From contig JABWAT010000001.1 of assembly GCA_013360915.1 (NCBI GenBank), positions 69,259 to 133,258 on the forward strand: 64,000 bases of DNA. Reading direction: 5' to 3'. This stretch comes from Bacteroidota bacterium. Its GTDB lineage: Bacteria > Bacteroidota > JABWAT01. Made by a program: the position numbers and the translations under genes. The first letter of the stretch is position 1. Each line of letters opens with the position of its first letter. Positions 1-64,000 of this stretch are shown piece after piece. The notes beneath the pieces were generated by a model. The model saw nothing but the letters and a program-made list of their open reading frames with translations, was not told the origin of the DNA and did not search any database.

Positions 1-785
1 CGTACAAAGGGTTTATCGGGATTCTCATCTCCGCCCGATTCGATCAGAATGGTGGAAACTCCCCACTTTTGCATGTTATCACCAAAACAACGGCTGCCGA
101 AGGCGTCATCGTACTTTCCGGTATGATTGGGTCCGGCCACACGGTCAAGTTCCTTTGCCAGTCGCGAGATGAGGCATTTAGCCCGGTCTCTGACCTCGTT
201 GTTATCGCGATTCAGATTAAAGGCCGGAGCCAGTAAACTGATTCTGGCCACCTTTCCGGTATTTCCAACCGTGTATCTCGGATTCTGATCATGCAGATTA
301 AAACCCCAATGCGGATCAAACTGATCTTTCTCTGATTTGAGAATCCGGGCCTCTGAAGATGCCAGTGCACCTGCATCTCTGTTCAGGTCGATTCCGGCGG
401 CATTCCGTCTCTGAAAACGTTGTGCTCCATCGGGATTCAGCATTGGAATGCACCGGATGGTGACGGAAGATCTGAGTGATTGAATGACAGGCAGATCTGG
501 GTACTGATGTAAAAGAGACCATAAATCGAGAAGAGCAAGCGTTGCGGTTGGCTCATTCCCATGCATCTGACTCCACATGAGGATCCGGATGGGGCCGTCT
601 CCCCAGGTCAACCGGTGAACCGGCCGGCCCTCCATGCTGAAGCCCGCCACCTCCGGACTGAACCCAAGAATGGATTCCAGATGGCTGGTTAGTTCCGGTT
701 GGGTAATCCGGCGGGATTGAGCTGGTAGAAACCGATACTTTTCTTCGAAGATTTTTGAGGCGAAATCGGTTAAAGACTGGTTCAT
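1..785 (-). CDS. M14-family zinc carboxypeptidase (3' end outside window)
   Basis: The frame is open from an ATG at 785 to the window edge, giving 261 visible residues. It reads as a zinc carboxypeptidase/succinylglutamate-desuccinylase-like hydrolase. Visible features are the HxxE zinc motif (His75-Glu78, HGNE), an NPDG turn at 117-120, the substrate-contact Asn-Arg of DLNRD near 133-137, the third zinc ligand His165, and a candidate catalytic Glu259 in LIESGG. No signal peptide is seen, so it is probably cytoplasmic. The start overlaps the dihydroorotase stop (ATGA), which suggests co-translation. The substrate (peptide, amidated or acylated amino acid) cannot be told from sequence. Confidence 0.85.
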   Translation of the reverse strand, partial: MNQSLTDFASKIFEEKYRFLPAQSRRITQPELTSHLESILGFSPEVAGFSMEGRPVHRLTWGDGPIRILMWSQMHGNEPTATLALLDLWSLLHQYPDLPVIQSLRSSVTIRCIPMLNPDGAQRFQRRNAAGIDLNRDAGALASSEARILKSEKDQFDPHWGFNLHDQNPRYTVGNTGKVARISLLAPAFNLNRDNNEVRDRAKCLISRLAKELDRVAGPNHTGKYDDAFGSRCFGDNMQKWGVSTILIESGGDENPDKPFV

Positions 786-2059
786 AGCCACGGTCCGCTG
801 TCGAGTTCAGAGCGACGGAATCCGCCGATCCAGGTATCTTCAACCGATCCGGGGAAGGTAAATCCTTCGAAAGGAGACCATCCGCATTGAGTTCTTAAGC
901 CGTTCTGCTTGATGGTTACCGGCTTTTTCATATTCAGAACGGTCAGATTGGCCATATAACCGGGTTTGATTTCTCCAAGACCTGCTCCGATTCTGGAAGG
1001 ATCGAGAAATGGTGCAGAAAAACGACCCGGGTTTACTGCACAGACCTGCTCAATAATGGAAACCGGTACCTGTTTTTCACTGATGAGCCAGGTTACAAAG
1101 GCCCCGTAGGTATCGAGATGGGTAACCCCTGAGGTTCCTTTTTCCTTTTCTTCCCTGCTGTGAGGGGCATGATCGGTGGCCAGGTAGTCAATATCTCCGT
1201 TTTTAAGCGCATCCAGAAGCATGTCTTTATCCCGGTTTTCCCGGAGGGGCGGATTCATCTGAAGCCATTTGTGATTGGCAGGTGTCAGCATGGACTGATC
1301 GAAGAACAAGTGTGTGGGAGTGACCTCACAGGTAACATCGACCCCTTCCATCTTGGCACGAAGGATTTTTTGAAGACCATCACCGGTTGAGTAATGACAA
1401 AGTTTTCCACGCAGCCCATAAGTGCGGATCAGTGCAAGTGCAAGATCGGTGGCCCTGATCTCGGCCATTGCAGGGCGGCGACGTTCGTGTGTGGATTGTT
1501 CCCTGTTCAGATCCAGAACAACCGGATCCTCACAATGAAAACTGATGGGTAAACCAGCATATCGTGCCAGAGTCTGGGTCAGTGTTTCATCATCTTTGAA
1601 AAACAAATCACCAATCGAGGGACCCATAAAGGCTTTATATGGTACGTTGACCGATAAAGGCAGCGTAGCCGGACCGATACCCGCATAAATCACCAGGGGA
1701 ATATGGGAGGACACAGTTAACGCATGTTTTGCTTTCCAGGATGCATCATCGACGGGTGGAACCGGATTGTTGGGCATGTCTGCAATATGGGTGACACCAC
1801 CATTCAGGGCAGCCAGACTTGCAGACCGGAAACTTTCCTTATAAAGATGCTTACCTGAAACATCTTCCCTTGCGTGGACATGAATATCACCAAATCCTGC
1901 AAAAATCAGACAGGAATCCGGATAATTGACATGTTCGTTGCCATCAGGCATCTGAACGGAATGAATCAGCCCTGTTTCGCGGTTCACCGTAATGGACAGG
2001 CGCTGAAGGGTCCCCTTACTGACAACCGGACCCGCAATGGTTAAAAGACTTGGGTACAT
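782..2059 (-). CDS. pyrC: dihydroorotase (class I type)
   Basis: This amidohydrolase of 425 aa should interconvert carbamoyl-aspartate and dihydroorotate in pyrimidine synthesis. It has the metal-binding HVH pair (His60, His62), FHCED near 174-178, PTH near 248-250, and the family signature ATDHAPH at 294-300 with Asp296. Length fits class I enzymes; allantoinase and dihydropyrimidinase are the main alternatives, but ATDHAPH favours dihydroorotase. It overlaps the M14 peptidase by four bases. carA, another pyrimidine gene, lies far away in the window, so the pathway is dispersed. No SD is evident before this ATG. Confidence 0.88.
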   Translation of the reverse strand: MYPSLLTIAGPVVSKGTLQRLSITVNRETGLIHSVQMPDGNEHVNYPDSCLIFAGFGDIHVHAREDVSGKHLYKESFRSASLAALNGGVTHIADMPNNPVPPVDDASWKAKHALTVSSHIPLVIYAGIGPATLPLSVNVPYKAFMGPSIGDLFFKDDETLTQTLARYAGLPISFHCEDPVVLDLNREQSTHERRRPAMAEIRATDLALALIRTYGLRGKLCHYSTGDGLQKILRAKMEGVDVTCEVTPTHLFFDQSMLTPANHKWLQMNPPLRENRDKDMLLDALKNGDIDYLATDHAPHSREEKEKGTSGVTHLDTYGAFVTWLISEKQVPVSIIEQVCAVNPGRFSAPFLDPSRIGAGLGEIKPGYMANLTVLNMKKPVTIKQNGLRTQCGWSPFEGFTFPGSVEDTWIGGFRRSELDSGPWL

Positions 2060-2120
2060 ACAGGTTATTAAATTTTATCTAAAATCTATATTTTTAACGG
2101 TTTAACAAAACGGATCTTCT

Positions 2121-2687
2121 ATGAAACCACTTTCCATTTTGCTTGTTTTGGTCGGTTTACTGGCATTGGCCTGTCAGCCAGAAAAAAAAGCCGCTGAGGA
2201 TAACCGGAAGTCACTTCCCTATAAATCTGGTCTGGGATCCCCTGAATTGGGGAAAGTAAACTCACCCTTTATCGATGCCTATGTGATGCGTGACTGGACC
2301 CTTACCGAAGTGGAAGGCGGAGATGACAATCTGATGGACTGGAAAGGTGAAGTGATTGTACTGAATGTATGGGCGACCTGGTGTGGTCCTTGTCTGACAG
2401 AGATTCCTTCTCTGGAACGCCTTGATTCCTTGCTGGGTGATACACCTGTGCGTTTTGCGCTGGTCTCTGCCGAAGAACCAGCCGTTGTTAAAAAATTCCT
2501 CGATGATGTAAGAATCGGTTTACCGGTTTACACAGCAGAAGAACTGCCTCCGGCATTTCAATCGCAGGGAATTCCGGCTACTTATATTATTGATAAACAA
2601 GGAAATCTGAAATCCTTTCACCTGGGATATGCACAGTGGGATGAGCCTCAGGTGGTTGGCTACCTGAAAGGGTTAACCTCCCTTTAG
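2121..2687 (+). CDS. TlpA/ResA-like thioredoxin-fold lipoprotein
   Basis: A 188-aa thiol-disulfide oxidoreductase predicted to be tethered in the periplasm. A lipobox ends at Cys18 (LALAC). The redox motif is WCGPC (Cys88, Cys91) preceded by WAT, and the cis-proline loop reads GIPATY. Such proteins reduce or isomerise disulfides, for example on apocytochromes or lipoproteins; no cytochrome gene is nearby to specify a partner. The gene is divergent from pyrC across a 61-bp AT-rich gap, and its TAG stop overlaps the TAA stop of the convergent PhnD-like gene by two bases. Confidence 0.85.
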   Translation: MKPLSILLVLVGLLALACQPEKKAAEDNRKSLPYKSGLGSPELGKVNSPFIDAYVMRDWTLTEVEGGDDNLMDWKGEVIVLNVWATWCGPCLTEIPSLERLDSLLGDTPVRFALVSAEEPAVVKKFLDDVRIGLPVYTAEELPPAFQSQGIPATYIIDKQGNLKSFHLGYAQWDEPQVVGYLKGLTSL

Positions 2688-3556
2688 TGGCCGAGGACCA
2701 ACCGCGCCGCTTCTTTTACATTATCAAAAAGCCGGTTATCGGCAGGTGCAAATGAATCGGTCCGGTTTATTTTTCTGATCAAACGTTTCCCCTGATCGGT
2801 TTCAGACACTCTCATCAATCCCTGTGAGAGCAGTTTCATGGTTTGTTCCTGGTGATGCGGACTGTTGGTGGCCATACCGACCACATCGCCCGGTATCGGC
2901 CGGCTGAACAGGATGGGCCTGATCTGGGTCCAACCGTCCTTATCCTTCAGGAATTGTTTCCAGGCATTGTCCTGATTGGTTGTATCATTTGAGAAGGATG
3001 CACCGGCATCGACTGTCCGGTTAAAAACAGCATTCACCACTTTATCATGTCCTCCCAGAAACACCACCTGCCTGAACCAGGTATCCGGCTGAATCCCCCG
3101 AAGTCTGAGCTCCATTTCGGGAAACAAACGACCGGCCGTGCTGAGCGGATCTGCAAAACCAATAACTTTTCCCTTCAGATCTTCCAACGACCTGATTCCG
3201 GAATCATCTCTGACAAAAATGGCTGAGTAGAAATAGGGTTTGCCCTGACGGACCGAGGTCAGCAGGGGTGTGACACCGACTTCATTTACAGCATCCACAT
3301 AACTCATGGGAGCCAGCCATGCCAGATCCACATGCCCGGTCCGCATGGCTTCGATCAGAGAGGCATAATCCGGCGCAACGAAGGGCCTCACTTCCATACC
3401 TGTTTTCTGACTGATCAGGGCCGAAAGAGTATCGGCAGTCAGTTCAATTTCCTCGATGGCAGAGCCGGGGATGAAGCCGAAAGTTACCGTATGACGGTCA
3501 TCTGACGCGCAGGCGGACAGAAGAAGGATTGAGATGGCGGCCAGCAGTCTTATCAT
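2684..3556 (-). CDS. PhnD-like periplasmic substrate-binding lipoprotein
   Basis: A 290-aa solute-binding protein of the phosphate/phosphite/phosphonate (PhnD) family. A lipobox ends at Cys16 (LLLSAC), followed by FGFIPGSA near the start of the mature protein and a LAWLAPMSYVDA segment typical of the ligand cleft. No phnC or phnE transporter genes sit beside it. Instead its ATG overlaps by four bases the stop of a chemoreceptor-like gene, the last step of a four-gene operon. I infer that it may present a ligand to that receptor rather than feed a transporter. The ligand is unknown. Confidence 0.8.
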   Translation of the reverse strand: MIRLLAAISILLLSACASDDRHTVTFGFIPGSAIEEIELTADTLSALISQKTGMEVRPFVAPDYASLIEAMRTGHVDLAWLAPMSYVDAVNEVGVTPLLTSVRQGKPYFYSAIFVRDDSGIRSLEDLKGKVIGFADPLSTAGRLFPEMELRLRGIQPDTWFRQVVFLGGHDKVVNAVFNRTVDAGASFSNDTTNQDNAWKQFLKDKDGWTQIRPILFSRPIPGDVVGMATNSPHHQEQTMKLLSQGLMRVSETDQGKRLIRKINRTDSFAPADNRLFDNVKEAARLVLGH

Positions 3557-5145
3557 TGTTTATAACCCTGAATAATGAATTCGAGCCGTCGTCCACTGGT
3601 TTTCAGGTTCCCCGCCTGCGTGGCAAGCTGCCCCAACTCACCGGTCAGGCGGTCTGCTTCACGATTGATATCCTCCATGTTCCGGGCAATCTGACCCACT
3701 GCCTGCAACTGTTCCTGAGTAGCCCGGGTAATCATTCTGACCGAACCCACGGTTTGCTGATGCTGATCGGTGAGATGTCCGACCAGTTTTTCCAGGTCGT
3801 GCAGACTTTTCGTGCCACGGGTAACCGAATCACCGACATGGGTAAACATCAGCCCGGACTCACGGGTGTGGTCCACAATATCATTCAATTGCTTTCTGAT
3901 CTGTGCCAGGGTTTTTTCGGTTTCCTCTGCCAGTTCCCTGACCTCGCGGGCCACCACCTGAAACCGCTGAACCTGTTTTGCAGATCCAACCGATTCGAGC
4001 TGAGCATTGAATGCAATCAGTTTCAATTCTTCGTTTATTCGGTTCACAACGTCGGCAATACGGTTAATCGCCTCGATTTCAGCGATGTTCTTATCGAGCA
4101 GCTGCCTGAACTGAGAGGACATCTTTTCAATCTCGTCCATCTGGTCAGTGATGGATTTCACCGACCTGTTTGCATCATTCAGCTGTTTCCGGTTTTGGGT
4201 GGATTGCTTTTCGATGATTCCGGCGAGAGAAGAAACCGACTGGGTACTCTGTGTGATCTGTGATGCAGAAGCCGTGATCTCATTGATGGACTGATTCAGA
4301 TCCTGAAATGCTTTTTTCTGACTATTAAGAATATCCCCCATCTGATCGGAGTCCGCTATGAGCTGAGACCCGGTTTCACGGATGGCCCCGGACCAGAGGG
4401 CCTGAAGTTCAACATAATTTCCAATTTCGGTGGCCAGTTCCCTGATAGAAGTAAACCTGGATTTCTTTAACTGATCGAGGTAACGCTGACCGCCACTATC
4501 CAGCGAATGAATAGATCGGTTCAGCATGCCGATCTGATGGATCAACCGGCCGGCGGTCTGCCGGTACCCAACCCATACAGCAGCAGCGATCAGACCATAA
4601 AACAGGAACGATACCCAGACAAACCACCAGAAAAACTGATCATATTCCCCCATCTCCTGAACTGTGATCAATCCGGCAGCAGGCAGGTCTTTAAGGCGTA
4701 GGTTGTTTCGGACCAGGATCAGGGTCTGGCCATTGGGTGTGTGGGTGATGTGCCATGAAATGGTGTCGCCATCGACGGGCACGGTTTTATCCCATGAGAC
4801 CTGATCGGGTAATCCGCGCATTTCTGCCAGTGGTGACCGGATTCTAAGAAAACGGTCCTGATCGGAAAATCCATAAAACGAAACCGGCAATTTGATGCAG
4901 TAGGCATTAAGGGAACGCCTAGTTTCAATCGGAATCACCGCCAGATCGTCGGGCGAATCGGCTTGCCTGAATTCGGCCTGATTGCGAAGGACAAAGGAGG
5001 CCCAGTTCCCGATCCGACCCAGATTGATCACACTTTGCTGAAGATAAATTTGAGAAAAAACCCAGACGGTTAACAGCCACAATCCGGCAGGAACCAGAAT
5101 AAAGGGCAGAACCCGCAAGCTGTTTTTTATAAAACCCTTTGTCAT
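3553..5145 (-). CDS. divergent methyl-accepting chemotaxis-like transducer
   Basis: A 530-aa membrane receptor. The start is taken at the ATG at 5145, which overlaps the metF stop as TAATG; an upstream in-frame ATG at 5238 would lie inside metF. Transmembrane segments are near residues 12-33 and 169-191 with a roughly 130-residue periplasmic region between. A long coiled coil follows. Its hairpin tip (ELKLIAFNAQLE, then FQVVAREVRELAEET) resembles the MCP signalling tip but departs from the usual QTNLLALNAAIEAARAGE. No clear HAMP domain and no che genes are visible. It may signal through something other than a classical CheA array. Confidence 0.75.
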   Translation of the reverse strand: MTKGFIKNSLRVLPFILVPAGLWLLTVWVFSQIYLQQSVINLGRIGNWASFVLRNQAEFRQADSPDDLAVIPIETRRSLNAYCIKLPVSFYGFSDQDRFLRIRSPLAEMRGLPDQVSWDKTVPVDGDTISWHITHTPNGQTLILVRNNLRLKDLPAAGLITVQEMGEYDQFFWWFVWVSFLFYGLIAAAVWVGYRQTAGRLIHQIGMLNRSIHSLDSGGQRYLDQLKKSRFTSIRELATEIGNYVELQALWSGAIRETGSQLIADSDQMGDILNSQKKAFQDLNQSINEITASASQITQSTQSVSSLAGIIEKQSTQNRKQLNDANRSVKSITDQMDEIEKMSSQFRQLLDKNIAEIEAINRIADVVNRINEELKLIAFNAQLESVGSAKQVQRFQVVAREVRELAEETEKTLAQIRKQLNDIVDHTRESGLMFTHVGDSVTRGTKSLHDLEKLVGHLTDQHQQTVGSVRMITRATQEQLQAVGQIARNMEDINREADRLTGELGQLATQAGNLKTSGRRLEFIIQGYKQ

Positions 5146-6002
5146 TACAGATTTTCGAAAATAATCCGGGTGGCAGCTGATTTGTTCAATGTATAGAAAT
5201 GCAGACCGGGAGCACCGCCGGCAATCAGTTCGCGGCATTGGATCATGGCATGTTCCAACCCGATCAGGGCCACTTCGGTCGGATCGGATTCCACTTCGGT
5301 CAGGGCTTCAACCAGCCGGGGCGGAATAACAGCCCCGCACATTTCGGAAAACTTTTTGATCTGGCCGAAATTGGTGATTGGCATGATACCGGGAATGATC
5401 CGGCAATGGATACCGGCACGGGCTGCGCGATCGACAAACCGGAAGTATTCATCATTATTGAAAAACAGCTGAGTAATGACAAAATCGCCACCCTCGTCCA
5501 CCTTCCGTTTCAGATTTTCGATATCGGCTTCCGGTGAGAGAGCCTCCGGATGGGTTTCAGGATATCCGGCCACTCCGATACAGAAATGGCCGCCCATTCG
5601 GATATGACGAACCAGTTCACTGGCATACCGGTAGCCGTTGGGAGGAGGAACCCAGCCTGAATCTCCTTTGGGCGGATCGCCGCGAAGGGCCAGGATATTA
5701 TCGATGTTTCTAGATTTAAGTTCATTCAGGGAGTCCTGCAGTTCATCGGTTGTATGCCCCACACAGGTAAAATGGGCCATGACTTCGAGCCCGATCTGGT
5801 TCCGGATGGTATCAACGATGCCAAATGAACGATGCCGGTTAGAGCCACCTGCCCCATAGGTCACCGACACAAAGTCCGGATTCAAGGGTTTCAGCCTGTC
5901 AACTGTCCTGAGAAGGGTTTCAACCCCTGCATCAGTCTTGGGGGGAAAGAATTCAAATGAAAAGGTCTTTCCTTTTTTTTGCAGAATATCCGAAATTCTC
6001 AC
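5145..6002 (-). CDS. metF: 5,10-methylenetetrahydrofolate reductase
   Basis: A 285-aa flavoprotein reducing methylene-THF to methyl-THF for methionine synthesis. It has the family N-terminus FSFEFFPPKT, the SVTYGAGGS loop, LALRGDPP, and the TQLFFNNDEYFRFVDR segment. Length is normal for bacterial MetF. Its ATG overlaps the AlaX-like stop (ATGA) and its stop overlaps the receptor start (TAATG), so it is embedded in an operon whose other members have no obvious folate role. No methionine synthase or SAM riboswitch is seen here. Confidence 0.93.
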   Translation of the reverse strand: MRISDILQKKGKTFSFEFFPPKTDAGVETLLRTVDRLKPLNPDFVSVTYGAGGSNRHRSFGIVDTIRNQIGLEVMAHFTCVGHTTDELQDSLNELKSRNIDNILALRGDPPKGDSGWVPPPNGYRYASELVRHIRMGGHFCIGVAGYPETHPEALSPEADIENLKRKVDEGGDFVITQLFFNNDEYFRFVDRAARAGIHCRIIPGIMPITNFGQIKKFSEMCGAVIPPRLVEALTEVESDPTEVALIGLEHAMIQCRELIAGGAPGLHFYTLNKSAATRIIFENL

Positions 6003-7195
6003 TGATGATTCCTTTGATTAAACCATTGCCGGATCAACAACTCAACCTGTGAAGGTTCAGCAGGACCGGGTATAGAAAACTGAACAACGGAGCGGCTTCC
6101 ACCACCGCGCAATCCGAATTGTTCTTTGATAATAGGTAATATTTCCCTGATATCCGGGATATTATCCGACGATGTGTATAAAATGCCATCGATTCCTCGA
6201 CCGACAGAATACAGGAAGCCGGCCGATCGGGTCTTTTCTGCAAGATAGGAAGCCATGACCGATAAATCTTCAGGGGATTTTCCATCAAGGGATCGGATAA
6301 TGAATCCCTGGGCAGGCAACTCGTTAGCAAGAGCAGCTGCTTCCAGCAGGTTCAGCCGTTTTCTGTATTGCCCCAGTTCTTTTCTGAGAGCCTTTTCGGA
6401 ATCGGTCAGTTGCCTGATCCGTTCTGTTAACTCATCACCCGTTGCACTGACGATCACTGACAGATCACGCAGCAACCGGGATTTTGAATGGTAATCTGCC
6501 AGAGCTCTGTCACCGCATAAAAACGAAAGCCGGATGCGATCCGACTTCATTTTTTCGGAACGGAGCAGTTTAACCGGACCCACTTCGGATGTTTGCCGGC
6601 AATGGGTACCCCCGCAAGGAGTCACATCGAAGCCCGAAATGTCAATCAGGCGGATCGTGCCATAGACGGTGGGTTGTTTTCTTAAATCGAACCTGGAAAG
6701 ATCTGACTCAGAGACCAGATGTACTGCAACCATTCTTGCTTCATTCACAATCTGGTTGGCCAGCCCTTCAGCATCAGCTGCCATGCTCTCAGAAAAACCC
6801 TCCAGAGGAAGATCAATCGTGTTCTGGGTTTCACCCAATGTGCTGGAAAGGGTTTCGAGTCCGCCCACCAATTCAAATGCACGTGAGAGAATATGCTGTC
6901 CCGTGTGCTGTTGCCTGAATTGCCGTCGGCGGTTACCATCTATACTCGCCTCGAAATCCCCTTCCGGCACGGGACCTTCCATCAGATGGACGATGGTGCC
7001 ATCCCCGGTTGCAATCACTTCTTTTACCACCACATCATTGATCAGACCCGTATCATGCGGCTGTCCGCCGCTGGTGGGATAAAACCAGGTTTCGGGTAAA
7101 ATCACGGCTGGTTGTTCATTGAACAAGGTTTGGGTAAGGCCAGTGCCCGAAAAGGCAAGCCGGTAGGAATCGTGGTAATACTGTCTGATGGTCAT
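5999..7195 (-). CDS. alanyl-tRNA editing protein, AlaX long form (with DHHA1)
   Basis: A 398-aa free-standing relative of the AlaRS editing domain, expected to hydrolyse Ser- or Gly-mischarged tRNA-Ala. The zinc-binding HxxxH motif is in QHTGQHILSRAF and the second half is CGGTHC. A coiled region near 255-285 leads to a C-terminal DHHA1-like domain with a glycine-rich GGGSRS loop. There is no aminoacylation domain, so this is not alaS. It is the first gene of the operon with metF, receptor and PhnD-like protein, facing a divergent 141-bp intergenic region. Confidence 0.85.
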   Translation of the reverse strand: MTIRQYYHDSYRLAFSGTGLTQTLFNEQPAVILPETWFYPTSGGQPHDTGLINDVVVKEVIATGDGTIVHLMEGPVPEGDFEASIDGNRRRQFRQQHTGQHILSRAFELVGGLETLSSTLGETQNTIDLPLEGFSESMAADAEGLANQIVNEARMVAVHLVSESDLSRFDLRKQPTVYGTIRLIDISGFDVTPCGGTHCRQTSEVGPVKLLRSEKMKSDRIRLSFLCGDRALADYHSKSRLLRDLSVIVSATGDELTERIRQLTDSEKALRKELGQYRKRLNLLEAAALANELPAQGFIIRSLDGKSPEDLSVMASYLAEKTRSAGFLYSVGRGIDGILYTSSDNIPDIREILPIIKEQFGLRGGGSRSVVQFSIPGPAEPSQVELLIRQWFNQRNHQ

Positions 7196-7336
7196 GGGAT
7201 TAACTGATTAAAAGTAGGAAACCGGAATTTGATTTTAAAATGAAAATCTTGTTGTGGCGGTCACGTTTTGCTAATCTGTGTTGCTGTTTCGGACTGGAAT
7301 GATTGTAAATTCAATATTTAAACCATTGGATATTAA

Positions 7337-8167
7337 ATGACCGCTACCTTTCACCGGCTTTTTCTGATTCCCGTTGCCTTCACCCTGTATTCCTGCACAG
7401 GTGATCCTTATCATCAGTCAATTGAGGACTGGCATCAGTCTCGGATTGAAAATCTGAAACGTCCCGATGGATGGCTGAGTCTGGTCGGACGTGATTGGCT
7501 CAAACAAGGAGTAAATACCTTTCCGGGATTCGGTACCATTACCGTGGATAGCAGTACCTTTTCTGTGGATTTCGAAGAGGGTCTGGTGGTTTCTCTGCTT
7601 TCTCCGGGGGGTGAACTGGAAGGTATAAAAGCCGATCAGACAAAAATCAGGATTGGTACCAAAACCCACATGATCATCCGCCGCGGCAATGACCTGGCGC
7701 TCAGAACCTGGGACTCTGAATCACCGGTACTGAAATCCTTTGAAGGCATAGACCGTTACCCTACCAATGAGACCTGGAAAATCACTGCCCGGTGGGAACC
7801 TCTGGCGGCCCCTGAAAAAATTGTAATCCCGACTCAATTGGAAACCTACAACCCGGAAGCCGAAATACGCGGACGGGCCGTTTTTACCTTTGAAGGAAAA
7901 ACCTATTCGGTTCTTCCCACAGTTGAAGATTCCGGAAGGGCTTACTTCCTGGTTTTTGGTGATGAAACCAATGGTCCGGAAACCTACGGGGGTGGCCGGT
8001 TCCTTTATATGGATCCACCTGAAAACGGTCAAATGGTCCTGGACTTCAACAAATCCTACAATCCGCCCTGTGCTTTTACGGCTTACGCCACCTGCCCGGT
8101 GCCCATGCCTGAGAATAAACTACCTTTCCGGGTAGAAGCCGGGGAGAAAAAACCGACGGGACACTGA
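7337..8167 (+). CDS. DUF1684 family lipoprotein
   Basis: A 276-aa protein with a lipobox ending at Cys20. The body matches DUF1684: an N-terminal DGWLSLVGRDWL stretch, a central RGRAVFTFEGKTY strand, GGGRFLYMDPP, and the C-terminal DFNKSYNPPCAFTAYATCP segment followed by AGEK. Function of this family is not established. It is probably anchored in the periplasm or outer membrane. It stands alone, divergent from the AlaX operon and 95 bp before serA. Confidence 0.82.
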   Translation: MTATFHRLFLIPVAFTLYSCTGDPYHQSIEDWHQSRIENLKRPDGWLSLVGRDWLKQGVNTFPGFGTITVDSSTFSVDFEEGLVVSLLSPGGELEGIKADQTKIRIGTKTHMIIRRGNDLALRTWDSESPVLKSFEGIDRYPTNETWKITARWEPLAAPEKIVIPTQLETYNPEAEIRGRAVFTFEGKTYSVLPTVEDSGRAYFLVFGDETNGPETYGGGRFLYMDPPENGQMVLDFNKSYNPPCAFTAYATCPVPMPENKLPFRVEAGEKKPTGH

Positions 8168-8262
8168 CCCTCCTCCCAATCGTTTTCTAATCCGGCAACC
8201 CTTCCGCCCGTTTTGATTATTTACGACCTTTATGGCTGACCATAAACCATGAAGGACCCACC

Positions 8263-9468
8263 ATGATTGTACTCGTTGCCGACAAATTCGAAAAAAGCGG
8301 ACTCGAAGGTCTTAAATCCATCGGTTGCACGGTTATTTCAGACCCGGATGCAAAAGACGATTCCCTGCTTGCCTCTCTGAACCAAAACAAACCAGATGTG
8401 CTGGTTGTCCGATCAACCAAAGTCACCGCTCCGATGATGGAGATTCCATCATTAAAACTGATCATCCGGGCGGGTGCCGGTTATAACACCATCGATGTGA
8501 ATGCTGCCAGTAAAAAAGGCATTTACGTTTCCAACTGTCCGGGAAAAAACTCCATTGCAGTTGCTGAACTGGCGATGGGACTTATCCTGAGTTTAGACAG
8601 ACGCATCCCTGAAAACGTTGCCGACCTGAGAGCCGGCAAGTGGAATAAAAAGGAATACAGCAAAGCCGACGGATTGTTTGGCAAAACACTCGGTCTGGCA
8701 GGCCTTGGAAACATCGGCAAGGAAGTGGCTCTCCGCGCCAAAGCTTTCGGATTGCATGTCATTGCCTGGAGCAGAAGTCTGACCCCTGAAAAGGCAGAAT
8801 CACTGGGAATCGGATTTTGTGAATCACTGACTGCACTTGCTGACCATTCAGATATCATCAGTGTGCACCTTGCACTGAACAATGACACCCGCGGACTGCT
8901 AACAACCGGATTTTTCAACAGCATGAAGCCGGGAGCCTTGTTTATCAACACATCAAGAGGTGAAGTGGTAAATCAGGGTGCTCTGCTTGCCGCCATTGAA
9001 TCCAAGGGGCTTCGTGCCGGACTTGATGTATTTGAAACCGAACCGGAAGCAGCCACGGCCGACTTTACCGATGCAGCAGGAAAGCATCCGAAAGTCTACG
9101 GAACCCACCACATTGGCGCCTCCACCAATCAGGCCCAGGAAGCCATTGCAGCCGAAACCGTTCGTATCGTGAAGGAGTTCAGGGAAACCGGTCATGTACC
9201 GAATGTGGTCAACCTGACTAAAAAATCACCCGCGAGCTGGCGACTGGTTGTCCGGCACCTGAACCGTCCGGGAGTACTGGCATCGGTTCTGGATGGAATC
9301 CGTGCCGAGAACATCAACGTGCTGGAAATGGAAAACATTGTTTTCGCCGAAGCTGAAGCAGCGGTTGCACGGCTGAATCTTCAGGATCAGCCCCATGCAG
9401 AAACCCTCGGACGGGTGAGATCCATCAATCCGAATATTCTGGCCATTGATCTGGTCGAATTGAAGTAA
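8263..9468 (+). CDS. serA: D-3-phosphoglycerate dehydrogenase-like 2-hydroxyacid dehydrogenase with ACT domain
   Basis: A 401-aa NAD-dependent dehydrogenase, most likely the first step of serine synthesis. The substrate domain has VRSTKVT and NCPGKNSIAVAELAMG; the nucleotide fold has GLAGLGNIGKEVA near 145-158; the conserved catalytic region reads INTSRGEVV. A C-terminal ACT domain (about 325-401, starting LVVRHLNRPGVLASVL) suggests feedback by serine. An AAGGA SD lies about seven bases before the ATG. Other hydroxyacid dehydrogenases are possible, but the ACT domain favours SerA. Confidence 0.88.
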   Translation: MIVLVADKFEKSGLEGLKSIGCTVISDPDAKDDSLLASLNQNKPDVLVVRSTKVTAPMMEIPSLKLIIRAGAGYNTIDVNAASKKGIYVSNCPGKNSIAVAELAMGLILSLDRRIPENVADLRAGKWNKKEYSKADGLFGKTLGLAGLGNIGKEVALRAKAFGLHVIAWSRSLTPEKAESLGIGFCESLTALADHSDIISVHLALNNDTRGLLTTGFFNSMKPGALFINTSRGEVVNQGALLAAIESKGLRAGLDVFETEPEAATADFTDAAGKHPKVYGTHHIGASTNQAQEAIAAETVRIVKEFRETGHVPNVVNLTKKSPASWRLVVRHLNRPGVLASVLDGIRAENINVLEMENIVFAEAEAAVARLNLQDQPHAETLGRVRSINPNILAIDLVELK

Positions 9469-9513
9469 CCTGTTTTATAAGCCAATTGCCTACAGAAGGT
9501 CTAAGATCCTTAA

Positions 9514-9529
9514 CCCCGCTCCGGCGGGG
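9514..9529. terminator. GC hairpin between convergent genes (weak terminator candidate)
   Basis: A six-base-pair inverted repeat (CCCCGC / GCGGGG, loop TCCG) lies in the 83-bp gap between the convergent serA and ABC permease genes. Neither strand has a U-tract after it, so intrinsic termination is doubtful; position is the main support. Confidence 0.3.
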
Positions 9530-9551
9530 AAGGAAAGGAACTTCTGATCTG

Positions 9552-10628
9552 TTAATGCCACTTATACAGACGAAGTCCTATGGCTGCCGTTATCAGCCCG
9601 GTGGCGCTGAGAATGATCAGGGCTGGTATGGAGTCGATTAACCCGGCTCCTTCATTAAACACCGCCCTGATCGAATCGGCCAGGAGGGTGAGAGGCAGGT
9701 ATTGTATGAACGGAATGACGGCTTCCGGAAAGTTATGATAGCTGAAAAAGATACCCGACAGAATCATCATGGGCATCGAAACAGCATTGATGAAACCAAC
9801 CCCGATCCGGGTATTATCGGCGCGGCAGGAAAGCAATATGGCGATTCCTGTGAAGGACAGGTTTCCAACCAGAAACAACAGACCCAAAGCCAGTAATGAT
9901 CCGGTGGGCAGCAGGTCGAAGTAAAGCCAGGCAAACACCATCAGAATAACCACTTCCACCACACTCAATACGATACGTGCCGCCATCAGTGAAATCATGA
10001 ATTCATGCTTTTTCATGGGAGTGGCCAGCATCCTTCTCAGCAACTTTTTCATCCGGTATTCGATCAGACCAAATCCGATTCCCCACAAGGCCGAATTCAT
10101 GATTCCGAAGGCAATCAGACCCGGCACAAGAAAATCAATGTAGCGGGTTCCGATCAGGGTCAGTTCGCGGACGGTAGCCAGTTGTGTGCTGTTGCCTGAA
10201 ATGGCTTCGGTCAGAATGTACCACGAAAGCTGGGCATCCGTCGAGGCCGGATCAAACCGAACAATGGGTTTTCCATCGGGGCCGGGCACCAGATAACTGG
10301 TGATGATACCACGTTTCAGCATCACAATGGCAGAATCCTCGGTTGCGGAAATGAAATGAATCCGCTGTTTGCCCGAAACAGGTGAATCGAACTCCAGAAC
10401 CGACTCACCCCCGGACAGGTAAGTTCCAAGGACTGAGGTGGTATCCCAGTTACCGGGAACCACGGCAATGGTGCGGGAAAGTTCAGGTTTGGAAGTAAAA
10501 GCCACACCCAGAACCCAGGCGATCGCCAGCGGAAAGACCACCGCCCAGAAAATGATTTCGGGTTCTCTGACAAATTCCCTGAACTGTACTTTGATCAGAC
10601 TGATCAGTGACTTTGATATAATTTTCAT
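9552..10628 (-). CDS. ABC-2 type transporter permease
   Basis: A 358-aa permease of the ABC-2 export class. One N-terminal membrane helix (about 25-45) precedes a large extracytoplasmic domain of about 130 residues, then five or six C-terminal helices from about 170 on. The pattern is typical of YhaP/YbhR-like and drug, lipid or antibiotic exporters. The partner ATPase is encoded upstream in the same direction but separated by a 220-bp gap filled with heptad repeats. The SD before its ATG is weak. Substrate is not predictable. Confidence 0.85.
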   Translation of the reverse strand: MKIISKSLISLIKVQFREFVREPEIIFWAVVFPLAIAWVLGVAFTSKPELSRTIAVVPGNWDTTSVLGTYLSGGESVLEFDSPVSGKQRIHFISATEDSAIVMLKRGIITSYLVPGPDGKPIVRFDPASTDAQLSWYILTEAISGNSTQLATVRELTLIGTRYIDFLVPGLIAFGIMNSALWGIGFGLIEYRMKKLLRRMLATPMKKHEFMISLMAARIVLSVVEVVILMVFAWLYFDLLPTGSLLALGLLFLVGNLSFTGIAILLSCRADNTRIGVGFINAVSMPMMILSGIFFSYHNFPEAVIPFIQYLPLTLLADSIRAVFNEGAGLIDSIPALIILSATGLITAAIGLRLYKWH

Positions 10629-10652
10629 TGGATTTTTCTGCTAAATGGTTTT

Positions 10653-10841
10653 ATTGGCTACTGGCTACTGGCTGCTGGCTACTGGCTATTGGCTATTGGC
10701 TGCTTGCTACTGGCTATTGGCTATTGGCTATTGGCTATTGGCTATTGGCTATTGGCTATTGGCTACTGGCAATTGGCTATTGGCTGCTTGCAATTGGCTA
10801 TTGGCTGCTTGCTACTGGCTGCTGGCTATTGGCAACTGGCT
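10653..10841. repeat. tandem heptanucleotide array, 27 units
   Basis: Twenty-seven contiguous 7-bp units run without a break, consensus ATTGGCT on plus (AGCCAAT on minus). The commonest variants are ACTGGCT, GCTGGCT and GCTTGCT. Units 10-16 (10716-10764) are seven perfect ATTGGCT copies; variation concentrates toward both ends. A degenerate 28th unit follows. The array starts eight bases after the ABC ATPase stop and ends 24 bases before the permease start, so it fills the intercistronic region. Because 7 is not a multiple of 3, all three plus frames stay open through it; those ORFs are artefacts. Confidence 0.97.
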
Positions 10842-10848
10842 GCTGCAT

Positions 10849-11772
10849 TTATTCACTCAGATGATGCCCGGTCATTGAGATAAACAGATCATCGAGTGTG
10901 CGTTTGCTGCACTCAAGATCACTCAGTCCAAGTTGATGATTATCATTCAGTTCCATGATCTTTTTAAGAACTGCCATTGTGTCAGTGGTCACCAATTCGG
11001 TGGTTTCTGCGATCTGGTTTACCGATAACACTTTTTCCCCGACCGGTAGCCAGGCCGGCTGAAAGGTTGTGACCGTCCGGAACCGGATGAGTTCCCCGCC
11101 CCCGTGCTCATTCAGCAGTTGGTTCAGAGTTCCGCTGGCGAGGATATCACCTTTATTCATCATGACAATCCGGTCGCAGAGATACTCGGCTTCTTCCATG
11201 TAATGGGTGGTCAGTATGATGGTGGCCTTCCTCGATTTTAACTCCATCAGCAGATCCCAGATTTCGCGGCGGGCGGTTGGATCGAGGCCCGTGGTCGGTT
11301 CATCGAGCAGAAGCAGTTCCGGATCATTAATCAGCGCAAGCCCGATGGCCAGTCGCTGACGCTGCCCGCCGGACAGGTTCACGGTATAGGCCTTCACTTT
11401 TTCCTCAAGCCTGATTTGTGCAAGAATTTCCTTCACCCGTTCAGATCCGATGGAAAAGAAGGAAGCAAACAGATCGAGCGTTTCCCCAACGGTCAGTTTA
11501 TCGATGAAGCGGGTTTCCTGCAAAGAAAGACCAATCCGGCGACGCAGTTCCTGTTCAGCCGTTTGCCAGGTTTTCCCAAAAAGCAGGATACTTCCTGAAT
11601 CGGGTTTCTGAATGCCTTCAATCATTTCGACCAGTGTGGTCTTTCCTGCCCCGTTCGGACCCAGCAAGGCAATAAATTCACCAGCCTGGATGGTCAGGTT
11701 CAGATCCTTGACAGCATGAACATCTTTAAACCGCTTGTTTACCTGCCGGATATCTATCACCGGTTGATTCAT
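10849..11772 (-). CDS. ABC transporter ATP-binding protein (ABC-2 exporter class)
   Basis: A 307-aa ATPase with Walker A GPNGAGKTT near 39-47, the signature LSGGQRQR near 134, Walker B LLLLDEPTTGLD near 155, and a switch His in TTHYMEEAEYL. The C-terminal 80 residues form the extension usual in daunorubicin-type (DrrA) exporters. It energises the permease at 9552-10628. Its ATG lies four bases after the stop of the secreted peptidase gene, so it belongs to an operon led by a rhomboid protease. Confidence 0.93.
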   Translation of the reverse strand: MNQPVIDIRQVNKRFKDVHAVKDLNLTIQAGEFIALLGPNGAGKTTLVEMIEGIQKPDSGSILLFGKTWQTAEQELRRRIGLSLQETRFIDKLTVGETLDLFASFFSIGSERVKEILAQIRLEEKVKAYTVNLSGGQRQRLAIGLALINDPELLLLDEPTTGLDPTARREIWDLLMELKSRKATIILTTHYMEEAEYLCDRIVMMNKGDILASGTLNQLLNEHGGGELIRFRTVTTFQPAWLPVGEKVLSVNQIAETTELVTTDTMAVLKKIMELNDNHQLGLSDLECSKRTLDDLFISMTGHHLSE

Positions 11773-11776
11773 GATC

Positions 11777-12994
11777 TCAGCCTTTTTTGAATTGTGACAG
11801 CATCTGCTTTACGGCATCCTTATGAACGGTAAAGCTCAGCATTTTTAACTTTACAAAGTCTTCCCGGTAGAAATAATAACCGGGTGCCTCTTTATGATTC
11901 CGTGATCCGGCACCCGAATCCTTTATCAGATACCAGAGCTTACCCTCTTTTACAGTTTTTCCTACCAGATGAAGGGCATGGTCGTCGGTGCTGGTCCCAT
12001 TCAGGAACCGGTATTGACGTGCGGATTCATTAATCGATCCGGCCGGCAGGTCAAACTCAGGAACAATGGCAATTCCATCAAAACCATCAATACCAGCCTC
12101 GGACACATCGCCACCGATGGCCAGCGTAAATCCCTGGTCCAGTGCGGAATTGATCAGATTCATAAAATCATTCAGCGGAACGTTGTGATAATCGGCGCTT
12201 CTCCACCAGTTGTCAGGCACTTTATACTCAGCTTTGGTAAAGTAGGGCGCTTCCATGAGGCTCATGAAATCCACATAGTCACCTGGATTCAGTCTCAGAA
12301 CCTGTTTCAGATACTCCTGCGGTGAATAGGATTTATTACCTTCCTTCACAACGGTGGGTGGTTCCCCCAGATGGTGATTCAGAATGGATCTGATTGTTGA
12401 AATCACCCACTCTTCATTCCAGGAGGCACTTGCCTTCACACCCTCAAGGAAAGCTTTGATTTCATCGAACAGCGGACGGTGGTCATGGCACTGCTGACCT
12501 TTTTTCATTCCATCATACAGTTCAGCAGGAATGGCCCCGTACAGGGAAAAAATTCTTGCGACTGCATTGGTTTCACTTCCTTCTCCGATAAAGCTGTTTC
12601 CGCGTTCCCGCACAAACCGGCGGGCCTTTTCAACGTATTCCCAATAAACCGTGTAGAGTTCTGACAGCTTAACCTCACGTCCGGAAATCCGTTTAATTTC
12701 AGATTCATAAAAACTGGTGGTGGCAAAAGACCAGCAGGTTCCAGTAATCCCCTGAGAAATGGGAGCTGTGTGCCAGATGGGTTTGAAATCATTAAACGCA
12801 GGTTTGCTGATGCCGGAGAAATCGGCTTTGAAGATTCTCCTGTTTTCACCTTCCCTTTTCTGAAAGGCGCCAGCAATGGTTTCCAGAGAATCATAGAACC
12901 CTTTTCTGACCGGAACAAACTTTCCGTCCGTTTGTGCAACAAGTGCCTTGCTCGTTAAAATGAGAAGGCACATTAATGAGAAAAAGAACTTCAT
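11777..12994 (-). CDS. secreted C1 (papain/bleomycin-hydrolase-like) cysteine peptidase
   Basis: A 405-aa protein with an N-terminal signal peptide (about 1-20, ending VAQ). The active-site segment is QGITGTCWSFA with Gln81 and nucleophile Cys87; a later DDHALHLVG supplies the His. The third catalytic position, usually Asn in KNSWG, reads KDSGAG here, so Asn is replaced by Asp and the following Trp is lost. This resembles the aminopeptidase C/bleomycin hydrolase branch but is exported. It lies between the rhomboid gene (11 bp) and the ABC ATPase (4 bp). It may process a peptide handled by that transporter. Confidence 0.8.
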   Translation of the reverse strand: MKFFFSLMCLLILTSKALVAQTDGKFVPVRKGFYDSLETIAGAFQKREGENRRIFKADFSGISKPAFNDFKPIWHTAPISQGITGTCWSFATTSFYESEIKRISGREVKLSELYTVYWEYVEKARRFVRERGNSFIGEGSETNAVARIFSLYGAIPAELYDGMKKGQQCHDHRPLFDEIKAFLEGVKASASWNEEWVISTIRSILNHHLGEPPTVVKEGNKSYSPQEYLKQVLRLNPGDYVDFMSLMEAPYFTKAEYKVPDNWWRSADYHNVPLNDFMNLINSALDQGFTLAIGGDVSEAGIDGFDGIAIVPEFDLPAGSINESARQYRFLNGTSTDDHALHLVGKTVKEGKLWYLIKDSGAGSRNHKEAPGYYFYREDFVKLKMLSFTVHKDAVKQMLSQFKKG

Positions 12995-13005
12995 GACACG
13001 CTCCT

Positions 13006-13605
13006 TCAGAAATGCGACAGAAAATGACCAATTACATCGGGAATCAGCACCAACGTGGCAAGAACGCCTCCCAGTGCCCCACCAAGGTGAGCCTCATGGT
13101 TGATCTGACCATATCCCTGCCGGCTGGCATAAATCGACAGACCCGTGTAAAGGATTGCAAAAATCCAGGCAGGAATACCGACCGGAATCAGGAATAAATA
13201 GATGTCTTCCATGGGATAGAAAAGAATAAAAGAAAACAGAACGCCCGAAATGGCACCCGAAGCACCCAGACTGTAATAGCCACTTTCCCGGTGGTGAAAC
13301 CAGATGGTCAGCGCATCACCCACCAGCCACGACACCACGTAAATGACCAGAAAAAATCCAGATCCCACTGTGGATTCAAGGGCAAATGCAAAGAAATAGA
13401 AAGTGATCAGGTTAAATAACAAGTGCGCCCAGTTGGCGTGCAAAAAGGCACTGGTCACCAGACCCTGAAGGTTCTTACCCTGAACAATGGAATACGGGTG
13501 AAGGAGCCCTCTTTCCAGAAAAGCCGGATTTTTAAACAACGCGTACAGGCTCGGAATGGCGATCAGCAGGAGCAGAATAGAAGCAGCAGGATTTGAAGCA
13601 ATCAT
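13006..13605 (-). CDS. rhomboid family intramembrane serine protease
   Basis: A 199-aa membrane protein with about six helices. The catalytic Ser is in GASG (Ser116) and the catalytic His in HLGGALGG (His173); the HxxxxHxxxN-type segment (His56, His61, Asn65) of helix 2 is also present. It should cleave membrane-spanning substrates within the bilayer. It is the first gene of the minus operon leading into the C1 peptidase and ABC genes. Its start at 13605 lies downstream of an ilvD terminator. Confidence 0.88.
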   Translation of the reverse strand: MIASNPAASILLLLIAIPSLYALFKNPAFLERGLLHPYSIVQGKNLQGLVTSAFLHANWAHLLFNLITFYFFAFALESTVGSGFFLVIYVVSWLVGDALTIWFHHRESGYYSLGASGAISGVLFSFILFYPMEDIYLFLIPVGIPAWIFAILYTGLSIYASRQGYGQINHEAHLGGALGGVLATLVLIPDVIGHFLSHF

Positions 13606-13634
13606 ATTAATCGAAATGATGGTTTATAAACAAA

Positions 13635-13656
13635 TCAGCCGGGTGAACCCGGCTGA
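13635..13656 (-). terminator. terminator of ilvD
   Basis: A nine-base-pair stem (TCAGCCGGG / CCCGGCTGA) with a TGAA loop on the plus reading is followed on the minus strand by the T-rich stretch TTTGTTTAT. It sits 32 bp beyond the ilvD stop and before the rhomboid start. Confidence 0.7.
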
Positions 13657-13687
13657 CACGATTCAAAAGTAGCCGAAAACCGGATTG

Positions 13688-15367
13688 TTACAAATCGGTC
13701 ACGCAGCCCTTCGAGGCAGACGCAACCAGTTTTGCGTACTTGTACAGCACACCGCTGGTTACACGTAAAGGAGGTTCAACCCAGGCGGTCCGGCGTGATT
13801 TCAGTTCAGCCTCGGTCAGATCAACCACCAGTGTATTGGTTTCTGCATTGATGGTGATGATGTCACCATCCTTCAGCAGACCGATCGGTCCTCCCAACTG
13901 GGCCTCTGGTGTGATATGCCCGACCACAAAGCCATGCGTTCCGCCCGAAAACCGGCCATCGGTGATCAGAGCGACCGATTTACCCAGTCCGGCTCCCATG
14001 ATGGCGGCGGTGATTGACAGCATTTCACGCATTCCAGGTCCCCCTTTCGGACCCTCATACCGGATCACAACCACATCACCGGCTTTGACCTTTTTTTCTT
14101 CAATTCCGATGAGAGCGGCTTCTTCACCATCGAATACACGGGCCGGACCAGAAAACACCAAACCTTCTTTTCCGGTGATCTTGGCAACCGATCCGTCGGG
14201 AGCGAGATTCCCGTACAGGATACGAAGGTGTCCCGATGGCTTCAGAGGTTGATTGACCGGCATGATCACCTTCTGTTCCGCTTCCAGATCGCGGCATCCT
14301 TCGAGGTTTTCTGCAAGGGTTTTACCCGTTACGGTCAGACAGGAGCCATCGATCATGCCATGTTTCAGAAGCAATTTCTGAACGGCCGGTACGCCGCCGA
14401 CTTCGTATAAATCCTCGAACACATATTTTCCTGACGGTTTCAGATCGGCCAGATAAGGAACCTTGTCGGACACATTCTGAAAATCATCCAGCGAAAGCAC
14501 CACTCCAGCCGAATGTGCCATGGCCAGAAGATGAAGGACTGCATTGGTTGAACCACCAAGGGCAATGGTCACAGAAATGGCATTCAGGAACGCCTGCCGG
14601 GTCATGATATCCCGTGGCTTAATGTCTTTTTCGAACAAATGCATCATGGCCTTCCCTGCAGCCCGGCATTCAGCCAGTTTTTCCACGGCATTGGCCGGAA
14701 TAGACGAGCTGTAAGGAAGCGACATACCGAGCGTTTCGATAGCCGCGGCCATGGTGTTGGCTGTGTACATGCCACCACAAGCACCCTGACCTGGACAGGC
14801 GTGCTTCAACACATCATTCATATCGGATTCAGTGATTTTTCCGGAAAGAAACTCTCCGTAGCTTTCAAATGCAGATACAATATCCAGCTTGCGCTCACCG
14901 AGCTTACCGGCCCGGATGGTTCCGCCGTAAACCATGATGGATGGTCGGTTTAACCGGGCCATTGCCATCACCGATCCAGGCATGTTCTTATCACAACCCG
15001 GCAAAGCAATACAGCCATCATACCACTGGGCGCGCATTACCGTTTCGATGGAGTCGGCGATTATATCGCGACTGGGAAGACTGGCCTTCATCCCCTGTGT
15101 ACCCATGGAAATGCCATCCGATACTCCGATCGTATGAAACACCAGTCCCAATCCGCCTGCTTCATTGCATCCCTTTTTCACCTCCTGGGCCAGTGCATTC
15201 AGGTGCATATTGCACGGATTTCCGTCCCAACCCATGCTGGCAATCCCAACCTGAGGTTTGTTCATATCAGCATCGGTAAGGCCGATACCATACAACATGG
15301 CCCGGGATCCGACCTGACTGGTTTTCTGGGTAAGCTCGCTGCTGTATTTATTTAATTGAGAGGACAT
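13688..15367 (-). CDS. ilvD: dihydroxy-acid dehydratase
   Basis: A 559-aa Fe-S dehydratase of the valine/isoleucine pathway. The three cluster cysteines are in [15 protein letters not shown] and [10 protein letters not shown]; the C-terminus has GMREML and [10 protein letters not shown]. The start is placed at 15367 because AGGTG lies about five bases upstream and a TATCTTTG promoter box lies just before; an in-frame ATG at 15400 would fall next to that box. No other ilv gene is nearby. Confidence 0.95.
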
Positions 15368-15397
15368 AAAACACCTGTTCTGGTTAAATAAGCGAGG

Positions 15398-15429
15398 CAA
15401 AGATAGGAAACGGCCTTGGAGATTTCGAA
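15398..15429 (-). promoter_or_regulatory. candidate ilvD promoter
   Basis: On the minus strand an exact TAnnTTTG box (TATCTTTG, 15405-15398) lies 18 bp after TTCGAA (15429-15424). A start about four bases beyond the box would give a leader of roughly 25 nt containing the AGGTG SD. The -7 element is perfect but the upstream element is weak. Confidence 0.5.
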
Positions 15430-15595
15430 AAACGATCCTGAATCACCCGATCTGGCAGTCCTGATCTGCAAGAGGATTTCACAATGCAAAACCATCTGTG
15501 CCCACTCACTTTAGAAAGTAAGGAGCAATTATCAATTGGAACCGGTACCACAGAACTGATCGGGAAATCATGCTTAAGTACTTCATTTTCATACC

Positions 15596-15624
15596 TTTAA
15601 ATAACGACCAGACGAGATTATAAT
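15596..15624 (+). promoter_or_regulatory. candidate promoter of the 2-oxoacid:ferredoxin oxidoreductase operon
   Basis: TTTAAA (15596-15601), a 17-bp spacer and a perfect TATAAT (15619-15624) form a sigma70-like promoter. The leader would be about 75 nt and ends in a GGAGG SD seven bases before the korA ATG. Confidence 0.5.
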
Positions 15625-15704
15625 CCGATTAATCTTACCCTTGTGGACTGTTATGTGCCGGCGGGCTTCCGTAATTTCGGTTATGAAAACTAACCGGAGG
15701 AACC

Positions 15705-17099
15705 ATGGCAACGAACCGTGACCACCTGGAACCGGTCGTCGACCCTGCCTATTGCAAGGGATGCGGCCGGTGTATTGACGCCTGCCCCCATCATTGCATC
15801 GAAATGGGCCATGACATCAACCCACTCACTGGCCTTACACCCATCATTATGAATCTGGAAGCCTGCTCCCACTGCGGTCTCTGCGTGGTAGCATGCCCTG
15901 AACCTTACGGACTTCACATGGAAGATGTGGAAGATTATTCGGTGGTTGGTAAGGATACCTTTGACGGTGTGAAAAAGACCCGTCCCGACGCAACCGACCT
16001 TCCCGGAAAACGGTTGCCGATGGATCCGGGCCTGCCCCTTCTGATTAAGGGAACCTATGCCTCCTCGATCGGAGCCATTCTGGCAGGATGCCGCCATTTT
16101 TACGGGTATCCGATCACCCCTTCCACCGAAGGAGCTGAACTGATGGCCAAACTTCTCCCTAAACTGAATGGGATTTTCATTCAGGCCGTCAGTGAAGTGG
16201 CCACCATTAATATGATGTACGGAACTGGTGGTGCCGGACTTCCCTGCATGACCTTCACATCCTCACCTGGATTTTCTCTCATGCTCGAGGGGATTTCCTA
16301 CATGATCGGGGCCGAAGTTCCCGGTGTGGTTGTCAACATCATGAGAGGTGGTCCTGGTCTCGGAAACATTGCCCCCGAACAAAGTGACATCAAACTGGTT
16401 TGCCGGGGTCTGGGTCATGGCAATACCCACGCCATTGTACTGGCTCCCGCCACTCCGCAGGAAATGCTCGACTTCACCATGCTTTCCTTCGAACTGACCT
16501 TTAAATATCGTCACCCGGTTATTCTGGTGGCCGATGGATATCTGGGCCAGATCACCGGAAAAGTCACCCTTCCCGATCATTTCATTCAACCAGGGCTGCC
16601 TGCCTGGGCCGTTTCGGGTGACGCCATGCACCGCGGCAATCTGATTGCGTCCATCGACATCACCGAAAGTGATTTGGAAGCACGTAACATCCGCCTGAAT
16701 GAAAAGTATGACCGGATGATTCAATCGGAACAACGGTATGATGAATTCTTCTGTGACGACGCGGAAATCCTCATTGTGGCTGTTAATACACCTGCTCAGA
16801 TGGCCAAGGGAGCCGTTCAGGAACTCAGACACCGGGGAATCGCTGCCGGCTTGTTCCGTCCGTTAACCTTGTGGCCATTCCCTTCGGCCGGATTGTTAAA
16901 AAGAATGCCACAACTCAGACAACTGGTGGTGGTTGAGGCATCGAACGGTCAGTTGGAAGATGAAATCAGACTTCAATTAAATAAAGCTGGTGTGTGGCCG
17001 CTCCCGCCGATCGACCATGTAAGACGGTTCGGTGGCATCTTACCACAATCCTCGGAAATCATCACCAAAGTCCTTGAACTGGAAGGAGTGGGAGTATGA
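15705..17099 (+). CDS. korA: 2-oxoacid:ferredoxin oxidoreductase alpha subunit with N-terminal 2[4Fe-4S] domain
   Basis: A 464-aa subunit. Residues 1-70 are a bacterial-type ferredoxin with two CxxCxxCxxxC clusters (Cys17, 20, 23, 27 and Cys54, 57, 60, 64). The rest is the alpha (pyrimidine-binding) fold with ITPSTEGAE and GGPGLGN segments. The complex oxidises a 2-oxoacid (2-oxoglutarate is most likely; branched-chain acids possible) to acyl-CoA with ferredoxin reduction, or runs in reverse. A very good SD (GGAGG) precedes it, and its stop overlaps the next start by ATGA. Confidence 0.88.
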   Translation: MATNRDHLEPVVDPAYCKGCGRCIDACPHHCIEMGHDINPLTGLTPIIMNLEACSHCGLCVVACPEPYGLHMEDVEDYSVVGKDTFDGVKKTRPDATDLPGKRLPMDPGLPLLIKGTYASSIGAILAGCRHFYGYPITPSTEGAELMAKLLPKLNGIFIQAVSEVATINMMYGTGGAGLPCMTFTSSPGFSLMLEGISYMIGAEVPGVVVNIMRGGPGLGNIAPEQSDIKLVCRGLGHGNTHAIVLAPATPQEMLDFTMLSFELTFKYRHPVILVADGYLGQITGKVTLPDHFIQPGLPAWAVSGDAMHRGNLIASIDITESDLEARNIRLNEKYDRMIQSEQRYDEFFCDDAEILIVAVNTPAQMAKGAVQELRHRGIAAGLFRPLTLWPFPSAGLLKRMPQLRQLVVVEASNGQLEDEIRLQLNKAGVWPLPPIDHVRRFGGILPQSSEIITKVLELEGVGV

Positions 17100-18511
17100 G
17101 CGTTTTTTACAGTACTTTCGAACGCCATGCTCATGGCGAGGGATTAAAAGGGCATTCCACTCATTACTGTCCGGGTTGCGGACATGGACTTGCTCATAAA
17201 TTCCTTGCAGAGAGCATTGATGAACTTGGCATTCAGGACCGGACCATTGCCATTTCCCCGGTAGGATGTTCGGTTTTTCTCTATTATTACCTCGATGTAG
17301 GAAACTCACAGGCTGCCCATGGTCGTGCACCGGCTGTGGCTCTCGGTCACAAAATGGCAAATCCGGAATCCATTGTGATCAGCTATCAGGGTGATGGCGA
17401 TCTGGCATCGATCGGATTGGCAGAAATTATCCACGCCGCCCAGCTTGGGCTGCCAATCACAGTCATTTTCGTGAACAATGCCATTTACGGGATGACCGGT
17501 GGTCAGATGGCTCCCACCACCCTTCCCGGAATGAAAACCATGACCTCTCCGTACGGACGGAATCAGTTCATGGGCAGTCCGCTCAGAATGGCTGAAATGA
17601 TCGCCCAGATAGATGCTCCCATCTATGTCGAACGGGTTGCTCTATTTGATTCAAAGCAAAGAAACCGTGCCAAAAAGGCCATCAAAAAGGGCCTTACCCT
17701 TCAGATGGAAAACAAAGGTTTTTCATTCGTGGAAGTTCTGGCCGAATGTCCCACTCACCTTCACATGACCCCGACTGATGCTCAGGAATGGGTGAAATCC
17801 ACCATGATCACCTGGTTTCCTCTCGGAGTAAAAAAGGATGTGGAACCTGCCAATACGTTCCAGTTTGATAAACCGGTTTTCAAGGCAGATACCCTTCGCC
17901 ACCTGGCGGGAGCCTCAAATGAAAAAGTGAAAAAATTCTCTGACGGATTTCCTTCTCATGTTGCTCCGCTCGATATCAGTCTGAAACTGGCCGGATCAGG
18001 AGGCGATGGTGCACAGACGGCGGCGTTGCTGATCACACGTACTGCAATCAACGAGGGATTTGATTCAACTCATATTCCCAGTTACGGTCCTGAAAGCCGC
18101 GGCGGAACCAGTTATGCCGATGTGCACATTGCTGAGATGGAAGTATTGTCACCTTCTGCTCCTCATCCGAATATCCTGCTGGCCTTTAATCAGCCCAGCA
18201 TGGATAAATTTGGTCCGAAGGTGAAGGAAGGCGGAATCATCGTTGGCGACAGCACGGTCATTCATACCATTCCCACGCTTGAAAGAAACGTGCGGGTGGT
18301 ACTGGTTCCTTTGAGTGATCTTGCCAAAAAACTCGGGAAAGTGATGGTGAAAAATGTCGTGGCTCTGGGAGCGCTTCAGGCTGCAACCAACCTTTTCCCG
18401 CCCGAATCATTTCTGACGGCACTCCGTCAGGCACTGAAAGACAAACATGACCTGATTCCGCTGAATGAAGAGGCGTTCCGTGCCGGAATGGCTTCTGTGA
18501 AAGAGGAATAA
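17096..18511 (+). CDS. korB: 2-oxoacid:ferredoxin oxidoreductase beta-gamma fusion
   Basis: A 471-aa fusion. The N-terminal half (about 1-280) is the thiamine-diphosphate beta subunit: YCPGCGHG near 24-31, PVGCS, GDGDLASIG and a VNNAIYGMTGGQ loop. From about 295 the chain becomes a gamma subunit, with LAGSGGDGAQTAA, SYGPESRGG and AFNQPSMDKFG. With the ferredoxin domain on the alpha subunit, the two genes encode all four modules. A strong terminator follows, so the operon has just these two genes. Confidence 0.88.
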   Translation: MSVFYSTFERHAHGEGLKGHSTHYCPGCGHGLAHKFLAESIDELGIQDRTIAISPVGCSVFLYYYLDVGNSQAAHGRAPAVALGHKMANPESIVISYQGDGDLASIGLAEIIHAAQLGLPITVIFVNNAIYGMTGGQMAPTTLPGMKTMTSPYGRNQFMGSPLRMAEMIAQIDAPIYVERVALFDSKQRNRAKKAIKKGLTLQMENKGFSFVEVLAECPTHLHMTPTDAQEWVKSTMITWFPLGVKKDVEPANTFQFDKPVFKADTLRHLAGASNEKVKKFSDGFPSHVAPLDISLKLAGSGGDGAQTAALLITRTAINEGFDSTHIPSYGPESRGGTSYADVHIAEMEVLSPSAPHPNILLAFNQPSMDKFGPKVKEGGIIVGDSTVIHTIPTLERNVRVVLVPLSDLAKKLGKVMVKNVVALGALQAATNLFPPESFLTALRQALKDKHDLIPLNEEAFRAGMASVKEE

Positions 18512-18534
18512 GGTACCGTTTTTTATCGTTGCTG

Positions 18535-18578
18535 AAGGGCATGAGGGTTCCGAAAAACCAGTCATGCCCTTTTTCTTT
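18535..18578 (+). terminator. terminator of the korAB operon
   Basis: A ten-base-pair stem AAGGGCATGA / TCATGCCCTT (18535-18544 with 18562-18571), with a possible inner GGTT/AACC extension, is followed by TTTTCTTTT. It begins 24 bp after the korB stop. Confidence 0.88.
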
Positions 18579-18649
18579 TAATTACGGATTTCGCGTGGAT
18601 GCCGTTTCCGAAGACGATGTATGGAAACGGAGGAAATTTATTGGACTGA

Positions 18650-19726
18650 TTACAACTCTGCAATCATGGCAGAAACGCTCATCCCCGAACCCACCGCCGC
18701 CAGCAGAATCTTATCCCCTTTTTTCAGCGAGTAACCCGGTTCTTCACCACGAAGAATACGATCGAGCAAAACGGGAACCGATGCAACCGCATTGTTCCCC
18801 ATCCATGAGACAATCAGCGGGAGAAAGTCATCGGGCCAGGTTTCATCTCCGAACTGTCTGAATAACCGGCGGGTGATCGATTCCAGCATTTTGGTATTGG
18901 CCTGGTGAATCAGAAGCATCCTGATGTCCGATGGCTGAAGGTTTGCCTTACGGAGCAATGCGGCTAACGATTCGGGAACTGTTTCGATGGCATATTCATA
19001 TAAACGATGTCCATCCATCTTTACATACAGATTCTCGGAAGGTTCATCAGGTCCGTATGAACGGCCCATCTTCAGCAAACGATTGTGAATTTCTGTATCG
19101 GTCCGGGTCAGATGGTTCATTAACCCGGATGAACCGGATTCATCACCCGACTCAAGAAGAACGGCCCCTGCACCATCGGCAAAAATCATGACGTCGCGGT
19201 CATGCGGATCTGATACCCGGGACAAGGTTTCCACCCCGATAACGAGGGCCCTGGTTCCACCTTCGGTCAGTAACCAGTTTCGGGCCTGAATAAGTCCGAG
19301 GATCCAGGCAGGGCAACCAAAGTTGATATCCCAGGCCACACAGAACGGATTTCTGATCCCCAGTTTTTGCTTAATACGGGAAGCCACTGATGGAATCAGG
19401 TCGCCGCGGTTGGTGCCCTCTGCAATGTCCCCAAAGTTCTGGGCACAAATGATGATATCAACCGATTCCGGATCGGCGCCAACGGATTCCAAAGCACGTT
19501 TTGCTGCAAAGAAGCCCAGATCGGAAGTTACGTGCTGTGGTTCGATCCACCGGCGTTCCCTGATCCCTGTGATTTTTGAGAATTTGCGGATAATGGTTTC
19601 TGAATCATCGGTCACAGGCGTTCCATCCGGCTGAAAAAACCGGTGATTTAAAAAGGCCTCATTCGGCACCACCCGCTCAGGTAAATAACTGCCGGTTCCT
19701 GCAATCCGGACCACTTTTTTCATCAT
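18650..19726 (-). CDS. 3-oxoacyl-ACP synthase III-like (FabH family) enzyme
   Basis: A 358-aa condensing enzyme from the first of two adjacent ATGs (19726; the second is 19723), followed by KKVVRIAGTGSYLPE, the usual family N-terminus. The Cys-His-Asn triad is visible in NFGCPAW, LLIHQANTKM and SWMGNNAVAS. It should join an acyl-CoA to malonyl-ACP or a related substrate. No other fatty-acid genes are adjacent, so it may be an accessory KAS III. A TAnnTTTG-like box ends six bases before the first ATG, and the only SD-like GGAGCGG lies too far upstream (more than 12 nt), hinting at a leaderless mRNA. Confidence 0.85.
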   Translation of the reverse strand: MMKKVVRIAGTGSYLPERVVPNEAFLNHRFFQPDGTPVTDDSETIIRKFSKITGIRERRWIEPQHVTSDLGFFAAKRALESVGADPESVDIIICAQNFGDIAEGTNRGDLIPSVASRIKQKLGIRNPFCVAWDINFGCPAWILGLIQARNWLLTEGGTRALVIGVETLSRVSDPHDRDVMIFADGAGAVLLESGDESGSSGLMNHLTRTDTEIHNRLLKMGRSYGPDEPSENLYVKMDGHRLYEYAIETVPESLAALLRKANLQPSDIRMLLIHQANTKMLESITRRLFRQFGDETWPDDFLPLIVSWMGNNAVASVPVLLDRILRGEEPGYSLKKGDKILLAAVGSGMSVSAMIAEL

Positions 19727-19731
19727 GCGTG

Positions 19732-19763
19732 CAAATATCCGCTCCCCGGATACGATTTGAAAA
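19732..19763 (-). promoter_or_regulatory. candidate promoter of the KAS III-like gene
   Basis: On minus, TTTTCA (19763-19758), an 18-bp spacer and GATATTTG (19739-19732) precede the ATG at 19726. If transcription starts about four bases after the box, the leader is one or two nucleotides long. Confidence 0.45.
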
Positions 19764-19813
19764 CAATTCATTACTTTACATAAGTTATGTTATTATTCTG
19801 TTCATATTCTGCT

Positions 19814-19845
19814 TTTAAATTCGCCGGATGGAACATGTATCTTTG
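19814..19845 (+). promoter_or_regulatory. candidate promoter of the nadE operon
   Basis: TTTAAA (19814-19819), an 18-bp spacer and an exact TATCTTTG (19838-19845) end five bases before the nadE ATG. No SD is present between box and start, so the mRNA may be leaderless or nearly so. Confidence 0.5.
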
Positions 19846-19850
19846 AAGTC

Positions 19851-20678
19851 ATGCTTAGCTTATCACTTCATTACCCCGAAATCACCGCTGGTCTGGTCAT
19901 GTTTATCAGAAAATCAGTCCGGGAACCCGGATTCAGCAAAGTGGTTCTTGGTCTTTCTGGCGGAATTGATTCTGCTCTGGTGGCCGCCCTGGCTGTAAAA
20001 GCCCTCGGTCCGGAAAATGTACTGGGCGTCAGAATGCCCTATCAGACATCCTCTCCCGATTCACTGGCCGATGCTCAGCTCGTGGCAGATACCTTTGGTT
20101 TCCAGCTCGAAACAGTTTCTATAACGGAAGCCTGTGAGGGACTTTTCTCATTGAGTGGTGAAACGAATCAGAACCGGCGCGGAAATGTCATGGCCCGGAT
20201 GCGGATGATTGTTTTGTTTGACCGCTCCCAACGTGATTCCAGGCTGGTTCTGGGGACCTCGAACAAAACCGAACTGATGCTTGGTTACGGCACCTGGTAC
20301 GGAGACATGGCCTCGGCGGTTAATCCGGTTGGTGATTTGTACAAAACACAGATCAGAGAGCTATCGGAATTTTTAGGTGTTCCCCAGCCTGTGATTAAGA
20401 AAAAACCCTCCGCCGATTTGTGGACCGGTCAGACCGATGAACAGGAAATGGGATTTTCGTACGACGATGCAGATCAGATCTTATACAGAATGGTGGATCT
20501 GCGTCTTCAGGATGATGAAATTGCCCAGGCAGGATATCCGCTGCCACTGGTCCGGAAAATCAGAGGAATGATGATCCGTTCGCAATACAAACGCCGGCTT
20601 CCCCTGATTCCGAAACTGACTACCCGTTCAGTCGGTACCGATTTTCTCTACCCCCGTGATTGGTACCAGGCCTTCTGA
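19851..20678 (+). CDS. nadE: ammonia-dependent NAD+ synthetase
   Basis: A 275-aa PP-loop enzyme amidating nicotinate adenine dinucleotide to NAD. The P-loop GLSGGIDSALV lies near 33-43, with GTSNKTELMLGYGTWYGD and KKPSADLWTGQTDE downstream. There is no glutaminase domain, so ammonia is the likely nitrogen source. It heads a nine-gene operon. Its TGA shares one base with the rsmI ATG (TGATG). Confidence 0.93.
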   Translation: MLSLSLHYPEITAGLVMFIRKSVREPGFSKVVLGLSGGIDSALVAALAVKALGPENVLGVRMPYQTSSPDSLADAQLVADTFGFQLETVSITEACEGLFSLSGETNQNRRGNVMARMRMIVLFDRSQRDSRLVLGTSNKTELMLGYGTWYGDMASAVNPVGDLYKTQIRELSEFLGVPQPVIKKKPSADLWTGQTDEQEMGFSYDDADQILYRMVDLRLQDDEIAQAGYPLPLVRKIRGMMIRSQYKRRLPLIPKLTTRSVGTDFLYPRDWYQAF

Positions 20679-21421
20679 TGACCGCTGAACCCGGCACCCT
20701 TTATCTGGTTTCAACTCCCATTGGTAATCTGGAGGACATGACATTTCGTGCGGTGTCGGTTTTAAAATCCGTTTCCCTGATTGCTGCCGAAGACACAAGG
20801 AATTCGGGAATCCTCCTCTCTCATTACCAGATAGCCACAGCGGTCATCAGTCTTCATGACCACAATGAGCGGAACCGGACAGCTTCGGTTCTGACCCGTC
20901 TGCAGGCGGGCGATTCAGTTGCACTGATTTCAGATGCCGGCACACCCCTGATATCGGACCCTGGTTATTTCCTCGTCCGGGAAGCCATCCGGAATTCCAT
21001 CCGGGTTGAAGCCATACCCGGTGCAAGTGCGCTTCTGACGGCGCTTGTGTCATCGGGCCTGGCATGCGATCAGTTTTATTTTGTGGGATTCCTTCCGCAG
21101 AAAAAAGGACGCAGATCCAGACTGCAGTCCCTTTCAACCATACAGGGAACGCTGGTTTTTTACGAGTCTCCTTTCCGTATCCACTCCCTGATCGAAGATT
21201 GTCTTGAAATTTATGGCAACCGTCAGGCCGTCCTCACACGTGAACTGACCAAGAAATTTGAAACCATTTACCGTGGTGACCTTCAGTCCCTGAAAACCTC
21301 CCTTTCCGGTCAATCTCTGAAAGGTGAAATGGTTCTGCTGGTGGAAGGCCTCACCCGTCACCTCAGACAGGACGATGATCATGATCAGCCGGATCCACTC
21401 TATTCTGTTCCCAGGCCCTGA
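20678..21421 (+). CDS. rsmI: 16S rRNA (cytidine1402-2'-O)-methyltransferase
   Basis: A 247-aa tetrapyrrole-methylase-fold enzyme that 2'-O-methylates C1402 of 16S rRNA. Motifs are STPIGNLEDMTFRA, AAEDTRNSG, ISDAGTPLISDPG and IPGASALLTAL. The start at 20678 is chosen because it overlaps the nadE stop as TGATG; an in-frame ATG at 20660 would lie inside nadE. The coding region overlaps lnt by about 40 bases. Confidence 0.93.
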   Translation: MTAEPGTLYLVSTPIGNLEDMTFRAVSVLKSVSLIAAEDTRNSGILLSHYQIATAVISLHDHNERNRTASVLTRLQAGDSVALISDAGTPLISDPGYFLVREAIRNSIRVEAIPGASALLTALVSSGLACDQFYFVGFLPQKKGRRSRLQSLSTIQGTLVFYESPFRIHSLIEDCLEIYGNRQAVLTRELTKKFETIYRGDLQSLKTSLSGQSLKGEMVLLVEGLTRHLRQDDDHDQPDPLYSVPRP

Positions 21422-23000
21422 AGAGCCAACCTGGAAACTGATGATCGTTGGGGCCCTTTGCTGGGTGCTCAGCTATCCGCCATTCAACCTGTCTTTTCTG
21501 GCCCCCGGACTGCTTCTCCCGGTTTTTGCCATTCTCACCGGACACAAATCCCACCTGAGAAAAACAGGAGAGTTTTACCTCTATTTGCTTCTGGCTCATT
21601 CACTTACGTTGTACTGGATTTGCTTTTCAACCTTTGCAGGTGGGGTGCTGGCCATTCTGGTCAATCCGGTTTTTATGCTGTTCCCGGTCCTGATCTGGCT
21701 GCTGACCCATCAATGGGTTTCCCGTCGATATCAACTTTTTTATCTGGGTTGCCTCTGGATCGGATTCGAGTATCTGCTCAGTTTATGGGAGCTTGCCTTC
21801 CCCTGGATGCTCCTGGGTCACAGCCAGTTTTTGTTTTCCTGGGTTCTGGAGTGGGCATCGGCTGGCGGAGTGTGGCTCGTTTCATTTTTTGTCTTTCTGT
21901 CATCCTGGTGGTTGTGGGAATCTGGTCAATCGCATCAGAAAACTGGCAACTGGTCCAGATCTTATCTGATGACCGGCCTGGCGGGCTTTCTGTTCATCAT
22001 GGCGGGAGGATGGCTTCTCTCCCTTCAACCGGTTCAGGAGGATGGATCGGTCCGTGCTGCCGTTATTCAGCCCAATGTGGATCCTTGGGCCAAATGGGAT
22101 GGCGACAACGAATATCAGAATCTCGTTCAGCTAACCGGAATGACCCGGAAGGCTGCTGAAACCGATTCATTGATACAGCTTGCCATCTGGCCTGAAACCG
22201 CCGTTTCCTTTTATCTGCTGGCCGATCGCGGACGGTTTGCCCTCGATGATATCCGATTACTGTCTGCCCAGACCGGCATTCAGGTGGCGACCGGGTATCC
22301 GCATGTAACATATTTTGATGATTCAACACTGGCTCCCCCAAGTGCGCGGTACAGCCGAATCCAGAACCGGTACTATCTGCATTACAATGCAGCAACCCTG
22401 ATCGATTCGGGTCGCTCCCAGATTCCCTATGGCAAGATGATGCTGGTTCCCTTCGCAGAGCGGGTTCCCTGGGTCGATTCGGTCCCCTTTATGAAGGACC
22501 TTCGTTTCAATCTGGCCGGACTTGGCGGATGGGGTAAAGGACAGGATACCGTGGTTTTTGCGCTTTCAGGACAGGATTCAATCCGGTTCCCGCTCGCCAT
22601 CTGTTACGAATCGGCTTTTCCTCATCTGATCAGGGAGTTCACCTTAAGGGGAGCCACTGTTCTGGCCGTCATAACCAATGACGGCTGGTGGGGTCACACA
22701 TCGGGTTATTCACAGCATTTCGAATTTTCCCGGCTCCGTGCCATCGAAAACCGCCGGTGGGTGATCCGCAGTGCCAATAACGGAATTTCGGGTTTTATCG
22801 ATCCGCACGGAAAAGTGATCCGGAAATCGGAATTCTGGACCGACGACATTCTCATTGAAACAGCAGGCCTTTCAAGTGGTCAGTCCCTTTTTATGCAGTG
22901 GGGACATTGGGTTCCGGTCACCCTTCTGATTTTGGGTTTCCTCCTGATTCCCATTGCCTTATTTTCACGCCTTTTTGTTAAAGCAACCATCCGAGATTAA
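21381..23000 (+). CDS. lnt: apolipoprotein N-acyltransferase
   Basis: A 539-aa inner-membrane enzyme adding the third acyl chain to lipoproteins. The N-terminal 200 residues hold six to seven helices, followed by a nitrilase-like periplasmic domain and a C-terminal helix. Catalytic residues are visible as Glu in WPETAVSF, Lys in YGKMMLVPF and Cys in AICYESAF. The ATG at 21381 has AGGA eight bases upstream; ATGs at 21375 and 21324 are less well placed. Several lipoproteins in the window are likely substrates. Confidence 0.92.
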   Translation: MISRIHSILFPGPEEPTWKLMIVGALCWVLSYPPFNLSFLAPGLLLPVFAILTGHKSHLRKTGEFYLYLLLAHSLTLYWICFSTFAGGVLAILVNPVFMLFPVLIWLLTHQWVSRRYQLFYLGCLWIGFEYLLSLWELAFPWMLLGHSQFLFSWVLEWASAGGVWLVSFFVFLSSWWLWESGQSHQKTGNWSRSYLMTGLAGFLFIMAGGWLLSLQPVQEDGSVRAAVIQPNVDPWAKWDGDNEYQNLVQLTGMTRKAAETDSLIQLAIWPETAVSFYLLADRGRFALDDIRLLSAQTGIQVATGYPHVTYFDDSTLAPPSARYSRIQNRYYLHYNAATLIDSGRSQIPYGKMMLVPFAERVPWVDSVPFMKDLRFNLAGLGGWGKGQDTVVFALSGQDSIRFPLAICYESAFPHLIREFTLRGATVLAVITNDGWWGHTSGYSQHFEFSRLRAIENRRWVIRSANNGISGFIDPHGKVIRKSEFWTDDILIETAGLSSGQSLFMQWGHWVPVTLLILGFLLIPIALFSRLFVKATIRD

Positions 23001-23019
23001 ACTGGAAAGTCCATTTGTC

Positions 23020-23637
23020 ATGACTGAGGTCCTTTTACCGGTAATTGAATGGCTGAATGGTCATTCCGTCATCCTTGCCAGCACCTCCCCCCGCCGTCAG
23101 GATCTGTTAAAAGCGTTGGGAATCCGGTTTACCGTACAGGTTCAATCCATCGATGAAACGCATGCTGGTCTCCCCTCGGACCCACCCCTGCTTGCACAGC
23201 AGCTTGCAGCCGATAAGGTCAACGCAATCAGACCCGATTTTCCCGGCTCCTACATTATCGGGGCCGATACAGTTGTTGCCTGGCATGGGAAATCGGTTGG
23301 AAAACCCGGTTCAGCCGATGAGGCAATCCGGATGCTCAGGAAACTCAGCGACCATCAGCATCAGGTTTATACCGGTCTCGCCATTGCAGTTCCTGGTCAG
23401 GAAACCCTTCATGTGGCCGTCGAACAGACCGATGTCCGGTTCAGGCACCTTGGGGATGATGAGATCAACGCCTACCTTCAAACCGGGTCACCGCTCGACA
23501 AGGCTGGTGCCTATGGCATTCAGGATCCCATGGCAGCCACGTTTATCATGGGAATCCGGGGAGACTATTACAATGTGGTCGGATTTCCCCTCCGGCGTTT
23601 TTACGAACTGATTTCCAACATCCGATCTGGCCAGTGA
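23020..23637 (+). CDS. maf: Maf-family nucleotide pyrophosphatase
   Basis: A 205-aa house-cleaning pyrophosphatase. Motifs are ILASTSPRRQDLL near 18-30, GADTVVAW, GKPGSADEA and YGIQDPMAATF, plus NVVGFPL at the end. The start at 23020 has GGAAAG about ten bases upstream and avoids overlap with lnt; an in-frame ATG at 22954 is inside lnt. Whether it acts on dTTP/UTP or m7GTP cannot be settled here. Confidence 0.9.
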   Translation: MTEVLLPVIEWLNGHSVILASTSPRRQDLLKALGIRFTVQVQSIDETHAGLPSDPPLLAQQLAADKVNAIRPDFPGSYIIGADTVVAWHGKSVGKPGSADEAIRMLRKLSDHQHQVYTGLAIAVPGQETLHVAVEQTDVRFRHLGDDEINAYLQTGSPLDKAGAYGIQDPMAATFIMGIRGDYYNVVGFPLRRFYELISNIRSGQ

Positions 23638-24554
23638 GGGCCCCTGTGCTTCCGGTCCTGTTTATTGTTGGTCCGACTGCAACCGGTAAATCTTCCCTTG
23701 CCCTCAGCCTGGCAATCCGTCATCAGGCTCATATTTTATCACTGGATTCCCGGCAGATTTACCGTCACATGTCCATCGGAACGGCTCAGCCTTCAGAAGA
23801 GGATCTGAGCAGAGTTCCGCATCACTTCACGGGTGAGCTGGATCCGGCAGGTTCCTGGAATGCTTTCGATTGCTTCCAGCAGGTACGCGAGAGAATCAAA
23901 TCGCTACGGGCAGAAGGAGTCCCTGTCATTGCCGCAGGTGGAAGCGGCTTGTACTATTCGGCCGTCGTACATGGAATTGCAGACATTCCTGCCGATCAGG
24001 AAACCCGGCTTCGACTCGAAAACCGCTTACACGCCGAAGGAAAAGATGCCTTGTTCGCCGAACTTCAGCAAGCAGATCCTGAATCGGCTCAACGGATGGA
24101 TCCGACGAAAACCCAGCGGCTCATCAGAGCACTCGAAGTTCTCACCTTCACCGGCAAACCCATCAGCTGGTGGCAGCGACAGGATCCTCCATCTCCCTTT
24201 CCATTCCCTTACAAATCCATTGGTCTCCATCTGCCAAAACCGGAATTGGAGGCCTCCATCCGGAAAAGAGTGGAGTCCATGATCCGTTCGGGACTGGAAG
24301 AGGAAGTCAGGCACCTGCGGTCACTTGGTTTCGACTGGACCTCCAATTGTCTGCGGACAGTGGGATATTCCGAATGGAGAGAGTATTTTGAGGGGAAAAC
24401 CAGCCAATCATCGGTTGGTGAGCAGATTGTCATTCAGACCCGCCGGTATGCCAAACGGCAAATGACATGGTTCCGGCGTGAAACCAACATTCACTGGCTT
24501 CAAGCCAGCGACAGCAACCTGTTCTCTCTCGCAGAAAAATACTGGACAGAATAA
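23634..24554 (+). CDS. miaA: tRNA dimethylallyltransferase
   Basis: A 306-aa enzyme adding dimethylallyl to A37 of UNN-reading tRNAs. The P-loop GPTATGKSS is near 13-21, followed by SLDSRQIYRHMSIGTAQPS, DPTKTQRLIRALEV and the C-terminal RRYAKRQMTWFRR. The start is GTG, overlapping the maf TGA as GTGA. The window also encodes MiaE at 37483, so the modified base is probably taken on to the hydroxylated form. Confidence 0.93.
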   Translation: MRAPVLPVLFIVGPTATGKSSLALSLAIRHQAHILSLDSRQIYRHMSIGTAQPSEEDLSRVPHHFTGELDPAGSWNAFDCFQQVRERIKSLRAEGVPVIAAGGSGLYYSAVVHGIADIPADQETRLRLENRLHAEGKDALFAELQQADPESAQRMDPTKTQRLIRALEVLTFTGKPISWWQRQDPPSPFPFPYKSIGLHLPKPELEASIRKRVESMIRSGLEEEVRHLRSLGFDWTSNCLRTVGYSEWREYFEGKTSQSSVGEQIVIQTRRYAKRQMTWFRRETNIHWLQASDSNLFSLAEKYWTE

Positions 24555-25154
24555 ATGGGCGTGATTAATTATATATGGATCGGACTGATCCTCATTTCTC
24601 TGGTCTTTGCTGCCATCAACGGGAAGATGGCCGAGATCACCCAGGCTGCCATTGAGTATGCCAAAACCGGAGTGGATATTTCCATCGGTCTGGTGGGAAT
24701 CATGGCTTTGTGGCTGGGTATCATGCGGGTCGGAGAAAAGGCAGGTCTGATAAACCTGATTTCCAAACTGATATTTCCTGTGCTTAAAAAACTCTTCCCG
24801 GGCGTCCCCGGCGACCATCCTGCTCTCGGATCGGTGGTGATGAACCTGTCAGCCAACATGCTGGGGCTGAACAACGCCGCGACACCGCTCGGACTGAAGG
24901 CCATGGAAGAATTGCAGAAACTCAATAAAGTGAAAGACCGGGTAACCGATGCCATGGTCATGTTCCTTGCATTGAACACCAGCAGTGTTCAACTCATACC
25001 CGCCAGCGTGATTGCTATCCTGATCGCAGCGGGTTCCACCAGCCCAACCGACATTATCATCACTGCCCTGCTGGCCACCACGGCTTCGACTCTGACAGCC
25101 ATTGTGGCTGTGAAGGTTCTTGGACGATTCAACAGGGAGTCGCAGCATGACTGA
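24555..25154 (+). CDS. spmA: SpmA-like nucleoside-recognition (Gate) membrane protein
   Basis: A 199-aa membrane protein with about five helices, matching spore maturation protein A. The Gate-domain segment reads SANMLGLNNAATPLGLKAMEEL and the C-terminus NTSSVQLIPASVIAI. Its ATG follows the miaA stop directly. SpmA/SpmB pairs are widespread outside spore formers and probably form a transporter of unknown substrate; no sporulation gene is seen here. Confidence 0.88.
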   Translation: MGVINYIWIGLILISLVFAAINGKMAEITQAAIEYAKTGVDISIGLVGIMALWLGIMRVGEKAGLINLISKLIFPVLKKLFPGVPGDHPALGSVVMNLSANMLGLNNAATPLGLKAMEELQKLNKVKDRVTDAMVMFLALNTSSVQLIPASVIAILIAAGSTSPTDIIITALLATTASTLTAIVAVKVLGRFNRESQHD

Positions 25155-25680
25155 TTTTCTGAAGTCCCTGTCCGAATGGGCCATTCCGGTCATGATCGCC
25201 GGGATTCCCCTGTATGCAATAATCAAACGGATTCCGGTGTATGAAGAGGCAGTTGAAGGTGCGAAGGAGGGCTTTCAGGTTGCCTTAAGAATCATTCCTT
25301 TTCTGGTATTGATGCTTGTGGCCGTAGGCATGTTCAGGGCATCAGGCGCATTGGATTGGATGACCAGCTTACTGTCACCAGCGCTGGCAGCAGTGGGATT
25401 TCCCGAAGAATTGCTGCCTCTTGCCTTGCTGAGACCGCTTTCAGGAAGTGGATCTCTGGCCATTGTCACCGACCTGGTCACCACCCACGGTCCAGATAGT
25501 CTCATTGCGAAAATGGCGGCTACCATCATGGGTTCAACTGAAACCACCTTTTATGTGATCACCGTCTATTTCGGCAGTGTGGGCATCCGGAAATTTCGTC
25601 ATTCCATTCCAGCAGGTTTGCTGGCCGATCTTGCCGGAATCATTGCAAGCGTGATTATTTGTCGCTGGGTGTTTTTGTGA
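25147..25680 (+). CDS. spmB: SpmB-like nucleoside-recognition (Gate) membrane protein
   Basis: A 177-aa partner of SpmA with about five helices. Visible are RIIPFLVLMLVAVGMFRASG and LLPLALLRPLSGSGSLAIVTDL, then GSTETTFYVITVYFG, a hallmark of this family. The ATG at 25147 has GGGAG about nine bases upstream and overlaps the end of spmA by eight bases. Its TGA overlaps the GTG start of the next gene. Confidence 0.88.
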   Translation: MTDFLKSLSEWAIPVMIAGIPLYAIIKRIPVYEEAVEGAKEGFQVALRIIPFLVLMLVAVGMFRASGALDWMTSLLSPALAAVGFPEELLPLALLRPLSGSGSLAIVTDLVTTHGPDSLIAKMAATIMGSTETTFYVITVYFGSVGIRKFRHSIPAGLLADLAGIIASVIICRWVFL

Positions 25681-26255
25681 ATCAACCCGATATATGGGCC
25701 GTTTGTAAACCATTCGGAATGCTCTCTCAATTTTCTGATACAGCCGGCAGACCCACCCTTGCCGATCTGAATCACCGGTTTCCTGTGACTCATTACCCCA
25801 TCGGAAGGTTGGACATGGATTCGGAAGGTTTACTTCTTATTGCCAGTCACCGATCCTTTGTTCACAGGCTGTTACATCCCGATTATGCCCATGAACGTGA
25901 ATATCTTGCTCAGGTGGAAGGCATTCCCGATCCGGCTTCCCTCGATGCCTTCCGCAAGGGGATTCAACTTTCCGACTGGAAAACCCGGCCATCCTTTGCA
26001 GAATCCATTCCCTCTCCAGACTGGCTATGGCCCCGTCAGCCACCCGTCCGTTACCGAAAAACAGTTCCCGATTCATGGATCCGCCTGATTCTGACCGAAG
26101 GAAAAAACCGTCAGGTCCGTCGGATGACAGCAGCAGTGGGTTTTCCCACCCTTCGTCTTATCCGTATCAGGATCGGTCCTGTTCAACTGGATTCTCTTCA
26201 ACCCGGTGATTGCCGCCGGTTAACCGCATCTGAACGATCCTATTTCCTTTCATGA
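25677..26255 (+). CDS. RsuA/RluE-type rRNA pseudouridine synthase
   Basis: A 192-aa single-domain pseudouridine synthase, most like RluE, which modifies 23S rRNA. The catalytic motif is GRLDMDSEGLLL (Asp in RLD) and the C-terminal motif EGKNRQVRRMTAAVGFPTLRL. No S4 domain is present, consistent with RluE. The GTG at 25677 overlaps the spmB stop (GTGA); a TTG at 25659 is the less likely alternative. Confidence 0.88.
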   Translation: MNQPDIWAVCKPFGMLSQFSDTAGRPTLADLNHRFPVTHYPIGRLDMDSEGLLLIASHRSFVHRLLHPDYAHEREYLAQVEGIPDPASLDAFRKGIQLSDWKTRPSFAESIPSPDWLWPRQPPVRYRKTVPDSWIRLILTEGKNRQVRRMTAAVGFPTLRLIRIRIGPVQLDSLQPGDCRRLTASERSYFLS

Positions 26256-27853
26256 CTCCTTTAGCAGACTGGTTTTCACCAACTTCATTCTACCACCACT
26301 ATCTGCAAGGCGCGCCGACGGCCACAAGTTTGTTTCCTGCCGATTACCGCCAACCAGATCAGGTTACCCGACTGTTCCGACAGTTAGAAGCCTTTGATTC
26401 CTCCATACGGAACCGGATGGCAGATGAACTGCTTCATCAGTATGGAAACCAGGTCACCGAACAAGTCACACGGTCCATCCTGGCGCTCAGGAAACCAAAC
26501 AGTCTGGTCATCGCCACTGGTCAGCAGGCAGGTTTTTTTGGTGGTCCCCTTCTGACCCTTCTGAAAACACTGTCAGCCAAAAAGTGGGCCGATCAATTGA
26601 CTGAATCCCATCCGGAATTTGAATTTATTCCTGTTTTCTGGGTAGAAGCTGAGGATCATGATTTCAGAGAAATCGCCCTTTACCGTCAGCCAATGCAACC
26701 GCCATTCACCACTGATCCCACCGGTCCGGCGTACCTGTCGGCGGGTGACCGCCCTATTCCGGAAAGCTGGAATGAGAAATTGCAGGAATTGACTGCGCTG
26801 CTCAATGGTTTTCCCAACGGTCCTGAAACCCTCGCTTTAATTGCACAGCATTACCAGACCGGAACCACATTTGGTCAGGCGTTCGCCGGATTGATGCGGG
26901 ATTTGCTGGCTCCTTTGGGAATTCTGGTTCTGAATCCATCCACCCCAGAATGTAAACGGCTGGGGCTTCCCGTATTTGAATCAGAGATTCTAAGCCGGAA
27001 AAGCGGGGTTTTTGTCCAAGAATCCACAGAAACCTTGACGGGGGCTGGTTTTCAGCAACAGATACAATTTAAACAGGTTAACCTTTTCTGGAAGTCTGAC
27101 ACCGGCCGGCATCGACTCGATTTCAGAGATGGTGTCTTCTATCCGGCCGGATTGGAAGAGACGCTTTCACCGGAGGAACTGATCCTTCAGGGCCGTGACC
27201 AACCAGAACGGTACAGTCCGGGTGTGATTCTTCGTTCGCTGTGGCAAAGTACCCTGTTTCCGGTTGCAGCTGTGATCACCGGTCCGGCCGAGACAACCTA
27301 CTGGGCCCAGTTTCCCTGTTTGTTCGCACATGCCGGAGTTCCCTTTCCGCTGGTGATACCACGGGCCTCTGGTGTGGTGCTGGAACCAGCGATTCAACGC
27401 CTCCTGGGAAAAAACCAGTTGTCGTTTTCACGCGATCTGGCCGGAGCCGGATGGGTGAAAGAAATTTTGCTTTCCGGTCAGCCTGCCTTGCCGGATGAAG
27501 AGTGGTTCTACTCAAAACTGGATTCTGTGTTTGGCGATCTCTCCGGTTCCATTCAATCGATCGACCCAACCCTTGCCGATTCCTGGAATCAGGCCCTCTC
27601 CCGCAGCCGGCACCTGGCCGGACAGGTGTTTGAAAAAGTTCAGAAAGCAGCACTCCGTCGTGATGAAACCCGGTTTCAGCAATTGACCAGAATCAGGGAA
27701 AATCTGTTTCCCGACGGGCAGTTACAGGAACGTTCCATTTCCTGGATCTACTTTGTGGCTCAGGTGGGCCGCACCTTTCCCAATCAGATTGCCGGTCAGC
27801 TGACAACCAACCCCGTTTTTCATCTTTTCAGCACCCATCCTTCTTTCGGATGA
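26252..27853 (+). CDS. bshC: bacillithiol biosynthesis cysteine-adding enzyme
   Basis: A 533-aa BshC ligase that adds cysteine to glucosaminyl-malate in the last step of bacillithiol synthesis. The diagnostic N-terminal stretch is IATGQQAGFFGGPLLTLLKT near 89-108, followed by FWVEAEDHDFREI. Length is normal. bshA and bshB are not next to it. It ends the nadE operon, joined to the pseudouridine synthase by ATGA. The enzyme implies bacillithiol as a main thiol of this organism. Confidence 0.92.
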   Translation: MTPLADWFSPTSFYHHYLQGAPTATSLFPADYRQPDQVTRLFRQLEAFDSSIRNRMADELLHQYGNQVTEQVTRSILALRKPNSLVIATGQQAGFFGGPLLTLLKTLSAKKWADQLTESHPEFEFIPVFWVEAEDHDFREIALYRQPMQPPFTTDPTGPAYLSAGDRPIPESWNEKLQELTALLNGFPNGPETLALIAQHYQTGTTFGQAFAGLMRDLLAPLGILVLNPSTPECKRLGLPVFESEILSRKSGVFVQESTETLTGAGFQQQIQFKQVNLFWKSDTGRHRLDFRDGVFYPAGLEETLSPEELILQGRDQPERYSPGVILRSLWQSTLFPVAAVITGPAETTYWAQFPCLFAHAGVPFPLVIPRASGVVLEPAIQRLLGKNQLSFSRDLAGAGWVKEILLSGQPALPDEEWFYSKLDSVFGDLSGSIQSIDPTLADSWNQALSRSRHLAGQVFEKVQKAALRRDETRFQQLTRIRENLFPDGQLQERSISWIYFVAQVGRTFPNQIAGQLTTNPVFHLFSTHPSFG

Positions 27854-27926
27854 TTTTATCCGGGACTCGTAGAATTATTGGATATTGAATGTTATTTTTA
27901 TTTGTCAATAAAACAGGAATCCTGTC

Positions 27927-29042
27927 ATGAAAAAACGGTTTTTACTTTTATCATCGGTTCTGCTGATCGCCGGATTGGTGACCGGACAGCAAAGTCTGCC
28001 CTACAAATCCTATATCATTGCAGGAAAAGTTCATAATCCACAACGCACGGCGTCTTCAAACTATGTGGTGCTTCAGGAAGTGGTTGCCGGGTATCCGACC
28101 GAATATGACCTTCTGTTGTATTCCATCAGCGACAACCTGATGTATAACATCACCGAAGACCGGAAATCTACCTATAATGTGTCCCCGCCGGTTCGTGTTG
28201 TCAGTCCGGATGGAAACTGGGCCTTGTATTATTCCTTTAAATTCAGGAAAAACTCGGTCTACATTAAAAATCTCTGGTCAGGAGAAACCATCACCGTCAC
28301 CGAAAATGCCGATCCGTATTTTCTTTGTGCCTGGTCGCCGGATGGAACCAAAATCCTGTTTGGTGAAGAATCGGGGCTGATTAATACGCCCAACACCACA
28401 GTTCGTGTTTTTGATATTGCCACCCGGTCCAACCGGGAGTATACCCTTACCGATAATGAGGAGCATACCATAATCAGAGGTCATTCTCAGCCAGCCTGGG
28501 CCTTTGATGGTCGTGGATTTTTTTACAACACCTACCTTAAAAAGGATGGCGATTACATCTTCCACTATGATCTCGAAAAAAATGTTCTCCGCAAGGTAGT
28601 GAAGGGTACCAAAGGCAGAATGAACCTGAAGACCGGTGAGCTGCTCTACATCGACAACCACGTGCTCATGGGTTATTCTACCACCACAAAGCGAACCCGT
28701 GTGATCTTTGATGAATTTCCCGTTCAGAAGGACGAAGAGGCGACCTATGATATCAGTATAGATGGGGATTTGGTCGTTCTGACGGCCAAGGTTGGTGAAT
28801 TTGCCTCGGGGAGCAACATCAATAACCTGTTTGTGGTTGATTTGCAGAATCTGACCAGTTACCGTATACAGATGCCCGAAAAATCATTGGGCTATCCGCA
28901 GTTTATTTCAAATACAGAATTGGTTTTTCAGATTAAAGGTCTGGTGCAGGCAGGAAAAGAACAGAATTATGCTCTCGAAAATAAACTGTTCAAATCCGAC
29001 ATCGAGGGCCAACGGATTCAGCAGTTGTTTGCCTGGGATTAA
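27927..29042 (+). CDS. exported TolB/WD40-like beta-propeller protein
   Basis: A 371-aa protein with a signal peptide (about 1-20, ending TGQQ). Blade-like repeats are visible as SPDGNWALYYS near 92 and WSPDGTKILFGEES near 135, with more degenerate copies downstream. It resembles the propeller of TolB or DPP IV N-termini without a catalytic domain. Role unknown. A 13-bp dyad (27913-27925) that includes the AGGA SD lies immediately before the start. It converges on greA with an 8-bp gap. Confidence 0.72.
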   Translation: MKKRFLLLSSVLLIAGLVTGQQSLPYKSYIIAGKVHNPQRTASSNYVVLQEVVAGYPTEYDLLLYSISDNLMYNITEDRKSTYNVSPPVRVVSPDGNWALYYSFKFRKNSVYIKNLWSGETITVTENADPYFLCAWSPDGTKILFGEESGLINTPNTTVRVFDIATRSNREYTLTDNEEHTIIRGHSQPAWAFDGRGFFYNTYLKKDGDYIFHYDLEKNVLRKVVKGTKGRMNLKTGELLYIDNHVLMGYSTTTKRTRVIFDEFPVQKDEEATYDISIDGDLVVLTAKVGEFASGSNINNLFVVDLQNLTSYRIQMPEKSLGYPQFISNTELVFQIKGLVQAGKEQNYALENKLFKSDIEGQRIQQLFAWD

Positions 29043-29050
29043 TACCCGGG

Positions 29051-29527
29051 TCAGTGGGTGATTTCAAGTATCTTGAAAGAGAGTTTCCCTGCTGGAACTG
29101 TGATTTCAACCGTTTGCCCGACTTCATGACCCAGAAGGGCCTTTCCAATCGGTGAAGTGGTCGATATTTTTCCGGTGGTAATATCAGCTTCCTGTTGTGA
29201 AACCAGTGTGTAAGTGAATTCCTTGTTCTTTTTCAGGTCAAATACCTTCACCTGGCTGAGAACCGTCACTTTTGAACTATCCAGATTGGATTTGTCAAGA
29301 ATTCTGGACTTTGACAGAGTTTCTTCCAGTTTGGCAATCCGCATCTCAAGATGTCCCTGTGCTTCCTTGGCCGCATCATACTCGGCATTCTCTTTCAGAT
29401 CGCCATGTGACCGGGCTTCGGCAATTCTTGCAGCAATTTCACGACGTCCGCGCGATTTCAGATCGGAAAGTTCTGCTTCAATTTTCTGCCGACCTTCCAA
29501 GGTCAGGTAGATGGGACTATCAGACAT
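29051..29527 (-). CDS. greA: transcription elongation factor GreA
   Basis: A 158-aa factor that rescues backtracked RNA polymerase by promoting transcript cleavage. The N-terminal coiled coil (about 8-75) contains ARSHGDLKENAEYDAAKEAQ with the acidic tip; the C-terminal domain has SPIGKALLGHEVG. An AGGAG SD lies six bases before the ATG. An intrinsic-terminator-like hairpin with its U-tract ends directly before this SD, between the promoter and the gene, so expression may be attenuated. Confidence 0.95.
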   Translation of the reverse strand: MSDSPIYLTLEGRQKIEAELSDLKSRGRREIAARIAEARSHGDLKENAEYDAAKEAQGHLEMRIAKLEETLSKSRILDKSNLDSSKVTVLSQVKVFDLKKNKEFTYTLVSQQEADITTGKISTTSPIGKALLGHEVGQTVEITVPAGKLSFKILEITH

Positions 29528-29540
29528 GAGAAACTCCTAA

Positions 29541-29574
29541 AAAGCAAAAAAACCTGACCATACGGGCCAGGTTT
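29541..29574 (-). terminator. terminator-like hairpin in the greA leader
   Basis: On minus the RNA would form a ten-pair stem AAACCUGGCC / GGUCAGGUUU (one G-U pair, loop CGUAU, 29574-29550) running into a U-tract with UUUUGCUUUUU. It ends a few bases before the greA SD. No minus-strand gene lies upstream within reach, so it is a leader element rather than the end of another operon. Confidence 0.82.
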
Positions 29575-29590
29575 GAGTGGTTGAATGGCA

Positions 29591-29621
29591 TAAAGATAGA
29601 CCCATGAGTCATATTTGTCAA
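29591..29621 (-). promoter_or_regulatory. greA promoter
   Basis: On minus, a perfect TTGACA (29621-29616), 17-bp spacer and TATCTT (29598-29593, reading on as TATCTTTA) give a strong promoter fitting both sigma70 and the TTG-N20-TAnnTTTG pattern. Transcription would start near 29587, leaving a leader of about 60 nt that contains the terminator hairpin. The -35 overlaps the start of the divergent glycosyltransferase. Confidence 0.7.
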
Positions 29622-30607
29622 TGAAAATCGATCTGACTGTGATTGTAGCGGTTCATAATGAAGAAGCGGCCCTTCCTGCCCTTCTGAATTCGTTGCGACC
29701 AGACCCTTCTGATGAAATTTTTTTTGTCCTGGACCGGTGCACAGACCATTCCGGAACCCTTATTCAGGAATGGAAAACGCCGGCGAAAAAGAGAGTCATT
29801 TCCCTTTCTGAGAACCCGTGGGTTCAAGCCCCAAAAAAGTTTGCAATCCTGACCGGAATTCAGGCCGCTGCCAATGAGCACCTTTTGTTTACCGATGCAG
29901 ATTGTGTGGTTCCGTCCGATTGGATGGACCTGTACAGGCAGGTCTTCCCGGCTGCAGATGTTATCATTGGATTCTCGCTTCCGGTTTCTGAAACAGGATC
30001 AGGAATTTTAACATCCATTCAGCGTGCCGATGCCTTAATTACAGCCGTTACCTACCGTACCATGACTGCAGCCGGACTCCCATACATGTCAGTCGGACGA
30101 AACTGGGGATTCAGAAAATCCATCTTTCAATCCAATTACCTGACCTCTCATCAATCCGTCAGAAGCGGTGATGACGATCTCTTGTTTCAGAAATTGATTG
30201 CCCAGCCTGGAATCCGACTTCAAATGCTTCAGAACCATCAGGTCAGTACCAGAACCATCGGCTCCTGGCCAGCACTACTACGACAAAAGACCAGACATTT
30301 TCAGGCAGGAATCAGATATCCCTGGTCAATGAAACTGATTCTTCCCCTGGTTTTTTCCTGGATTTATGTGGTTTTGGGTCTGATTGTTACCTCGATCGTG
30401 CTGGGATCTTCCGTGTTGGGATGGACTTCTCTGGTCGGATACGCAGCCATTCATGCACTTTGGATGCGTCGTTGCCGCTCTCTTGAACAAACACTGACTA
30501 AAAGTGTGACACCTGTCATCCGAATATGGCTCAGCACAGGGTTGGTTTTTTTCCTTTATCCGCTGATTTCCGTATTTTCGCACTTCTTTAAATCACGATG
30601 GAAATAA
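29621..30607 (+). CDS. GT2 family glycosyltransferase with C-terminal membrane helices
   Basis: A 328-aa inverting glycosyltransferase. The nucleotide-sugar fold has VIVAVHNEEAALP near 6-18, FTDADC (metal-binding DxD-type) near 86-91 and SGDDDLLFQKL near 185. The acceptor motif, usually QxxRW, reads RQKTRHF. Three helices follow from about 240. The ATG at 29621 is preferred to a TTG at 29615. A CATATTTG box ends three bases before the start with no SD. First gene of a six-gene cluster. Confidence 0.82.
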   Translation: MKIDLTVIVAVHNEEAALPALLNSLRPDPSDEIFFVLDRCTDHSGTLIQEWKTPAKKRVISLSENPWVQAPKKFAILTGIQAAANEHLLFTDADCVVPSDWMDLYRQVFPAADVIIGFSLPVSETGSGILTSIQRADALITAVTYRTMTAAGLPYMSVGRNWGFRKSIFQSNYLTSHQSVRSGDDDLLFQKLIAQPGIRLQMLQNHQVSTRTIGSWPALLRQKTRHFQAGIRYPWSMKLILPLVFSWIYVVLGLIVTSIVLGSSVLGWTSLVGYAAIHALWMRRCRSLEQTLTKSVTPVIRIWLSTGLVFFLYPLISVFSHFFKSRWK

Positions 30608-30611
30608 TCAT

Positions 30612-31682
30612 TTGACTTCAGGCCTTACCGGATTTATTCGTTTTGTAAACCAGAATAGCCGATGGATGATCTGGAGTCTGAAGGTAATTACCATTGGAAT
30701 TCTGGTCTGGATCCTGACCTATATTGATTGGGACCTGCTCTTCCAGACCTCGGCACAGGCCAATTTTTCCCTTTTGGTGGTGGTTCTTCACCTGGCCATT
30801 CCCAATTTGTTCTTCTCCTGGCTGAAATGGGATTATGTGGTCCGGTTTCTCGATCATACCGTTCGCCGGCGCGATACCTTTTCCTCGGTTCTTTCGGGTG
30901 TGGCTCTTGATACGGTGACCATCAGCCATTTCGGAGACTACGCCGGTCGAATGATCAATCTGGCAAGGTATCCGAAACTGAGTCTGGTATTGCTTCAGTT
31001 TTTCGAGAAAGTTTACCTGACCGTTATCTCGATTTTCTTTGGTTCCCTTTCCCTGATCATTATCAGTCTGAAAATGCCAGAAACAGCCTCGGGCGGAACG
31101 ATTCTTTTCTGGATTGGTGTGGTGCTTCATCTGTTCTCATGGATCAGTCTGGTGGTGAGTTTCAGGCCTCACTGGACAGCCAGTCTGATTTCCGGATGGA
31201 CCTTTCTGCCGGTGTCCTTCCGCGCACAGCTGACCGAAACCTCACGCAGGATCCGGATTGAAGATTGTGTTTACCTGTTTATTATCAATCATCTGAAGTA
31301 TTTTACATTCATCATTCAGTTCTATCTGATCGTACTTGCCTTTCAACCCATTTCAGCTCTGGACGGATTTCTTGGTGCATCGGCCACGATGGTCGTCCGA
31401 ACCATTCTTTCCGGCCTGACCATTGGTGATCTTGGTATCAGGGAATTATCCTCCATCTATTTCTTCGGTCAGTTTGGAATCAGCCTCGAAGTCGCCTTTT
31501 TCTCGGCCTTACTGCTCTTTATCATCAACCGGCTGGTTCCTTCTCTGTTCGGAATGGGAATCATTCTTGCCAGTGAAATCAAGTTTGAACCAGTGTCCCG
31601 GCAATTCAGGTTTTTCCGAATTCCCGAAAAACGGCATCCAGCCAGAAAAACCACTCAAAACGGACCCCGCATTCCATCATGA
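30612..31682 (+). CDS. LPG-synthase-TM (MprF/AglD-like) flippase-type membrane protein
   Basis: A 356-aa protein with eight or more helices of the lysylphosphatidylglycerol-synthase transmembrane family. Typical features are the NQNSRWMIWSLK entry, SHFGDYAGRM in the middle and GASATMVVRTILSGLTIGDLGIREL near the end. Members translocate or help synthesise lipid-linked molecules. The start is probably TTG at 30612, four bases after the previous stop. It is translationally coupled to the next GT2 gene (ATGA). Confidence 0.78.
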   Translation: MTSGLTGFIRFVNQNSRWMIWSLKVITIGILVWILTYIDWDLLFQTSAQANFSLLVVVLHLAIPNLFFSWLKWDYVVRFLDHTVRRRDTFSSVLSGVALDTVTISHFGDYAGRMINLARYPKLSLVLLQFFEKVYLTVISIFFGSLSLIIISLKMPETASGGTILFWIGVVLHLFSWISLVVSFRPHWTASLISGWTFLPVSFRAQLTETSRRIRIEDCVYLFIINHLKYFTFIIQFYLIVLAFQPISALDGFLGASATMVVRTILSGLTIGDLGIRELSSIYFFGQFGISLEVAFFSALLLFIINRLVPSLFGMGIILASEIKFEPVSRQFRFFRIPEKRHPARKTTQNGPRIPS

Positions 31683-32803
31683 TCTGGCTGGTGACGGCCG
31701 CATTACTGGTTTATCTCATTCTGCTGGGTTGGTTCTCCCTTGGCCTGGTGAGGCTCAGGCGACAGAAATCCGTTCATCACGATCAGTCCCCCGCAATCAC
31801 CGTCATCATTCCGGTCAGGAATGAGGAAAAATCCATCCGTTCGTGTCTGGAATCCATCTGGTCAGGCTCCAATCCAGCCTTTATCAGACAGATCGTGGTG
31901 GTTGATGATGAGTCCAACGATGAGACCGTACGAATCGTTACTGACCTTAAAACCACCATACCGGTGCTGATCTGCGTTCCCTGCTCACAATTTCCACAAT
32001 TCAATACCATACGCAGCCCCAAAAAACGCGCAGTCCGAATTGGATTGGAAGTGGCCCTTACCGACTGGATAGCGCTGACAGATGGCGATACACGTGTACC
32101 GGCCAACTGGCTTGAACACATGTGTTCAAAGCTCAACCCGGAAACCCGACTTGTGGGCGGACCTGTGGAGTTTAACCAACCGGATCAATGGTTTTTCAAG
32201 TGGCTTCATGCCGAATTCGCCGGCCTGATGCTGGTAGCAGCAGGATCCATCGGATTTAACCGCCCGACTCTGATCAACGGGGCAAACATGCTGCTTTCCA
32301 GAAAAGGATTTTTTGAGTCGGGTGGCTATGGGTCAGATCAGGCAGTTATCAGCGGAGATGATGAAATGCTGATGCACCGGCTTCACCGGAACCAACCAGG
32401 GTCGGTTGCCTACTGTCTTTCCCGGGAGGCTGTCGTTACCACCGACCCGCCTGGGTCCACTGGTGAATGGATTCATCAGCGGCTGAGATGGGCGAGCAAA
32501 TCAACCGACTACACGTCCTTACCTTATCGGCTTTTCCTCGCTTCTTTCTGGTTCATTCACGCCATTTTTCTAACTGGATTTATATGGTCTTTGGTTACCC
32601 TGAACGGATGGCTTTTCCTTCTGCTTCAGATAAAAACCCTGGCCGATCTGGGATTTCTTCTGACAGCTAACCGGCTTTTCCTTTCAAAACCCATTCATTG
32701 GACAACACCCATCTGGTCCGAATGGCTTCAGACCACCTACATGGTTCTGACCGGACTCGCTGGCCTCAGGAAAAGGTTTTCCTGGAAAGGCCGCAACTGG
32801 TGA
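31679..32803 (+). CDS. GT2 family glycosyltransferase
   Basis: A 374-aa membrane-anchored glycosyltransferase. One N-terminal helix, then ITVIIPVRNEEKSI near 38-51, VVVDDESNDET near 75, TDGDTRVP (DxD) near 136, a GDDEML segment and the acceptor motif QRLRWASK near 265, followed by three helices. Substrate unknown. It overlaps the flippase stop by ATGA and the deacetylase start by GTGA. Confidence 0.82.
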   Translation: MIWLVTAALLVYLILLGWFSLGLVRLRRQKSVHHDQSPAITVIIPVRNEEKSIRSCLESIWSGSNPAFIRQIVVVDDESNDETVRIVTDLKTTIPVLICVPCSQFPQFNTIRSPKKRAVRIGLEVALTDWIALTDGDTRVPANWLEHMCSKLNPETRLVGGPVEFNQPDQWFFKWLHAEFAGLMLVAAGSIGFNRPTLINGANMLLSRKGFFESGGYGSDQAVISGDDEMLMHRLHRNQPGSVAYCLSREAVVTTDPPGSTGEWIHQRLRWASKSTDYTSLPYRLFLASFWFIHAIFLTGFIWSLVTLNGWLFLLLQIKTLADLGFLLTANRLFLSKPIHWTTPIWSEWLQTTYMVLTGLAGLRKRFSWKGRNW

Positions 32804-33429
32804 TCATCTCGAATCCGCTTACCATCTGGCTGAATCAGTGGAAGGTGCCCGGTTTCTGCATTCCGGGCCAGACAAAGGCCAACACCATCTGGCTGACCAT
32901 CGACGATGGCCCTTCCCTGCACATCAACCGTCTGATGGATTTCCTGGCGGAAACAAACACCCCGGCTTTGCACTTTTTCAGTGCGGATAAAAAAGATAGA
33001 CTGCAGCAGCTTCCCGAAATTCCGGCTGGTTCGGCCATCGGGTTGCATGGCTACTCACACTGCCGGTATAACCAGCTGACACTGGATGAGCTGATCGCGG
33101 AAATTGATCAATGCCGTCAGTCTCCGCTGACCAGATATCCCCTATTTCGTCCGTGGTTTCGTTCTCCCTATGGTTCGTGGCGGCCCGGGCTGCACACATT
33201 ACTCAGAGAAGCAGGCTGGAAACCATTGTATTGGGGATTCCTCGCCGGTGACTGGGTTCCTTCTTTTCAGCCGGAGCAACTGCAGAAACTCAGCAGTCAA
33301 TGGCTGAAACCGGGGATGATAATCGTCCTCCACGACAAAGACCATCAAACCGACCGGCTAATTCAATCCGTAGAGGTTATTACCCGGATTTGTCATGAAC
33401 ACCACTTTTCCATTGGAAAATGGACATGA
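32800..33429 (+). CDS. polysaccharide deacetylase (NodB-type, CE4)
   Basis: A 209-aa metal-dependent deacetylase. The NodB motifs are present: TIDDGPS (Asp pair), HGYSHCRY (HxxxH metal site) and RSPYGSWRP (catalytic Arg), with IIVLHD near the end. The GTG start at 32800 overlaps the previous stop (GTGA) and gives a compact single domain. No signal peptide is evident, so the substrate is probably a cytoplasmic lipid-linked N-acetyl sugar rather than exported polysaccharide. Confidence 0.85.
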   Translation: MIISNPLTIWLNQWKVPGFCIPGQTKANTIWLTIDDGPSLHINRLMDFLAETNTPALHFFSADKKDRLQQLPEIPAGSAIGLHGYSHCRYNQLTLDELIAEIDQCRQSPLTRYPLFRPWFRSPYGSWRPGLHTLLREAGWKPLYWGFLAGDWVPSFQPEQLQKLSSQWLKPGMIIVLHDKDHQTDRLIQSVEVITRICHEHHFSIGKWT

Positions 33430-34499
33430 TACTTTTGGTTTTTTCACTGGGGCTGGCGTACCTCTGGATTGGCCTGAAACTGGCATCCGCTTTAAAAAAG
33501 GAAGACAAACCAGCCACCACCCCACCCGACGGATTTTCCTTGATCATTCCTTTCCGGAATGAAGATAAACGCCTTCATCTCGTCCTGGCCAGTTTGACTG
33601 AACAAAAACTTCCCGACTGCCCGGTAGAGGTGATTTTTGTGGATGATGGCTCCACCGACCAATCCGTCGCTCTCATCACCAACACTATCATTCCAGGTAT
33701 TCCAATCAGAATCATCCGATCCGCTGGAGAAGGAAAGCCCGCCGCCCTGGAGACGGGCAGGCAGATGGCCCGCTATTCCTGGCTGATCACCACTGATGCC
33801 GACATGAGGCTTCCGACCGGCTGGTTGGCGAATCTGGTTTCCTTTACAGATGACAAAACCGATCTGGTCTGTGGTGTAACCCTTGCAGACCGAAGCGGTT
33901 TTGCAGGTTCGTTACAGACACTGGAAACCACGCTATTAATGGCAGTGGCAGTTGGCATGCACCGCCATGGTCATCCTTTGTCGGCTACAGGGAACTCCAT
34001 GGCATTCCGGGCCAGTTCCATCGCATCGGCAGGCGGCTTTGAGTCAGTCGAAGGTTCTCCCCGCGAAGATCACGCCATCTATCAGCGGCTGGCCAGCCTT
34101 GGTTTCGTAATCAAATATCGTCTGGGCCCCGGGTCACTGGCACAAACACCTGCAGAGCCGACTCTGACCACCTGGCTTCGCCAACGCCGTCGCTGGTTTG
34201 GTTCTCCCATGGGTCTGACCCCGTTTGTTCTATTTTCGATGTCTGTATTTTCACTGGTCTGGTTTCTGTTTGTCTGGGGTCTGCTGAGCGGATCGGGTTG
34301 GATGGCCATGACCGCGTTTCTTTTCAAATTGACAGGTGACCTGCTGATTGTTCAGGCTTTTGGCCGGCAGACAGGTCATCGCACACCCTTACCAACTTTG
34401 ATTCTGTTTGAACTCATCTGGGTGGTTCCTCTATTTTTGTTACTCGTTAACCGGTTGATCAATCCGGTGGTGGTGTGGAAAGGCAGGCGATACGGATGA
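33426..34499 (+). CDS. GT2 family glycosyltransferase
   Basis: A 357-aa glycosyltransferase with one N-terminal helix, SLIIPFRNEDKRL near 37-49, FVDDGSTDQS near 72, TTDADMRLP (DxD) near 117, REDHAIYQRL, and RQRRRWFGS near 233, then three helices. It is the third GT2 of the cluster and looks related to the one at 31679. The ATG at 33426 overlaps the deacetylase stop (ATGA); an ATG two codons earlier is possible. Confidence 0.82.
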   Translation: MILLVFSLGLAYLWIGLKLASALKKEDKPATTPPDGFSLIIPFRNEDKRLHLVLASLTEQKLPDCPVEVIFVDDGSTDQSVALITNTIIPGIPIRIIRSAGEGKPAALETGRQMARYSWLITTDADMRLPTGWLANLVSFTDDKTDLVCGVTLADRSGFAGSLQTLETTLLMAVAVGMHRHGHPLSATGNSMAFRASSIASAGGFESVEGSPREDHAIYQRLASLGFVIKYRLGPGSLAQTPAEPTLTTWLRQRRRWFGSPMGLTPFVLFSMSVFSLVWFLFVWGLLSGSGWMAMTAFLFKLTGDLLIVQAFGRQTGHRTPLPTLILFELIWVVPLFLLLVNRLINPVVVWKGRRYG

Positions 34500-35476
34500 A
34501 ACCGGTTTTGGCAAATTATTATGTAACCAACCGTTGCAACGCCAGTTGCGATTTTTGCAACATCTGGGAAGATTTTAAAAGTCCCTTCATCCGTCTTGAA
34601 GACGCAGAAGTCAATCTGAAAGATCTGAAGCGACTTGGAGTTAAGGTTATCGATTTCACCGGTGGTGAACCATTGCTCCACCCTAAGATTGATGAGTTGC
34701 TCCGCATGGCCAAATTAAATGGATTTCTGACCACCATCACCACCAACGGTCTGTTATATCCGAAAAAAGCAGAATCCCTGGTCGGGTTGATTGACCTGCT
34801 GCATTTTTCACTCGACAGTCCGGTAAAAGAAGAACATGACAAGCACCGTGGAGTGGCCTGTTATGACAAGGTCTTTGAATCGTTGAAACTGGCACGGTCT
34901 CTGGGTGAGTTTCCAGACCTTCATTTCACGGTCCGGAATGACAACATTGATCATCTGGATACGATGATTGAACTGGCCAGAGAACACGGGGTGGTACTGA
35001 TCATCAATCCGCTGTTCAGCTATGGTGATCGCGGCGATCAGCTGACTCCGGATGTGTTGGACCGGTTAGAAACATACAGCGGGCAGGCGGGTGTTTACCT
35101 GAACCCGGCATTTATCGATCTGCGACGACAGGGCGGGAATCAGATCAAGGACCCGGTCTGTAAGGCGGTTTCATCAACCGTTGTCATCAGTGCCCGGAAT
35201 GAGCTGTTACTTCCCTGCTACCATTTTAATAACCAGAAAATTCCGCTCAATGGCAACCTGTTTGAAATCCGGAAGTCAGAAACGGTCCGTGAAGCAGAAA
35301 AGAAACAAGGACGATATGATTTTTGTCAGGGTTGTACGGTGAATTGTTACTTCGAACCTTCATTTGCCATCTCGGCAAACCGGTACATGCTGAAGTCACT
35401 TCCTTCAAAGCTTCGGTATTCCTTCACCAAATTTGTTACCCAACGTCTTCGCAGGAAACAATCCGGGCCGGTTTAA
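34496..35476 (+). CDS. radical SAM enzyme with SPASM-like C-terminal cysteines
   Basis: A 326-aa radical SAM protein. The cluster motif is CNASCDFC (CxxxCxxC) near residues 12-19, followed by FTGGEPLLHP and ITTNG. Further cysteines near 222, 242 and in CQGCTVNC near 281-288 suggest an auxiliary Fe-S cluster. The ATG at 34496 overlaps the glycosyltransferase stop (ATGA). It ends the glycosyltransferase operon, so it may modify the same glycolipid; the reaction is unknown. Its TAA stop overlaps that of the convergent trkH. Confidence 0.85.
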   Translation: MKPVLANYYVTNRCNASCDFCNIWEDFKSPFIRLEDAEVNLKDLKRLGVKVIDFTGGEPLLHPKIDELLRMAKLNGFLTTITTNGLLYPKKAESLVGLIDLLHFSLDSPVKEEHDKHRGVACYDKVFESLKLARSLGEFPDLHFTVRNDNIDHLDTMIELAREHGVVLIINPLFSYGDRGDQLTPDVLDRLETYSGQAGVYLNPAFIDLRRQGGNQIKDPVCKAVSSTVVISARNELLLPCYHFNNQKIPLNGNLFEIRKSETVREAEKKQGRYDFCQGCTVNCYFEPSFAISANRYMLKSLPSKLRYSFTKFVTQRLRRKQSGPV

Positions 35477-36957
35477 CCAACCTGCAACTTTATTCCATCT
35501 TCGGTCTGTGTCCCTGAAACAGGACCTTCAATCCGCGGGAAAAAGGCTGCTCCCACATTCAATAAATTGACCCGACCGATAAACATGGCAAGAATCAGGA
35601 TTCCTTTCGAGAGGTCCGAAAGCTCCCCGTTACAGAATCCCGAAGACAATCCAACGGTACCAAAAGCTGAAACGGTATCAAACAGGACCTTCATAAACAG
35701 GTAGTCTGGATTCAGAACTATCAGAATAAGAGCTGCCAGAAAGATAAAGGCGGTACTCATCACATAAAGTTTAACCGCATTGCTGATCGAGTTCCGGGCA
35801 ATAACCTGACCAAACAGGCGAACACGCGTCAAACCTTTAAAACTATCCCTCAGGTAGGCGACCACCAGTGCAAAGGTGGTTATTTTAATGCCTCCGGCCG
35901 TTCCCTGCGGTGCAGCACCCACAAACATAAGCAGGACCAGAAACACATAGGATGAGGCAACAAAATGGGTGGTATCGACAATGTTGAAACCGGCTGTACG
36001 CGAGGTAACCGACATAAAAAGCGAATGAAACCACTGCTGAATGGTTCCATAACCACCAATTGACTGCGGATTCGACTGTTCAATCAGAAAGAAGAACACC
36101 GTTCCTGCCAGCAACAGAATGAAGGTCCACAGAATAACCACTTTAATCTGGACGGTGGTGGCATGTCCTTTTATTTCATCGAGCATATCGGCGGCTTTCA
36201 GCCTTGTTGCCTCGGTGATGGTATACAATCCGATAAACAACCCTTCAAATCGCCCCTGGGTCATGACCCGGGTTTCAATATTGACAATCAGACGGTTGGC
36301 CGCTTTTTCGGCCACTACCAGAAAAAGACGTTCCAGACCAATCAGAACAGGATAACCGATCCCACCCAGAATGATAAGAAGCATGACCATTGAAGAAAAC
36401 GGGAAATTGTCTGCAAAAGGAACCAGTCCGTCATAAAAAATCGAAATGCCGGCATTGTTAAAGGCAGAAACACTTGTAAACAGAGCCAGCCAGACCCGTT
36501 GCCAACCCGATACTTCATCAGCGAAGAACCACAGAAAGACAAAGCCGACCATTTCAATGGCAATGGTGATCCGGATGGTGGAATAAAGAAAATACAAGAC
36601 GGTCCGGCTGGCACCATGGATATCGACTATTTCACCCAGAATCCGGTGCGAAAGAAACCCCCGGTCGTTATACTGTCCGTACCAGATTAACCTGAGGAAG
36701 GCAATAACCGATATACCACCGACCTGAATGAGGATCATGGTAATAAACTGACCGGCAAACGTGAATTTCGAGAAATCAGTCGTGAGAAGGCCGGTTACAC
36801 AGGTGGCTGAAACCGATGTGAACAAGGCATCAATGAAAGGAAGACCGTTTGACGATTCCGAGATCCACAACAGAATGGATCCGACCAGAATGAAGAGAAA
36901 GAAGGAAAGAAGAGTAAGCTGGGGCGCTGAAAGAGACCGGAAATAACCAGAGGACAT
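35473..36957 (-). CDS. trkH: TrkH/KtrB-family potassium uptake subunit
   Basis: A 494-aa membrane protein with about ten helices. Four pore-loop repeats end in filter-like segments SVSATCVTGL, SVSAFNNAGIS, SVTSRTAGFN and TVSAFGTVGLS. It should conduct K+ (or Na+/K+) gated by a cytosolic TrkA/KtrA ring, whose gene is not adjacent. The ATG follows directly on a terminator U-tract with no SD, and no other Met lies near the N-terminus. This start is odd. Confidence 0.9.
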   Translation of the reverse strand: MSSGYFRSLSAPQLTLLSFFLFILVGSILLWISESSNGLPFIDALFTSVSATCVTGLLTTDFSKFTFAGQFITMILIQVGGISVIAFLRLIWYGQYNDRGFLSHRILGEIVDIHGASRTVLYFLYSTIRITIAIEMVGFVFLWFFADEVSGWQRVWLALFTSVSAFNNAGISIFYDGLVPFADNFPFSSMVMLLIILGGIGYPVLIGLERLFLVVAEKAANRLIVNIETRVMTQGRFEGLFIGLYTITEATRLKAADMLDEIKGHATTVQIKVVILWTFILLLAGTVFFFLIEQSNPQSIGGYGTIQQWFHSLFMSVTSRTAGFNIVDTTHFVASSYVFLVLLMFVGAAPQGTAGGIKITTFALVVAYLRDSFKGLTRVRLFGQVIARNSISNAVKLYVMSTAFIFLAALILIVLNPDYLFMKVLFDTVSAFGTVGLSSGFCNGELSDLSKGILILAMFIGRVNLLNVGAAFFPRIEGPVSGTQTEDGIKLQVG

Positions 36958-36993
36958 AAAAAAAACCGGGCACCTTCAGTTCAGGTACCCGGT
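36958..36993 (-). terminator. terminator of the STAS gene abutting the trkH start codon
   Basis: On minus a ten-pair stem ACCGGGUACC / GGUGCCCGGU (one G-U pair, nine-base loop, 36993-36965) is followed by seven U and then, with no gap, the trkH AUG. It starts 18 bp after the STAS stop. Confidence 0.85.
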
Positions 36994-37010
36994 AAATGTG
37001 GTAGAAAGAA

Positions 37011-37346
37011 TCAGAAACTGTTTACAGCGTCATCAACCGACTTGTGACACTCAAATACTTTGATCAGTTGAGTGACTACCAGGAGTGATTCGATTTTTTG
37101 CTCAACGCGAACCAGTTTCATGGCACCGCCCGCATCTTTCACTGTGTTCAGACAGCTGACGATGGCACCAAGTCCGGAGCTGTTCATCCATTTAATATTA
37201 CCCAGATCGAGTACGATTTTGGTATGCCCGTCTTTCACGAGTTTAGCGACTTCATCACGGACCTCTTTGGTCTCATCGCCGCCCATCAGTTTTCCATTCA
37301 ACTCGAGAACCGATACAGGTCCGACATGGCTGACCTTGATACTCAT
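37011..37346 (-). CDS. STAS-domain anti-sigma factor antagonist
   Basis: A 111-aa single-domain SpoIIAA/RsbV-like protein. The phosphorylation site lies in MNSSGLGA (Ser57 most likely), preceded by IVLDLGNIKW. When dephosphorylated, such proteins bind an anti-sigma kinase. No kinase gene is adjacent; the RsbW-like kinase at 62345 could be the partner, or this one serves another network. AGGAG lies eight bases before the ATG, and a TTGACA promoter is present upstream. Confidence 0.9.
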   Translation of the reverse strand: MSIKVSHVGPVSVLELNGKLMGGDETKEVRDEVAKLVKDGHTKIVLDLGNIKWMNSSGLGAIVSCLNTVKDAGGAMKLVRVEQKIESLLVVTQLIKVFECHKSVDDAVNSF

Positions 37347-37373
37347 TGACTCACTCCTGAAAAATTAAGGAAC

Positions 37374-37404
37374 CAAATATCGGCTGATGTAAAAATAATG
37401 TCAA
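37374..37404 (-). promoter_or_regulatory. promoter of the STAS gene
   Basis: On minus, a perfect TTGACA (37404-37399), 17-bp spacer and GATATT (37381-37376, continuing TG) match the architecture of the greA promoter. The leader would be about 25 nt with an AGGAG SD. Confidence 0.65.
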
Positions 37405-37447
37405 CCCAAAACTGGAAAGCATCTGATTGTATGATTTTCTCCACTTT

Positions 37448-37479
37448 TTGAACGGGACTTCGGGTGTCCTGTATCTTTG
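37448..37479 (+). promoter_or_regulatory. candidate miaE promoter
   Basis: TTGAAC (37448-37453), an 18-bp spacer and an exact TATCTTTG (37472-37479) lie just before the gene, fitting TTG-N21-TAnnTTTG. The box ends three bases before the ATG, so transcription would begin at the start codon. Confidence 0.55.
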
Positions 37480-37482
37480 TAT

Positions 37483-38055
37483 ATGCTTAAACTTAAAGTG
37501 GAGACTCCCCGGGGCTGGGTTGACCAGGTGATGGAGTCACCTGCCGATCTCGTCACCGACCACATACACTGCGAACAAAAGGCGGTTCTCTCTGCCCTTT
37601 CTCTGATGAATGCCTGGCCGGATCATACCGAACTGGTTGCAGCCATGGCTGATCTGGCTGAGGAAGAAGCATCCCACATCCGGATGGTGATTGATTTCGC
37701 CCGTGAACGCGGGTACGCTTACCGGAAGGCCGGTTCAGACCGGTATGCCAGCCGGTTACACCCACTCATCCGCAAAGGAACCACGTTTAAACTGCTCGAT
37801 CAGCTGCTGATTTCGGCCATTATTGAAGCAAGGAGTTGTGAGCGGTTCGATCTGATTGTCCGGTTCTCACATGATGCTGGATTCAGAAATTTCTACCGGA
37901 CGCTCTTTGAGTCAGAAGCGCGGCATTACGCTTTGTTTGTCAATCTGGCATTGACTTATTATAACCGTGAGGTTGTTTTTGCGCGATTGGACGAATTGTT
38001 GAATGCCGAAGCCGATATCATCGGCTCCCTGCCTCCAGAACCCTGTATGCATTGA
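37483..38055 (+). CDS. miaE: tRNA 2-methylthio-N6-isopentenyladenosine hydroxylase
   Basis: A 190-aa di-iron monooxygenase hydroxylating the isopentenyl group on A37. Ligands fit two ExxH pairs plus two Glu: Glu31, Glu62-His65, Glu115, Glu145-His148. It acts after MiaA (encoded at 23634) and MiaB, and needs oxygen, so the organism is probably at least facultatively aerobic. The start is the ATG at 37483; no SD is present. It converges on lipB with a 3-bp gap. Confidence 0.87.
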   Translation: MLKLKVETPRGWVDQVMESPADLVTDHIHCEQKAVLSALSLMNAWPDHTELVAAMADLAEEEASHIRMVIDFARERGYAYRKAGSDRYASRLHPLIRKGTTFKLLDQLLISAIIEARSCERFDLIVRFSHDAGFRNFYRTLFESEARHYALFVNLALTYYNREVVFARLDELLNAEADIIGSLPPEPCMH

Positions 38056-38058
38056 CCT

Positions 38059-38721
38059 TCAGACTGTTAAATCGCCTGCAGGAATCAATGAGGCCGTCCG
38101 GTTAAATTCCTGTTCAAATTCCTTAATCAGATGGTAAATGACCTGATCAATGGGAATTTCCCGGGTTGTTATGGCCTGCATGGATGTCATGACTTCAGCG
38201 TTTAAACCGCAAGGCTGAATGCGGGAAAAATAAGACAGATCTGTGTTGACATTCAGAGCAATGCCATGAAAGGTGATCCACTTTTTAACGGCAATCCCGA
38301 TGGAGGCAATTTTCCGGTCTCCTATCCATACACCGGTATAACCTTTTACTTTGGTGCCTTTTATTCCCCATTTACTCAGAGTCCTGATCACGATATCTTC
38401 AAGACTTCTGAGGTAAAAATCGAGATGGGTGTGAATGGCTTCCAGATTCATGATCGGATAAATAACCAATTGTCCCGGGCCATGGTAGGTTACATCACCA
38501 CCCCGTTCAATTTCAATCACCGGTATTTCACCGGGATTAAGCACATTCTGCAGGGCGTCCTTTTTCCTTCCCACTGTAAACACGTGAGGGTGTTCTACTA
38601 AAAGAACGACATCATCGCTGCTGTTGTCTGAGTGGAGTTGTTCAACCAGCTTTCTCTGAAGCACAAGCGTTTCTTCATAGGGTTTTACCCCCAGATTAAC
38701 AAACCGGATCAATTCTTTCAC
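38059..38721 (-). CDS. lipB: octanoyl-ACP:protein N-octanoyltransferase
   Basis: A 220-aa transferase that loads octanoate from ACP onto lipoyl domains, feeding LipA. Motifs are GGDVTYHGPGQLVIYP near 75-90, the Lys in IGIAVKKWITFHG and the acyl-carrying Cys in QPCGLNAEV. Length is normal. It overlaps the SDR gene by four bases. lipA is not in the window. Confidence 0.93.
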   Translation of the reverse strand: MKELIRFVNLGVKPYEETLVLQRKLVEQLHSDNSSDDVVLLVEHPHVFTVGRKKDALQNVLNPGEIPVIEIERGGDVTYHGPGQLVIYPIMNLEAIHTHLDFYLRSLEDIVIRTLSKWGIKGTKVKGYTGVWIGDRKIASIGIAVKKWITFHGIALNVNTDLSYFSRIQPCGLNAEVMTSMQAITTREIPIDQVIYHLIKEFEQEFNRTASLIPAGDLTV

Positions 38722-39452
38722 AGCAGTGCACGTCCCCCGTCAACAGTTAATACCGAACCAGTCATGAAGGTACTTTTCAGGATAACATCAATCAACCGGA
38801 TCACCTCCTCGGGAGAGCCGATCCGGTTCAGCAGAGACCGGGATTTTGCGAAGGCCAGTTCTTCTTCTCCTGCTGCATCGAATGGGATGACAGTCCCGGG
38901 AGCAATGGCATTGACCTGAACAGAAGGTGCACAGGCAATCGCCAGTTGCCGGGTCAGATGGATTACACCCGACTTGGTGAGCGAATAAACCAGATAACGG
39001 GTCCAGTTCAGACTGCCTGCTGTATCGGCGATGTTGATGATGTGCCCGGTTTTCATATGTGGAATAAGAGCCTGGGTCAGGAAAAACAACCCTTTCAGGT
39101 TGATGGCAAACAGTTGTTCCCAATCTGAATCATTAACGGTCCCAAGCCTGGTTTCCCTGATCACGGCCGCATTATTAATCAGAACCACCGGCGAACCACC
39201 CGACAGGGTTACCATTTGTCCGACTGTGGCGATATAATCCTCAGCCTTCAGGTTACAGTAGTCGAGTGAAAAAAAATGAAAACAGGGGTGGTCAGCCAGG
39301 TCGAAAGGCAGTACGGGTTCCTTCTCGTGTGAAGTGCCAACCACCCGATAGCCGGAAATAAGCAAATGACGCGTGATCGCCAATCCGAGACGTCGGATTC
39401 CACCCGTTACCACGGCCACCGGCCTGTTATGATCAGTTACCTGAGAAGTCAT
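38718..39452 (-). CDS. short-chain dehydrogenase/reductase, FolM/pteridine-reductase-like
   Basis: A 244-aa SDR. The cofactor motif TGGIRRLGLAI has the paired Arg seen in NADPH-dependent pteridine reductases and FolM; NNAAV, the catalytic Ser region IINIADTAGS and YLVYSLTKSG (YxxxK) follow, then NAIAPGTVIP. It may reduce dihydromonapterin or dihydrofolate, but a 3-oxoacyl reductase role is possible. The ATG at 39452 overlaps the methyltransferase by 20 bases; an in-frame ATG at 39482 is less likely. Confidence 0.78.
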   Translation of the reverse strand: MTSQVTDHNRPVAVVTGGIRRLGLAITRHLLISGYRVVGTSHEKEPVLPFDLADHPCFHFFSLDYCNLKAEDYIATVGQMVTLSGGSPVVLINNAAVIRETRLGTVNDSDWEQLFAINLKGLFFLTQALIPHMKTGHIINIADTAGSLNWTRYLVYSLTKSGVIHLTRQLAIACAPSVQVNAIAPGTVIPFDAAGEEELAFAKSRSLLNRIGSPEEVIRLIDVILKSTFMTGSVLTVDGGRALL

Positions 39453-40212
39453 AGATGGCAATCGCACCGGCGACACCGGCATTGAGTGAATCGATTAGTG
39501 GGTTTTTTCCGCTGATATGGATTGAAATGGCCGTTTCGGGAATCCGGGAGGCCAGCATACTGCGGAAACCATGAGCCTCATTTCCAACCAGCAAAACCAA
39601 CGGGTCCTGTTGGGAACTGACAGATCTGATGGGACTTCCATCCATTTCCAGACGGTAAATGCGGTGCGAAAGTGCCAGTTGGTTCAGTAGCCCCAATTCA
39701 CGGTCATCGTTCACAACCGGGATCGAAAAGCACGAGGCCGCCGTGCTTCGTATCACCTTTGGTGAAGTCCAGTCGGCACAGTCTGGTGTCAGCAGAACCG
39801 CATCCCAACCAAACCAGGCAGCCGTCCGGATAAGCGTCCCCAGGTTACCAGGATCCTGAACATTGAAAAGGCACAGAATTTTTTTTACACCGGTTTGGGA
39901 AAGCTGATAACCAGCCCACGGATTTCTGACGATGGCCACCACAGGCTGAGGGTGGCCGGTTTCGGTCAATTTTTCAAGCTGACGCAGTGTAACCAGTCTG
40001 ATACAGGATTCAGGAAACGGTTTTAACCAGGAAGGCAGAGAGGTTTCCTCGCCGGGATACCAGAAAACTTTTTCGACCCACTGCGGATGCCGGGCCAGGT
40101 CTGTGATCAGATGAATGCCTTCTGCCAGAAAGGTGCCCGTTTCTTTACGGAATTTTTTCTGAAAAAGGGCGGAGGCTGCCGACAGCTCGGCTTGTGAAGC
40201 CGGGCGACTCAC
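39433..40212 (-). CDS. SpoU/TrmH-family RNA 2'-O-methyltransferase
   Basis: A 259-aa SPOUT methyltransferase. The N-terminal 90 residues are a substrate-binding domain; the catalytic part has NVQDPGNLGTLIRTA, LLVGNEAHGF and the C-terminal knot SLNAGVAGAIAIYDF. It probably methylates rRNA or tRNA; the exact site is unknown. The start is GTG at 40212, overlapping the upstream TGA (GTGA) inside a hairpin. Confidence 0.85.
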   Translation of the reverse strand: MSRPASQAELSAASALFQKKFRKETGTFLAEGIHLITDLARHPQWVEKVFWYPGEETSLPSWLKPFPESCIRLVTLRQLEKLTETGHPQPVVAIVRNPWAGYQLSQTGVKKILCLFNVQDPGNLGTLIRTAAWFGWDAVLLTPDCADWTSPKVIRSTAASCFSIPVVNDDRELGLLNQLALSHRIYRLEMDGSPIRSVSSQQDPLVLLVGNEAHGFRSMLASRIPETAISIHISGKNPLIDSLNAGVAGAIAIYDFSGN

Positions 40213-40219
40213 CCGGCTT
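40197..40219. other. hairpin over the stop/start junction
   Basis: An eight-pair inverted repeat (AAGCCGGG / CCCGGCTT, seven-base loop) is centred on the GTGA where the carbonic-anhydrase-like gene stops and the methyltransferase starts. On plus it is followed by further T, but no plus-strand transcript is expected there. Confidence 0.55.
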
Positions 40220-40748
40220 TTTCCATTTCCAGATAGGATTTCACATAATTCTGATAGTTAAGAGAGGACTGATGCAGACCTTCGATTTCTGCCGGGGTCA
40301 GATCCCGGATGATTTTGCCGGGAACGCCGGCCACCAGAACGCCTTCAGGAACCACAAACCGTTCACGGATAAGCGTTCCTGCTGCAACGAGGGAATTTTT
40401 ATTAACAACGGCCTGGTCCAGAATGGTTGCGCGCATGCCAATCAGAGCAAAATCATGTACGGTACATCCGTGCAGCATCACACCGTGGCCGATGGTCACA
40501 TCATTTCCGATCAGCGTCGGAAACTGATCATGTGTCACGTGAATTATCGACCCATCCTGCACATTGGTCCGCTCCCCGATCCGGATATGGAACACATCTC
40601 CACGGATCACAGAACCAAACCACACACTGCTGCCTGCACCGATTTCAACATCACCAATGATGTAACATCCTTCGGTGACAAATACCGATGGATGGAGTTT
40701 GGGAAAGGTATTCTTATAAGGTAAAAGCCGTCCTTTCATGTACGACAT
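40209..40748 (-). CDS. gamma-carbonic anhydrase-like hexapeptide protein
   Basis: A 179-aa left-handed beta-helix protein of the YrdA/PaaY family. Repeats such as IIGDVEIGAGSSVWFGSVIRGD are followed by RIGERTNVQDGSIIHV and TIGHGVMLHGC, which supply the zinc histidines. Some members are carbonic anhydrases, others thioesterase- or ferripyochelin-binding-like, so activity is unsure. GGAG lies six bases before the ATG. Confidence 0.87.
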   Translation of the reverse strand: MSYMKGRLLPYKNTFPKLHPSVFVTEGCYIIGDVEIGAGSSVWFGSVIRGDVFHIRIGERTNVQDGSIIHVTHDQFPTLIGNDVTIGHGVMLHGCTVHDFALIGMRATILDQAVVNKNSLVAAGTLIRERFVVPEGVLVAGVPGKIIRDLTPAEIEGLHQSSLNYQNYVKSYLEMEKAG

Positions 40749-40795
40749 GGTTTTCTCCGATTTATAAGTGGAAGGTGGTCATTCTCCCCGGGTAG

Positions 40796-41941
40796 TCAGG
40801 CTGGAACCATCCGGTCTTTCATCAGACTGATAAAGTCCCTGAACAGATAGTGACTGTCATGCGGCCCAGGTGATGCTTCCGGGTGGTACTGAACAGAGAA
40901 AAACGGGAGGGTCCTGTGCCGGATCCCCTCAACGGTCTGGTCATTCAGGTTAAGATGAGTCAGTTCAACTCCGGAGGGAAGGCTGTCTGTATCAACAGCA
41001 AAGCCATGATTTTGGGCGGTTATTTCAATGGCACCGGTTTTCAGGTTCTTAACCGGGTGATTCCCTCCCCGGTGCCCGAATTTCAGTTTATACGTTTTTG
41101 CGCCCAAAGCCAGAGCGGCAATCTGATGTCCGAGACAAATTCCAAAAACAGGTATGCCCGATTCGATCAGTTCTTTCACCACCGGAATGGTGTACGTAAC
41201 AGCCGCGGGATCTCCGGGTCCGTTCGAAAGAAAGACTCCCTGCGGCTGATAAGACCTGATTTCTTCCAATGAAGCCGAGGAAGGCAGAACGGTGACCTCG
41301 CATCCGGTCTGATTAAGGATTCGGAGAATGTTTTGTTTGATGCCGTAATCTATCGCAACAACACGGAATCTGGTATCGGGTTGTCCGTTTTGATCATATC
41401 CGCTTAACTGATGATCGGGTTTATAAACATAAGATTCACGAGTGGTTACTTCCGAAGCCAGATCGGCTCCCACCATGTCGGGACTTTCCTTGATTTTCTG
41501 AACCAGTTCAGCAACCGGGGTATCCATGTCGTGGGTAATGAGACACCGCATGGCACCTTCATTCCGGATGGCGAGTGTGAGAAACCGTGTATCGACTCCT
41601 TCGATACCAGGAATATTGTGTTTCTTAAGAAAGTCCGGCAAGGAATGGGTGGCGCGCCAGTTTGAAACGGTTTTTGAAACTTCACGGCAGACCATTCCGG
41701 TCACATGAAGCAGGCGGCTTTCCATATCCTCTTCATTGACTCCATAATTCCCGATATGCGGGTAGGTAAAAATGATGGTTTGCCGGCAGTAAGACGGGTC
41801 GGAAAGAATTTCCTGATAACCAGTCATGGAGGTGTTAAAGACCAATTCTCCAAACCGGTCGGTGCGGGCGCCAAAAGACGTACCGCGTACTTCGGTGCCA
41901 TTCTCGAGAACGAGACGGGCAGCAGGGGCCGTGGGGTTCAT
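40796..41941 (-). CDS. carA: carbamoyl-phosphate synthase small (glutaminase) subunit
   Basis: A 381-aa subunit supplying ammonia from glutamine for carbamoyl phosphate. The N-terminal domain has FNTSMTGYQEILSDPSY; the class I amidotransferase triad is Cys in FGICLGHQ and His/Glu in YHPEASPGPHD. The start at 41941 has AAGGAAG just upstream; an in-frame ATG at 41965 lacks one. carB is not adjacent. Confidence 0.95.
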   Translation of the reverse strand: MNPTAPAARLVLENGTEVRGTSFGARTDRFGELVFNTSMTGYQEILSDPSYCRQTIIFTYPHIGNYGVNEEDMESRLLHVTGMVCREVSKTVSNWRATHSLPDFLKKHNIPGIEGVDTRFLTLAIRNEGAMRCLITHDMDTPVAELVQKIKESPDMVGADLASEVTTRESYVYKPDHQLSGYDQNGQPDTRFRVVAIDYGIKQNILRILNQTGCEVTVLPSSASLEEIRSYQPQGVFLSNGPGDPAAVTYTIPVVKELIESGIPVFGICLGHQIAALALGAKTYKLKFGHRGGNHPVKNLKTGAIEITAQNHGFAVDTDSLPSGVELTHLNLNDQTVEGIRHRTLPFFSVQYHPEASPGPHDSHYLFRDFISLMKDRMVPA

Positions 41942-41995
41942 TTCTTCCTTTTCTGATTTGTGCAAAGAAACGATTTGGGCAGGATTTCTTCAACT

Positions 41996-42841
41996 TTACC
42001 GATGAGTTTTTACCACCGTGGAAGCCCATGCACCCGCAATGACCATGAGAATGGCGGTGGCATATAACCATAACAGAAAAATGAATACTGCCCCAAAATG
42101 CCCGGCGCTGGTCTGGATCGGATCCGAGAATCCGATCAGCTGATCAAGAAACAGGGTCAGTGATACCCAGACTGTTCCTGTGAATCCGGTGATCATGGCC
42201 ACCCTGCGGCTTCTGAGCGGAAGCGGGGTCCCCACCTTGATCAGAACAAAAAGACAGGTCGAAACAAACACAGTCACCATTACCACCCGGTACCAGAACC
42301 AAGGATTGGCTGTCCCGTCATTCTGTCCTGCCGGGGCGAATCCAAGCAGCCAGATAAGACCGCCACCCAAGGCTCCAAGCAGCAGAATCAAGGCAATGGC
42401 CCGGCTTCGGATACGCCAGGCTCTGGTATAACCTTCCTTTCCGCAATGCTTTTCCAGAAACCTGAAATACCGGCTGATTCCTGAAGTGGATGACCAGGCA
42501 AACAGCACCACCGAGGTAACCAGAAATCCCGAAACGGGTATCTTTCCAATCAGAGGCCCCATGGAATCAAATCCGGAACGAAGCACAGGTGGAAGCCAGG
42601 AACTGAGTATGCCGATACCAGAGGCAACGGTTCCGGTATCGGCACCCAACTCGCGGTAAAGCAAAGACAGGATAAGAACGGTGGGAATGAAGGAGAGAAA
42701 AAAATGAAACGCCAGCGCCGCCGAGGTTCCCGGTATATCAAGCTGCCGGATCGAACCGGCCAGTTGTTTCAGACGTTTGGATTTACTTCCGGCGGGCCGC
42801 TTCTTCTTCGGCTTTGCGGAGGGCAGCTTCCCGTTTTTCAA
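41996..42841 (-). CDS. YihY/BrkB-family membrane protein
   Basis: A 281-aa protein with a very basic N-terminus (many Lys/Arg in the first 25 residues) and six helices. Typical stretches are SAALAFHFFLSFIPTVLIL and ILSSWLPPVL; the C-terminus has FGAVFIFLLWLYATAILMVIAG. The family was once misannotated as RNase BN and its function is open; roles in envelope lipid traffic have been suggested. It overlaps the mlaD end by 59 bases, and no better start is seen. Confidence 0.85.
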   Translation of the reverse strand: MKNGKLPSAKPKKKRPAGSKSKRLKQLAGSIRQLDIPGTSAALAFHFFLSFIPTVLILSLLYRELGADTGTVASGIGILSSWLPPVLRSGFDSMGPLIGKIPVSGFLVTSVVLFAWSSTSGISRYFRFLEKHCGKEGYTRAWRIRSRAIALILLLGALGGGLIWLLGFAPAGQNDGTANPWFWYRVVMVTVFVSTCLFVLIKVGTPLPLRSRRVAMITGFTGTVWVSLTLFLDQLIGFSDPIQTSAGHFGAVFIFLLWLYATAILMVIAGAWASTVVKTHR

Positions 42842-43811
42842 TGTCGAGTAATTTCTGGCTGAGGGCGTTTTTCATTTCTTCAAGTTCAAGGCGGCGTAGG
42901 GTCAGGCTTTCATCAATCCGGGTAAATTCTTCACGACTCCAATACCCCCGATCCTCGAAATAGCCTTTAAAAAACCAGTTCCGTTTCAGAGCTTCCATGT
43001 TTTCTGAAAAGGCAAACACACCATCTTCGAGTTTTTTAACAACATCAATAAACTCGGTGGTGCTGGTGCGGATATCTGCATACAACGAATCACTGGAAAC
43101 CAGTTTACCCACGGTTCCCTCGCCGCGGTTGATTTTATCCATGATCTCAGATACAGACACCGATACCTGCGAAACGATCTCAGCAATTTTCCGGCTCTGA
43201 TCATTGAAGGCATTAAAGGCACTGTCCACCGAAACTGCTGCACTGGAGAGATTCCGGTACAGACTTTCATCCTTCACCAGTTTTCCAAGGGTTCCCTTGC
43301 CCTTCCGGACCGAGTCGGCGATGGCATCAATGGTTTTTACGATGCTGGCAATGTCGCTGGATGCATCGTAAAACTGCCGGGTGATATCGGCAAACTTGAC
43401 GGGTTCCAGAGATTGAATCATTCCGTTCCGCTCAACGGGCGGTGCGGATTCCGTTCCGGGTTCAACGATAATCAGTTTGTAGCCGACCAATCCTTCTGTT
43501 TCAATCCGTGCACGTGAATCGGTTCTCAGCAGCGGATCAAATTTGCGGCTGATCTCCATTTCGACTGTCACCTGATCCCCTAACTTCCTGGGCGGAAGAA
43601 TGCTCAGAATCTTTCCGGCATTGATACCGGAAATACGAACCGGCGCACCGGTTTCGAGTCCGTTGATATCGGTAAATCGGGCATTGATAACCGTGGTTTC
43701 ATCGAACCATCCCTTTCGGTCACCCAGACTGATGATTCCGACAAAGAAGACGATAAAGGCAAGGAAGACAAAAATGCCGAGCCGGAAAACAGATGCAGAA
43801 GAAAGTGCCAC
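42783..43811 (-). CDS. mlaD: MlaD-like MCE domain protein
   Basis: A 342-aa protein with one N-terminal membrane helix (about 8-28) and an MCE domain near 38-120 (INGLETGAPVRISGINAGKI, then GLVGYKLIIVEPG). The C-terminal two thirds are helical, ending in a charged coiled coil (about 290-342). It forms a ring that carries phospholipid between membranes. mlaE and mlaF lie directly upstream; mlaB and mlaC are not in this cluster. Confidence 0.9.
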   Translation of the reverse strand: MALSSASVFRLGIFVFLAFIVFFVGIISLGDRKGWFDETTVINARFTDINGLETGAPVRISGINAGKILSILPPRKLGDQVTVEMEISRKFDPLLRTDSRARIETEGLVGYKLIIVEPGTESAPPVERNGMIQSLEPVKFADITRQFYDASSDIASIVKTIDAIADSVRKGKGTLGKLVKDESLYRNLSSAAVSVDSAFNAFNDQSRKIAEIVSQVSVSVSEIMDKINRGEGTVGKLVSSDSLYADIRTSTTEFIDVVKKLEDGVFAFSENMEALKRNWFFKGYFEDRGYWSREEFTRIDESLTLRRLELEEMKNALSQKLLDIEKREAALRKAEEEAARRK

Positions 43812-43814
43812 AGT

Positions 43815-44549
43815 TTACCTTTTTGCCAGACTGGTTTCGTAAAAATTCTTAACCAGCGGATGATCAGAAATTGGTAAGTTCTGAATATCACCATCAAAAA
43901 CCAACTGACCATCTGCCAGCAGAATGGCCCGATCGGCCACCCTGAATGCACATGGCATGTCATGAGTCACCACCAGACCAGTGGTACCAAACCGGTGCTG
44001 AAGCGTTTTGATCAGTTCAGCGATTTCACTGCTTGTGATGGGATCGAGGCCGGTGGTTGGTTCATCATATAAAATTATGGAGGGATTCAGGATTAAAGAA
44101 CGGGCCAATCCCACCCGTTTCCGCATACCACCCGACAATTCGGAAGGCATTTTTCCGATGGCCCCTTCAAGACTTACCCACTTTAACGATTCCTCCACCC
44201 TGCCTCTGATTTCGTCTTCATGAAGCATCAGATGGCGTCTCATGGGGAAAGCAATATTTTCATAAACCGACAGGGAATCATACAAGGCTGCACTCTGAAA
44301 AAGGAACCCAGTGGTCTTCCTGAATTCCTGCAGACCGGTATCCGAAAGACCAGCCAGATCGGTCCCTTCAACTAAAACCGATCCTGCATCAGGATCGAGC
44401 AGACGCACTATATGTTTGATCAGAACGGATTTCCCGGTTCCGGACTTTCCGAGGATGACGGTGGTCTCCCCTTTTCTGAAGGTTACCGTGATCCCGTTCA
44501 GGACGGTCAGATCACCAAAGGATTTGTGGACGTTCCTGAATTCAATCAT
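43815..44549 (-). CDS. mlaF: MlaF-like ABC ATPase of lipid transporter
   Basis: A 244-aa ATPase with Walker A LGKSGTGKSVLIKH near 34-47, signature LSGGMRKRVGLARSL near 138 and Walker B IILYDEPTTGLD near 160. The GKSGTGKSV and MRKR forms are typical of MlaF rather than other ABC ATPases. It overlaps the mlaE stop by one base and is followed by mlaD after three bases. Confidence 0.92.
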   Translation of the reverse strand: MIEFRNVHKSFGDLTVLNGITVTFRKGETTVILGKSGTGKSVLIKHIVRLLDPDAGSVLVEGTDLAGLSDTGLQEFRKTTGFLFQSAALYDSLSVYENIAFPMRRHLMLHEDEIRGRVEESLKWVSLEGAIGKMPSELSGGMRKRVGLARSLILNPSIILYDEPTTGLDPITSSEIAELIKTLQHRFGTTGLVVTHDMPCAFRVADRAILLADGQLVFDGDIQNLPISDHPLVKNFYETSLAKR

Positions 44550-45304
44550 CAGAAAAAGAGTAAGGAAATTTTGACGAGAACCACTTCTGCTACGATGATC
44601 AGCAGCGATCCGATCACCACGGCATTGGTGGCCGACAAACCGACCCCGACTGTTCCGCCCGTGGTCTTGTATCCGTTGAAGCAGCCAATGAATCCGATAA
44701 TCAGACCGAAAACCGTGGTTTTCAGGACCCCGGGAACAATATCATCGAGTCCCAGAAACCGGATGGCTGAAGTGATGTACTCAGAAAAAGAAATCGATCG
44801 CTCGATGAGAATCCCGATATAACCGCCAAGAATGGCAATCACATCGCAGTAAATGGTCAGCAGAGGCAAGGCCAGAATGGCTGCCATGATTCGGGGAACC
44901 ACCAGATAATTAAAAGAATCGACCGCAGAGACATCGAGGGCATCAATCTGTTCGGTCACCCGCATGGACCCCAGTTCAGCACCAATTCCGCTGGCAACAC
45001 GGCCAGCAACCACCAAAGCAGTGATAATCGGACCGATTTCACGGATGACTGAAATGGAAATCATGGAAGGAAGCAGTGTTTCGGCGCCAAATCTGGCCAG
45101 AGTGGCATTGAATTGCATGGAGAGGACCACACCAATGGCCAGTCCCGAGATTCCGACGAGAAGCAGGGATCCGGTCCCGATGGCATCCAGTTGCAGCCAG
45201 AATTGTCTCCACTCGAACGGGTACCTGATCAGGGCCCGTCCGGTATCGCGGGCAAAGAGGGTGACTTCACCAAACCAAAAAATGAATGTACGGAATCCGG
45301 ACAC
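44549..45304 (-). CDS. mlaE: MlaE-like permease
   Basis: A 251-aa MlaE/YrbE permease with five or six helices. Family segments are EIGPIITALVVAGRVASGIGAELG and ALDVSAVDSFNYLVVPR, then GGTVGVGLSATNAVV at the end. It pairs with MlaF and MlaD to move phospholipids across the periplasm. It starts two bases after the stop of a small membrane-protein gene. Confidence 0.92.
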   Translation of the reverse strand: MSGFRTFIFWFGEVTLFARDTGRALIRYPFEWRQFWLQLDAIGTGSLLLVGISGLAIGVVLSMQFNATLARFGAETLLPSMISISVIREIGPIITALVVAGRVASGIGAELGSMRVTEQIDALDVSAVDSFNYLVVPRIMAAILALPLLTIYCDVIAILGGYIGILIERSISFSEYITSAIRFLGLDDIVPGVLKTTVFGLIIGFIGCFNGYKTTGGTVGVGLSATNAVVIGSLLIIVAEVVLVKISLLFF

Positions 45305-45306
45305 CG

Positions 45307-45615
45307 TTATTTAAGAAATCTGGAGAGAAGGGATTGGACGGTTTGTTCGTCGAAAGCACCTTTTTCGATGGTTTCTCCCAACTTATCGGCAACCATATCG
45401 AGAACCCGGGTATTTTTAAGCAGGTAGCCAACGGTTACACCCAAAGCAAGCGCAATTGCAGCGGCGGCCAACGGATTCTTGTCGACAAATCCAGTGATGT
45501 CGACCATGGGGGGGAACCCTTCCACATCCCGACGGGCTTGTTCCCTTTCTCTCAGTTCATTCTGAAGGCGTTCGATTTCGAGTTTAAGTTCGGCGGTGGT
45601 GGGTTCCTGTGTCAT
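45307..45615 (-). CDS. small glycine/alanine-rich membrane protein
   Basis: A 102-aa protein: an N-terminal coiled coil (about 5-32, ELKLEIERLQNELREREQ), a short linker, one helix (about 48-66, PLAAAAIALALGVTVGYLL) and an amphipathic tail. The KNPLAAAAIALALGVTVGYL pattern resembles the anchor of ElaB/YqjD (DUF883) proteins. Function unknown. It overlaps the YqjE-like gene by four bases and sits directly before mlaE. Confidence 0.7.
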   Translation of the reverse strand: MTQEPTTAELKLEIERLQNELREREQARRDVEGFPPMVDITGFVDKNPLAAAAIALALGVTVGYLLKNTRVLDMVADKLGETIEKGAFDEQTVQSLLSRFLK

Positions 45616-45989
45616 GTCTGATCCTGATTCCTGATAAAGGCATTAAAATTTGAACGGATGAACCTGGTAAACCAGGCAGGCTTGGCGACCAGCAGGATAA
45701 AGCCGGTGGTAAGAACAAGCATGATGTAAGCCGACACCACGTAGAGCAGAATCTGCAGGGCAAAACCAATAACCAACGCAGCCATAAAGCCGGCCAGAAT
45801 CACGCCAATCACATAAAACAACCCACCTGAGCCCATAAAAAGAGCCTTGATGAGCTGATCGGCCTGTCGGTCTTCCGATTCTGCCACATACAGCCGGGCT
45901 TTCAGATCATCAATCTGGCGGACCAGATGATCATCCGGTGCTGTGACCGGGGTTTTCAAACGTGAAAACCGGCTATTTCTGAGGATCAT
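45612..45989 (-). CDS. YqjE-like (holin superfamily III) membrane protein
   Basis: A 125-aa protein with a helical N-terminus, two closely spaced helices (about 48-72 and 77-100) and a basic tail. It matches YqjE/phage-holin-III-like proteins, which in Proteobacteria neighbour yqjD. It is not a phage lysis gene here; no phage genes are near. It overlaps both flanking small genes. Confidence 0.68.
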   Translation of the reverse strand: MILRNSRFSRLKTPVTAPDDHLVRQIDDLKARLYVAESEDRQADQLIKALFMGSGGLFYVIGVILAGFMAALVIGFALQILLYVVSAYIMLVLTTGFILLVAKPAWFTRFIRSNFNAFIRNQDQT

Positions 45990-46176
45990 CCTGCTTTTTG
46001 GAACGCGTCGTCATCAGACCAATCAGCAGACCGATTCCGAAGGCCGCACCGAGCACGACCATGGGTTTTTTACGGACAAACTCTCTGAAGTTTTCCAATC
46101 CATTGCTGAAGGAGGATCCCATGGGCCGGTAGGCCTCTTCGGGTTCCTGGTAATGTGAACGTTTTTTGGGGTCCAT
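45973..46176 (-). CDS. YqjD/DUF883-like small membrane protein
   Basis: A 67-aa protein with a basic, Tyr-rich N-terminus and the C-terminal anchor FVRKKPMVVLGAAFGIGLLIGLMTTRSKK, typical of the YqjD/ElaB tail. E. coli YqjD attaches ribosomes to the membrane in stationary phase; whether that applies here is unknown. The ATG at 46176 is chosen because the in-frame ATG at 46227 lies inside ribE. The SD is weak. Confidence 0.68.
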   Translation of the reverse strand: MDPKKRSHYQEPEEAYRPMGSSFSNGLENFREFVRKKPMVVLGAAFGIGLLIGLMTTRSKKQDDPQK

Positions 46177-46196
46177 ATAAAAAATCCAGTTGTCTG

Positions 46197-46832
46197 TTAT
46201 GAACGGGTTGGGGCGACCGGAAGCCATCCTGAGAGGCGTTCCGGGTGGTTTACTAAAATATTTTCAATGTATTTTCCAAGCAGATCAAATTCAAGATTTA
46301 CCCTTGAACCTGCCTGATACGATGGAAAAATCGTCATATCCATGGTATGCGGAATGATGGCTACCGTAAAGACATTGCCCTCAAGGTTGGCAACGGTCAG
46401 ACTGGTCCCATCAACGGCAATCGATCCGATTTTGATGATATATGGCCTGAAGGACTCGGGAAACCGGATGTCAAACATCCAGCTGGTGCTCAGATCGGTC
46501 CGGCTGACCACTGTCCCGACGGTATCCACATGTCCCATGACGAAGTGACCGCCTATCCGTGTATCGGGCAGCAGCGGCCGTTCAAGATTCACCCGTGATC
46601 CGGTCACCAGGTCTCCCAGGGTGGTTTTGGAGAGGGTTTCTTCAATGGAAATACAGGAAAAAGTTTGTCCGGACCGCTCAATCACGGTCTGACAGCAACC
46701 ATTTATTGCAATGGAATCATTCACATTCAGATCGGAAATCGTTTTAGAGGCTGATACGGTCAGTCTCCGTCCGTTGCCGATGAACTCCACTTTTTCGATG
46801 GTTCCGACTTCTTCAATCAAACCTGTAAACAT
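46197..46832 (-). CDS. ribE: riboflavin synthase alpha subunit
   Basis: A 211-aa enzyme made of two similar lumazine-binding halves (about 1-97 and 98-195), dismutating dimethyl-ribityllumazine to riboflavin. The N-terminus MFTGLIEEVG, the mid motif NSIAINGCCQTV and the second-half GTSLTV are diagnostic. Two adjacent ATGs overlap the ribD stop; the second (46832) gives the canonical N-terminus and has AGGAG seven bases upstream. Confidence 0.94.
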   Translation of the reverse strand: MFTGLIEEVGTIEKVEFIGNGRRLTVSASKTISDLNVNDSIAINGCCQTVIERSGQTFSCISIEETLSKTTLGDLVTGSRVNLERPLLPDTRIGGHFVMGHVDTVGTVVSRTDLSTSWMFDIRFPESFRPYIIKIGSIAVDGTSLTVANLEGNVFTVAIIPHTMDMTIFPSYQAGSRVNLEFDLLGKYIENILVNHPERLSGWLPVAPTRS

Positions 46833-47917
46833 CATGATCTCCTGAACCGGTAAGTTAATTTCAGATCGTGCCCTGCTGCGCTGCTCGAAACCGGTTCAAG
46901 TACCAACGCATCGGCAAGGCGATCCATTCCGGAATCCGCCCGGAAAAAAGCGGGACCGTTTCCGGTCAGTTTTGGCGCCATATAAATAATCAGTTCATCA
47001 GCAAAACCAGTCCTGATAAGCGAAGACACCAGCGTAGGTCCTGCTTCGGCCAACACCAGATGAATACCTCTGCCAAAGAGATCCTTCATCACCTGTGCCA
47101 GGTCGGCCTTTCCATTCTCCTCGTTAACCGGGATTCTTTCGCGCCCGTCATCGGGTGAAGCAGACGTGTACCACAAAGTCCTTGAAGACCAGCTATCCGA
47201 AAAAACCTGCGAGGTGAGAGGAAGCGCCGCCTTTGTATCGAGGATAATCCTCCAGGGTTGCTTCGAAATCCCTTTGAGCCGGACGGTCAGAGATGGGTTG
47301 TCTGTCCGAACCGTACCGGCACCTGTCAGGATTCCATCGTGAGCAAACCGGAGCCATTGCACATCTTCCCTGGCCAGTTCACCGGTGATCCATTTCGAGT
47401 CGCCGGTCCGGGTGGCCATGCGGCCATCGAGGGTGGTGGCCACTTTTATGGTTACCCACGGACGCCGATGCGTCTGAGCATGAAAGAATGCCCGGTTTAA
47501 TTCCGCACCTTCCCGCTCCATCACCCCTGTCACCACCTCAATTCCAGCTTCTCTGAGCTGCCTGATCCCCTCTCCGTTAACCTGAGGAAACGGATCGGTA
47601 TTGGCGATATACACTTTCCTAATGCCCGATTCTATGATCAACCGGGTGCAGGGTGGTGTCTTTCCCCAATGGGAGCAGGGTTCGAGATTGACGAAGAGTT
47701 CGGAGCCCCGCAGATCGGAGGGTGATTCCACCGATCCGATGGCATTCACTTCGGCGTGGGGTCCCCCAAACTGCTGATGGTACCCCTCACCGATCCTGAT
47801 CCCGTCTTTAAACAGCACAGCCCCGACCAATGGGTTGGGGCTGACCATTCCGGTACCTCGTTTTGCCAGGCCAATCACCCGGCGCATAATCCGCTCTTCC
47901 CGGGTGAAAGACCCCAT
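46832..47917 (-). CDS. ribD: bifunctional pyrimidine deaminase/reductase
   Basis: A 361-aa fusion: a zinc deaminase (about 1-145; HAEVNAI and PCSHWGKTPPC) and an NADPH reductase (about 147-361; KVATTLDGRMATRTGDSKWITG and AEAGPTLVSSLI). It does the second and third steps of riboflavin synthesis. It begins three bases after the pgi stop, so no FMN riboswitch can precede it directly. ribBA and ribH are not here. Confidence 0.94.
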   Translation of the reverse strand: MGSFTREERIMRRVIGLAKRGTGMVSPNPLVGAVLFKDGIRIGEGYHQQFGGPHAEVNAIGSVESPSDLRGSELFVNLEPCSHWGKTPPCTRLIIESGIRKVYIANTDPFPQVNGEGIRQLREAGIEVVTGVMEREGAELNRAFFHAQTHRRPWVTIKVATTLDGRMATRTGDSKWITGELAREDVQWLRFAHDGILTGAGTVRTDNPSLTVRLKGISKQPWRIILDTKAALPLTSQVFSDSWSSRTLWYTSASPDDGRERIPVNEENGKADLAQVMKDLFGRGIHLVLAEAGPTLVSSLIRTGFADELIIYMAPKLTGNGPAFFRADSGMDRLADALVLEPVSSSAAGHDLKLTYRFRRS

Positions 47918-47920
47918 TAC

Positions 47921-49312
47921 TCAGATCAGATAGGATGGATCAAACGGATAGGAAGTCTCAATCCGGTTTTTCTCTTTCTCATAACCGGGACGTCCCATCA
48001 GTGCAAAGGTTGCTTTCTTCCCTGCTTCGACGCCAGGCTGATCATACGGATCAATCTGATATAATTTACCAGACATGGCCGTTTGCAGTTCATACAGCAT
48101 GATAAACTGACCAACCGTGTAGGCGTTTACTTCGGGAAGGATCAGTTTCACCACCGGACGTTCGGCATCGGCCAGCGCAATGGACGTACCGTGCAACTCA
48201 GCCCGGATCAGCTCATTCATGGTCCGGCCATCGAGGTAATCGGTTCCCGGATTGTTTTTAAACGGATTGTTGAAACGGATATCCCGCTTGTTTTTCTCAA
48301 CTTCAATCAGGGTAAAGACCTTGTCATCGGGACCTTCGCAGTACAACTGCACCTGACTGTGCTGATCGGTCGGACCAACAGCTTTGATCGGAGTCTGACC
48401 AGCAAAAACCTCGTGTCCATCCAGACGGAATCGTTTTCCCAGGCTTTCTCCCCACAGCTGGGCATACCAGTCGGCCATGTAACGAAGTGTGGAAGAATAA
48501 GGCATCATGACGGAAATGGACTTGTTCATCACGTCATCATAAAGAAAATGAATCAGTGAATTCAGGTAGGCCGGATTTTGGAACAGGTCGGCCTGGGAAC
48601 AGCGTTTTTCCATATCGCCCGCACCACGAAGCAATTCATCGATATCGATCCCGATCAGGGCGGAAGACAGCAATCCTACATCGGAAAGAACGGAGAAACG
48701 ACCGCCGACTCCTTCTGGAACCACAAATTTTTTCAGATTCAGTTCATTGGCGATATCGAGCAGGTAGCCTGCCTTTGCATCGGTGGTAGCCACCATGTGA
48801 TCGGCCGCTTTGTCACCCAACTTCTGCTTCAGCACTTCCCAGACATACAGAAATTGCGACATGGTCTCGGCGGTACCACCCGATTTTGAGATCACGTTAA
48901 ACAACGTCTTGTTGATGTCGATTACATCAAACAGATCGAGAAACCAGTCCGGATCAACGTTATCGGTTACAAACAACCGCAATCCACCCGGATTTTTAAT
49001 CTGCTGATAGGAATGGGTCAGCGCAGAAGCCAGCGCAATGTTACCCAGAGCCGAGCCTCCGATACCCAGGACAACCAGCGTATCGAATTTTCCCTGAACT
49101 GATGATTTGAATGATTTGATATGTTCGGTGGATTGATAAGGCAATTCCTGAAACCGGATTTTGCGGGCCTTCTTCTCGGCGGTGATTTCGTCGTGGTATT
49201 TTGAAATCAGGGGCTGAAATTCCTGCAGTTTTGAGATATGGAGCAGGTGTTTGACTTCAGGATCGTGAGAAACAGCCAGATTCACATCCAGCCGGATGGC
49301 ATTTGAACTCAT
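47921..49312 (-). CDS. pgi: glucose-6-phosphate isomerase
   Basis: A 463-aa isomerase of glycolysis. Motifs are VLGIGGSALGNIAL near 81-94, SKSGGTAETMSQF, VVPEGVGGRFSVLSDVGLL and a MADWYAQLWGESLGKR segment. The length fits the shorter Pgi of thermophilic or Firmicute/FCB type. The SD AAAGGA lies about ten bases upstream within the loop of a possible hairpin, next to a TAAATTTG box. Confidence 0.94.
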   Translation of the reverse strand: MSSNAIRLDVNLAVSHDPEVKHLLHISKLQEFQPLISKYHDEITAEKKARKIRFQELPYQSTEHIKSFKSSVQGKFDTLVVLGIGGSALGNIALASALTHSYQQIKNPGGLRLFVTDNVDPDWFLDLFDVIDINKTLFNVISKSGGTAETMSQFLYVWEVLKQKLGDKAADHMVATTDAKAGYLLDIANELNLKKFVVPEGVGGRFSVLSDVGLLSSALIGIDIDELLRGAGDMEKRCSQADLFQNPAYLNSLIHFLYDDVMNKSISVMMPYSSTLRYMADWYAQLWGESLGKRFRLDGHEVFAGQTPIKAVGPTDQHSQVQLYCEGPDDKVFTLIEVEKNKRDIRFNNPFKNNPGTDYLDGRTMNELIRAELHGTSIALADAERPVVKLILPEVNAYTVGQFIMLYELQTAMSGKLYQIDPYDQPGVEAGKKATFALMGRPGYEKEKNRIETSYPFDPSYLI

Positions 49313-49315
49313 GTA

Positions 49316-49344
49316 TTGGGATTCCTTTGAAAGAATAATCCCAA
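49316..49344 (-). other. hairpin exposing the pgi ribosome-binding site
   Basis: On minus an eight-pair stem UUGGGAUU / AAUCCCAA encloses a 13-base loop containing AAAGG, the only SD for pgi; the stem ends three bases before the AUG. It would be present only in transcripts starting upstream of 49344. Confidence 0.5.
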
Positions 49345-49349
49345 ATTTA
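49342..49349 (-). promoter_or_regulatory. candidate -7 element before pgi
   Basis: TAAATTTG on minus matches TAnnTTTG exactly. An upstream TTAGCG at 18 bp is a poor -35. A start near 49338 would leave a leader of about 25 nt and remove the 5' arm of the hairpin. Confidence 0.35.
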
Positions 49350-49398
49350 AAAAAAAGAGATCAGAATCGCTAAGTAATCAGATGGAATTCCGGCCGGA

Positions 49399-49851
49399 TC
49401 AGGTCACCTGAATCAATTCAATCGGTGAACCGTCGGTTAAGGCCTTAATCCGGTCAATTTTGTAGGGTTTGCGGTAATAGACCCGCTGGATTCCGCAATT
49501 GATCAGGGTTTTAAGACAGTGATAACAGGGTGAAGCAGTGATGAAAATATCGGCACCGTCGATGGAGGTCCCGTTCTTGGCTGCCTGGGTAATGGCATTG
49601 ATCTCGGCATGAATTGTCCGGAAACAATTCTCCTCAGCAGCCCCTCCCGGATCGGTTGTGGTGTAAATGAGACAGCCGACATCGGTACAATGGGGGTGAC
49701 CTTTCGGACTTCCGTTGTAACCCGTAGCCAGAATGGACCGGTCCCGGACAATCACCGCCCCGATTTTGGCCCGGTTACAAGTCGATCGTTCCGATACCAT
49801 TTCTGCAATACGAAGGAAGTATTCCTCCCACGATAAACGATTGTCTGACAT
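49399..49851 (-). CDS. dCMP deaminase family protein
   Basis: A 150-aa zinc deaminase converting dCMP to dUMP for thymidylate synthesis. The zinc site is HAEINAI and SPCYHCLKTLINC; RSTCNRAKIGAVIV and TGYNGSPKGHPHC are typical of dCMP deaminase/ComEB. Its start shares bases with the epimerase stop (TAATG). An 86-bp gap separates it from pgi. Confidence 0.92.
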   Translation of the reverse strand: MSDNRLSWEEYFLRIAEMVSERSTCNRAKIGAVIVRDRSILATGYNGSPKGHPHCTDVGCLIYTTTDPGGAAEENCFRTIHAEINAITQAAKNGTSIDGADIFITASPCYHCLKTLINCGIQRVYYRKPYKIDRIKALTDGSPIELIQVT

Positions 49852-50816
49852 TAAGATAGAACTCCCTGTTTCATGTACCAGTCCAGAGAATCTTTCACTG
49901 AAATCCGGATTGGTCTGTAGGTAAACTGAAAGGTACGGGCGGTCTCTGATCCATCGAACCAGAAATAATACCCGGAGAGCCGTCCCTTTTCAATGGTCAG
50001 CGGCAGGCGTAAGCCCGTTACCGAACTGATCAGTTCGGCTCCATATCCCAACGCAAGATTCAGCCAACGGGGTAAGATCACTCGTCCCCGCCTTCCGCCA
50101 ATCAGGTCAAGGTAGCCCGCATAGGTCGTTGTTTCCGCAGACAGCACATATCTGGATCCGGGAACGCCTCCGGTCAGTGCCATGACCGATACATCGGCCA
50201 CATCTCGCACATCCACCACCGATACACCACCGGCAGGTGAAACGGGCAAAGGGGCCCTTCCCGCTTTGAAATGCGACAGATTCGACCGGTGAATATCACC
50301 GGGACCAATGACATTGCCCGGACTCAGAATGATGGTTTCCAATCCTTCGTAGAAACCCCGCATCACTTCCTGGTCAGCCAGATACTTGGTGATGGAATAG
50401 TTTACCCGAAGAGATTTCAGGTTGTAAGGATAGGTGGGTTTGTAAAAACCGTGGACCGGACTTGCTCCCAGCGCCGCCACGGTTCCCACATGAATCAAAC
50501 GTTTTACGCCGGACAGCTTACAGGCAAGAACAACCGACCGGGTTCCCATGGTATTTGTTTCGAACAGACGGGCCTTGTCACGCTTTCTGAAAGAAATCAG
50601 TCCGGCAGAATGAATCACGGCCTCATGACCAGCCATGAGGTGTGTCAATTCCTCCGGATCGGTCAGATGGCCTCTGACTTCCCTGAAAGTAAAACCGGGA
50701 ATGGGTTCCACAGCCCGGGAATGCACCAGCACGGTAACCTCATGCCCGTCTGCCAGCAACCGGCGTAGAATCTGGTTTCCGATAAATCCGGATGCACCTG
50801 TAAGAAAGACTTTCAT
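49851..50816 (-). CDS. NAD(P)-dependent epimerase/dehydratase family protein
   Basis: A 321-aa extended SDR. The Rossmann motif FLTGASGFIGNQILRRLL is near 4-21, the catalytic YSITK near 148 and a GNVIGPGD segment follows. It resembles dihydroflavonol-reductase-like and sterol-dehydrogenase-like members more than UDP-sugar epimerases. Substrate unknown. It overlaps the biotin carrier gene start/stop by one base. Confidence 0.83.
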   Translation of the reverse strand: MKVFLTGASGFIGNQILRRLLADGHEVTVLVHSRAVEPIPGFTFREVRGHLTDPEELTHLMAGHEAVIHSAGLISFRKRDKARLFETNTMGTRSVVLACKLSGVKRLIHVGTVAALGASPVHGFYKPTYPYNLKSLRVNYSITKYLADQEVMRGFYEGLETIILSPGNVIGPGDIHRSNLSHFKAGRAPLPVSPAGGVSVVDVRDVADVSVMALTGGVPGSRYVLSAETTTYAGYLDLIGGRRGRVILPRWLNLALGYGAELISSVTGLRLPLTIEKGRLSGYYFWFDGSETARTFQFTYRPIRISVKDSLDWYMKQGVLS

Positions 50817-51310
50817 CAGTGAATCACCAGTAAAGTGGTTCCCCGTTCAACAGTCGCTCCTTCAGCAACGTGAACCGTTTGAATGGTTCCGCTTGCCGGC
50901 GACCGGATGTCATTTTCCATTTTCATGGCTTCAAGTACCAGCAACGGATCTCCCTTGGTCACCCGCACACCGGCCGATACATGAAGTTTAGTGACATGTC
51001 CCGGCATGGGGGCGGTTACCGTCACGGCCCCGTGTGTGTCTGAGCTGACTTTTTTCATCCGGTTGACCAGCTGATCCCGCTCGTTCGCAACGTTTAACCG
51101 GAACTGGTGATTTCTGTAAACCAGATACAACTGGTCCAACCGCTGATACAATTCAAAAACGTAGCTGCGGGTACCGATGATGGCCGAATACCGGTTGGCA
51201 TCCAGCGGAACCAGATCGATGGATTGGAGGTCACCCGGTTCGCTCGTTTTAAGAAACCCGGTTACAGTGAAGGAATAGACTTTATCCCTGATGGTTACCA
51301 GATAGTTCAT
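50816..51310 (-). CDS. biotin/lipoyl carrier (BCCP-like) protein
   Basis: A 164-aa carrier. The biotinylation motif EAMKM lies near 125-129 in a C-terminal biotinyl domain (about 93-164); the N-terminal part resembles the BT-like segment of acyl-CoA and pyruvate carboxylases. It serves the biotin carboxylase encoded upstream (ATGA overlap). No carboxyltransferase gene is adjacent, so the acceptor is not defined. Confidence 0.87.
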   Translation of the reverse strand: MNYLVTIRDKVYSFTVTGFLKTSEPGDLQSIDLVPLDANRYSAIIGTRSYVFELYQRLDQLYLVYRNHQFRLNVANERDQLVNRMKKVSSDTHGAVTVTAPMPGHVTKLHVSAGVRVTKGDPLLVLEAMKMENDIRSPASGTIQTVHVAEGATVERGTTLLVIH

Positions 51311-52821
51311 GGATACCTCCGGCGTGTTTTCCAGAGTGAAACCGATCCATCAGAAGAAAGGGGCTGACTGTTAGACAGCACCGGCGGTTCCTTTCGGGCA
51401 AACCAATGGCAGGCATTCAAGCCAGCAACTGCAAGAGCTTTCAGTATGCCTTCTTCATTGATTTCGATGGAATCCGGGTTAAAATAGGTTTGAATAAAAT
51501 GGGTGGTGGCCTCACCGCGCTGATAGACTTCATGCTGCATTACGAACTGACAGAAGGGTATCGTGGTCTGGACTCCCGAAACTGAATATTCTTCCAAGGC
51601 ACGGCTCATCCGCCGGATGGCTCCATCCCGGGTCTGATCCCAGACAGACAGTTTGGAAATCATCGGGTCATAAAAGACCGTAACCTCCATACCATCCACA
51701 ATTCCTGAATCGACCCGTATCCCGGGCCCGGATGGAATCCGGTGAAGATGCACACGACCTGTATCGGGTAGAAACTGGTTCATGGGATCTTCGGCATAAA
51801 TCCGGCACTCGATGGCATGTCCGCGAATGGTCAGGTCCTCCTGACGGAAGGCCAGCGGTTCTCGGTTGGCGATTCGAATCTGCTCACGAACCAGATCAAG
51901 CCCGGTGATCCACTCGGTAACCGGATGTTCGACCTGCAGACGGGTATTCATTTCAAGAAAGTAAAACTGCTGGTTTGAATCGAGCAGAAACTCGACTGTT
52001 CCTGCCCCGGTGTAATTGCAGCGACGGGCCACTTCCACAGCGGCTGCTCCCATCCGTTGTCTCAGGTCAGGCGTCAGAACAGGACTGGGTGCTTCCTCGA
52101 CCACTTTCTGATGCCGCCGCTGAATAGAGCAGTCCCTTTCGAACAGGTGGACAATGTTTCCGTGTGAATCGGCCAGAATCTGAAATTCGATATGCCGGGG
52201 CGAGGTCAGGTATTTCTCGATGTAAACCCTGTCATCTCCGAAGGCATTTCGTGCCTCATTTTTAGAAGCAAGAAATCCCTTTTCCAATTCCGATTCTGAT
52301 TGAATGATCCGCATTCCCTTTCCGCCACCCCCGGCCGAGGCTTTCACAAGAACCGGATAGCCGATTGAGGCAGCGATTTTTACCGCTTCTTCCAACGATG
52401 GGATGGCCTCCCGGGTACCCGGTGCCAACGGAACCGACGTTCCGGTCAGAGCTTGTCTGGCGGAAGTTTTATCTCCCATCATCCGGATGGATTCAGGTGA
52501 AGGCCCGATGAAGATCAGTCCTGCTTTGCCCACAGCCTCGGCAAAGGCAGCATTTTCGCTTAAAAACCCGTAGCCGGGGTGAATGGCATCTGCGCCGGTC
52601 CGCCGGGCAGCATCAAGCAGTTTTTCCACCACCAGATAGCTGTCAGCAGACTTCTCACCTCCCAACGGAATGGCCTCATCGGCCATTCGGACGTGAAGAG
52701 CGGTCCGGTCTGGTTCCGAAAAAACAGCGACGGTTTCCAGACCCATCTCGTGGCACGTCCTGATGATGCGGACCGCAATCTCCCCGCGGTTGGCAATCAG
52801 GACTTTTCTGATGGGAGGCAT
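51307..52821 (-). CDS. biotin carboxylase subunit of an acyl-CoA/pyruvate carboxylase
   Basis: A 504-aa ATP-grasp enzyme carboxylating biotin. Visible are KVLIANRGEIAVRI near 5-18, the glycine-rich loop KASAGGGGKGMRI, FERDCSIQRRHQKVVEEAPSP and FLEMNTRLQVEHPVTE. The start at 52821 has AAAGGTG upstream; 52839 is an in-frame alternative. It runs about 50 residues longer than AccC. The tail after 450 suggests an acyl-CoA or pyruvate carboxylase alpha subunit. Confidence 0.92.
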   Translation of the reverse strand: MPPIRKVLIANRGEIAVRIIRTCHEMGLETVAVFSEPDRTALHVRMADEAIPLGGEKSADSYLVVEKLLDAARRTGADAIHPGYGFLSENAAFAEAVGKAGLIFIGPSPESIRMMGDKTSARQALTGTSVPLAPGTREAIPSLEEAVKIAASIGYPVLVKASAGGGGKGMRIIQSESELEKGFLASKNEARNAFGDDRVYIEKYLTSPRHIEFQILADSHGNIVHLFERDCSIQRRHQKVVEEAPSPVLTPDLRQRMGAAAVEVARRCNYTGAGTVEFLLDSNQQFYFLEMNTRLQVEHPVTEWITGLDLVREQIRIANREPLAFRQEDLTIRGHAIECRIYAEDPMNQFLPDTGRVHLHRIPSGPGIRVDSGIVDGMEVTVFYDPMISKLSVWDQTRDGAIRRMSRALEEYSVSGVQTTIPFCQFVMQHEVYQRGEATTHFIQTYFNPDSIEINEEGILKALAVAGLNACHWFARKEPPVLSNSQPLSSDGSVSLWKTRRRYP

Positions 52822-52822
52822 G

Positions 52823-53263
52823 TTAAAGCACCTTTCCAAGGAAAAAGACGATCAGGGCCAGCAAAAATCCCGATCCCAGACTCAGACCCATGAGAAAACC
52901 ATCCAGGTCGGCCAGCCCGCGACCGAATCCGACAAATACATCCAGGATCAGAATCAGACCAAATATGATGAAATAGACTCTCATGGAACGCGAAAAGACG
53001 GTTGCGGCCGGTACCCGGTTGAACCGGATTTTCCACAACAGAAAAATGAAGATACCCGCCCCAAATGCAGCCATGGACATGTGAAAGCTGATCAGAACTG
53101 AAAAACGAATGGTTCTGGTAACGACATCATCAAAACTGAAAGCATCCATACTGTGCTTAACAACCAGCGTCAGAATGGTCAGCACGCCCATAAGAATCAG
53201 GGCGGAATAGAGTTTTTCCCACAAATCGACATCAAAAGCAGGTTTTTGTTTCGCTGGTTTCAT
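52823..53263 (-). CDS. uncharacterised four-helix membrane protein
   Basis: A 146-aa protein I do not recognise. It has four predicted helices (about 17-36, 52-76, 94-111, 122-145), a short Lys-rich N-terminus in the cytoplasm and few charges between helices. It lies tightly between the helicase gene (4-bp overlap) and the biotin carboxylase gene (1-bp gap), so it is real and co-transcribed. No function can be assigned. Confidence 0.7.
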   Translation of the reverse strand: MKPAKQKPAFDVDLWEKLYSALILMGVLTILTLVVKHSMDAFSFDDVVTRTIRFSVLISFHMSMAAFGAGIFIFLLWKIRFNRVPAATVFSRSMRVYFIIFGLILILDVFVGFGRGLADLDGFLMGLSLGSGFLLALIVFFLGKVL

Positions 53264-55248
53264 TCGGTTAATCCTTTCGGGGGTTCAGGGTCTCCGGTTT
53301 CGAGCACCCAGGATTCGGTCAGGTTCGCTGGCAAGGAATCAATAAACCGGGATGGCCGGCTGAAATAATCATTGAATTGACGGTGGTACTGTACGGCTGG
53401 ATAAACCAGATACAGTTCTTCCCTTGCCCGGGTCACAGCCACATAAAACAGCCTCAGTTCTTCATCGAGTGATTCCTGATCATCCAGACTGAAGGTGGAT
53501 GGAAGGACCCCATCGAGCACATCCATCAGAATCACTGTATGCCATTCCAGTCCCTTTGAGGAATGAATGGTGGAAAGAATCAGCGGGGGTTCATCGGGGG
53601 TGGTGGCCAGCGTATCAGTCTGGGAAAAATCGACCGGTTCCAGCGCCAGATGCATCAGAAAATCCTGGGTATCTCTGAAAGTGGAGGCAATGGCCTGAAA
53701 AGCATCCAGATCCTTCTGGCGTTTCGGATAGTCTTCAGAATAACGTTTCTCGAACAATGGCTGATAAAAGCCCGTGAGTCGTTCAATTTTATCTGAAAGT
53801 GGCTCTTCTGCAGCAAGACCCGCCACCAACCCCAGCATGCTTTTGACCTGAATGGCATACCGAGGCGAGAGTTGCAACCGGGCCGGATCGGTTTCGTTTT
53901 CGAGCTGCTGCAGAATGGTTTCGGCATTCTTTGGACCGATTCCATCGACCATGGTGAGAATGCGGTTCCAGGACACAATGTCTTTCGGATTCACCGACAG
54001 GCGCAAAAAGGCAATCAGATCTCGGATGTGGGCCGATTCGGAAAACTTATTTCCTCCCCGCTTTTCATAGGGGATCTGATGGGCATTCAGTTCCAGTTCG
54101 AGCGAATAGGAGTTTCTGGCATTGCGGAAAAGGACCGCTATCTGATTAAGTCCCACGCCCGATTCACGCAGATCGAGGATTTTGGATACGATAAACTGAT
54201 TCTGGAAACTGTCATCGGGTGCCTGAATAATGGCCGGCAGCGTTCCTGAAGGTTTACGTGTAAATAAAACCTTGTCGAACTTCTCGGTAGCCTGCGCCAT
54301 GACCGCATTCGCCACATCGAGAATGGATTGGGTGGACCGGTAATTTTCTTCGAGTTTGTAAACCGCTGCCTGTGTGAATCTGACAGGAAACTCCAGAAAA
54401 TTCTTAAAATCGGCTCCGCGGAATTTATAGATGGACTGGGCATCATCGCCCACTACCATGAGATTCCCGGTTTTTCCGGCGATGGCTTCGACCAGATCGG
54501 CCTGTACCGGATTGGTATCCTGGTATTCATCCACCAGAATATGGCGATACCGGTTGTGAAGGGTTTCACGAACCGATGGTACCGTTTCAATGAGATCACG
54601 GGTCAGAAAAAGCAGATCGTCATAATCGGCCAGTGCAAACCGCCGTTTCATGGTCTGATAGTCCTGAAACAGTTTCACAATCAGTTCCAGAGTGGGAACG
54701 AACTGCGGATAATCGCGCGACACCAGTTCATCCAGCGGTGTGTGGGTATTCCGGTGTGTGGAAAACAGATCGAAAAGCGTGGCCTTTTTGGGAAACCGCG
54801 TTTTTGGGAAATTTTTCAGCAAGCCACTGCGGATCACATCGATCCGGTCTTGCGCATCGGGCTGATCCAGAATGGTAAATCCGGGCGGATAGCCGATGGA
54901 ACCGCCAAACTCCCTCAGAATCAGGTTACAGGTGGCGTGAAAGGTTCCTCCTGCGACCGGACGGGGGGTCGTCACCAGTTGAGCCACCCGGTTCAGCATC
55001 TGATCGGCGGCCTTACGGGTAAAGGTCAGTAGCAGGATCTGGTCGGGCCGGTTTTCACGTGCAATCAGCCAGGCCACCCGGTGAACGAGGGTATTGGTCT
55101 TACCGGTACCTGCACCGGCAATAATCATGGCAGGACCGGTTCCATGACAAACAGCAGCCGCCTGTTGCGGATTCAGTCCGGCGAGCAACGTCTCGGTTTG
55201 CGGGGTCTGGCGTACATCCGACCGGATCCGGTATGTTTTCATTTGCAT
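53260..55248 (-). CDS. UvrD/PcrA/Rep-family DNA helicase
   Basis: A 662-aa superfamily 1 helicase. Motifs: LNPQQAAAV near 25-33, Walker A GAGTGKTNTL near 43-52, LLTFTRKAADQM, Walker B LVDEYQDTN, GDDAQSIYKFRGAD, LEENYRST, TIHSSKGLEWHTV and VAVTRAREELYL. It is somewhat shorter than UvrD or PcrA at the C-terminus. It probably works in repair or replication restart. Confidence 0.9.
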   Translation of the reverse strand: MQMKTYRIRSDVRQTPQTETLLAGLNPQQAAAVCHGTGPAMIIAGAGTGKTNTLVHRVAWLIARENRPDQILLLTFTRKAADQMLNRVAQLVTTPRPVAGGTFHATCNLILREFGGSIGYPPGFTILDQPDAQDRIDVIRSGLLKNFPKTRFPKKATLFDLFSTHRNTHTPLDELVSRDYPQFVPTLELIVKLFQDYQTMKRRFALADYDDLLFLTRDLIETVPSVRETLHNRYRHILVDEYQDTNPVQADLVEAIAGKTGNLMVVGDDAQSIYKFRGADFKNFLEFPVRFTQAAVYKLEENYRSTQSILDVANAVMAQATEKFDKVLFTRKPSGTLPAIIQAPDDSFQNQFIVSKILDLRESGVGLNQIAVLFRNARNSYSLELELNAHQIPYEKRGGNKFSESAHIRDLIAFLRLSVNPKDIVSWNRILTMVDGIGPKNAETILQQLENETDPARLQLSPRYAIQVKSMLGLVAGLAAEEPLSDKIERLTGFYQPLFEKRYSEDYPKRQKDLDAFQAIASTFRDTQDFLMHLALEPVDFSQTDTLATTPDEPPLILSTIHSSKGLEWHTVILMDVLDGVLPSTFSLDDQESLDEELRLFYVAVTRAREELYLVYPAVQYHRQFNDYFSRPSRFIDSLPANLTESWVLETGDPEPPKGLTE

Positions 55249-55304
55249 CCGGCGAAATTAAGACGGGAACGGTGAGAAAACGAACAGTCGAAAGGGGTAT
55301 AAAT

Positions 55305-55333
55305 GCAAAAGTCCGGCAGAACCGGACTTTTGC
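55305..55333 (-). terminator. terminator after the barrel gene at 55353
   Basis: A perfect 12-pair inverted repeat (GCAAAAGTCCGG / CCGGACTTTTGC, loop CAGAA) lies 19 bp after the stop. On minus the lower stem ends in TTTT and is followed by GCATTTAT. It separates this gene from the helicase. Confidence 0.75.
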
Positions 55334-55352
55334 GGGGAACAAAGCGAGGCAA

Positions 55353-55844
55353 TCAGTTCAGATAGAAAATCAGACCAACACCTGAGTTTTTTGTACCCAG
55401 AGAACTGGAATCACCACTGTCTCCAGAGAGAGAAGTGTAGGAGAAGGCAACTTCTCCATATACACCCAATTTAGCATTCAGGGCATATTGGAAGCCAAGT
55501 AATCCTTTGAAATCCATTTCTGAATCTGATGTTTCAGGTTTGTCAGTCGACTTGGCAACATAACTGAATCCGCCACCAACATACATGCCCATTCCATCGG
55601 CATTGCTCAGATAGTAAAGTACATCAGAACCTACCGTAAATCTTGTGGAAACAGTTGTACCATTGTCATTTGAGGTATATCCAAGACCCGGGCGAAGAGC
55701 AAGCATATCACTCAGGTGGTAAGTAACCGCGATATTGCTTCCACCGCCGCCATAAGCAACGTTGAAACCATATTTACCGGCCGATTGGGCAGTTGCAACA
55801 GATGCTACAGCTACCAGTGCGAGGACAAAGAGAACTTTTTTCAT
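55353..55844 (-). CDS. small outer-membrane beta-barrel protein
   Basis: A 163-aa exported protein: signal peptide of about 19 residues (ending ATAQS), then alternating hydrophobic strands consistent with an eight-stranded barrel, ending in a hydrophobic strand with terminal LN (GVGLIFYLN). Segments such as LGYTSNDNG and YVGGGFSYVAK look like strand-turn-strand. It has its own promoter, a GGAG SD and a terminator, so it is a monocistronic, probably abundant surface protein. Specific role unknown. Confidence 0.75.
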   Translation of the reverse strand: MKKVLFVLALVAVASVATAQSAGKYGFNVAYGGGGSNIAVTYHLSDMLALRPGLGYTSNDNGTTVSTRFTVGSDVLYYLSNADGMGMYVGGGFSYVAKSTDKPETSDSEMDFKGLLGFQYALNAKLGVYGEVAFSYTSLSGDSGDSSSLGTKNSGVGLIFYLN

Positions 55845-55899
55845 TACAAGACTCCGTTTTGTTTTGGTTTTTGGGTTATCCGTTTTTTAATCGGACATA

Positions 55900-55930
55900 C
55901 CAATTTAGTAACAATACGGTAATAGTGCAA
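55900..55930 (-). promoter_or_regulatory. promoter of the barrel gene at 55353-55844
   Basis: On minus, TTGCAC (55930-55925), a 17-bp spacer and TAAATT (55907-55902, continuing GG) give TTG-N20-TAAATTGG. The leader would be about 50 nt with a GGAG SD. Confidence 0.55.
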
Positions 55931-55948
55931 GAGGGTCAGACAGGAGGG

Positions 55949-55983
55949 AAAAAGAGGTCCGGAAGGAGGCATCCCCTTCCGGA
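55949..55983 (-). terminator. terminator after the barrel gene at 56003
   Basis: On minus a nine-pair stem TCCGGAAGG / CCTTCCGGA (55983-55958), extendable by GG/CC, is followed by CCTCTTTTT. It begins 19 bp after the stop. Confidence 0.68.
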
Positions 55984-56002
55984 AAACAATTACGAAGTCA
56001 GA

Positions 56003-56515
56003 TCAGAGTTTATACTGAACACCGACTTTGATCAGTGCCAGACCGAAGCCGAGTTCAACATTGGCAGCCAGGTTAGGCATGAAATAGTAGTTCGCACCTG
56101 CAGCGATATCATATCCGAAGCCACCAATGGTAGGCTCGGTAGGAGCAGTACCGCTTCCCTGATAGTCCCATGAACCGATGATCATGGCAACGCCAGCTTT
56201 ACCATAGGTATCCAGATTGGCCATTTTGAGGAAATCTTTGTGGTAAATACCATAGACGCCGATTTGATAGAAGGTCAGGTCCCACAAACCAGCGGTGTAT
56301 TCATAACTGGACATAGCAGCTGCAGCACCGATACCAATTTCTTCAGACCAGCCATATTCACCGCTGACCCAAAGAGGGTTTCCACCGAGAGTAGCAGCAA
56401 GACCAATACCACCAGCAACGGCGATCTGTCCTTTTTTGTAAGATTCGCTGGCCTGAGCCATGACCGAAGAAGCTCCGATGGCGAGAGCAAGAAGGAGAAG
56501 GGCAACTTTTTTCAT
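56003..56515 (-). CDS. outer-membrane beta-barrel protein
   Basis: A 170-aa exported protein. The start at 56515 gives MKKVALLLLALAIGASSVMAQ, a clean signal peptide, with AGGA five bases before the ATG; an in-frame ATG at 56563 is unlikely. The mature part is rich in Gly, Tyr and Ala in alternating strands and ends in GVQYKL with amphipathic strands before it. It is similar in size and style to the next gene downstream and may be a distant paralogue. Role unknown. Confidence 0.75.
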   Translation of the reverse strand: MKKVALLLLALAIGASSVMAQASESYKKGQIAVAGGIGLAATLGGNPLWVSGEYGWSEEIGIGAAAAMSSYEYTAGLWDLTFYQIGVYGIYHKDFLKMANLDTYGKAGVAMIIGSWDYQGSGTAPTEPTIGGFGYDIAAGANYYFMPNLAANVELGFGLALIKVGVQYKL

Positions 56516-56548
56516 ATCAATCCTTTTGGTTAGTTTTAAGAGGCAATA

Positions 56549-56556
56549 CAAAGGTA
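56549..56556 (-). promoter_or_regulatory. candidate -7 element before the barrel gene at 56003-56515
   Basis: TACCTTTG on minus matches TAnnTTTG and would give a leader of about 30 nt with an AGGA SD. No TTG is found 19-21 bp upstream. Confidence 0.35.
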
Positions 56557-56659
56557 CATACACGCACAGTGTGTCGTCATCACCCCAAAGGGTGATCCTA
56601 CCGACCCGATAAAAATAAGCGAGCCATATTTAGAATCAAATAGCCATAAAAGCCACTTT

Positions 56660-59020
56660 TTATCTGAAGGTCACCACCGTGGCACCCGTGCTTCCTTCAT
56701 ACCATTGAGCCAGTTCAAAATGGGCAACGGAGGGGGCATTTTTAAGGTAGTCATGGACGGCTTTCCGCAGTGCACCGGTTCCCTTCCCGTGAATAATCCG
56801 CAAGCTTGGTAACTGTTTTGCAATGGAATCAGCAATAGCATAATCCAGCCGATCCAGCGCTTCATGTACTTTTAATCCGATCAGGTTGATTTCGAACTGC
56901 ACATCACCCGCCAGAGGCGGAACCTGAACCTGGGACGAAACCGGTCTGGAAGCTTTCTTACCCACCGGAACCAATTCTTTCAGAGGTACTTTTAACCGGA
57001 AGGTTCCGGCAAGAACCGTCGCGATTCCGGAATTGATGCTCAGAATTTCTCCCGACTGACTGCCACCACGGATGGTAACCGCCTGTCCGACCACAAAGGC
57101 GGAGGCAGGCACTTCGGGTTGAGAAAGAACATCAGATTCGGCAGCTGATTCGATGATCTGTTCCAGTTCCCTTCTGCTTTTCCCAAGATCGGAAGGTTTT
57201 TGCTGTTTCAAGGTATCCAGTTGCTGCCAGATGGTTCTGCGCAGCTCGTCGGATAGCTGACGGAATTCAGAGGTCAGCCTTTTTCTGATTTCCTTCGCTT
57301 CCTGCTCAGTCTCCCGCTTTTTCCGTTCCAGATCGGATTCAATCTGTCGAATACGCGATTCCTGTTCCATCAGATGGCGGCGATCTTCTGCCAGTTTTTC
57401 CAGTTCGCTTTCCAACTGCCGGGCCAGTTGACTGGTATCTCCCGACTGAAGCGAAAGCCGGTTCCGGGCCCGAGAAACCAGACGGTCACTCAATCCCATC
57501 CGGCTGGCCAGTTCCAATGCATAGGAGCTTCCCGGAATTCCTTTTCTGAATTCGAATGTGGGCTGAAGGGCTGACAGGTTGAACAGCATACTGCCATTGA
57601 CCACCCGGTGATCGGTCTGAGGCAGTAATTTCAGGTCCGGATAGTGGGACGTGATGATGCCGTAGAATCCGTCTGAGAGCATTTCTTCAACCAGTTCAAT
57701 GGCAAGCGCCTGTCCTTCAATGGGGTCGGTTCCCGAGGTGATTTCATCAATCAGAACCAGCTGCCGTGTACCTGCAGGCACATCAAGTACCTTCCGGATG
57801 GCGCCGACATGCCCACTGAATGATGATAAATCGTCCTGAATCGACTGCGCATCTCCCAGGACGCAAACCACCGATTCACACAATGGAAAAACCGTTCCTT
57901 CCGCAGCCGGGACCGGTATTCCTGCATGAACCAGAAGCTGAAGCAGGCCCAGGCATTTCATGGCAACGGTTTTTCCGCCGGCATTCGGACCTGAAATGAC
58001 AATAAACTGGTCTCCACTCTCACCAAGGGTCAGGTTCAGAGGAACCACCCCTTCCCGTTTCCCTCGTTTGTTCAGAAACAGGACCGGGTGAATGGCCTGT
58101 TGTAATACCCAACGTGGCTCATCAGCAATCTGAGGAATCACCAGGTTCAGCGGTTCCAGTGCAGATGCCCAGGCCTGGGTGACATCCAATTGGATCAGAC
58201 CAGCATCAATGGCGGTTATTTCTTCCCTGAAATTCCTGACATGATGGCTCAGTTCACTCAGAATCCGGTGAATTTCCTTTTTCTCTTCACTTCGCAATTC
58301 CAGTATGTCGTTGTTCAATTCCACCAGTTCCTGGGGTTCGAGGAAAACCGTCTGTCCGCTGCCGCTGATGTCATGAATAAACCCGCGGATCCGGCGCTTG
58401 TGTTCGGCCAGAACCGGAAGAACCAACCGGCCATTCCGGATGGTGAGCTGCTGTCCGCTGAGGTAATGATTCTCGCTGAATTCCCTGAGAAGGGCTCCTG
58501 CACGTGAAGCAATGCGGTTCTCGATCACCCTTATTTCGGATCGGACGGATCCCAGAAGTCCGGATGCACGATCCGAAATGGATCCATCTGGTTCAAAGAC
58601 TCGTTCGAAGCGTTTAAGCAGGTCTTTCAGCGGATCAGGCCAGGCCACCAGACCCGCCAGATCGGGATACTCGGTGCTGACGCTACGGAGTTTTCCTGCC
58701 AGATCTTCATGAACAAGAAGCAATTGCTGTATCAGGCGCAGGTCCTCTGCGGCAATCACCTTATCTCTGATCACCCAGGTTGGTTCAATGCCGGTGAGAT
58801 CACACCAGTCGGCATGCCGGATCGGGTGAACAGACCTGATGAAGGCATGGGCCTGGAAAATCCGGTTCATACTTAGAAGCAGGTCCGCTTGAGAAGACGG
58901 AAAGTCGGGTGTTTCGAGTAATCGCCGGGCTGCAGGCGACTGAGAACAGGAATGGACGGTTGCCAGCAGATCGGTGAATTCGAGCTGCTGAATGGTGTGT
59001 TCAGAAACCTGAAAGGTCAT
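56660..59020 (-). CDS. mutS2: endonuclease MutS2
   Basis: A 786-aa MutS-family ATPase lacking the mismatch domain. The clamp/lever region is about 1-310; Walker A SGPNAGGKTVAMK lies near 334-346 with LVLIDEITSGTDP after it; a long coiled coil spans about 515-610; a C-terminal Smr nuclease domain (about 705-786) has IIHGKGTGALRKAVHDYL. MutS2 suppresses recombination and, in some bacteria, rescues collided ribosomes. It ends a minus gene string that begins in the partner-switching module. Confidence 0.93.
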   Translation of the reverse strand: MTFQVSEHTIQQLEFTDLLATVHSCSQSPAARRLLETPDFPSSQADLLLSMNRIFQAHAFIRSVHPIRHADWCDLTGIEPTWVIRDKVIAAEDLRLIQQLLLVHEDLAGKLRSVSTEYPDLAGLVAWPDPLKDLLKRFERVFEPDGSISDRASGLLGSVRSEIRVIENRIASRAGALLREFSENHYLSGQQLTIRNGRLVLPVLAEHKRRIRGFIHDISGSGQTVFLEPQELVELNNDILELRSEEKKEIHRILSELSHHVRNFREEITAIDAGLIQLDVTQAWASALEPLNLVIPQIADEPRWVLQQAIHPVLFLNKRGKREGVVPLNLTLGESGDQFIVISGPNAGGKTVAMKCLGLLQLLVHAGIPVPAAEGTVFPLCESVVCVLGDAQSIQDDLSSFSGHVGAIRKVLDVPAGTRQLVLIDEITSGTDPIEGQALAIELVEEMLSDGFYGIITSHYPDLKLLPQTDHRVVNGSMLFNLSALQPTFEFRKGIPGSSYALELASRMGLSDRLVSRARNRLSLQSGDTSQLARQLESELEKLAEDRRHLMEQESRIRQIESDLERKKRETEQEAKEIRKRLTSEFRQLSDELRRTIWQQLDTLKQQKPSDLGKSRRELEQIIESAAESDVLSQPEVPASAFVVGQAVTIRGGSQSGEILSINSGIATVLAGTFRLKVPLKELVPVGKKASRPVSSQVQVPPLAGDVQFEINLIGLKVHEALDRLDYAIADSIAKQLPSLRIIHGKGTGALRKAVHDYLKNAPSVAHFELAQWYEGSTGATVVTFR

Positions 59021-59505
59021 GTGATGCGGATGAAAAAGGCACCTGGATTCAGGAAGGAAGTCACATAATGGTAAAAGGGACCAAACAGGACGGATTGATC
59101 AATCTGATCGCGGGAAGGCCAGTTGATGACCTGAGGCAACCAGCAGAGTATAACCAGAATGGCCCCAGATTTTAACATGCCAAGCAGACCTCCACCCACC
59201 TTGTTCATCACCCCGGAAGCCAGTGGACCATCTCCGTCGGCCAGGAATTTTCCTGCAAGGCTCACTGAAACAAAGATGACAATGAATGCAAGAACCGATC
59301 CAGCAGCGGGGTACATCCAGGCGGGTTCGGGAAGCAGTGGCCTGAGCAGATTATTAACCGAATCACCCAGATAGACCGCTGCTGCAATGGCCAGAATCCA
59401 GGAAAGAAGTCCGAAGAACTGCTTCATGAATCCGGAAAGGAAGCCGGTGATAAAACCAACTCCCATTACCACAATCAGCAGGTAATCCAGCCAGTTTAGC
59501 ATCAT
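59017..59505 (-). CDS. CvpA family membrane protein
   Basis: A 162-aa protein with four helices, matching CvpA: N-terminal NWLDYLLIVVMGVGFITGFLSG, FGLLSWILAIAAAVYLG and GGGLLGMLKSGAILVILCW. The family is linked to colicin V production and envelope stress. Two adjacent ATGs (59505, 59502) overlap the yqeY stop; the first is taken. It overlaps mutS2 by ATGA, a pairing common in many bacteria. Confidence 0.87.
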   Translation of the reverse strand: MMLNWLDYLLIVVMGVGFITGFLSGFMKQFFGLLSWILAIAAAVYLGDSVNNLLRPLLPEPAWMYPAAGSVLAFIVIFVSVSLAGKFLADGDGPLASGVMNKVGGGLLGMLKSGAILVILCWLPQVINWPSRDQIDQSVLFGPFYHYVTSFLNPGAFFIRIT

Positions 59506-59960
59506 CCGCCAAGCAGGGTTTTCAGGGTGTCCTGAACGAGTTTGCCATCGGCGCGGCCTTTAAATTCTTTCATGGCCAGAGGCATGACTTTACCAAGATC
59601 TTTCATGGAGGTAGCGCCTGTTTCTGCAATCAGTTCCTTCAGGCGTTTGGCCACCGACTCAGCCGATAATTGTTCTGGGAGAAAGGTAATCAGAATGGCC
59701 AGTTCTTTCGATTCTTTTTCTGCCAGATCGGTCCGGCCTGCTGCTGTAAACTGTTCGATGCTGTCGCGGCGCTTTTTTGCCAGGTTGGTCACCACCTGAA
59801 GTTCTTCAGCGTCACTCAGTTCGGCAGCTCCTCCCTGGCGAAGGGAAATTTCCTTTTCAAGCAACGCTGCTTTGATGGAGCGCAACGTATCCAGCCTGAC
59901 CGAATCCTTCTGCCGCATGGCGTCTTTCATCTGATCGGCAATGCTCTGTCTGATGCTCAT
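59502..59960 (-). CDS. GatB/YqeY domain protein
   Basis: A 152-aa YqeY protein. Signature stretches are DAMRQKDSVRLDTLRSIKAAL near 11-31, FLPEQLSAESV, TGATSMKDLGKVM and the C-terminal FKGRADGKLVQDTLKTLL. The fold matches the tRNA-binding tail of GatB, but its role as a lone protein is unproven. Confidence 0.9.
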   Translation of the reverse strand: MSIRQSIADQMKDAMRQKDSVRLDTLRSIKAALLEKEISLRQGGAAELSDAEELQVVTNLAKKRRDSIEQFTAAGRTDLAEKESKELAILITFLPEQLSAESVAKRLKELIAETGATSMKDLGKVMPLAMKEFKGRADGKLVQDTLKTLLGG

Positions 59961-59967
59961 GTCTGTC

Positions 59968-60702
59968 CTAAAAAGTAAAGGTGTAAGTAATAGAAAATGG
60001 TTGAATGACCGACGAGTTCACCGGTCGGAATTTCCACTGCCTGACCCGGTTGAGAATACAAAGCTCTAAACTTTCATCATCTTCGGGTAACTGGGTCACA
60101 CGCACATCCCGGACCGAACCATCGGGTTGAATGGAAAAGGCGATACCGACCGAAAGTGTTCCCGATTTGTTGATGCTGGTGGCCGATTCAAGACATTGCC
60201 CGATGATGGATTGATTGGAAAGAGAGATATCCCGGATCTCCTGCGCGGTACGGATACTGTCTGCCGAATCACCGCCCGAAATCCAGTCGGTGAATTCATA
60301 AGGAACTTCCACCCAGATGGGTTCGGAACCGGTTCCTTTTGGAATACGCCAGTTCTTCATCCGGCGTTTCATGCAGGTTTCCAGATCGGCACTGCCGGTT
60401 GAATTGGAAAGAAACACCAGACTGTCCAGATGACCGTCGGGAGAGAACCGCAGCCGGACTCTGATTTTTCCGCCGGTTTCGGGTACTCTGACCTTAATTG
60501 ATTCGTAGCAGGTGGTCACATCCAGATTGCGTGCTCCGATCCATTCTGCCAGGAAATCGGTATCCCAGACTGCAGGAGTTGGTGCAGGAGCTGGTTCCGC
60601 AGCCGGCGGAGGCGCAGGAGCAGGAGTCTGTGTGGTTTCCCGGGGTGACGAACAGGCCAGGACGAGCAGTCCGGTCACCAGTATTTTTAAAGTTGGGGCC
60701 AT
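59968..60702 (-). CDS. lipoprotein with two AgmX/PglI-like (TonB-like) C-terminal domains
   Basis: A 244-aa lipoprotein (lipobox ending Cys17, VLACSS) with a Pro/Ala linker (about 25-45) and two similar domains of about 95 residues. Each follows the pattern Cys-containing helix, Gly, beta strands with a PDG turn, a Cys-containing helix (ETCMKRRMKNW; ELCILNRVRQW) and a last aromatic strand. This resembles the C-terminal domain of gliding-motility AgmX/PglI and TonB-like proteins. Four conserved Cys may pair. It overlaps the phosphatase gene by 16 bases. Confidence 0.7.
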   Translation of the reverse strand: MAPTLKILVTGLLVLACSSPRETTQTPAPAPPPAAEPAPAPTPAVWDTDFLAEWIGARNLDVTTCYESIKVRVPETGGKIRVRLRFSPDGHLDSLVFLSNSTGSADLETCMKRRMKNWRIPKGTGSEPIWVEVPYEFTDWISGGDSADSIRTAQEIRDISLSNQSIIGQCLESATSINKSGTLSVGIAFSIQPDGSVRDVRVTQLPEDDESLELCILNRVRQWKFRPVNSSVIQPFSITYTFTF

Positions 60703-62348
60703 TGAACGGTAATAATGGTAATGTCGTCGCTTTGTGACTCGCCGGCTGCAAAAGTCCGGATGTCGGCAAGTAACTGCTCGGTTAGTTGTAAACTGGATTC
60801 ACTGCTCCATGAAGTCAGTCTTTTCAGAACTGCCGCTTCGCCGAACTCCGCTTTTTCGGGGTTCATGGCTTCGGTGACTCCATCGGTGAAAATCAGCAGG
60901 CGATCCCCCGGTCCAAACGAAACCGTCTCCTGCTCATAGGGGATGAAAGCCGGCATAACCCCTAAGATAACGCCACCAGCCGATAATTCCTTCACCGAAT
61001 CCTGATGCAGCAGATAGGGTGGATTATGACCTGCATTCACGTAGGTAAATGTCTGGTTGGACAGGTCCAGAATTCCCCAGAAGAAGGTGATAAATTTATC
61101 GGAAGCCGTATTCTGATAGATAATATCATTGATACGCCGTGTCATGTCACTCAGATCGGGCGGGTACTGAAGGATGAGCCGTATCATTGACTGCAGATTG
61201 GCCATCAGAAGGCTGGCCGGAGTTCCCTTGCCTGTCACGTCGGCAATGGCCAGAACCACCCGGTCCTTATCCAGGCGGAAGACATCGAAATAATCTCCTC
61301 CCACTGCCTGGCTTGGTATATTCACGCCGTAAACATCGAGTGGCTCAAATCCCCGGAACGTCGACGGAAGCAGGTTATTCTGAATGTCACGGGCAATGGC
61401 CAGATCCTTTTCGAGTTCATTTTTCCTGAGGGCCTGACGGTAATTATCAATATTGGTACAGGTCAGCTCTAGCAGGTGTGCCAGAGACTGATAGAATTCC
61501 ATGTGGGCACGTTCCTGATCCTTAAGAGCCGGATTCTGTTTCAGCACCAGAATCATTGGGTCGGGGTTTTTCAACGGAATGGTAATCAGGGTTTCTTTTC
61601 CTTCGCCGGCCAGTTGCGAGTGAACCGCGCTTCCCGGATGCCAGACACTGATATGCTTTTTCACACATTCTTCCGGATGGAACGAGGGGGCCATCTTTCC
61701 TCCCCTTCGGTAAACCTGAATCCAGTGTGGTTCATTGGCATGTTCCTGCCGGTACAGAAAAACGCCCGAGTAATGCCCTTGCCCGAGAATGGTTAATGCA
61801 AAAAGATTATACACCGATCCGGGATCCTGCAGTCCGTTCAAAGCCTGGCTGAGTTCATACAGGGTCCGGAGCTCATGTACCTTCCGGCCAAGAGCCTGAC
61901 GCGCTTTTTTGACTTCATCAAACCGCACCGAACTTTCAAGCGCTGAGGCAGAAAATTCGAGAAGAGATAAAACAAATTGTTCCTGATCGGCCGACACCGG
62001 CCGGTCACCCATGGGTTTACCCAGTACCACATAGCCGGTTAACTGTCCATCAGACCGGAGGTCATACCCCTTCAATCCTTCACGGTCCACCCATTCACAG
62101 AGATCATGAAAGGTTATTGCAGAAGGCAGGTCGCTTCGGAAGTTTCCCTTCCGTGCCTGAAGAGTCATCAACTGGTCGGGAGTATCTGCATGGCTGGTAA
62201 AGACAGCTCCGCGGGTGACGAGCAGTTTACCCATGAGCGTTCTGAGTAAATGCTCACAGATGAAGGAAGGATCGGTGGTTGAATTAAACAGCCGCGAGGT
62301 TTCAAACAGCGACTTCAGGTCAATGGTTGAAACGGCTTCGGGCGTCAT
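60687..62348 (-). CDS. GAF-domain SpoIIE/RsbU-type serine phosphatase
   Basis: A 553-aa protein. Residues 1-310 look like one or two GAF-like sensor domains with a coiled linker (about 310-330); the PP2C-type SpoIIE domain spans about 350-553 with metal-binding GGDYFDV, IADVTGKGTPA, FTDGVTEA and SDDITIIT. It should dephosphorylate a STAS antagonist such as the one at 62776, releasing a sigma factor or another target. No membrane helix, so it senses a cytoplasmic cue. Confidence 0.88.
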   Translation of the reverse strand: MTPEAVSTIDLKSLFETSRLFNSTTDPSFICEHLLRTLMGKLLVTRGAVFTSHADTPDQLMTLQARKGNFRSDLPSAITFHDLCEWVDREGLKGYDLRSDGQLTGYVVLGKPMGDRPVSADQEQFVLSLLEFSASALESSVRFDEVKKARQALGRKVHELRTLYELSQALNGLQDPGSVYNLFALTILGQGHYSGVFLYRQEHANEPHWIQVYRRGGKMAPSFHPEECVKKHISVWHPGSAVHSQLAGEGKETLITIPLKNPDPMILVLKQNPALKDQERAHMEFYQSLAHLLELTCTNIDNYRQALRKNELEKDLAIARDIQNNLLPSTFRGFEPLDVYGVNIPSQAVGGDYFDVFRLDKDRVVLAIADVTGKGTPASLLMANLQSMIRLILQYPPDLSDMTRRINDIIYQNTASDKFITFFWGILDLSNQTFTYVNAGHNPPYLLHQDSVKELSAGGVILGVMPAFIPYEQETVSFGPGDRLLIFTDGVTEAMNPEKAEFGEAAVLKRLTSWSSESSLQLTEQLLADIRTFAAGESQSDDITIITVQWPQL

Positions 62349-62761
62349 GACCGGATGGTTTTAACCAGTGTTACCCGATTCTGGTTGTTCTGTCGCTCAT
62401 ACCTCACCTCGTCCATCAGCGATCGGATCAGCTGAATTCCGAGTCCACCCCTTTTACGTTGTTTGATAAAATTGGCAAGATCCGGAGTGTGGTAATGGCT
62501 TGCATCAAATGGAACCCCCTGATCCGATATGCAGATTTCAAGGGTATTTCCTTCGAAATCCAGTCGGATGGTAATCGGGTGATTCGGGTCGTTTTTATAG
62601 GCGTGTTTGATCACATTGGTACATGCTTCATCCACGGCCAGCTGGATTTTGTAGATCTCGGGTTCCGGGCAACCAACAGCTCCGCATTCCGATTGAATAA
62701 AATCCCGGATCTGCTGAAGATTGGTGGTGGAACTGGTGATCCGAAGCTCTTTATCAGTCAT
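62345..62761 (-). CDS. RsbW-like anti-sigma serine kinase
   Basis: A 138-aa GHKL ATPase. The N box is AVDEACTNVIKHAY (Glu45, Asn49), the G1 box ISDQGVPFD and the G2 box GGLGIQLIRSLMDEV. It would phosphorylate the STAS protein encoded 14 bp upstream and bind a sigma factor or other output. No sigma factor gene is in the window, so the target is unknown. Confidence 0.9.
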   Translation of the reverse strand: MTDKELRITSSTTNLQQIRDFIQSECGAVGCPEPEIYKIQLAVDEACTNVIKHAYKNDPNHPITIRLDFEGNTLEICISDQGVPFDASHYHTPDLANFIKQRKRGGLGIQLIRSLMDEVRYERQNNQNRVTLVKTIRS

Positions 62762-62775
62762 TGGAAAAGAGATCC

Positions 62776-63123
62776 TTATCCTTTGAATTTTACGATCGCC
62801 TCGGATTCAGTCCGGGTGATATCGTATAAAACCGGAAAACCCAATAAATCGAATACATTGTAGACTTTATCACTCATCTCACAGAGTTTGATATCTCCGT
62901 GCTGATCACGCACATCCTCGATATAGGCCATGAATACGCCCAATCCGGCCGAAGCGATGTACTGCAGATCTTTAAAATTGACGACAATCCGGTTACTTCC
63001 CCCCTCAATCAGCGTCTTCAGGTGGTTTTCCAGATCGGCTGCCGTATGGGCATCCAGTACCCCATTGAGGGAAATCACTTTGATTTCCTCATGATCTTTA
63101 ATATTTACACTGAACATGCTCAT
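62776..63123 (-). CDS. STAS-domain anti-sigma factor antagonist (RsbV-like)
   Basis: A 115-aa SpoIIAA/RsbV-like protein with the phosphorylation site in YIASAGLGVF (Ser58). It lies between a SpoIIE-type phosphatase gene (10-bp gap) and the RsbW-like kinase gene (14-bp gap), so the three form a complete partner switch. It differs from the lone STAS at 37011. Confidence 0.9.
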   Translation of the reverse strand: MSMFSVNIKDHEEIKVISLNGVLDAHTAADLENHLKTLIEGGSNRIVVNFKDLQYIASAGLGVFMAYIEDVRDQHGDIKLCEMSDKVYNVFDLLGFPVLYDITRTESEAIVKFKG

Positions 63124-63133
63124 GTCTTACCTT

Positions 63134-64000
63134 TTACTCCGTACCTTTCCATTTAGTTACAACCAGCGTCAGGTCATCGTTTGCACGGCCGTTCCAGATG
63201 AAGGCATTTACCCCACTGATTATCTGGTCAAGAATTTCTCTGGCACTCCGCTCACGGTTGTCACGGCAAATCTGCTCAAGTCGTTCATACCCGAATTCTT
63301 CCTGCTTCTCATTCATGGCTTCCACCACGCCATCCGAGTACATCACCAGGACATCACCCTGAATCAAAGGTACCCTGATCTCCTCGGTGGTTTCTGTAAA
63401 AACGGCAGAGGGACCCATTCCCAATCCGATTCCCTTTGACCTGATAAATTCGGTGGTCCCATCCGCGCGGATCCTTAACAGCGGACAGTGACCGGCCCTC
63501 GAGGTCACCACTTCGGATCGGACCGGATCATAAACTGCATATAAAACACTGACAAAGGATTTCCGTTCCAGACTGTTGTACAGAACATGATTGGCTTCGG
63601 CCAGCAATGCCTTCGGCTCGGGGAAATTCCTGGCCAGAGACTGAAAAATACCTTTAACCTCAGCCATGTAAAAGGCAGCACTGGTTCCCTTGCCCGAAAC
63701 GTCAGCAACCACAATCCCTGTTTTTCCATCGGGAAGTGTCAGAAAATCATAGTAATCACCCCCAACCTCATAGGCCGGGTAGCTGACACTTTCAACCTCG
63801 GCATAAGGCAGATCCGGATTGGATTGCGGGAGAAGTTTCATCTGAATGTTCTGGGCAATGAACAATTCCTGCTGAAGGCGTTCTTTCTCCAGTGACATTT
63901 CAAACAGCCGGGTATTGTCAATGGCTATGGCCGCCTGTTCGGCAAAGGTGAGCACCGTATCGATGTCTTCCCTGTCAAACCCGAACTCAATGCCTTTCGC
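63134..64000 (-). CDS. SpoIIE/RsbU-type serine phosphatase with GAF domain (5' end outside window)
   Basis: The frame is open to the window edge; 288 residues are visible. The first 35 are the end of a GAF domain (FAEQAAIAIDNTRLFE), then a coiled linker and a PP2C SpoIIE domain with GGDYYDF, VVADVSGKGTSAA, YSDGVVEAM and ANDDLTLVV. It is the second phosphatase of the module, so two different signals may feed the same antagonist. The true start lies beyond 64000. Confidence 0.88.
   Translation of the reverse strand, partial: AKGIEFGFDREDIDTVLTFAEQAAIAIDNTRLFEMSLEKERLQQELFIAQNIQMKLLPQSNPDLPYAEVESVSYPAYEVGGDYYDFLTLPDGKTGIVVADVSGKGTSAAFYMAEVKGIFQSLARNFPEPKALLAEANHVLYNSLERKSFVSVLYAVYDPVRSEVVTSRAGHCPLLRIRADGTTEFIRSKGIGLGMGPSAVFTETTEEIRVPLIQGDVLVMYSDGVVEAMNEKQEEFGYERLEQICRDNRERSAREILDQIISGVNAFIWNGRANDDLTLVVTKWKGTE

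Follow-up and report, generated by a model that had tools for sequence, protein, structure and literature searches.

The window, a stretch of 64,000 nucleotides, carries on its minus strand four consecutive genes encoding a rhomboid protease (13006..13605), a C1-like peptidase (Peptidase_C1_2; 11777..12994), an ABC transporter ATPase (10849..11772; PF00005), the first of the exporter pair, and an ABC-2 permease (9552..10628; PF01061/PF12698). The two proteases that the initial annotation had placed with the exporter are indeed encoded upstream of it on the same strand. Gaps along the operon measure 11 nt, 4 nt and then 220 nt (10629-10848) between the ATPase and the permease; co-directional genes in the sampled part of the source genome are a median of 7 nt apart. 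The permease reading frame is intact, with 53-54% identity to its sister-genus orthologues, and the earliest start available to it, ATG 10628, precedes the position of the sister-genus start by three codons. No Rfam, tRNA or tmRNA match was found in the 64-kb window, and the ATPase had no match in viral contigs.

The 220-nt gap is largely occupied by a heptanucleotide array of 27 units (10652..10841, minus strand), the one tandem repeat of the window to exceed the detection threshold, for which TRF gives a period of 7, 27.1 copies, 81% matches and 0 indels. Its plus-strand consensus is TATTGGC, transcribed from the minus strand as GCCAATA/GCCAGTA. Lag-7 identity holds at 150 of 182 positions, far above chance as gauged from 100 first-order Markov simulations of the 64-kb window, the best of which reached 77 (mean 67.6). 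A periodicity scan of the array was passed by 7 and its multiples alone. A pure 7-bp array filling the whole gap had been described earlier; the period stands, but the purity does not, with 13 TATTGGC units accompanied by 6 TACTGGC, 3 TGCTTGC, 2 TGCTGGC, 2 AATTGGC and 1 AACTGGC. Nor is the gap filled entirely, since the array covers 190 of its 220 nt. The 7 nt on the ATPase stop side (10842..10848, minus strand) include an ATG straight after the TAA, which opens only a 16-codon reading frame that ends within the array, and the 23 nt on the permease ATG side (10629..10651, minus strand) form a leader without an AGGAGG-like Shine-Dalgarno sequence.

Read on the plus strand, the first part of the array runs TATTGGC, two TACTGGC, TGCTGGC, TACTGGC, two TATTGGC, TGCTTGC, TACTGGC, seven TATTGGC and TACTGGC. 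The remainder is rich in variants and contains the block AATTGGC-TATTGGC-TGCTTGC twice. The seven identical units form a perfect core (10715..10763, minus strand) with variant units on both sides, as had been noticed before, and this core probably arose in the latest expansion. Stepwise slippage combined with segmental duplication leaves just such a combination: a pure core, eroded edges and a three-unit block present twice. The array is the longest seen in the source genome.

Several roles for the array as such were considered. A coding array was rejected because stops interrupt all three sense frames, which also makes an ATPase-permease fusion impossible. A structured sense RNA was likewise rejected, the transcribed strand of the array being unstructured (z +0.95). 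Neither a terminator nor a promoter was found in the array. As a separate observation, the antisense RNA of 10629-10851 (plus strand) is predicted to fold into a regular hairpin of great length (z -6.05), since the repeated UGGCUA can pair with itself with the help of G-U pairs.

The corresponding junction was compared in relatives. Synteny around the operon extends to the three sister-genus genomes (G001-G003), where no array is present and the end of the ATPase gene overlaps the start of the permease gene by 1-4 nt. Their junction reads GAG-GAG-GCC-TGATG or close to it, with a Shine-Dalgarno-like GAGGAGG within the end of the ATPase gene. In the window the ATPase ends in GTGAATAAATG; the start-like codons are kept at the old place, and now run into the array and then a stop. 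The wider comparison comprised 18 records of the homologous operon, namely 15 loci from the genome collection and the three sister-genus loci, with one locus entering twice, as L064 of the collection and as the G001 locus. The two genes overlap or are separated by at most about 19 nt in 17 of the 18 records; for the genome collection the figure is 14 of 15, the exception being a Calditrichaceae operon in which about 380 nt of unrelated, non-repetitive sequence separate the two genes. Since the sister-genus junctions and nearly all other homologous ones overlap or nearly abut without an array, the array at this junction is, on the present comparison, lineage-specific. It probably broke a translationally coupled ATPase/permease junction, with the permease gene itself retained. 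Decay of the permease after the insertion was rejected, as its identity to the sister genus (53%) matches that of the neighbouring genes (61, 57 and 49%).

The heptad is not confined to the exporter. The initial annotation had suggested that changes in array length tune this exporter in particular, and had named beforehand, as a finding that would refute it, the same array at many other genomic sites. A genome-wide search did find such recurrence, with the array's family at 13 or more further sites in the source genome, distributed over about ten contigs, and exporter-specific tuning is left unsupported, with the family at many other sites and in all arrangements of flanking genes (25 co-directional, 11 convergent and 4 divergent family-wide). 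On one strand, the source-genome arrays grade from AATTCAG to AAGCCAG, TAGCCAG and TAGCCAA. They are nearly all intergenic, with a few intragenic ones there and in relatives, as judged from genes called with a simple codon-usage script. A 384-kb sample of the source genome, picked irrespective of arrays and used for the period frequencies, contained two period-7 arrays of at least 4 copies and one other short-period array of that length, with a 6-bp unit. Period-7 CAG matches number 117 in the source genome, against 0 of period 8.

At the level of the phylum, a pattern of five CAG at a spacing of 7 is present in 172 of 395 genomes, and of a common set of 60 genomes, 24 have period-7 CAG arrays and 7 have period-8 ones. 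Many genomes likewise contain matches to a reversed heptad control, an indication that arrays built on other heptads are also widespread; reversing the specific pattern yielded 0 matches in the source genome. The units themselves differ between genomes. The pattern GGCTRYT has 39 matches in the source genome, 0 in G001, 0 in G002 and three in G003 (all in one array). The units of G001-G003 are mostly AAGTCAG, AAGACAG and GGAGTCAG, and those of the distant genome G093 are CAGTTGG and CAGCACT. In the genomes compared, the heptad dialects are thus genome-specific. That unlinked sites have a dialect in common suggests some spread between loci, which speaks against local slippage as the sole process. 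Degenerate CAG-type heptad arrays are therefore common in the phylum, with dialects particular to each genome, and these genomes offer a way to test what makes seven bases the preferred repeat length and by what route arrays at unlinked sites acquire a common dialect.

Further regularities were seen in the placement of the family. Among 41 CAG-type arrays (L052-L059, L116-L118, L128, L165-L190, L062 and the window array at 10652-10841), the nearest gene lies 5' of the CAG strand in 33, often with the stop codon at most about 10 nt away; the binomial p is about 1e-4, for arrays that are not fully independent. In G093 the CAG strand is without polarity (11 of 26), and by eye the AGTGCTG arrays mostly begin beside a gene. 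The 31 CAG-heptad matches of G003 are spread over about six contigs, and all of them fall on the plus strand, with 0 on the minus. Composite intergenic blocks were also observed (L052:680-1240, L052:3400-3950, L116:6820-7300, L118:6780-7320 and L118:11620-12100), in which AATTCAG and TGATTGG heptad arrays are interleaved with the recurring palindromes CCCGGCGAAAGCCGGGAT and CTCTCCGGCGGAGAG, in an order that is similar across sites.

Related arrays change between the sister species. At one orthologous site with alignable flanks, G002 has 12 and G003 has 11 perfect AGAAGTC units; at a second, AGTCAGG in G002 faces mixed AGAAGTC/AGAAGAC/AGAAGGC in G003. Most of the arrays detected in G003 had no counterpart detected in G002. 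These differences show that the family's arrays vary in both length and sequence and that individual arrays appear or disappear. The repeated slippage proposed in the initial annotation is accordingly borne out for these related arrays, by the 12 versus 11 units and by the site with different units; at the window locus itself, the core and the repeated three-unit block fit it. One candidate pair of orthologous arrays between the source genome (L053) and the sister genus (L172) was rejected, for although the neighbouring genes are common to both, the arrays lie in opposite orientation to the shared gene; they are probably independent. In G002, a palindromic insert, TCGAGCGAAGCGAAGATCCCGAACAATTTCGGGGA (L183 near 4029-4260), splits off two further units at the site with 12 perfect units, where the G003 array is continuous, and heptad arrays may be targets of small palindromic elements. 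Short heptad arrays (TTCAGAAGTCAGAAGTCAGGAGTCAG) additionally occur within long reading frames, at corresponding positions of related large proteins encoded in G002 and G003 (L181:1896-1943, L181:3967-4013, L186:4119-4171 and L186:6194-6239).

Taken as a whole, we consider it likely that the window holds a lineage-specific simple-sequence array drawn from a dispersed family, grown by slippage, close to neutral, and uncoupling translation of the permease. A heptad array seeded at the ATPase/permease junction, a non-coding site tolerant of such growth, would have lengthened through replication slippage and segmental duplication. Some 220 nt of untranslated, unstructured mRNA would now separate two formerly translationally coupled cistrons. 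The permease would have to initiate alone at ATG 10628, and its output is probably lower or less tied to that of the ATPase. Uncoupling of permease translation is the most likely consequence and would be a side effect of array growth; we see no sign in the sequence of selection as a switch. The earlier suggestion of an altered ATPase/permease stoichiometry keeps one indirect support, in that the array appears to have broken a junction that overlaps in close relatives, but specific tuning of the exporter has none. Weighing against neutrality, the longest array sits in an otherwise tight operon, where purely neutral growth would less often place it. Set beside its relatives, the locus shows cleanly how an overlapping junction looks before and after the entry of a heptad array, with both proteins still conserved.

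A length-tunable contingency element, in which slippage would alter the number of units and the permease would be translated or read through, relative to the ATPase, to a degree graded by the length of the spacer, is unlikely. It would draw on the position of the array, exactly at the junction that sets stoichiometry, on the length variation of the family between sister species, and on hmw1A/hmw2A, where expression correlates with heptad unit number (PMC2424069, PMC2651432). Family arrays nevertheless occupy many unrelated sites, convergent and divergent gaps included, with nothing to distinguish the window array from them, and a conserved exporter is atypical as a contingency gene. The array is imperfect, no more than 7 identical units following one another, and this should slow slippage; no promoter-like site was found in or beside it when scored by the sigma-70 consensus, which may not suit Bacteroidota. 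It is a shade less probable still that the spacer has been selected for its variable length, turning a coupled exporter pair into one whose ATPase-to-permease ratio would drift with heptad copy number.

A Rho-dependent attenuator, in which unstructured, untranslated RNA with C in excess of G and a YC in most units would load Rho and cut permease transcription, seems very unlikely. The sense RNA has suitable properties, being unstructured and untranslated over about 220 nt, with a C/G ratio of 1.44 and 12.6 YC per 100 nt. This C excess is modest, however, and other family members read AAGTCAG, with G over C, so that it is not a property of the family; moreover, the homologous Calditrichaceae operon has its unrelated spacer at the same place. 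Misassembly of the array's length or presence is the most improbable alternative, for although the genome is a 51-contig draft and short reads struggle with arrays above 150 bp, variant units anchor most of the array around a perfect core of only 49 bp, the flanking genes are both intact and syntenic with the sister genus, and arrays like it turn up in many places across four of the family's genomes.

Preference for a slippage-grown member of a dispersed family also accords with known systems. In the majority of genomes surveyed, heptads are reported to outnumber every other category of longer simple repeat, and they have been linked to polymerase slippage (Mrazek 2007, as relayed in PMC4679880 and PMC4692102). 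In Haemophilus influenzae, more heptads in the hmw1A/hmw2A promoters generally mean less transcript (PMC2424069). The window array resembles these in its position ahead of a gene, where it could affect expression; it differs from those promoter arrays, with their demonstrated length-dependent expression, in being inside an operon, in its imperfect units and in having no promoter found. The TAACTGA direct repeats of Beggiatoaceae, cyanobacteria and some Bacteroidetes (PMC4679880) are similarly intergenic heptanucleotide repeats across the genome, Bacteroidetes included. With 2-6 copies in the main genome they are short, and they lie just upstream of start codons (PMC4679880); the arrays here are degenerate and of greater length, and a stop codon is more often close to where they begin.

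The closest parallel is with the intergenic heptads GGGGA(T/C)T and GGGAATC of Nostoc and Xanthomonas (PMC4692102) and with the cyanobacterial STRRs. In Nostoc, a 26-mer heptad array lies between pecE and pecF (PMC4692102), and an array within an operon is therefore not new. The present family shares with these systems a 7-bp tandem unit, related arrays dispersed over many unlinked, mostly intergenic sites per genome, a genome-specific and imperfect unit, one case within an operon, and length variation between close relatives, the last seen, with sequence differences, at orthologous sites of the sister genus. It is set apart by its phylum and by its unit, NRNYCAG in place of G-run units, and without G-runs there is no obvious G-quadruplex potential. 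The array is not a cyanobacterial STRR in the strict sense, as the closest genome is a Bacteroidetes MAG and the units differ. On its best reading, the window array would belong with the known dispersed intergenic heptad arrays of the cyanobacterial and Xanthomonas kind.
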